This document shows positions 1-23,241 of a stretch of DNA of 23,241 nt, in pieces (position 1 is the stretch's first letter; each line of letters begins with the position of its first letter). The DNA is taken from positions 1 to 23,241 of the IMG/VR virus record IMGVR_UViG_3300048113_000390. The stretch is one strand, 5' to 3'. The translations under genes and the position numbers were made by a program. Origin of the DNA: a virus. Below the pieces are notes generated by a model, which was given only the letters and a program-made list of their open reading frames with translations, did not search any database and was not told where the DNA came from.

Positions 1-2
1 CT

Positions 3-131
3 TTTGTTGTAGGATGGTACCTACAAATAGATGGATTAGATGTTGTAAAGGAATTACTCACTATTGTGTTTATAGGATACTTCGGCTCTAGAGGAGCCGA
101 GAAGATAATGGGAGACAATAAACATAAGTAG
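3..131 (+). CDS. C-terminal part of a small membrane protein, holin-like (partial)
   Basis: The window opens inside a reading frame that ends at a TAG at 129-131. About 42 residues are visible. A hydrophobic stretch (roughly VKELLTIVFIGYFG) is followed by a charged tail (SRGAEKIMGDNKHK). Small proteins with a short membrane segment and a charged end, lying next to a peptidoglycan peptidase gene, are often phage holins. The next gene is an M15-type peptidase, which fits a lysis pair. The start and the N-terminal membrane segments lie outside the window, so the holin call is inference from shape and neighbour only. Confidence 0.45.
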   Translation, partial: FVVGWYLQIDGLDVVKELLTIVFIGYFGSRGAEKIMGDNKHK

Positions 132-488
132 CATCTTAGCATTAAACCAAGAGGAGGATAACACTGAAAGCCTTGCTATGACTAACTTAACTGTATAAGT
201 TGATAATTATGTACACCACGCTGTACACCACATAAACATAAATAGCTTTACGAATGCGCCCTTTTAGGGGTCGCATTCTTTAGTGTAATTATATCATATG
301 TGGACCGTTTCAGATAGTATACTAAAAGAAAGAAAAAGAAAAAGAGTAAAAAGAAAAAGAAAGAAAAAGCCCCCCTAGAAAAAGAAATAATTAATCTTAC
401 CTGATCCAAGTATATCGCTATACAAGTCTTGTAATTTTTATAGTAGATTTACTGCTACTTCGAAACAAAGGTATAAAAATATTTCTTA
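132..488. other. Intergenic stretch with hairpin, short repeats and a purine tract
   Basis: No convincing gene is seen. The stretch holds a 10-base direct repeat (TGTACACCAC at 210-219 and 222-231), a strong hairpin at 252-278, and an almost pure A/G tract at 324-369 (45 of 46 bases purine) followed by six C. A 26-codon frame at 298-378 runs through the tract and would encode a very Lys/Arg-rich tail, but nothing shows that it is expressed. A GAGGAGG at about 151-157 looks like a Shine-Dalgarno but has no good start behind it. Confidence 0.5.
252..281 (+). terminator. Hairpin, probable terminator after the first gene
   Basis: GAATGCG (252-258) pairs exactly with CGCATTC (272-278). CCC (259-261) and GGG (267-269 or 268-270) can extend the stem. 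Only three T follow, so termination may be weak. It sits downstream of the membrane protein and upstream of the peptidase gene. Confidence 0.5.
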
Positions 489-857
489 ATGGATTTAAGA
501 CACTTTTTAATAGAGGAATTTGACAGCCCCGACCTCCCAGGGTCAGGGGCTAAGTATATGGACCGAGAGTTTCTAGAAATGATAGATGCAGCGGCCCACT
601 TATGTAAACTACAGTTTATAGTTATGGCTGGCTATAGAAGTACATACGAAAGTAAAAGACACTCTGATGCTTCTAATAGCAGTCACAGAATTGGTAGGGC
701 TGCTATATTGCAGTGTTCTCATCATAACAAAAGATACAAAATGATTACCTCTTTATTGGAGGTGGGTTTCACCAGGATAGGAATATGTAAGGACGGAAAG
801 AGTATCTATGTGGATAATGACTATCAAAAACCAGACAGTATTTTTTTGTATATTTAA
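489..857 (+). CDS. M15-family (VanY/VanX-like) peptidase homologue with altered zinc ligands
   Basis: The 122 residues follow the pattern of short phage and prophage M15A peptidases, which cut peptidoglycan cross-peptides. Visible landmarks are AGYRS (47-51), SNSSH (62-66), the KMITSLLEVGF helix region (84-94), RIGI (96-99) and a YVD (107-109) where family members have HVD. In active members zinc is held by His, an Asp seven residues later, and a late His. Here H66 is kept, but position 73 is Ile instead of Asp and position 107 is Tyr instead of His. That predicts poor or no zinc-dependent activity. It could be a structural or regulatory relic, or work by a changed mechanism. It lies next to a holin-like gene, so a lysis origin is likely. 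The start at 489 is the first ATG in the frame after an A/T-rich leader. Confidence 0.7.
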   Translation: MDLRHFLIEEFDSPDLPGSGAKYMDREFLEMIDAAAHLCKLQFIVMAGYRSTYESKRHSDASNSSHRIGRAAILQCSHHNKRYKMITSLLEVGFTRIGICKDGKSIYVDNDYQKPDSIFLYI

Positions 858-876
858 ATATATATTTATATCTTTG
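845..876 (+). promoter_or_regulatory. Bacteroidota-type promoter (TTTG-N20-TATCTTTG)
   Basis: TTTG at 845-848 and TATCTTTG at 869-876 are 20 bases apart, matching the Bacteroidota -33 TTTG and -7 TAnnTTTG elements. Transcription would begin near 881-884, just past the end of the M15 gene, and meet a terminator at 939-966. Confidence 0.55.
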
Positions 877-880
877 AACT

Positions 881-966
881 AATACCTGAGTCTCGGTTTA
901 GGTGTTGATGTTTTTTTCATTATGATTTTTTGTAGAAGGCCGCTAAGATTTTAGCGGTCTTTTTTT
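881..966 (+). ncRNA. Candidate small RNA or attenuated leader
   Basis: A promoter (845-876) and an intrinsic terminator (939-966) bracket about 85 bases with no reading frame. A second hairpin can form at 881-906: AATACCTGA pairs with TTTAGGTGTT through nine pairs, two of them G-T, with an 8-base loop. This is the layout of a short free RNA. It could equally be a leader that attenuates read-through into the ERF operon. No known RNA family is recognised. Confidence 0.3.
939..966 (+). terminator. Intrinsic terminator
   Basis: CCGCTAA (940-946) pairs with TTAGCGG (951-957) over a 4-base loop, followed by a T-rich run to 966. The end of this T run also supplies the TTTG (964-967) of the next promoter, so terminator and promoter are fused. 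Confidence 0.8.
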
Positions 967-993
967 GTAGTTAAATATTTTTTTATAACTTTG
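964..993 (+). promoter_or_regulatory. Bacteroidota-type promoter for the ERF operon (TTTG-N18-TAACTTTG)
   Basis: TTTG at 964-967 and TAACTTTG at 986-993 are 18 bases apart. Transcription would start near 1000, about 10 bases before the ATG at 1010, giving a nearly leaderless message. It is well placed to drive 1010-1922. Confidence 0.65.
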
Positions 994-1009
994 GATTAAA
1001 ATCAACATA

Positions 1010-1123
1010 ATGGAAGACCTAGTAAAGCATCTAAAAACTATCATCATAGACCTATGTGATGAAGACTGTCCTCAATCTTATAAGGACGTTGTAAAGGAAG
1101 AAATATCTAAACTTGAATTATGA
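1010..1123 (+). CDS. Small hypothetical protein, first gene of the ERF operon
   Basis: This 37-codon frame begins at the first ATG behind the promoter at 964-993 and reads MEDLVKHLKTIIID and onward. Its TGA (1121-1123) overlaps the ERF start codon (1120-1122) as ATGA, the coupling pattern used across this genome. It is rich in acidic and helical residues with two Cys (DLCDEDCP). No family is recognised. The promoter spacing and the coupling argue that it is translated, perhaps mainly to feed ribosomes into ERF. Confidence 0.6.
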   Translation: MEDLVKHLKTIIIDLCDEDCPQSYKDVVKEEISKLEL

Positions 1124-1656
1124 ATCTAATAGAAAAACACCTATCCATTCAGTTGGAGCTTAAGGCTCCAAAAAGCCAGAAGAATGCTTTTGGCAAGTAC
1201 AATTATCGCTCTGCGGAGGATATATTGGAGGCTGTAAAGCCAATTTGTGAGAAGCACGGACTATTACTTAAGATAAATGATGAACTGTTAGAGATAGCTG
1301 GAATCGTTTATATCCAGTCTACAGCAAAGCTTATTGACGTTAAGGACCCTTCTATGCAAATAGAGGCTACTGCTCAAGCTATTATAGACTTTGACGCTAA
1401 AGGGATGCAGATGCCCCAGAGGACTGGAGCAGCTTCATCTTACGCTAAGAAGTACGCCTTAGGCAATCTGTTATTGATAGATGACACTAAGGATGCTGAT
1501 GCGACTAATGATCACTCAGCAAAACCACAACTGACAAAAGATAGTGATAACTACCAAAAAGTAGTTACTTACTTAGATGGTGGGGGGAATATCTCAAACG
1601 TAATGAGTAAATATTCTGTTTCACCTGCATTATTAAAACAACTTAAAAAACAATAA
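1120..1656 (+). CDS. erf: ERF-family single-strand annealing protein
   Basis: ERF proteins coat single-stranded DNA ends and anneal complementary strands in phage recombination and genome circularisation. The 178 residues show the family landmarks: YRSAEDILEAVKP (29-41), TGAASSYAKKYAL (102-114) and the acidic DDTKDAD (121-127). The C-terminal 40 residues are variable and end in a Lys/Leu-rich tail. The gene is translationally coupled to the 37-codon gene before it and is followed two bases later by an SSB-like gene. A RecE/Cas4-type exonuclease at 6160-6960 and RusA at 3231-3644 complete the recombination set. Length is near the usual for phage ERF proteins. Confidence 0.9.
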   Translation: MNLIEKHLSIQLELKAPKSQKNAFGKYNYRSAEDILEAVKPICEKHGLLLKINDELLEIAGIVYIQSTAKLIDVKDPSMQIEATAQAIIDFDAKGMQMPQRTGAASSYAKKYALGNLLLIDDTKDADATNDHSAKPQLTKDSDNYQKVVTYLDGGGNISNVMSKYSVSPALLKQLKKQ

Positions 1657-1658
1657 TT

Positions 1659-1922
1659 ATGGCATCATTAATTTCACTTGGATTAAAAGGTAAAGACGGT
1701 AAGTACACAAACATTACAGTAGCCGTCAACGATGAAACAAACCAGTTCGGTCAAAATGTATCGGCCTGGGTTGAACAGACAAAAGAACAAAGAGAGGCGA
1801 AAGAGAAAAAGAACTATATCGGAAACGGTAAGGTTGTTTGGACCGATAATGGAAAGGTTATCAAGGCTGGAGAGACTAAGCAGGCTTCGGAGCTAGCTGA
1901 GGCTGACGGCCTTGACTTTTAG
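1659..1922 (+). CDS. Small protein, candidate single-stranded DNA-binding protein
   Basis: The 87 residues read as a short beta-rich domain (GKYTNITVAVNDETNQFG, then VSAWVEQTKEQREAKEKKNYIGNGKVVWTD in pieces) and end in an acidic tip, EADGLDF. SSB proteins and T7 gp2.5 also end in an acidic tail with a final Phe that docks partner proteins. The gene follows ERF by two bases and precedes a terminator, so it is co-expressed with the annealing protein. No OB-fold signature can be proved by eye. Similar small proteins sit next to recombinases in Bacteroidota phages, from memory. The role is inferred from the tail and the context. Confidence 0.5.
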   Translation: MASLISLGLKGKDGKYTNITVAVNDETNQFGQNVSAWVEQTKEQREAKEKKNYIGNGKVVWTDNGKVIKAGETKQASELAEADGLDF

Positions 1923-1942
1923 TTTGTTTATGTTTTGTCTAT

Positions 1943-1968
1943 GGGGGAATGAGAGTTCCCCCTTTTTT
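1943..1968 (+). terminator. Intrinsic terminator ending the ERF operon
   Basis: GGGGGAA (1943-1949) pairs exactly with TTCCCCC (1956-1962) over a 6-base loop and is followed by six T. It separates 1010-1922 from the replication genes that begin at 1989. Confidence 0.9.
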
Positions 1969-1988
1969 GTCTAATATAAAAAAACACA

Positions 1989-2417
1989 ATGAAAAACACA
2001 TCAAGTATTTACAAAGGAATAGACTACCTAAAACAGCGCTTCTTGCTAGATAGAATTAGTTTGGGATGGAGAGATAGGGAGTCTTTAAACAATATTGTGC
2101 AGTATGTACAGGAACTAGAATTTAAACAAGAGGTCGATAATAAGTATATTATAAGATCTATGACTTGGACGTTTCTGCAAGTACTCACGCTAAAAATGCA
2201 AGATAGAGAGCTGAGTCCTCTCCTTGTTCGAGAAGTCTTATGGAAGATGGAAGAGATACTTAACACTCCCGTATCTCGATGGAAAAATGAATTGGCTATC
2301 GAACTTATGGGCTTAAAAGAGGACTCTTCTTCTATCAAAGCAAAAGTCAATGATATGGATAACCTTGTAAGAGACGTTATCAGATTTAACACAAGAAGCA
2401 ATGCCGTATCAGGATAA
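1989..2417 (+). CDS. Hypothetical helical protein upstream of the ATPase
   Basis: This 142-residue, mostly helical, charged protein has no recognised motif. Its C-terminus overlaps the start of the RepA/KaiC-like ATPase by 17 bases, so the two are translationally linked and may act together, for example as a loader or partner. That is inference from position. A 125-codon antisense frame exists in the same place but has no start context or neighbour to support it. No promoter of the TAnnTTTG type is obvious directly upstream, so expression may depend on read-through or an unrecognised promoter. Confidence 0.65.
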   Translation: MKNTSSIYKGIDYLKQRFLLDRISLGWRDRESLNNIVQYVQELEFKQEVDNKYIIRSMTWTFLQVLTLKMQDRELSPLLVREVLWKMEEILNTPVSRWKNELAIELMGLKEDSSSIKAKVNDMDNLVRDVIRFNTRSNAVSG

Positions 2418-3234
2418 TGAGTTAGATCCTAGGCAGAGGTTTGAAACAATACTAAAGGAGTCTTATGTAGACCCAACAAAAGAAGTTAGTTACCCTCCTG
2501 TAGCGATCTCTATGGGAAGCTCAGGACCCTCTGGAGCGTTTCCAATATGCTTAGGCACCTATGGCAACTTCAGCTTTGTACAGGCTCCTCCCAAAAGTCG
2601 GAAGACGTTCCTGGTTTCCTTGATGGCTTCGGCTTATCTATCAGGCGAGAATGAATATTCTTTTGGGATGAAGGGGCATAGTGATGGCCGCAAGGTAATT
2701 CACTATGACACAGAGCAAGGCGATTTTCACGCACAAAGAGTATTCAAAAGGGTTCATAAGATGTCTGGTGGTCCATCAAACTACCTTCCTTATTGCTTGA
2801 GGGAATATAGTTATAGGGAGAGATTGGACTTTATAGATTGGCACTTGTATCAAGTGGAAGAACTTGGGCTTGTTATAATAGATGGTATTGCGGATCTGGT
2901 TGCAGATGCAAATGATATAAACCAAAGTAATGAATTGGTGCAGTATTTAATGAGATGGACCAAGGAGTTGAAAATACACATAATAACTGTGATCCATTCT
3001 AACTATAACTCAACGAAGCCCACAGGGCATTTAGGATCGTTTCTAGAGAAGAAAACCGAGACTCAGGTGTCTGTGTCCATAGACGAGGATGATGACGTTA
3101 ATTCTATCGTAAAATGCGTTAGAAGCCGTAGTCAACCCTTTGAACAGTTTTCCTTTAAAATAATAAACGGCTATCCGCACATTAATAAACCGCTTGAAGC
3201 TAATATAGGTGGGGAGCAATATATCGATATATGA
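2401..3234 (+). CDS. RecA/RepA-like P-loop ATPase (AAA_25 type), probable replicative helicase or recombination ATPase
   Basis: The 277 residues carry a Walker A region at 62-69 (APPKSRKT), a YDTEQ at 102-106 that matches the catalytic-glutamate strand of RepA-like hexameric ATPases, a Walker B-like LVIID at 157-161, and a sensor-like VIHSN at 197-201. A GHLGSFLEKKTE segment (209-220) resembles the inter-subunit loop region of the family. The Walker A is unusual: the Gly before the Lys is Arg and the first Gly is Ala. The gene overlaps the one before (17 bases) and the RusA gene after it (ATGA). Such proteins are commonly found in phage replication modules. A DNA-unwinding role is likely but not proved. 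Confidence 0.75.
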   Translation: MPYQDNELDPRQRFETILKESYVDPTKEVSYPPVAISMGSSGPSGAFPICLGTYGNFSFVQAPPKSRKTFLVSLMASAYLSGENEYSFGMKGHSDGRKVIHYDTEQGDFHAQRVFKRVHKMSGGPSNYLPYCLREYSYRERLDFIDWHLYQVEELGLVIIDGIADLVADANDINQSNELVQYLMRWTKELKIHIITVIHSNYNSTKPTGHLGSFLEKKTETQVSVSIDEDDDVNSIVKCVRSRSQPFEQFSFKIINGYPHINKPLEANIGGEQYIDI

Positions 3235-3644
3235 ACGAAATAGAATTAAAAGTCAACCTTAGGCCGCAATCGCACCAATCCTTTAAGATTGGGCGCAATG
3301 GAATTAAGTATAAGCCCAAAAAGATTGTTGACTACCAGAAGTATGTTGTGACTTTAGTCACGGAACAATTACCTAAAAATTTCGTTATAATAGAAAGTGG
3401 TACTCCCATTACGGTAGAATATATTGAGTACAGCTACGCCTATTTAAAATCGATTCCTAAGAAAAGGCGTATTAAAAGAATCCCTAAAGTGACAAAACCA
3501 GATCTACAAGATAACCTCAATAAAGCGTTTTTTGACGCACTAGAAGGTGTGCTTTACGAGCAGGATCAGAATATTGTAGAGATTAAAAATATGAAGAAGT
3601 TCTACAGCGATTCAGACTTTATTAAAGTAAAATTTGTTTATTAA
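3231..3644 (+). CDS. rusA: RusA-family Holliday junction resolvase
   Basis: RusA enzymes cut four-way DNA junctions as dimers using clustered aspartates. The 137 residues show the signature KPDLQDNLNKAFFDALEGVL (89-108), with D91, D94 and D102 in the usual places and D112 after YEQ. A Lys-rich stretch at 77-89 could contact DNA. Length fits the family. The start overlaps the ATPase stop (ATGA), so it belongs to the same operon. In the phage it would resolve recombination intermediates made by ERF and the exonuclease, or debranch DNA before packaging. Confidence 0.88.
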   Translation: MNEIELKVNLRPQSHQSFKIGRNGIKYKPKKIVDYQKYVVTLVTEQLPKNFVIIESGTPITVEYIEYSYAYLKSIPKKRRIKRIPKVTKPDLQDNLNKAFFDALEGVLYEQDQNIVEIKNMKKFYSDSDFIKVKFVY

Positions 3645-3671
3645 CTGTTTAATTACTAAATTAGAGACAAA

Positions 3672-3809
3672 ATGAGAAAATTCTTAGTGAAACAAACAAT
3701 CAGACTTATGGCTATGTTTAGTGTTTTAGTATGGCTTTATGTATTAAGTGTAATTTTAATTAATTTATTATGGGCATCGACTTCGAATGGATTACCGGGT
3801 TTGCCATAG
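3672..3809 (+). CDS. Small single-span membrane protein
   Basis: A 45-codon frame starts at ATG 3672. After a basic start (MRKFLVKQTIRLMAM) it has one hydrophobic helix, about residues 15-34 (FSVLVWLYVLSVILINLLW), and a short polar tail. The positive N-terminus suggests that end stays in the cytoplasm. It overlaps the next small gene by 40 bases in another frame. No family is recognised. Small membrane proteins in early phage regions often affect the host envelope or block superinfection, but nothing here shows which. Confidence 0.55.
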   Translation: MRKFLVKQTIRLMAMFSVLVWLYVLSVILINLLWASTSNGLPGLP

Positions 3810-3913
3810 GCATTGACTATCTTCAGGATATAGAGGTCAAGGGCTTTGATGAAACCATAAATATACTTAGGGTTCAGCTTGGTTTCTTTTGCCTTTATAT
3901 ACCTACTGAATAA
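3770..3913 (+). CDS. Small hypothetical protein
   Basis: A 47-codon frame starts in the context TTTATTATGG and reads MGIDFEWITGFAIGIDYL onward. It has a Gly/Ile-rich front and a hydrophobic end (LGFFCLYI). Its TAA overlaps the sigma-like gene start as TAATG, which supports translation. It shares 40 bases with the preceding membrane gene, so either both are real or one of the two starts is misplaced. Short proteins of this look are frequent in Bacteroidota phages, from memory, and have no known function. Confidence 0.5.
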   Translation: MGIDFEWITGFAIGIDYLQDIEVKGFDETINILRVQLGFFCLYIPTE

Positions 3914-4485
3914 TGTTAGAAGACCTTGGTAAAATGCATAATATATGGGTAGCAATGGCACGCAATTTAGGCGTGCCTTTGCATTTAGCCGAGGACCTCA
4001 TCCAAGAAATGTACATTAGACTCAACAAGTACGTTAAAGATGAGGCTAAAATATACTACAAAGATACTGGTGAGATAAACAGATTCTACGTCTGGATGGT
4101 CATCAGGAATATGACCGTTTCTATGCGGAGAGCTAAGGGTAAGAATGTTACCCTTTTTATAGATGACTGTCTCGAGAACGAAAACGATCGAAGACAGATA
4201 GAAGATAAACCCATCTCCGATGACTTTGAAATGGAGAAGGATTTGGCCCGAGAGAGGCTACTAAATAAAGTTTCTGACGGTGTTGATGATTGGGAGTACT
4301 GGTACGACAGGAAACTATTCAACCTTTACTATATGAGTAATATGTCTATGAGGGATATATCCAGGAGTACTGGGATATCGCTCACGTCAATATTCAATAG
4401 TTGCAAGAACTACAAGCGTAATATATTAGAAGAGTTCGGAGATGACTGGCAAGACTTCGAGAACGGAGAATTTGATTTAATTTAA
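3913..4485 (+). CDS. Phage sigma-70-like transcription factor
   Basis: The 190 residues have the two-part form of ECF-type sigma factors. An N-terminal region 2-like helix set includes LAEDLIQEMYIRLNKY (25-40) and WMVIRNMTVSMRRAKGK (61-77). An acidic linker (84-118) follows. The C-terminal region 4-like helix-turn-helix is NMSMRDISRSTGISLTSIFN (143-162), with basic residues after it. Such a factor would direct host RNA polymerase to phage promoters, probably for late genes. The start overlaps the upstream stop (TAATG) and the next gene begins three bases after the stop. A shared element before 8822, 13218 and 20324 is a possible target. It might instead be an anti-sigma or a DNA-binding regulator, but the domain order favours sigma. 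Confidence 0.75.
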   Translation: MLEDLGKMHNIWVAMARNLGVPLHLAEDLIQEMYIRLNKYVKDEAKIYYKDTGEINRFYVWMVIRNMTVSMRRAKGKNVTLFIDDCLENENDRRQIEDKPISDDFEMEKDLARERLLNKVSDGVDDWEYWYDRKLFNLYYMSNMSMRDISRSTGISLTSIFNSCKNYKRNILEEFGDDWQDFENGEFDLI

Positions 4486-4487
4486 TT

Positions 4488-4910
4488 ATGGAACAACCAC
4501 CAAAAGACAAGAGAACGAAGGCTTACAAAGAATGGAAAGCTAAGTATGATTCTGCTCCTGAGGGATTAGGTGATACTGTAGAGAAGATAACCAAGGCTAC
4601 CGGTGTTAAAAAGGTAGTTGATAAGGTGTTTGATGCGCTCGGAAAGGACTGTGGGTGCGATGCGAGAAAAGAGAAGCTCAACAAGGTATTTAGGTACGAA
4701 AAGCCTTTATGCTTAGAAGAGTCAGAGTATAATTACTTATCAGACTTCTTCGGTAGAAAAGGGACTTCAATAGACCCAGAGCAGCAAGCAAAACTTCTTG
4801 GCATTTACAACAGGATCTTTAACGAAGATGTTCAGCCTACTGGATGCTCACCTTGCTTTGTGAATGGCGTTTACAAGAAACTACAAACGATATACAATGA
4901 GTACTCTTAG
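4488..4910 (+). CDS. Conserved phage hypothetical protein with cysteine pairs
   Basis: The 140 residues start with a charged helix (KDKRTKAYKEWKAKY), then GLGDTVEKITKATGVKKVVD, then DCGCDARKEKLNKVF, and later GCSPCFV. The two short Cys pairs (CGC and CSPC) could bind metal together. From memory, a similar GLGDTVEKITKATGIKK plus DCGC-x-RKEKLN arrangement recurs in Bacteroidota phages near structural or packaging genes, without a known role. The gene begins three bases after the sigma-like gene and overlaps the nuclease-like gene that follows. Confidence 0.65.
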   Translation: MEQPPKDKRTKAYKEWKAKYDSAPEGLGDTVEKITKATGVKKVVDKVFDALGKDCGCDARKEKLNKVFRYEKPLCLEESEYNYLSDFFGRKGTSIDPEQQAKLLGIYNRIFNEDVQPTGCSPCFVNGVYKKLQTIYNEYS

Positions 4911-5316
4911 GGAGCTTCCTAGTGACTTATCTAAGTGGAAGGAGAAGGATTTGTTTCTTTACCTTAAGGGCTGCTGTTATCCGGACCTAGAGAAGTCTAA
5001 GAAGCAAATGGCCCGATGGGATTGTTATTCTGTATCGAGTACTCACAGGATAGAGCTTAAGTGTAGGACTAAGCATTATGATACACTAATGATAGAGCGG
5101 CCAAAGTATGAGTCTATGCTCGTCAAATGTGATGACCACTTTGATATTCCTATGTATATAAATTCAACACCTGAGGGTGTTTATAGATTTAACCTGTACA
5201 ACTTCAGTCCAGTATGGGAGACTCAGTATCATTCAAAGACTACTGAGTTTTCACAAAGGCACAAGATTCCCAAAGAGGTTGCTTTCTTGGATGTTGTTGA
5301 TGCTGAGATTTTGTAG
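4897..5316 (+). CDS. Small PD-(D/E)XK-like nuclease
   Basis: I take the ATG at 4897, which overlaps the previous stop by 14 bases. An upstream in-frame ATG at 4864 would add 11 residues and deepen the overlap to 47 bases. From 4897 the protein has 139 residues. After a helix and YPDLEKSKKQ (28-37) comes RWDCYSV (40-46) and then RIELKCR (51-57). The spacing of D42, E53 and K55 fits the D...E-x-K core of PD-(D/E)XK nucleases. HYDTLMIERPKYESM follows, as in phage members of this fold. The likely role is DNA cleavage or host DNA breakdown in the early region. The fold call rests on motif pattern only. Confidence 0.6.
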   Translation: MSTLRELPSDLSKWKEKDLFLYLKGCCYPDLEKSKKQMARWDCYSVSSTHRIELKCRTKHYDTLMIERPKYESMLVKCDDHFDIPMYINSTPEGVYRFNLYNFSPVWETQYHSKTTEFSQRHKIPKEVAFLDVVDAEIL

Positions 5317-5339
5317 TCAAATATTTTTTGCTATATTTG
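5310..5339 (+). promoter_or_regulatory. Bacteroidota-type promoter (TTTG-N18-TATATTTG)
   Basis: TTTG at 5310-5313 and TATATTTG at 5332-5339 are 18 bases apart, an exact match to both elements. Transcription would start near 5346, about 30 bases before the ATG at 5377. It begins the second early operon, 5377-8811. Confidence 0.7.
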
Positions 5340-5376
5340 TTAATAGCTATGGGTTTTTTATTGGTAAAATGTTATT

Positions 5377-5634
5377 ATGAGTGATAGTGTAAAGAAATAT
5401 TACGAGGCTATAGAGGACCGATGGTATTCCAGTTCAACAGCAGGAGAAATAGTTAAAGATTCTATTGTTGAAGAGGTAAAAGATATTATGGATACGAGAA
5501 GCCAAAAGGGTATCAAGGAGTACGGTACTACTTTGGCTGATAACCCAGATGGGTTTTGGCGTTGGGTCAACGAACTCCAAGAGGAGTTGATCGATGCAGT
5601 ATTATACTTACAAAAGATGAAAAAAACTAAGTAA
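5377..5634 (+). CDS. MazG-like (all-alpha NTP pyrophosphohydrolase) phage protein
   Basis: The 85 residues are helical. RSQKGIKEYGTTL (41-53) is followed by WRWVNELQEELIDAVLYLQK (61-80). The R-x-x-K-G-x-x-x-Y-G element and the E-E-L-x-D-A helix are typical of short phage relatives of MazG/dUTPase-like all-alpha pyrophosphohydrolases, which cleave nucleoside triphosphates using acidic helices and Mg. Only part of the usual E-x-x-E...E-x-x-D set is evident, so activity is uncertain. It is the first gene behind the promoter at 5310-5339, and its TAA overlaps the next ATG (TAATG). Confidence 0.55.
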   Translation: MSDSVKKYYEAIEDRWYSSSTAGEIVKDSIVEEVKDIMDTRSQKGIKEYGTTLADNPDGFWRWVNELQEELIDAVLYLQKMKKTK

Positions 5635-5801
5635 TGGCAAATCTTTTAGACAGCAGTAACAAACCACCTATAGAAAAAGATAGGGGTATACTAGACTACA
5701 GATGGACTAACGATGGGTGGCTTCCTGTGATGGACCCTAAGTATTTAACTAGGGAGCGTTTGTGGGATAGTAATTGGTTAATGAAAAGTAAAAGCAAATG
5801 A
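5634..5801 (+). CDS. Small hypothetical protein
   Basis: A 55-codon frame fits exactly between its neighbours: TAATG with the gene before and AATGA with the gene after. It is Trp- and Asp-rich (DYRWTNDGWLPVMDP; LWDSNWLMKSKSK) with no family recognised. The double overlap is the main evidence for coding. Confidence 0.6.
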   Translation: MANLLDSSNKPPIEKDRGILDYRWTNDGWLPVMDPKYLTRERLWDSNWLMKSKSK

Positions 5802-5932
5802 AAAATCAAGAAAACATACTAGAGGAAGAAGTTTGTATGAACAGCAATGATATGCCTATGGACTTCTGGAACTACGATATAAACCCAATATTAGGATATA
5901 GATATATACCTCAATTACACAAAAGAAAATGA
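5798..5932 (+). CDS. Small hypothetical protein
   Basis: A 44-codon frame overlaps the previous stop as ATGA and ends seven bases before the next start. It has an acidic front (NILEEEV), a Met/Asn-rich middle and a basic end (LHKRK). No family is recognised. Coding is supported by the coupling pattern alone. Confidence 0.5.
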   Translation: MKNQENILEEEVCMNSNDMPMDFWNYDINPILGYRYIPQLHKRK

Positions 5933-5939
5933 AATAAAT

Positions 5940-6173
5940 ATGAAGACTAAAGAACAAGTAGAGAAGATCTTGTCTTATAAGACTTGGTCTGATAAAAAGA
6001 AAATTGACGCACTGCTAGAGATTGATTGTAATCTCTATGTGAATCTGGGAAAAGATTCGAGTTTAACTCAAAAGAGAGAAGTTAAGAAGACAAGTAGATT
6101 TATATATAAACACATAGCGCAGTTGAACCCTTCAGCTAGCTATCTATTAACATCAATGGATGAGTCTATCTGA
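5940..6173 (+). CDS. Small conserved-looking hypothetical protein
   Basis: The 77 residues include a helix-forming start (MKTKEQVEKILSYKTW), SDKKKIDALLEIDCNLYVNLG and a basic KREVKKTSRFIYKHI segment. It lies directly before the exonuclease gene and overlaps its start by 14 bases, so the two are co-translated. The basic helix could bind nucleic acid or the exonuclease; that is a guess from charge and position. No family is recognised with confidence. Confidence 0.6.
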   Translation: MKTKEQVEKILSYKTWSDKKKIDALLEIDCNLYVNLGKDSSLTQKREVKKTSRFIYKHIAQLNPSASYLLTSMDESI

Positions 6174-6960
6174 AGAAATAAAATTACTCGATGGAAAGGC
6201 TTGGGATAAAGATGAGCTTTTAAACAGGATGGTTGATGACTCCTTTTACTATGGCTACCTGTCTAAGGCTGCCTTATCTTCTTCAGCCTCAAAGGACTTG
6301 CTTAAGTCTTCTAAGTCTTATTACAAATCACTTAGCAGAAAGCAGAAAGAGACTCAGGCTTTAAGAGAGGGGCGGTTGTTCCATACTTTAGTTCTAGAGC
6401 CAGAGACTATACAGCATAAGTATGAATTGGTTTCTAATGAACGTAGAGATGCTTCAGTCAGAAAGATTCAATCTCTTGCTGACAGGGAGGTTATATTGCA
6501 AAAGGAATATAACTTTATGAAGGCTCTTATGAATAATGTGGTTGACTGCGTTGACGCGTTTGATCTTATTCAAGGAGGTTTAGCAGAGGTTCCTGCTATT
6601 GGTATGATAAACGATATCCCCTTCAGGGGTAAAGCTGACTACTTGAAGAGCGATCATATAGTAGACCTTAAGACAACCGTTTCATTAGACGGTTGGCTTT
6701 GGACCGCAAAGAATAAGTGGCATTATGATATGCAGGCTTATATATATAAGGAGCTGTTTAACGTCAGTAGGTTTACATTCCTTGTGGTTGAGAAGATCTC
6801 TGGTGAGATTGCTATATTCGAAACTACTGCTGAATCTTTCGAGTCTGGTAGGCAGAAGGTTCAGACTGTAACGGATAGATATAAAAGATCGTTTCTAAAT
6901 AAGAATGAGTCTGAGATAAGATCTGAAGTTTACAACCAATATCAAACAGGAGAATTTTAA
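6160..6960 (+). CDS. RecE/Cas4-type PD-(D/E)XK exonuclease (DUF3799-like)
   Basis: This family resects double-stranded DNA ends to expose single strands for an annealing protein. The 266 residues show the usual order: REGRLFHTLVLEP (69-81) with H75, E143 ahead of the core, FRGKAD (155-160) with D160, IVDLKTT (167-173) with D169 and K171, then HYDMQAYIY (188-196), the Q-x-x-x-Y motif of RecB/Cas4-like exonucleases. All key acidic and Lys residues are present. Length fits phage exonuclease VIII-like proteins. It would pair with ERF (1120-1656), although the two genes are 4.5 kb apart and under different promoters. The stop overlaps the next ATG (TAATG). Confidence 0.85.
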   Translation: MSLSEEIKLLDGKAWDKDELLNRMVDDSFYYGYLSKAALSSSASKDLLKSSKSYYKSLSRKQKETQALREGRLFHTLVLEPETIQHKYELVSNERRDASVRKIQSLADREVILQKEYNFMKALMNNVVDCVDAFDLIQGGLAEVPAIGMINDIPFRGKADYLKSDHIVDLKTTVSLDGWLWTAKNKWHYDMQAYIYKELFNVSRFTFLVVEKISGEIAIFETTAESFESGRQKVQTVTDRYKRSFLNKNESEIRSEVYNQYQTGEF

Positions 6961-7208
6961 TGGATAAAGCTGAGTACAATCAGGATGTAATCCACTTTTA
7001 CTATTTAGCCTTGCTAGATTTATATTCTGGGATGCCCTACAGTCACTTAGAAGAACAATTAGCTGAGTTTGAATTAATAGAGAATTATGAAGCTTGTGAA
7101 GGAGTCAATCGAGCCTTAAAGCTCGCTGACTTCTGCACGATAAGCGAATTAGGTAGAGAAATAATCGAAATAGAAAAATTAATAGACGATGAATATAGAT
7201 TTAATTAA
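6960..7208 (+). CDS. Small acidic hypothetical protein
   Basis: The 82 residues are helical and strongly acidic (EEQLAEFELIENYEACEG; EIIEIEKLIDDEY). It is coupled to the exonuclease by TAATG and overlaps the DnaA-domain gene by 20 bases. Small acidic phage proteins can mimic DNA or bind host nucleases, and one next to an exonuclease is suggestive, but nothing in the sequence proves it. No family is recognised. Confidence 0.6.
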   Translation: MDKAEYNQDVIHFYYLALLDLYSGMPYSHLEEQLAEFELIENYEACEGVNRALKLADFCTISELGREIIEIEKLIDDEYRFN

Positions 7209-7641
7209 AAGAGTAACAGAAGAAATTACTGGTCACAAAGTAGATGACCAAAGAAGAAACAAAGAAATTGTTGTAGCTAGAAACATATACTTTAAAATAT
7301 GTAGGGATATGACAGGCCATACCCTTCACGCTGTAGGTCAATTAGCTGGCAGGCATTACGCCACTGTACTTCACGGAATTGAAGCTCTTGAAGGATGGAT
7401 GGAAAACGAGCCAGGAACTAGAGCTTTGTATGAAAGGGTAAAAAGGAATATTCCTGACGATCTTCAGGCGGTTAGCTTCAATAATTCTGTTGGTTATTAC
7501 CTGGAGGAGAATAAGAGGCTTAACAATATTATAGCAGATTTATGGCAAAGCAACCAGTTACTCAGAGAGAAAGTATATGGCTCGAGACACAATAAGCAAA
7601 GTTCAGAAGTTAAAGAGGAAATGGCAGCGGCTAGATTATAG
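7189..7641 (+). CDS. DnaA domain IV-like DNA-binding protein without the ATPase domain
   Basis: Residues 23-67 follow the C-terminal DNA-binding domain of DnaA: RNKEIVVARNIYFKICRDM, then TGHTLHAVGQLAGRHYATVLH (42-62 in two parts). The signature GR-x-x-[ST/A]-T-V-L-H of DnaA, which contacts the DnaA box, is clearly kept. There is no AAA+ module, and after residue 70 the protein is a charged helical tail, perhaps a coiled coil (YLEENKRLNNIIADLW). It could mark phage or host DnaA boxes, recruit the replication ATPase at 2401-3234, or block host initiation. It overlaps both neighbours (20 and 65 bases). Confidence 0.7.
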   Translation: MNIDLIKRVTEEITGHKVDDQRRNKEIVVARNIYFKICRDMTGHTLHAVGQLAGRHYATVLHGIEALEGWMENEPGTRALYERVKRNIPDDLQAVSFNNSVGYYLEENKRLNNIIADLWQSNQLLREKVYGSRHNKQSSEVKEEMAAARL

Positions 7642-7849
7642 TGCTTGCGTTTGGTGCTTTGATAATGGATATAGGATATACCCAGTACCCTCTTACAAAT
7701 GCAAAGGGAAATGTATTGAGTTTTATATTGTTATAGAGAAGGACGGAAAAGTAAAGAAGTCTAGTAATAAATATAAAGACACTGAGTACAACGATAGGAT
7801 CTGGGAGATATATCAGTGGTTATATGATAAACACTCTAAAAAAGAATGA
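7577..7849 (+). CDS. Hypothetical small basic protein
   Basis: The 90 residues contain a basic front (KVQKLKRKWQRL), Cys residues (ACVWCF; YKCKGKC) and a beta-like middle (CIEFYIVIEKDGKVKK). It is the only ATG in the frame and overlaps the DnaA-domain gene by 65 bases, which is deep for this genome, so the true start may be later or non-ATG. Its TGA overlaps the methyltransferase start as ATGA. No family is recognised. Confidence 0.55.
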   Translation: MARDTISKVQKLKRKWQRLDYSACVWCFDNGYRIYPVPSYKCKGKCIEFYIVIEKDGKVKKSSNKYKDTEYNDRIWEIYQWLYDKHSKKE

Positions 7850-8811
7850 GAATAAACTTATTAGATTTATTTAGCGGTATAGGTGGTTTTCACCTAGGAC
7901 TTGAAAGAGCTGGGTTCAAGGTTAAAGCCTACAATTCAGAAATAGATAAGTATGCTAAAAAAGTATACGCACATAACTTTGAAAATAGCACATATGTCGG
8001 ATCAGTTAAAGATGTTCGAGGAGCAGAACTCCCCAAAATCGATGCCATCACTTTCGGAAGTCCTTGCCAAGACTTCTCAATTGCTGGAAATCGTGAAGGA
8101 ATGGGAGGAGAGCGAAGCAGCCTTATCCTTGAAGCAATTAGGCTTATACAAGAATGTAGACCTCGTTTTTTTATCTGGGAAAACGTTAAGGGAACATTCT
8201 CCTCAAACAATCGCGAAGACTTTGCAGCAATCTTGCAAACGTTTGCCAACCTTGGGGATTATACAATCGAATGGCAACTGCTTAATACAAAGTGGTTTCT
8301 ACCCCAAAATAGAGAGAGAATCTACCTTGTCGGATATCTTGGAGGAAGAAGTGGACAGCAAGTATTTCCTATCGGAGAGTACTGTAAATCGATTAATGAG
8401 CTACAGAGACAACAAGGAAGTTCCTGTACACTCAAAGCAAGATACCGAGCAGATGGAAACGGAAGTTATGTTGTTGAACGTAAACTCAATGCACAAGAAA
8501 CAATAGGAGCAGGGACACTTAGAACTCATAATGATGGTAAAGGTTTTAGAGAAACAAAAGATGGAGATTCTCCTTGTATACCTGCTAGGGCAAGGGAGGA
8601 TGGCTCAGGACAACCTATTATAAACATAAACAAAACTATCCGCAGACTAACACCGATAGAGTGTGAAAGGCTACAAGGCTTTCCAGATAATTGGACACTA
8701 GCTGATGGAATATCAGATACTCAAAGATATAAGATGTGTGGTAATGCGGTTACAGTGGATGTCGTTGAATCTGTTGGAAGATCTTTGATGAACACTCTAA
8801 AAAGTAGATAG
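7846..8811 (+). CDS. dcm: C5-cytosine-specific DNA methyltransferase (Dcm family)
   Basis: The enzyme moves a methyl group from S-adenosylmethionine to C5 of cytosine. The 321 residues contain every core motif in order: DLFSGIGGF (7-15, AdoMet), GSPCQDFS (71-78, catalytic C74), WENVKG (111-116), QNRERIYLVG (154-163), a target-recognition region with Gly-rich segments at about 190-265, RRLTPIECERLQGFPDNW (266-283) and GNAVTVDVV (299-307). It is complete and should be active; the target site cannot be read off. No restriction enzyme partner is visible, so it probably shields phage DNA from host restriction. A second open frame overlaps 7952-8506 (see findings). The start is coupled to the gene before. 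Confidence 0.95.
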   Translation: MRINLLDLFSGIGGFHLGLERAGFKVKAYNSEIDKYAKKVYAHNFENSTYVGSVKDVRGAELPKIDAITFGSPCQDFSIAGNREGMGGERSSLILEAIRLIQECRPRFFIWENVKGTFSSNNREDFAAILQTFANLGDYTIEWQLLNTKWFLPQNRERIYLVGYLGGRSGQQVFPIGEYCKSINELQRQQGSSCTLKARYRADGNGSYVVERKLNAQETIGAGTLRTHNDGKGFRETKDGDSPCIPARAREDGSGQPIININKTIRRLTPIECERLQGFPDNWTLADGISDTQRYKMCGNAVTVDVVESVGRSLMNTLKSR

Positions 8812-8825
8812 TTATATTAATATGG
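8808..8825 (+). promoter_or_regulatory. Shared start-site element before the terminase operon
   Basis: The 18 bases ATAGTTATATTAATATGG run into the ATG at 8822 and recur exactly at 20310-20327. A close relative (14 of 16) lies at 13205-13220. All three precede genes that are not coupled to the gene before. It may be a late promoter or a translation-start element. Confidence 0.4.
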
Positions 8826-9235
8826 GTAGAAAGCCTAAAGAGTTTAAATACGTCAAGAAGAATGACGGCCGTAAAAATAACGGCCGTAAGAAAGGAGATA
8901 AGTATCTTAAGAAGGTCGAGGCTACTCCAGCTAAGATTAATGATGCTAAGAAGGATCGTATAGGTATTTATGCTCTTAATGCTATGAAGGAAGTCTTTGG
9001 CTCTGAAGAGGAGGCTTGGGCCACGTTAGCAAAGCAAGCTAGAGACTCTTTCGCCCATATGAAGTTGCTGTTCGAATATAAGTATGGTAAGCCTACAGAG
9101 AATGTAGACTATACCTCTGGGGGACAGAAGCTGGATATTCCCATAACCAATATATTTGCAGGCACACAGTCTACACCTCAGATAGATAACACAATAGACA
9201 TTACACCAGAAGAAGATGGAGCCGACACTGAATGA
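8822..9235 (+). CDS. terS: Terminase small subunit, probable
   Basis: The 137-residue protein has a very basic start (GRKPKEFKYVKKN, then KNNGRKKGDKYLKK) suited to DNA binding, a helical middle (RIGIYALNAMKEVF, EEEAWATLAKQARDSFAHMKLLFEYKYGKP), and an acidic C-terminus. The SF-x-H-M-K-L-L-x-E-Y-x-Y-G-K-P segment resembles small terminase subunits of Bacteroidota phages. It overlaps the large terminase gene by 20 bases. Small subunits recognise the packaging site and hand it to the large subunit. The call rests on position and general form; the N-terminal GRKPK and repeated NGRK elements could also suit another DNA-binding role. Confidence 0.7.
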   Translation: MGRKPKEFKYVKKNDGRKNNGRKKGDKYLKKVEATPAKINDAKKDRIGIYALNAMKEVFGSEEEAWATLAKQARDSFAHMKLLFEYKYGKPTENVDYTSGGQKLDIPITNIFAGTQSTPQIDNTIDITPEEDGADTE

Positions 9236-10424
9236 TAAGTATCAGGCCTTAGGCAATGATACTAGATACTTTGTCGTTACTGGAGGTAGAGGTTCTGGTA
9301 AGTCTTTTGCGGTGAATACGTTCCTGGCATTTCTTACTATGGAGAAAGGCCATAAGATACTGTTCACTAGATATACTATGGTTTCTGCTGCAACTTCTAT
9401 TATACCTGAGTTCCTGGAGAAGATAGAAATGTTTGGCATAGCCCAATACTTCCGTATAACTAAAGACGAGATCTTAAACACAGCCACTGGTTCATCAATA
9501 ATATTTAAGGGTATCAGAACAAGCAGCGGTAACCAAACCGCTGCATTAAAGTCTCTACAGGGTATTACAACGTTTGTATTGGACGAAGCAGAGGAATTGA
9601 TAGATGAGGACACCTTTGATAAAATAGATCAATCTGTGCGCTCTAAAAGCAGCCAGAATAGGGTTATATTAATACTCAATCCAACAACTAAAGAGCATTG
9701 GATATATCAGCGTTTCTTCGCAGCTAAAATGGTTAACTCAGGAGTGAATAGCTGGAAGGACAATGTAACTTATGTACACACAACATTCAAGGACAACCTG
9801 GATAACCTATCAGATTCGTTCTTGACTCAGATAGATGAAATACGCAATAGAAGGCCAGATAGGTACAATCACCAGATACTTGGAGGATGGCTAGATAAAG
9901 CAGAAGGTACAGTATTTACTAATTGGAAGATTGGTCCATTTAACGATTATCATCCAATTATCTTTGGTCAAGATTTCGGTTTCTCTGTAGACCCTACAAC
10001 ACTCATAAAATGCTCTGTAGACTCCTCTGGGAAGCGTTTATGGGTAAAAGAGTGCTTTGTTAAGGCAGGGCTATCTACAAAGGAAATAGCCGAAAGAAAT
10101 ATCAGATATGCAGGTGAAGAACTGATTTTGGCTGATAATTCCGAACCTAGGCTTTTGGCAGAAATGCGAGATACTTATGGTTGTAATATAAAGCCTACTC
10201 TTAAACGCAGTGGGTCAATCCTCTCAGGGATTGCCCTGCTGCAAGATTATGATATTATAGTAGATCCTAAGTCGGAGAATATAGTTAAGGAGCTTAACAA
10301 TTATGTGTGGCACTCTAAGAATCAGAAGCCAGTTGATAAATGGAATCACTGCCTTGATGCGATTCGTTATGCTGTTCAATTCTCTGATGCCAATTCTAAA
10401 AAAGGAACTTACGTCATCAGGTAA
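9216..10424 (+). CDS. terL: Terminase large subunit (PBSX/Terminase_3 type)
   Basis: This is the ATP-driven DNA-packaging motor with a nuclease domain. The 402 residues show Walker A GGRGSGKS (23-30), Walker B FVLDEAEE (120-127) with D123 and E124, a coupling motif region LILNPT (152-157), and RNase H-like nuclease acids at D253 (GQDFGFSVDPTT), D307 (LILADNSEPR) and D381 (HCLDAIRYAV). Length is typical of the PBSX-like group. The gene ends at 10424; a repeat array begins one base later, and the core of that repeat also occurs inside this gene at 10199-10211, encoding LKRSG. Phage packaging sites often lie near terminase genes. Confidence 0.95.
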   Translation: MEPTLNDKYQALGNDTRYFVVTGGRGSGKSFAVNTFLAFLTMEKGHKILFTRYTMVSAATSIIPEFLEKIEMFGIAQYFRITKDEILNTATGSSIIFKGIRTSSGNQTAALKSLQGITTFVLDEAEELIDEDTFDKIDQSVRSKSSQNRVILILNPTTKEHWIYQRFFAAKMVNSGVNSWKDNVTYVHTTFKDNLDNLSDSFLTQIDEIRNRRPDRYNHQILGGWLDKAEGTVFTNWKIGPFNDYHPIIFGQDFGFSVDPTTLIKCSVDSSGKRLWVKECFVKAGLSTKEIAERNIRYAGEELILADNSEPRLLAEMRDTYGCNIKPTLKRSGSILSGIALLQDYDIIVDPKSENIVKELNNYVWHSKNQKPVDKWNHCLDAIRYAVQFSDANSKKGTYVIR

Positions 10425-10531
10425 TTCTTAAACGCAGTAGGGGTTCTTAAACGCAGTAGGGGTGCGGATTCTTAAACGCAGTACCCAGGTTCTTAAACGC
10501 AGTACCCCCCCTCTTAAACGCAGTACCCCCC
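10425..10531 (+). repeat. Five-copy direct repeat array, core TCTTAAACGCAGTA
   Basis: The 14-base core occurs at 10426, 10445, 10470, 10491 and 10512, so start-to-start spacings are 19, 25, 21 and 21 bases, near two helical turns. The first two copies are followed by GGGG and the last three by CCC or longer C runs. A sixth 13-base match lies in the terminase gene at 10199-10211. Spacers of 5-11 bases rule out a CRISPR array. The form is that of iterons: binding sites for terminase, a replication protein or a recombinase. Confidence 0.9.
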
Positions 10532-10741
10532 AAAATTCCAGGTACTATGCACGCATAATAAAAAGTATATTTTTCCTTGCGTATGTAAATAAATTGTTTA
10601 TTCGCGCTCGGGTACCTTTTATATATGGCTGGCCTTTTCATTACTACAAAGGACCACAGAAAAAAAAATATATTTTTTCCTGTTCGGGTTTGATTTGTTT
10701 ATAATTTGTGTATATTTACACTATAACAAAAAACGTATAAA
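10532..10741. other. Leader of the accessory cassette, no gene
   Basis: This A/T-rich leader has no credible reading frame. Two related blocks (AAAAAGTATATTTTTCC near 10562 and a longer-run version near 10667) form an imperfect direct repeat about 107 bases apart. GGGTACCTTT at 10610-10619 is the inverse of AAAGGTACCC at 12868-12877. It ends with the promoter at 10689-10718. Confidence 0.5.
10689..10718 (+). promoter_or_regulatory. Near-consensus Bacteroidota promoter for the cassette
   Basis: TTTG at 10689-10692 and TATATTTA at 10711-10718 are 18 bases apart; only the last base of the -7 element departs from TAnnTTTG. The message would start near 10725, about 17 bases before the ATG at 10742. 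It lets the cassette be expressed independently of the late genes. Confidence 0.5.
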
Positions 10742-10864
10742 ATGAAAAAAACTAACATCACCACCGAAAAAAACGTAATTAAAGCCGTAGACAATTTGAG
10801 CCGCTTAGGTTTGGCCCTTTGCTTTGTCTGGTTATTTTGTCAAATCCTTAATACTTATTTATGA
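10742..10864 (+). CDS. Small membrane protein, first gene of the cassette
   Basis: A 40-codon frame follows the promoter at 10689-10718. A polar, basic front (MKKTNITTEKNVIKAVDNL) leads into one hydrophobic helix (LGLALCFVWLFCQIL, about 22-36). Its TGA overlaps the next ATG (ATGA). No family is recognised. It is likely to sit in the inner membrane. Confidence 0.55.
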   Translation: MKKTNITTEKNVIKAVDNLSRLGLALCFVWLFCQILNTYL

Positions 10865-10989
10865 TATTTATATATAGTACAAAAGATTTGCCAGGTATGA
10901 ATAAAAAAACCTTGGCAACATTGAAAAAAGATTTAAAAGAAGCATTAAAAGAAGTCAAAAATTATGAAAGCAACAATAGAATTAAATAA
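10861..10989 (+). CDS. Small basic helical protein
   Basis: A 42-codon frame coupled to the one before by ATGA. It is Lys-rich and helical (LATLKKDLKEALKEVKNY). It overlaps the SH3-like gene by 26 bases. An internal ATG gives a shorter protein starting MNKKTLATL, which may be the true start. No family is recognised. Confidence 0.45.
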   Translation: MIFIYSTKDLPGMNKKTLATLKKDLKEALKEVKNYESNNRIK

Positions 10990-11338
10990 GAAACTAACAG
11001 CGGCCGAGATCATAGAACTAACAAAGGGCGGCCGTATATTCTCGGCGGCCTTTATTAAAAAGGACGGCGAGTTAAGAAAAGGCCTTTTTCGTTTAGGCGT
11101 TAAAAAAGGCGTAAAGGGCAAAGGCTTTGCATTTGATCCAATTGCAAAAGGCCTGGTGTCGGTTTATGATATGCAAAAACAGGCTTTTAGATTTATCACA
11201 GCCGCGCAGCTTTTAAGCCTTACAGCCCAGGGTGTCCGATGGATATATAAACCAGAGACAGACCAACAAAGATTTAACCGCGTATGGAATGACGGCGGCG
11301 ATATAGACAAAAAGATAAATTATATAAATAGCATCTAA
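10964..11338 (+). CDS. SH3 beta-barrel fold-containing phage protein
   Basis: The 124 residues match the form of small phage proteins usually annotated as SH3 beta-barrel fold-containing: a short helix, then GGRIFSAAFIKKDGELRK (22-39), LFRLGVKKGVKGKG (41-54), DPIAKGLVSVYDMQKQAFRFI (58-78) and a final strand (GVRWIYKP). The function is unknown; the barrel often binds proteins or nucleic acid. Codon use is unlike the flanking phage genes, with many GGC, GCC and CGC/CGT codons. It is followed one base later by the Gp88-like gene, and these two types are commonly neighbours in Bacteroidota phages, from memory. Confidence 0.65.
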   Translation: MKATIELNKKLTAAEIIELTKGGRIFSAAFIKKDGELRKGLFRLGVKKGVKGKGFAFDPIAKGLVSVYDMQKQAFRFITAAQLLSLTAQGVRWIYKPETDQQRFNRVWNDGGDIDKKINYINSI

Positions 11339-11339
11339 G

Positions 11340-12092
11340 ATGAAAAATTACACAATACCTAAAAAACTATTAAGCCCAGGGGCCACAAATGCCAAGACGG
11401 CAAAAAATGAATTAAAGACTTTTATTTTATATCTGGCCCCTTATAACCAAAACAGCAAAAAGATTAATATTTGCCCAAAGGCATCAAAGGGATGCGCGGC
11501 CGCCTGTTTATTTACAGCGGGCCGCGGTGCATTCTCTAATGTAATAAACAGCCGCACAAATAAGACAGAATATTTTCTACACAATAAAAGTTTATTTATT
11601 AAACAGCTTGCAAAGGAAATTGTTTTGGAAGTGGCCAAGGCTAAAAAGAAAGGGGAAAAGATCGCCTTTCGTTTAAACGGGACCAGCGATCTGGATTTTG
11701 TTTACCTATTGAAAAAATACGCGGCCTTGGATATTATCGACCTTTACCCCGTAGCAATTTTGTACGACTACACAAAAATATTAGGCAAGGCAAAAAAATA
11801 TATTAATCACCCTAATTATATTGTAACATTCAGCCGCGCCGAGGACAACGAAGCGGAGGCGGTCCAGGCTTTAAATATGGGCGTTAATGTGTCGGCGGTA
11901 TTTTCGCCTACTTTACCGGATACCTGGCAAGGCTTCCCCGTAATTGACGGGGATAAGTCCGATCTAGTAATGATCTATAACAAGGGCGTAGTACTTGGCC
12001 TAAAAGCCAAAGGACGCGCCCGTAAAGATAGCAGCGGCTTTACTATACCCGTATCAAATAAAACAATTAAACAAACAGAAAAAATATATTAA
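11340..12092 (+). CDS. Gp88-like protein (phage gene product 88 family) with a cysteine cluster
   Basis: The 250 residues carry the family's recognisable core: CPKASKGCAAACLFTAGRG (45-63) with C45, C52 and C56, then NSRTNKTEYFLHN (70-82), RLNGTSDLDF (111-120), LYDYTKI (141-147) and VTFSRAEDN (162-170). The three spaced Cys and the barrel-like order of later motifs hint at metal or iron-sulfur binding, which would be inference. The family was first named in mycobacteriophages and has no proven function. GC-rich codons mark it as part of the foreign-looking cassette. It is flanked by one-base gaps to its neighbours, so it is in the same operon. Confidence 0.75.
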   Translation: MKNYTIPKKLLSPGATNAKTAKNELKTFILYLAPYNQNSKKINICPKASKGCAAACLFTAGRGAFSNVINSRTNKTEYFLHNKSLFIKQLAKEIVLEVAKAKKKGEKIAFRLNGTSDLDFVYLLKKYAALDIIDLYPVAILYDYTKILGKAKKYINHPNYIVTFSRAEDNEAEAVQALNMGVNVSAVFSPTLPDTWQGFPVIDGDKSDLVMIYNKGVVLGLKAKGRARKDSSGFTIPVSNKTIKQTEKIY

Positions 12093-12093
12093 T

Positions 12094-12414
12094 ATGACTT
12101 ATTCAAACAGCGACACAATAAACAAAGCCTTACTAAAGCATTTTAAAAGTAATGCGAACAAAAGAAAAGCCAGGCCGCAAAAATACAAATCCGAACGGCT
12201 TCAAATATCAGTCGAGGTAAAAGATATAATATCCACTCATATCGATAATGATGAGGGGCCTTACTTCAATATTTGCCTAGAATGTTATGATGGGATCGAG
12301 TACTATTTACAAATAGATCCAGCCGACTTTTTGTCTTGGTTTGGTCCCAATAGAATAAAGGACCTAAAAAAGAAAGCATTAAGGAACCTTGAGAAAAGGA
12401 TAGGCAATGAATAA
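12094..12414 (+). CDS. Hypothetical protein of the cassette
   Basis: The 106 residues have a basic front (KALLKHFKSNANKRKARPQKY), an acidic/beta middle (DNDEGPYFNICLECYDG) and a basic C-terminal helix (NRIKDLKKKALRNLEKRI). The start lies in an ATATTAATATG context, similar to but shorter than the element at 8808. It overlaps the next small gene by 8 bases. No family is recognised. Confidence 0.65.
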   Translation: MTYSNSDTINKALLKHFKSNANKRKARPQKYKSERLQISVEVKDIISTHIDNDEGPYFNICLECYDGIEYYLQIDPADFLSWFGPNRIKDLKKKALRNLEKRIGNE

Positions 12415-12586
12415 AACTAAAAGACAATACGACCACGCGCGACAACACGCGCGAGATATTAAAAGGCTTTACCCTATTAAAGAAGCCCTACAGATATTAG
12501 AGGTGGAGAATAAATATTATCTCACAAATAATACCAACTTCCAAACCAGGATTAATTTTAAAGACTTTAACACATTAGTAAAATGA
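12407..12586 (+). CDS. Small basic hypothetical protein
   Basis: A 59-codon frame, His/Arg-rich at the start (KRQYDHARQHARDIKRLYP), with a leucine-rich helix (IKEALQILEVENKYYL) and a polar end. It overlaps the gene before by 8 bases and the next ATG by ATGA. No family is recognised. Coupling on both sides supports coding. Confidence 0.6.
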   Translation: MNKTKRQYDHARQHARDIKRLYPIKEALQILEVENKYYLTNNTNFQTRINFKDFNTLVK

Positions 12587-12723
12587 ACTACTACAGCCCA
12601 TCAAACCCAGAAGAAGAAAGCGGCGGCCACTGCCTACACTGCAGTAACCCAATAGAAGATCCGGACCGCTTCGAAAGTAACTTTTGCTCCAGAGACTGCG
12701 AATTTCTTAACGCTTGCTTTTGA
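12583..12723 (+). CDS. Small zinc-finger-like protein
   Basis: A 46-codon frame with a C-x-x-C pair (CLHC, residues 17-20) and a C-x-x-x-C pair (CSRDC, 35-39) about 14 residues later, the FCS type of zinc-binding treble-clef seen in small regulatory proteins. The last gene of the cassette, it is followed by a terminator at 12751. It probably binds one zinc; DNA, RNA or protein contact is all possible. Confidence 0.6.
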   Translation: MNYYSPSNPEEESGGHCLHCSNPIEDPDRFESNFCSRDCEFLNACF

Positions 12724-12750
12724 TCTGAAATAATAATTAAATTTTGTGGT

Positions 12751-12783
12751 AAATCCCTGGTTAATAGCTGGGGATTTTTTTTT
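12751..12783 (+). terminator. Intrinsic terminator ending the cassette
   Basis: AAATCCC (12751-12757) pairs exactly with GGGATTT (12771-12777), and a run of nine T (12775-12783) follows, partly shared with the stem. It closes the operon that begins at the promoter at 10689. Confidence 0.85.
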
Positions 12784-12821
12784 GTTCTTTCCGACCCTTA
12801 CTTTTTATCACCTGTTCAGAT

Positions 12822-12853
12822 GCGATTTAAGCCCCCTAAGAAGCGATTTAAGC
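12822..12853 (-). repeat. Two inverted relatives of the left-hand array
   Basis: GCGATTTAAGC occurs at 12822-12832 and 12843-12853, 21 bases apart, the same period as the left array. Read on the minus strand the unit is CTTAAATCGC with TAGGGG between copies. The left array has CTTAAACGC with TAGGGG between its first copies. They differ mainly by one inserted T. Confidence 0.6.
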
Positions 12854-12901
12854 GGCTTTGATGGGTTAAAGGTACCCTAGGCCCCACTTTAATAGAAAAA
12901 G

Positions 12902-13000
12902 ACGTAAAACGGAGGTAATTGGGTCGTATATACTCAGTTAGAAAAAATCAACGTAAAACGGAATCCGGGGGGTTGTATATCCTCAATTCAATAAAATCAA
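12902..13000 (+). repeat. Imperfect tandem repeat, two copies of about 49 bases
   Basis: ACGTAAAACGGA begins each copy (12902 and 12951). Both continue with a GGGT-CGTATAT or GGTTGTATAT block, then CTCA, and end in AAATCA. The match is partial in the middle. It may be a duplicated binding site. Confidence 0.75.
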
Positions 13001-13005
13001 AAGCT

Positions 13006-13037
13006 TTAGGGTGTTAGGGTGCTGGGGTACTAGGTTA
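13006..13037 (+). repeat. Degenerate 8-base G-rich tandem repeat
   Basis: Four consecutive units read TTAGGGTG, TTAGGGTG, CTGGGGTA and CTAGGTTA. Three runs of three or more G and one of two could allow a G-quadruplex. It follows directly on the 49-base repeat. Confidence 0.6.
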
Positions 13038-13096
13038 AGCTTCGTAGAAGGACATAGCTATCCTAACGGAATATATTAATCTAGTAAGATTCGGTT

Positions 13097-13132
13097 GAAT
13101 TGGGAATTTGGTCGCTTTATTGCTCCCAATTC
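13097..13132. other. Hairpin with exact 9-base stem
   Basis: GAATTGGGA (13097-13105) and TCCCAATTC (13124-13132) are exact inverse copies around an 18-base loop. No T run follows directly, so it is more likely a protein site or RNA structure than a terminator. It lies just before the tail genes. Confidence 0.5.
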
Positions 13133-13204
13133 CTATTATATTAATATAACCATTTTTTTCTGACACTGTTGTATTTTCACTTATGGTACACTCTAGTTTT
13201 AATT

Positions 13205-13220
13205 TAGTTATAATAGTATG
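13205..13220 (+). promoter_or_regulatory. Start-site element before the tail module
   Basis: TAGTTATAATAGTATG matches 14 of 16 bases of the element at 8809-8824 and ends on the ATG at 13218. It marks the first gene after a long gap, so a promoter role is plausible. Confidence 0.35.
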
Positions 13221-13928
13221 AAGAGAATCCAAATAGACGTCCCCAAATCGCTACGAGGAATAAAGCTAAAAGAATACCAGAAGTTCATCAAGGTATCTCA
13301 AGACAATAAAGATGCTGAAGACCCAGAGTTTCTTAATCTTAAAATGCTAGAGATCTTTTGTGGGCTGACCTTAAAGGAAGCCTACAATATGAAGCTAAAT
13401 GATTTTGGTTTTATCATAAACCACCTTAATGAATTGTTTGAAGCTAAGACGCCATTAGTACACAGGTTTAGTATGAGTGATGTTAATGGAGATGAAGTCG
13501 AGTTCGGCTTTATACCGAAGCTCGACAATATATCCTTGGGTGAGTTTGTTGACTTAGACAACTACATAAACAACTGGGATGATATGCACAAGGCTATGTC
13601 TGTTCTTTATAGACCTGTTACTGCTCAGAAGAAGAATCATTACATAATAGAGGACTATGAGTCCTCAGATAGATATTCTGAGGTATTAAAGGATATGCCT
13701 ATAGATATAGCGTTAGGAGCGTTGGTTTTTTTTTATCGTTTAGGGAAAGAACTGTCAAGTTATTTGACGAATTATTTAGCGGAGGAAATTCAGACCAATT
13801 CTCATTTGAAGCAGGTTTTGGAAGGAAATGGGGATGGTATCAATCAATATATGCAATCGCTCAAGGAGACCTCCTCCGTTTTGACAGAGTTACCAAATTA
13901 CCACTCAGGCAAGGACTTACTTGGTTAG
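13218..13928 (+). CDS. Tail assembly chaperone, zero-frame product (gpG-like)
   Basis: The 236-residue protein begins the tail module. It is helical and acidic, with landmarks KLKEYQKFIKVSQDN (16-30), MLEIFCGLTLKEAYNM, LVHRFSM and LGEFVDLDNYINNWDDMHKAMSVLYRPV (in parts), then MPIDIALGALVFFYRLGKEL. From memory, Bacteroidota phages carry a similar gene early in the tail region. A T9 run at 13726-13734 lies in the LVFFY part, and the -1 frame opens there, so this is the shorter product of a frameshift pair, as in the lambda G/GT system. It would chaperone the tape measure during tail assembly. The role is inferred from the frameshift layout and position. Confidence 0.7.
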   Translation: MKRIQIDVPKSLRGIKLKEYQKFIKVSQDNKDAEDPEFLNLKMLEIFCGLTLKEAYNMKLNDFGFIINHLNELFEAKTPLVHRFSMSDVNGDEVEFGFIPKLDNISLGEFVDLDNYINNWDDMHKAMSVLYRPVTAQKKNHYIIEDYESSDRYSEVLKDMPIDIALGALVFFYRLGKELSSYLTNYLAEEIQTNSHLKQVLEGNGDGINQYMQSLKETSSVLTELPNYHSGKDLLG

Positions 13929-13984
13929 AGTTTGAAAAGGAGAAAATAGAGTTGGAAGCGAAACAATTAAATAAAATAAAGTGA
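13218..13984 (+). CDS. Tail assembly chaperone, -1 frameshift product (gpGT-like), 13218-13733 joined to 13733-13984
   Basis: If ribosomes slip back one base on the T9 run, 172 codons of the zero frame join 83 codons of the -1 frame, giving about 255 residues. The -1 frame is open from 13682 to the TGA at 13982-13984, and has no ATG or GTG and only one late TTG, so it can hardly be started on its own. Its translation reads like a real protein: GRKWGWYQSIYAIAQGD, RVTKLPLRQGLTWLEFEKEK and a charged helical end. From memory this resembles the separate small W-G-W-Y-Q-S-I-Y protein found after the same gene in related phages. Its stop overlaps the GTG of the next gene (GTGA), the coupling seen throughout. 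A single-base sequencing or mutational slip in the T run is the main alternative. Confidence 0.7.
13726..13734 (+). promoter_or_regulatory. Probable -1 ribosomal slippery site (T9)
   Basis: Nine T span 13726-13734. The zero-frame codons are GTT TTT TTT TAT, so T-TTT-TTT at 13727-13733 fits the X-XXY-YYZ slippery rule. A small hairpin (GTCAA 13754-13758 with TTGAC 13764-13768) lies 20 bases downstream and is only weak. Confidence 0.7.
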
Positions 13985-14448
13985 AAGAAATATACCACTT
14001 ACTAGACAAAATCAAAGATAGACTCAGAGCCAATAATATCACAAGTACGGTTACGTTTGGAGATATGATGGAGGTTGACCTGTCAAAGACCTCTATATAC
14101 CCATTAGCGCACACATCAATAGGCAACGTAGTATTTGGTGAATATACTATGACTGCTGATATAGGGGTTATGTTTTTAGATCTAGTTGATAAGAGTAAAA
14201 ACCAAAGTACATTTGACTCTTTTTACGGTAACGACAACATACAAGACATTTACAACACTCAACTTGCTGCTGCAAATGACTTACAGAGTCATTTACGCAG
14301 AGGTGACTTATTTGAGGATAATGATATGAAGATAAGTAATAATGTTATTGCTGAACCGATACAAGATAGATTCGAAAACGAATTAGCTGGGTGGGGAATA
14401 AGTATATCTGTAGAAATGCCTAATAACAATTTTAGTACCTGTGAATAG
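13981..14448 (+). CDS. Conserved phage structural protein, tail or neck component
   Basis: The 155-residue frame starts with GTG at 13981, overlapping the TGA of the frameshift product (GTGA). It reads TVTFGDMMEVDLSKTSIYPLAH (in parts), then VVFGEYTMTADIGVMFLDLVD, a beta-rich pattern common among tail terminator or connector-like proteins. The C-terminus ends in a strand (GISISVEMP). It overlaps the next gene by 8 bases. From memory related phages have the same pattern of a D-V-D-L/S-K then PLAH start. The exact role is not known. Confidence 0.6.
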   Translation: MKEIYHLLDKIKDRLRANNITSTVTFGDMMEVDLSKTSIYPLAHTSIGNVVFGEYTMTADIGVMFLDLVDKSKNQSTFDSFYGNDNIQDIYNTQLAAANDLQSHLRRGDLFEDNDMKISNNVIAEPIQDRFENELAGWGISISVEMPNNNFSTCE

Positions 14449-14899
14449 AGAGAACCTTCGAAAAGTAATGGACAGGTATGCCCCTGTAGTAAAGAAAGCT
14501 ATAGATAGGAGGATGCGTATGGAAGGAAAGTACGTTACTGGTAAAACGGCTAGAGGGGTTTCGGTTAAATCATTTGAACGATCTGAACGCATAGGATTAA
14601 GAGCAAGCTCTACAAAAAGATTTAATGTAATGCATACTGGTAGAAGGCCTGGAGCAACTCCACCTCCTGCTCAAGAGATTAAACAATGGATACAAAATAA
14701 GCCTGGGTTTAATCCGAAGAAGAGTATTGATTCTGCGGCTTATGCTGTAGCCAAGAGTATAGGAGAGAGAGGCTTTGCAGGGAAGGATATATGGGGTATG
14801 GCACTAGAAAGTGTCTTGAGTCGCATATTAAATGATACATCTGAGGCTTACATTAAAGACGTTGAGAAGCACCTAAAAAAAACATCTAAAGATGCCTGA
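14441..14899 (+). CDS. HK97 gp10-like tail component
   Basis: The 152-residue protein starts with GTG at 14441. Features are a helical basic front (KVMDRYAPVVKKAIDRRMRMEG), MHTGRRPGATPPPAQEIKQW (split between 64 and 83), and AKSIGERGFAGKDIWGMALES (in parts). The GRRPG-x-x-PP-x-x-x-I-x-x-W and later I-x-x-x-G pattern resembles the minor tail or head-tail joining gp10-like family. It sits between two structural genes with 8-base overlaps on both sides. Position and pattern agree; the fold is not proved. Confidence 0.6.
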   Translation: MNRENLRKVMDRYAPVVKKAIDRRMRMEGKYVTGKTARGVSVKSFERSERIGLRASSTKRFNVMHTGRRPGATPPPAQEIKQWIQNKPGFNPKKSIDSAAYAVAKSIGERGFAGKDIWGMALESVLSRILNDTSEAYIKDVEKHLKKTSKDA

Positions 14900-15185
14900 A
14901 ACTAAGGTAAATGTAAGAAGCCCATTCCTGTTGAAATACCAGGACTCCAACATTGACTATGTTCAGTTAGATGTGTGGATTTACTCTGGCGATAAAACAA
15001 CAGACGAAGGAAGTATAAAATATACATTTAAGAAGTATCCAGTAAATAACAACGACTACGTCATATTTGACTTAGCCGAAATAATAAGAGACTACCTAAC
15101 GTTTACCTCTAGTACACCACTAAACAACAATACAGGAGATTATGTTAAGTGGGTTAAGACAACTCATAATATAGTAACTACATAA
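14892..15185 (+). CDS. Small structural protein, first of a tandem pair
   Basis: The 97 residues are beta-rich and parallel the next gene: MPETKVNVRSPFLLKYQ, YVQLDVWIYSGDKTTDEG, NNDYVIFDLAEIIRDYL, NNTGDYVKWVKT. About half of the positions match the neighbour by eye. From memory the R-S-P-[FY]-x-x-x, W-I/V-Y-S-G and I-R-[DE]-Y-L motifs form the N-terminal part of a larger structural protein in related phages, so this may be a split domain. It overlaps the gp10-like gene by 8 bases. Confidence 0.6.
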   Translation: MPETKVNVRSPFLLKYQDSNIDYVQLDVWIYSGDKTTDEGSIKYTFKKYPVNNNDYVIFDLAEIIRDYLTFTSSTPLNNNTGDYVKWVKTTHNIVTT

Positions 15186-15186
15186 G

Positions 15187-15474
15187 ATGCCAGAAGTAAA
15201 AATAAATAGCAGAAGTCCTTACTACGTTAAATACTCTCAATCGGGTATGGTTAAGACTTCGATAGATATATATGTATATTCAGGCGTAAAGAATACTGAT
15301 AAAGGCACCGCTGTGGCTACACTAGAGAAGAAACCTCTTCCTGGTGATGATTATGTGATATTCGAAATATCAGGTATAATCAGAGAATATTTAAATGCAA
15401 CATCTGACACCCCCTTTAACAATAACTTGGGTTATGTTAAGTGGGTGCAAATAGAATCAACTATAACAACTTAA
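15187..15474 (+). CDS. Small structural protein, second of a tandem pair
   Basis: The 95 residues repeat the plan of the previous gene: MPEVKINSRSPYYVKYS, SIDIYVYSGVKNTDKG, DDYVIFEISGIIREYL, NNLGYVKWV. One base separates the two genes. This is a tandem duplication that has diverged. The pair sits before a 252-residue structural protein, and all three may assemble together. Function is inferred from position. Confidence 0.6.
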   Translation: MPEVKINSRSPYYVKYSQSGMVKTSIDIYVYSGVKNTDKGTAVATLEKKPLPGDDYVIFEISGIIREYLNATSDTPFNNNLGYVKWVQIESTITT

Positions 15475-15475
15475 A

Positions 15476-16234
15476 ATGGCAACAAACTATTATTTAGCTT
15501 TTGACGGATACGGTTACTTTGAAGAGGGGTCTAACCCACAATTAAGTAGACACGCTTTAATATCTTCTGACTATGTATATACACCAGAAGATACCGCTAT
15601 AGAGATTCCATTCTTTACTGAGGATGATATTGAGATTGTCTACACTAGAAACGGATCTCAAACTACGGTTGATTTAGCTACTGATTTTACGACTACCGCA
15701 GCAAGCGCAATTAAATACGTCAGTTTTACGCCAAACACAAACGATACAGCTTATACTATTAATGTATATGATGATGGTCAAAGCACACTTCTGAAAAGTA
15801 TAAATCTGATTCCAGTATGCGAGCCTAAATATGCCCCTGTAAAGTGTATGTTCGTTAACAAGTATGGGGCAATACAAACAATGTACTTCTTCAAGAGAAC
15901 TGACGAGGGTCTTGAAATAACAAGCGAGCAGTTCAAAAAGAATATGATAAACAGCAACGCTAGTTACGATACTAGCGAAGGCGATATAAAAAGATACAAT
16001 GTAAGATCTCAGACTCGATTAAAGCTAAACACTGGTTTCGTAAACGAAGACTTTAATAAAACTATAGAGGAGCTTCTTCTTACTGAGAATTGTTGGATTA
16101 CATATAATGGGAACACAATGGCTGCAATACCAATCACGCAGCAATTGACATACAACACCTCATTAAACAACAAAACAATAAACTACCAGATAGAATTTGC
16201 TTTTGCATCTGACAAAATAAATATCGTTCGATAA
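15476..16234 (+). CDS. Virion structural protein (tail module)
   Basis: The 252 residues are beta-rich. The N-terminal half is Thr/Asp-rich. From about residue 125 it has the run CMFVNKYGAIQTMYFFKR, then SEGDIKRYNVRSQTRLKLNTGF (in parts), EDFNKTIEELLLTENCWITY and LTYNTSLNNKTINYQIEFAFA. From memory this C-terminal pattern (F-x-N-K-Y-G-A, L-N-T-G-F, L-L-L-x-E-x-x-W) recurs in Bacteroidota phages next to the following gene. It is probably a tail or baseplate protein. It begins one base after the small gene and overlaps the next ATG. Confidence 0.6.
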   Translation: MATNYYLAFDGYGYFEEGSNPQLSRHALISSDYVYTPEDTAIEIPFFTEDDIEIVYTRNGSQTTVDLATDFTTTAASAIKYVSFTPNTNDTAYTINVYDDGQSTLLKSINLIPVCEPKYAPVKCMFVNKYGAIQTMYFFKRTDEGLEITSEQFKKNMINSNASYDTSEGDIKRYNVRSQTRLKLNTGFVNEDFNKTIEELLLTENCWITYNGNTMAAIPITQQLTYNTSLNNKTINYQIEFAFASDKINIVR

Positions 16235-18564
16235 TGATAAATCTTCAGTTATACCTTACACATACATCCAGCTATGATCAAGTCGAGTTATTCGACTTTG
16301 AAGGAATAGAGCTTGTTCAATCTGTACAGGATGTAAGGGATATATCTAAGGTTTTTGCGGAGTTTACCAGGACCTTTACAGTTCCTGCTAGTAAAGCCAA
16401 TAACAAGGCGTTTAAGCACTTCTATAATGCAGATATAGGGCGAGAAACCAATCCAGCGGACAACCTTAGATTTGATGCTAGGAAGAGAGTCAATGCTGAA
16501 TTGCATTTGAATTATATGCCTTTTAAGAAAGGCAGACTTCAGCTAGATGCTGTTAATATGAAGGCCAACAAGCCGTATTCATATACAATAACATTCTTTG
16601 GTGATACTATAAAACTAGCAGAGACATTAGGAGATAAGAAGCTGAATGAGCTTATTCATCTGTCCAAGATAGAAGTTCCTTATACAACAAACAACGTTTT
16701 GAGTCTTATGCAGATTCCACAAGACGTTTCTATAAAATCCGATATCATACAGGACGCACTTCTGATACCTTTAATATCATCTACCCAGAGATTGGTTTAT
16801 GACTCTACCGACACAACTAAGGAGTACAACCTCTATCCTCACGGAGATGTTACTATTGATGGTGCTACAAGGAGATCTGGAGTGGATTATCTAGACCTTA
16901 AACCAGCACTCAGAATACACGCTATTATCAAAGCGATAGAGGCTGAGTTTAGTAATATATCATTTAGCACAGACTTCTTTACAGACTCTAAAACAGCCTT
17001 GGTTTATAACAACCCAGCTTATGCTGAGTTGTTTATGTGGCTTAATACAGAGTCGGGCAAGGTAGATGTTGAGATGCCTCAGATTTCAATGGGAGCTTCT
17101 GATGTTAGTCAAGTTGTTGGAGACACTGATGAACGTGAACTAGACGGTGGTTATCCAAATAACACTAACCATCCAGGAATACACCGTATATTCTCAACTC
17201 CCAGTGACTCAGCATACTACTTCGATGTGACAGTTACAGTGTCCGAACCGCTACAACCATATAACTTTGTACTCAAGAAAGATGGCGTTGAGTTCGTCAG
17301 AGTTAATGGGCTTACTGGCACAACAAGACCGATGGTTGCATCTGGCTCTAGTGATGAAGCTGAAGAAAGGATAAAGCTGCCAGCTGGAGGTTACAGCTTT
17401 CATTTAGAGACGCAAGCGACTATGACCTTTTCGTTTGATATTAAGCTTAAATTTAATAGACCTACCAGGCTCTTAAGTGGTATATTCGGAACTAGGACTT
17501 TTACTATCCGATATACAATGGGTAGAACCATCACAGCAAGTGATGTTAGCACTGCGACCAAGGATACTGCAGTTTTGATACCTAAGATGAAGGTATTAGA
17601 CTTTATTACTGGGCTATTTAAGATGTTTAATCTAACGGCGGTTACAGACGAGGATGGGAATATTGTTGTTAAAACACTAGACTCGTTCTACAGTTCAGGA
17701 GATACCGTTGATTTAACTGAATACATAGACACTACGCAGTCAACTATAGAGTCTGTAGTTCCATTCTCTTCAATAGAGTTTGGATATGAGGGGCTTGAAA
17801 CTATATTTGCTGCTCAACACGAAGAGATTGCAGGTAAGAAGTGGGGAACTGCAATGTATCCAGACGTAGACTCTAATCCAGATGATAATACTTTTCTAGA
17901 TATTGGAGACGTTTACGAAGTGATCCTGCCGTTTGGACACCAAAAATATAATAGACTTTATGATGCGGATGACCCCTCTGGAACATTGACTAATGTTCAA
18001 TGGGGATATGCTGTTGACCGTCAAGAAAATCCTACATTAGACAAGCCGCTTTTATTGTATGTATTAAAGCCCAATTCTCAAGATGCAATAGAAGTGACAA
18101 GCTCACCGACCACATCTTCTTTTAAGACCTCTTACTTTATACCTTCCAACAGTCTTAATGAGACGAATGATACTGACAGCACAAACATAAACTTCTTTGC
18201 GGAGATGAATGAGTTTGCTCAAGTGGACTTTAGCAATACTTTATTCAAGGCTTATTACGAAAATTATATAACTGAGACTTTTGATCCTTCAAGTAGACTG
18301 CACAAATACAGGGCTATAATACCAGATGACGTTCTAAGGAACTTAGAGCTTAATGACAAGATAGTCGTTTTTGATTCGGAGTTTAGGATAAATAAGATGT
18401 CTACTAACTTCTTGACTAAAATCACAAACCTAGAGCTTCTCAGAAAGTCAAATCTAGTAGACCTTCAGGATAATATGCCTGATCTAACAGACAATGTATC
18501 TAAAACACTAGGTACAGTAGACACCACACAAGTAACCGTAGACTTAACAGACAGAACATTATGA
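16234..18564 (+). CDS. Large tail or baseplate structural protein
   Basis: This is the longest gene in the window (776 residues). The N-terminal quarter has a strongly patterned stretch: YDQVELFDFEGIELVQSVQ, DVRDISKVFAEFTRTFTVPA, NNKAFKHFYNADIG and MPFKKGRLQLDAVNMKANKPY (each partial). Such a start is, from memory, diagnostic for a large protein in the tail module of Bacteroidota phages. The middle is beta-rich; the end has TDNVSKTLGTVDTTQVTVDL. It lies between the tail structural genes and the tape measure, so baseplate or tail-tip is a reasonable guess. Its stop overlaps a small gene start by ATGA. Confidence 0.65.
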   Translation: MINLQLYLTHTSSYDQVELFDFEGIELVQSVQDVRDISKVFAEFTRTFTVPASKANNKAFKHFYNADIGRETNPADNLRFDARKRVNAELHLNYMPFKKGRLQLDAVNMKANKPYSYTITFFGDTIKLAETLGDKKLNELIHLSKIEVPYTTNNVLSLMQIPQDVSIKSDIIQDALLIPLISSTQRLVYDSTDTTKEYNLYPHGDVTIDGATRRSGVDYLDLKPALRIHAIIKAIEAEFSNISFSTDFFTDSKTALVYNNPAYAELFMWLNTESGKVDVEMPQISMGASDVSQVVGDTDERELDGGYPNNTNHPGIHRIFSTPSDSAYYFDVTVTVSEPLQPYNFVLKKDGVEFVRVNGLTGTTRPMVASGSSDEAEERIKLPAGGYSFHLETQATMTFSFDIKLKFNRPTRLLSGIFGTRTFTIRYTMGRTITASDVSTATKDTAVLIPKMKVLDFITGLFKMFNLTAVTDEDGNIVVKTLDSFYSSGDTVDLTEYIDTTQSTIESVVPFSSIEFGYEGLETIFAAQHEEIAGKKWGTAMYPDVDSNPDDNTFLDIGDVYEVILPFGHQKYNRLYDADDPSGTLTNVQWGYAVDRQENPTLDKPLLLYVLKPNSQDAIEVTSSPTTSSFKTSYFIPSNSLNETNDTDSTNINFFAEMNEFAQVDFSNTLFKAYYENYITETFDPSSRLHKYRAIIPDDVLRNLELNDKIVVFDSEFRINKMSTNFLTKITNLELLRKSNLVDLQDNMPDLTDNVSKTLGTVDTTQVTVDLTDRTL

Positions 18565-18707
18565 TAAAGCAGATAATAGAGGGATTGCAACTCCTAGATT
18601 TTTATGATGCTAGTGAAACAATACAATTTGCTAAAGGCAGCCATAAGCTGCCTGAGGGCTTTAAGGAAATGAGACAAACTATAAAACGTAAGCGATATGG
18701 CAAATAG
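18561..18707 (+). CDS. Small hypothetical protein before the tape measure
   Basis: A 48-codon frame starts in ATGA overlap with the gene before and overlaps the tape measure start by 11 bases. It has a helical front (IIEGLQLLDFYDASETIQ) and a basic end (MRQTIKRKRYGK). Both overlaps argue for coding. A small protein in this place might assist the tape measure. No family is recognised. Confidence 0.6.
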   Translation: MIKQIIEGLQLLDFYDASETIQFAKGSHKLPEGFKEMRQTIKRKRYGK

Positions 18708-20292
18708 AATACAGTTTACATTTGAAATAAATGATGCTGGTAAGGTAAAGGTTGATGGGTTAACAAAGTCCTTTGTTAGTTTGGATAATGCCATAAATAA
18801 AGTCAACGTAGACTTAAAAAAGCAAAGAGATGCGTTAGCTAGTTCTAATAGGGGGCTTCAGAACACTATTTCAGATGCTGGCCTGGCAGGAGCAACATTG
18901 ACTGAATTAGGTAGAGCTATATCCGACTCAAACTATGGGATAAGAGGTATGGCGAACAACTTTTCTCAACTCTCTACTTTATTCATCACTCTAGTCTCTA
19001 AAAGAGGTGGTGGAATTGGCGGCGTAACACTAGCCCTTCGGCAGCTAGGAAAGCAGCTTTTAGGTCCTTTAGGAATAATACTAGCATTTCAGAGTATAAT
19101 AGCTCTTCTTGAAAAATTTGCTATTCAAGCGGATGCGGCTAATGCAGCGGCTAAAGGTCTTAAAGAGACGTTTTCCGCCAACAGAAAGTTGGTTTTAGCT
19201 CTTGCCAGGAATACACTCAAATATCAAATATCAAACAAAGCTTTAAGGGAGGAGACTGAACGGTTGGCCGAATCGTCTAAAGAGTTTGCTCAAGGCTTAG
19301 AAAACCTTGGTGATCTTAACGATGACAGTGTTCGTGGGTTGATAGGTAAATACGTTGAACTCCTAGAGTTAGAAGACAAAAGAGCTGACTTGCTTCAACA
19401 GGAAAACGTCGACACGTTTGAGTTGGCAAAAATTACTGATAGAATATTACAGTTAAAGAAGTTATTTGCTAAAACGCAGAAGGATGTTAACATTGACGTT
19501 GGAGAAGAACTTAGTCTTACAGAACAGATTACTAAAGCTAGATCTGAATTAGTAAAGACACTTGCCGAACCTGAAGTTGAATTTGATCCAGACTCTGTTC
19601 AAGTTCTTGACGATTTGGATGTGTTTTTCGATGAGATTGCTAGAGAAATGCCGAATTTACAAGAGGTGATATTTGGTCTTTCCGCAACAGATAGAGAGAG
19701 GGCATTGAGAGATTTGGAAAATCAATTTGGTGACGCTATAAAAACAACCGAGGCTTTTAGGACGGCTCAGATAGCTTTGAATAAGCGTTTCGATGACATT
19801 GAACGTCAAAATAAATTAAATCATTTAGCGGTGATGCTTAAGAATGTAGGAACTTTCTTTCAGCAAATGGCAGTACTTAATGAGGGAAATAAAGATTTAG
19901 CTAAAGCATCGATTATAGCTAACTCCGCAGCCGCAAGTGTTAGTGTGTGGGCGTCTTATCACGCCCTTGAAGCTCAGCCTAAGGGTTTCCTAGCCACTGC
20001 TGGGGCAGTAGCGGCTCAAGCAGCCATAATCGCACAAACCGTAAATGCCCTGAAGTCCGTTGAAACAAGCACTCCTTTAGGTGGTGGCCGCAGCGGATCA
20101 ACTTCTAGCGCTTCTAGTTCTCAAGCTCCAATATTCAATGTTGTGGGACAGTCTGGTGTCAGCGCAGGTCAGCTAGGTAAGACTATAGCAGCAGCTAGGT
20201 CTGAACCAATGAAGGCTTATGTTGTCGCTAATGATATTACTAACGCTCAGGAATTAGAGAATAAGATTATTCAGCAATCTAGCTTAGGTTAA
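18697..20292 (+). CDS. Tail tape measure protein
   Basis: The 531-residue protein has the usual tape measure plan: an N-terminal charged region, a hydrophobic segment (LGPLGIILAFQSIIALLEKF, 122-141), long helical stretches through about 420, an Ala/Ser-rich hydrophobic zone (IIANSAAASVSVWASY; AVAAQAAIIAQTVNAL) and a conserved end. The C-terminal VVGQSGVSAGQLGKTIAAA plus PMKAYVVANDIT match the Bacteroidota phage pattern, from memory. At roughly 1.5 angstrom per residue a tail of about 80 nm is predicted, so the phage should be siphovirus- or myovirus-like. It precedes the protease gene by 31 bases. Confidence 0.8.
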   Translation: MANRIQFTFEINDAGKVKVDGLTKSFVSLDNAINKVNVDLKKQRDALASSNRGLQNTISDAGLAGATLTELGRAISDSNYGIRGMANNFSQLSTLFITLVSKRGGGIGGVTLALRQLGKQLLGPLGIILAFQSIIALLEKFAIQADAANAAAKGLKETFSANRKLVLALARNTLKYQISNKALREETERLAESSKEFAQGLENLGDLNDDSVRGLIGKYVELLELEDKRADLLQQENVDTFELAKITDRILQLKKLFAKTQKDVNIDVGEELSLTEQITKARSELVKTLAEPEVEFDPDSVQVLDDLDVFFDEIAREMPNLQEVIFGLSATDRERALRDLENQFGDAIKTTEAFRTAQIALNKRFDDIERQNKLNHLAVMLKNVGTFFQQMAVLNEGNKDLAKASIIANSAAASVSVWASYHALEAQPKGFLATAGAVAAQAAIIAQTVNALKSVETSTPLGGGRSGSTSSASSSQAPIFNVVGQSGVSAGQLGKTIAAARSEPMKAYVVANDITNAQELENKIIQQSSLG

Positions 20293-20309
20293 AACAATAC
20301 AAAAAACAA

Positions 20310-20327
20310 ATAGTTATATTAATATGG
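20310..20327 (+). promoter_or_regulatory. Shared start-site element before the protease gene
   Basis: Exact 18-base copy of 8808-8825, ending on the ATG at 20324. It follows a gap of 31 bases after the tape measure, so this gene is not coupled to the one before. Confidence 0.4.
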
Positions 20328-21820
20328 AGAGAGTCATAGAATTAATTATAGATGAAGAGAACGAATTTAGCGGAATAGAAGCTATTTCCGTTGTCGAAAA
20401 CCCTGCGATAGAGGAAGACTTCATTGCGCTTAAGAAAGCTCCTGTATTGCTCGCTGAAGTGGATGCAGAGAAGCGTATTCTTATGGGTGCGGCTCTTGTT
20501 CCAGATAAAAAGATTCTTCGGAGAAATGGCGAAGAAGAATACTATATATACTTTTCTAAAGATACTGTAAGAAAAGCCTCTGAGCTTTTCTTGAGAAGAG
20601 GTTATCAATCTAATTCAACATTAGAACACCAAGAAAAACTAGACGGTATGACTGTTGTCGAAAGCTGGCTAGTAGAAGACAAGAAGAAGGACAAGTCCAG
20701 AAAGTACGGACTAGATGTTCCTGTAGGTACTTGGATGGTGTCTATGAAAGTATATAATGATGATGTATGGGCTAAAGTAAAAGCAGGTGAACTGCACGGT
20801 TTTTCTATAGAAGGATACTTTGCTGATAATGCAGAGGAGAGACCCAAAGAGTCTGTTCCTGAAACATTCTGTGAGGAATGTGTCGAGGAGTTAAACGCTG
20901 AATACGAACTACTAGAGGTTTTAAGTGAGCTTTCTGATAAGCAAGAGTTAGAGTCTTATGGAGGGTTCCCAAAGTCAGCAATCAATAACGCTAAAAGAGG
21001 AATAGAACTAAATGAGGGAGTTGGCAATCGTTGTGCTACCCAAGTCGGAAAAGTACGAGGGCAGCAGATCGCTAGAGGAGACACAAAGTTTACAGTATCT
21101 ACTCTTAAGCGGATATACAGTTATTTATCTAGAGCAGAAACATATTACAATCCAGGGGATACAGAAGCTTGCGGAACCATTTCTTATCTTTTGTGGGGAG
21201 GTAAATCAATGCTAACTTGGGTAACGTCTAAGCTTAAAGGACTTAATGAAATTGAAGCAGCCTCCGTCATTATAGACGGAAGGGCTGCATATTCTACTAT
21301 AGAAGAAGCAGAAAAAGCTGCAGAGGATATTGGTTGTGAGGGATACCATACGCACGATTTTGAGGGAGATACTTGGTATATGCCGTGCGAAACCCATAAC
21401 TTAGCTGAAATTGGCCCAAAAGGCGGTGTCAGAAAAAGTCCTAAAGCCCCTAAATCTGATACCCCAAATCCGTCACCGAAAGGTAAGGGAACGGCCAAGG
21501 GTGATGCATCTGGTAAGACAGGTGCTAAAGTGTCTGAAAAAGACAGGGCAACTTTAAAAAAGAAAGCAGATGAATTTAATAAAAAGTATAAGGAGAAACT
21601 TGGATATGGTGTTACTGTTGGTGTTTTGTCTAGCGTTTTTCAGCGTGGTCTTGGTGCTTTTAACACAAGCCATTCTCCTCGTGTACGCTCGGCTTCTCAG
21701 TGGGCTTTTGCAAGGGTTAATGCTTATCTTTACCTGGTAAAGAGCGGAAGACCCGAGAACGCAAAGTACACTACAGACTATGATTTACTGCCAAAGAAAC
21801 ATCCCAAAAGCAGTAAATAA
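20324..21820 (+). CDS. XkdF-like prohead protease with extra C-terminal domains
   Basis: Residues 50-166 match the XkdF family: RILMGAALVPDKKILR, YIYFSKDTV, NSTLEHQEKLDGM with H102, VVESWLVED, VPVGTWMVSMKV and HGFSIEGYF with S161. The His and the G-F-S-I pattern are those of phage prohead serine proteases, which trim capsid parts. A second helical domain follows (GFPKSAINNAKRGIEL to LLWGGKSMLTW, about 213-300), then a GCEGYHTHDFEG-TWYMPC segment (337-355), a Ser/Lys/Pro-rich linker, and a last domain (RGLGAFNTSHSPRV, QWAFARVNAYLYLVKSGRP) like DUF5824. The order is common in phages from memory; the roles of the added domains are unknown. It lies unusually after the tape measure. Confidence 0.75.
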   Translation: MERVIELIIDEENEFSGIEAISVVENPAIEEDFIALKKAPVLLAEVDAEKRILMGAALVPDKKILRRNGEEEYYIYFSKDTVRKASELFLRRGYQSNSTLEHQEKLDGMTVVESWLVEDKKKDKSRKYGLDVPVGTWMVSMKVYNDDVWAKVKAGELHGFSIEGYFADNAEERPKESVPETFCEECVEELNAEYELLEVLSELSDKQELESYGGFPKSAINNAKRGIELNEGVGNRCATQVGKVRGQQIARGDTKFTVSTLKRIYSYLSRAETYYNPGDTEACGTISYLLWGGKSMLTWVTSKLKGLNEIEAASVIIDGRAAYSTIEEAEKAAEDIGCEGYHTHDFEGDTWYMPCETHNLAEIGPKGGVRKSPKAPKSDTPNPSPKGKGTAKGDASGKTGAKVSEKDRATLKKKADEFNKKYKEKLGYGVTVGVLSSVFQRGLGAFNTSHSPRVRSASQWAFARVNAYLYLVKSGRPENAKYTTDYDLLPKKHPKSSK

Positions 21821-22452
21821 TGCCTACAACAAGAAACACTTCATATAAGGTTCACGTTCAGCACACTGATCAGTCAGAGGTTGATAGCGTGAATATCGAG
21901 GATGGAGCAATGCTTCATACTAGTGACGCATTGTATATGGGTCATCAAGGAAGCAATGTTATTGTATATCCTCAAGGAGGTACTACTCAGTTAGGATGGG
22001 CTAGGTATGACGATACAGTTTATACTTCATCAAACAAACTATCCTTACTAGATGGAGTAGAAGCCGTTGTTCCTAATAATGCAGGGAATGTGGTCAAAAG
22101 TCACTCAAGTATTGATTTTTACAACTCCGCTACTCAGAAGATTTTAGGGGTAAATGAGAATGATGTTTATGTTTTTACCTTGGCTTTTAAAGCTCAGGCT
22201 CCAAACGCTAATCAGACATATTTAGAATATAACCTAGAAGGATCTGGACAAATATCAAGAGTATCCGGAACTATGGCGTTCCCTAAAGGCAATGATGTGG
22301 AGCATCAAGAGAGTATGGTTATGCAATACTACACAGACTCTACGTTTGTTGAGGATGGAGTGCAGTTAAAAATAACCTCTATTGGAAATGGATCTTCTGT
22401 ATGGGACATAATATACTTTATACAACGAACACAAAACGGAAGTCTTAGCTAA
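21820..22452 (+). CDS. Probable virion surface or decoration protein
   Basis: The 210 residues are beta-rich and low in charge: LGWARYDDTVYTSSNKLSLL (in parts), DGVEAVVPNNAGNVVKSH, VNENDVYVFTLAFKAQAPNANQTYLEY and SSVWDIIYFIQRTQNG. From memory the G-W-A/x-Y-D-D-T-Y and N-E-N-D-V-Y patterns recur in capsid decoration or head fibre proteins of marine phages. It is coupled to the protease (ATG at 21820 overlaps its TAA) and to the next gene (TAATG). Surface location is inferred. Confidence 0.55.
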   Translation: MPTTRNTSYKVHVQHTDQSEVDSVNIEDGAMLHTSDALYMGHQGSNVIVYPQGGTTQLGWARYDDTVYTSSNKLSLLDGVEAVVPNNAGNVVKSHSSIDFYNSATQKILGVNENDVYVFTLAFKAQAPNANQTYLEYNLEGSGQISRVSGTMAFPKGNDVEHQESMVMQYYTDSTFVEDGVQLKITSIGNGSSVWDIIYFIQRTQNGSLS

Positions 22453-23241
22453 TGAGTTATCGCAAACACAGAGACAAGGGTAGACTACCAGTCCCCGGAG
22501 ATAAAAGAAGAGCTTGCCTATGCGCTGATTTAGAAACATATTCTAGGGAATGCTGTGAAGGCGAGCTTATCAATCAAGGCATTGGAAGCCTTGAAAACCA
22601 CTCGTCATCTACCATAACTTTTGTGGATGGATCTGAGGATATTGTAAATATTAGTGGAGATGGTCAAGATCCTAATGTAGCTCCGGATCCATCTTTTGAT
22701 TGCTTAACATTAACTCTAAGTGGATTCGATGTTGCTCAAGACGGAACTATAACATTACCAACGACAGACCTTGGCACTATAACAGCAACTACCCCTGCTA
22801 GTTTTGACAGAGTCAATACTGTTACTGTTAGAACACTAACGGTGACGATAGAAGCACCTGCTGGTTATTTAAATGCAGGTTCTCCTATTGAATGTACGAC
22901 CACAGCTACACAGCCTTCTAGCCAAACATTCTCTTGTGCAGATATTGGAGCGACTGGTTTTGCGGTTGCTGGAAATGGAACTATTACAGATCCAACCTTA
23001 GCTCTTGGAACTATAGTCAGCAAAAATCCAACAAGTTTTGCGACTAATACTACTGGTTCTAATATAACTAGAACAGTGACATATACAATAGAAGCTCCTG
23101 CTGGATATTATAATTCAGGAAGCAATATTACTTGTGATTTGAGTGCTAGTCAAACTCCAGTATGTCAAACTGATTCCTGGTACTATTTTGAGATTAGAAA
23201 CAACTCATTCTCTGACATATTGAATTATTCTTCTACTGGAC
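22452..23241 (+). CDS. Start of a repeat-containing virion surface protein (partial)
   Basis: The frame starts at ATG 22452, overlapping the previous stop (TAATG), and stays open for 263 codons to the window edge. The front is basic with Cys (RACLCADLETYSRECCEGEL), a form seen, from memory, in Bacteroidota phage structural proteins. Then come two related units of about 75 residues (about 83-157 and 159-236) that share a Cys, DGTITLP or NGTITDP, LGTI, and IEAPAGYxNxGS followed by Cys. Such repeats fit an adhesin or tail-fibre-like protein. The end is missing, so total length and receptor domain are unknown. Confidence 0.65.
   Translation, partial: MSYRKHRDKGRLPVPGDKRRACLCADLETYSRECCEGELINQGIGSLENHSSSTITFVDGSEDIVNISGDGQDPNVAPDPSFDCLTLTLSGFDVAQDGTITLPTTDLGTITATTPASFDRVNTVTVRTLTVTIEAPAGYLNAGSPIECTTTATQPSSQTFSCADIGATGFAVAGNGTITDPTLALGTIVSKNPTSFATNTTGSNITRTVTYTIEAPAGYYNSGSNITCDLSASQTPVCQTDSWYYFEIRNNSFSDILNYSSTG

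Follow-up and report, generated by a model that had tools for sequence, protein, structure and literature searches.

The question raised by this locus is how a reading frame nearly devoid of start codons comes to be translated, and whether a single start serves two proteins. The window, that is, the whole stretch of 23,241 nucleotides analysed here, is an IMG/VR virus record and derives from a phage that is probably flavobacterial. Within it, the open −1 frame at 13682–13984 contains one late TTG and neither ATG nor GTG, and it overlaps a zero-frame gene at 13218–13928. The first-pass annotation had proposed a tail chaperone gene with a programmed frameshift at this overlap, and the claims are taken up below together with the comparative evidence that bears on them.

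Anatomy of the locus

Re-reading of the sequence bore out the overlap of the zero frame with a start-less −1 frame, and the proposed fit of the nine T at 13726–13734 to a T-TTT-TTT site held as well: across the run the zero frame reads GTT TTT TTT TAT (exactly nine T), so that the heptamer at 13727–13733 is in the right phase for a tandem −1 slip. The features are as follows.

13218..13928, + strand: zero-frame gene of 236 aa with an ATG start, giving the first (G-like) product; read as an ORF, with homologues and a predicted structure (pLDDT 84)
13726..13734, + strand: run of nine T, read directly; 9 or 10 T in all 37 clusters
13727..13733, + strand: putative slippery heptamer T TTT TTT, phase computed and conserved in relatives
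13733..13984, + strand: −1-frame extension of 83 aa plus TGA, candidate C-terminus of a 255-aa product, with a conserved KWGWYQSIYA core
13735..13928, + strand: dual-coded overlap with zero and −1 frames both open; zero-frame openness far beyond simulation, stop densities elsewhere normal
13981..14448, + strand: next gene, 155 aa, whose GTG overlaps the −1 TGA; matches phrog_30964
18697..20292, + strand: ORF of 531 aa, tape-measure-like by eye only and thus tentatively so named; without family match

After a slip, the protein would continue as LSFRERTV... through to the TGA at 13982–13984, which, as previously noted, shares bases with the GTG (13981) of the gene that follows. The third frame meets a stop at most five codons from the slip site. 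Computed from the frames, the predicted products are 236 aa and, for the fusion, 170 + FF + 83 = 255 aa, in agreement with the lengths of 236 and about 255 residues given earlier.

Further features of the window are recorded here for completeness. The adjacent ORFs 14892–15185 (97 aa) and 15187–15474 (95 aa) have similar beginnings and look like a tandem duplication. A 184-aa ORF (7952–8506) lies in another frame within a gene that, by eye, resembles a cytosine DNA methyltransferase (7846–8811). The region from the terminase to the frameshift gene (10425–13217) holds three ORFs and long gaps, is missing from Nonlabens phage P12024S and looks like an insertion. Finally, the ORF at 20324–21820 carries an XkdF-like protease domain (PF14550) at its start, with matches to DUF3721 and DUF5824 further on.

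Conservation of the T run

Homologues were gathered with both halves of the putative pair: the zero-frame query yielded 54 loci and the −1-frame query 592 confirmed relatives, 80 of which were retained. The comparison set comprised 132 loci (P12024S included), which grouped into 37 clusters when the −1 frame was clustered at 80 % identity. The phased T TTT TTT is kept in all 132 loci and hence in 37 of 37 clusters, with a run of nine T in 35 clusters and of ten T in two, the latter placed one codon further upstream. Loci matched by the −1 frame of P12024S, as well as three loci from cellular genome assemblies, behave in the same way. When the site was instead scanned for under relaxed terms, with any base allowed at the third position of either Phe codon and throughout the codon before them, 67 of 72 confirmed sites had nine T and four had ten; the remaining one has TTC as the second Phe codon, and its T run lies one codon upstream. 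The run thus comprises at least nine T at every locus examined, including those with a one-codon displacement of the run.

In these genes, TTT accounts for 69 % of Phe codons and 33 % of the Val/Ile/Leu codons end in T, from which the chance that a Val/Leu/Ile-Phe-Phe site is spelled T TTT TTT comes to 0.16 per sequence. Since all 132 loci keep the heptamer in phase against this probability, it is not a product of chance; multiplying 0.16 over all 37 clusters would overstate the case because these share ancestry, but the direction is clear. In most clusters the −1 frame lacks an upstream ATG or GTG, and across the relatives it is usually the −1 stop, rather than the zero-frame stop, that overlaps the start of the following gene. 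A conserved −1 switch at the T run 13726–13734 is, on this comparative ground, strongly supported. The alignment of homologues that had been suggested as a check accordingly finds both the T run and the open −1 frame kept, and the opposite outcome, homologues that lack a conserved slippery run and carry a start codon for the second frame, is absent among the 37 clusters.

Two frames open past the slip site

In 36 of the 37 clusters, the zero frame remains open for 56–90 codons past the slip site. Simulations that kept the −1 protein constant and sampled its codons according to the usage at these loci gave zero-frame openings with a mean of about 14 codons, and 0 to 3 % of the simulated sequences reached the observed length in those 36 clusters. 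This openness is not an effect of base composition, because stops elsewhere match or exceed the simulation: downstream of the point where the zero frame naturally ends, its stops are no rarer than expected (115 vs 93 simulated), and the third frame is near its expected stop count throughout. (Inside the overlap, the zero-frame stop count is zero by construction, so the open length is the informative figure.) The distant P12024 branch has a zero-frame extension of only about 20–27 codons.

The −1 domain shows good conservation (58 % mean identity per column, with a KWGWYQSIYA core) that extends back to the slip site (FFLSF). As the zero frame is open far longer than expected, both C-termini look like real dual-coded products, with selection keeping both frames open. 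Whether the amino acids of the zero-frame extension are themselves selected, as distinct from its openness, is less clear: same-residue codon identity is 0.65 within the overlap as compared to 0.60 after it, and the zero-frame GxGIN motif largely follows from the WGWYQ of the −1 frame. That the zero-frame extension is kept open by selection is new here and goes beyond the earlier reading of a single sequence.

Ribosome or RNA polymerase

In the explanation that we consider probable, one start would give two proteins by ribosomal −1 slippage: some of the ribosomes would move back by one base on U UUU UUU, yielding a 255-residue form besides the 236-residue zero-frame form. The two would share their first 172 residues, and the longer one would end in the different, conserved C-terminus of 83 residues. 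The pair would act like λ G/GT or P2 E/E+E′, that is, as tail assembly chaperones on the tape measure and tail tube. We infer both the ribosome as slipping agent and the chaperone role.

Slippage of the ribosome on the T run of a tail gene has direct precedent, because P2-type genes shift without a detected hairpin: P2 E/E+E′ and its relatives use T6G, T7G or T7C, in the examined cases with no hairpin found (PMC3091744, PMC3931495). As at the present locus, translation in P2 shifts by −1 at a T run within a tail operon, and the extension has no ribosome binding site and overlaps the start of the next gene (PMC3091744, PMC3931495). The two systems differ in the slippery site (T6G in P2 and T7G/T7C in its relatives, nine or ten T here) and in the overlap (37 nt in P2, about 200 nt here), and no protein homology to the P2 pair is detectable. 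With λ G/GT the locus shares a common N-terminus and a longer product reached by a −1 shift (PMC5009743). The λ shift, however, takes place near the end of G, whereas here the zero frame continues for 64 codons past the site.

Alternatively, RNA polymerase may add one U on the T9 in some transcripts, and the resulting U10 mRNA would encode the 255-aa protein in one frame. We regard such transcriptional slippage as a serious competitor, albeit less probable than the ribosomal reading. Nine A or T suffice for efficient slippage of bacterial RNA polymerase, a property exploited by Thermus dnaX (PMC5009743); in T. thermophilus dnaX, a different gene, a nine-T run gives access to another frame in the manner proposed here (PMC5009743). 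Runs of this T9/A9 class are present at every locus examined, even where the run has shifted by one codon. Furthermore, U_UUU_UUU shifts less readily than A_AAA_AAG on E. coli ribosomes (PMC5009743), and no ribosomal stimulator was found here. In stretches of 50–100 nt from the 37 clusters, no downstream stem-loop was detected (mean z near 0 in a pseudoknot-free model), and a Shine–Dalgarno-like upstream candidate spotted by eye, AGGAG at 13715–13719, is not kept at the related sites inspected for it. On the other hand, the Ts flanking the heptamer can be explained by hydrophobic codons before it and by Tyr/Trp or −1-frame Leu codons after it, and the tail-gene cases known so far are ascribed to the ribosome. 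Because the extra Ts are explicable by such amino-acid constraints, the sequence alone does not decide the mechanism; by our judgement, which is not a computed figure, ribosomal slippage is favoured and about twice as probable as slippage of the polymerase. A more specific proposal is slightly more doubtful still, namely that RNA polymerase slippage on an invariant tract of nine or more T sets the two forms of a tail-chaperone pair and that about 60 dual-coded codons specify both C-termini; if true, it would represent a transcriptional counterpart of λ G/GT.

Identity of the protein pair

Of the frameshifted tail-chaperone reading, the programmed −1 recoding stood up, while the tail-chaperone identity continues to draw on frameshift anatomy and late-operon position, from which we tentatively assign it. 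Searches of Pfam, NCBIfam and PDB sequences returned no tail chaperone or otherwise named relative. The zero-frame model (pLDDT 84) matches many uncharacterised phage proteins, one BFVD match being named tail assembly chaperone (E 0.31), and a fold search against the PDB gave nothing at E ≤ 0.001. A PHROG named tail protein is weakly matched by 2 of 35 members, and the model of the −1 domain (pLDDT 66) is too poor for a structure search. The P2 and λ chaperone families are known to share no sequence similarity with each other.

The frameshift gene is part of the late operon, downstream of the large terminase. A tail chaperone pair is expected between the major tail protein and the tape measure; family searches recognised no major tail protein, and the tape-measure-like ORF is six genes downstream, whereas λ T adjoins the tape measure H. 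This distance, together with the missing family or structure match to known chaperones, would fit a pair that is recoded in earnest and serves another late function. We consider this unlikely, given an anatomy like that of a tail-gene pair: a short shared protein, a start-less −1 extension and an overlap with the next late gene. Ribosomal slippage yielding a tail chaperone pair is retained as the preferred reading.

Cultured relatives, separate genes and errors

Nonlabens phage P12024S carries a homologous pair, gp38/gp39 (PHROG 32199 / 38404), directly after the terminase, annotated as separate hypothetical proteins. Its T9 is in phase and, at NC_018271.1 23136–23830, the −1 frame is unbroken from the phased T9; identity to the present pair is about 24 %, with a zero-frame extension of only 27 codons. 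PHROG 38404, with its length of 55, represents gp39 in its truncated form.

The GenBank annotation of gp39 from an internal ATG, and an early TTG, GTG or ATG in some clusters, could point to an independent −1-frame gene that has a start of its own and is reached by translational coupling or re-initiation. This is very improbable: the sole start-like codon in the window is the late TTG, most clusters have none, −1 conservation reaches back to the slip site (FFLSF), and keeping the T run would be unneeded. An artefact or mutation in the T run had been named as the alternative, and homopolymers are error-prone; the gene would then be one continuous frame, disrupted in a single contig through mutation or through faulty sequencing or assembly. 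Virtually nothing remains for this reading: conservation rules out an artefact, as the identical phase recurs in 132 contigs, the cultured P12024S among them, both frames are held open, and the family yielded no homologue with the two halves fused in one frame.

Flavobacterium phage 6H shows a single-record break of this sort in a possibly related gene, gp10, which was considered as a second case and rejected, with phages 2A, FPSV-F7, laban6-1 and Ingeline_1 having one longer ORF there. The 6H gene is cut where 2A and FPSV-F7 carry a single ORF of 882 bases, and the break is more likely an indel or sequencing error in that record. The relation of 6H gp10 to the frameshift family is marginal, and its C-terminus does not match.

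Significance

The feature is real and of a known kind, such recoding being familiar from the tail-assembly genes of other phages. What is added here is its extent in uncultured phages, a T run that nowhere falls short of nine, and a long dual-coded overlap, which is unusual beside the short overlaps of λ and P2. In the open-access literature, we found no published description of this frameshift in the large marine phage group concerned, where it also seems to have gone without annotation. The frameshifted pair can now be identified across several hundred uncultured phage contigs, whose start-less second half can readily be overlooked or is entered as a gene of its own, as happened in P12024S. 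The Nonlabens phages P12024S and P12024L offer a cultured system in which it may be learned whether the ratio of the putative tail chaperones is set by the ribosome or by RNA polymerase.
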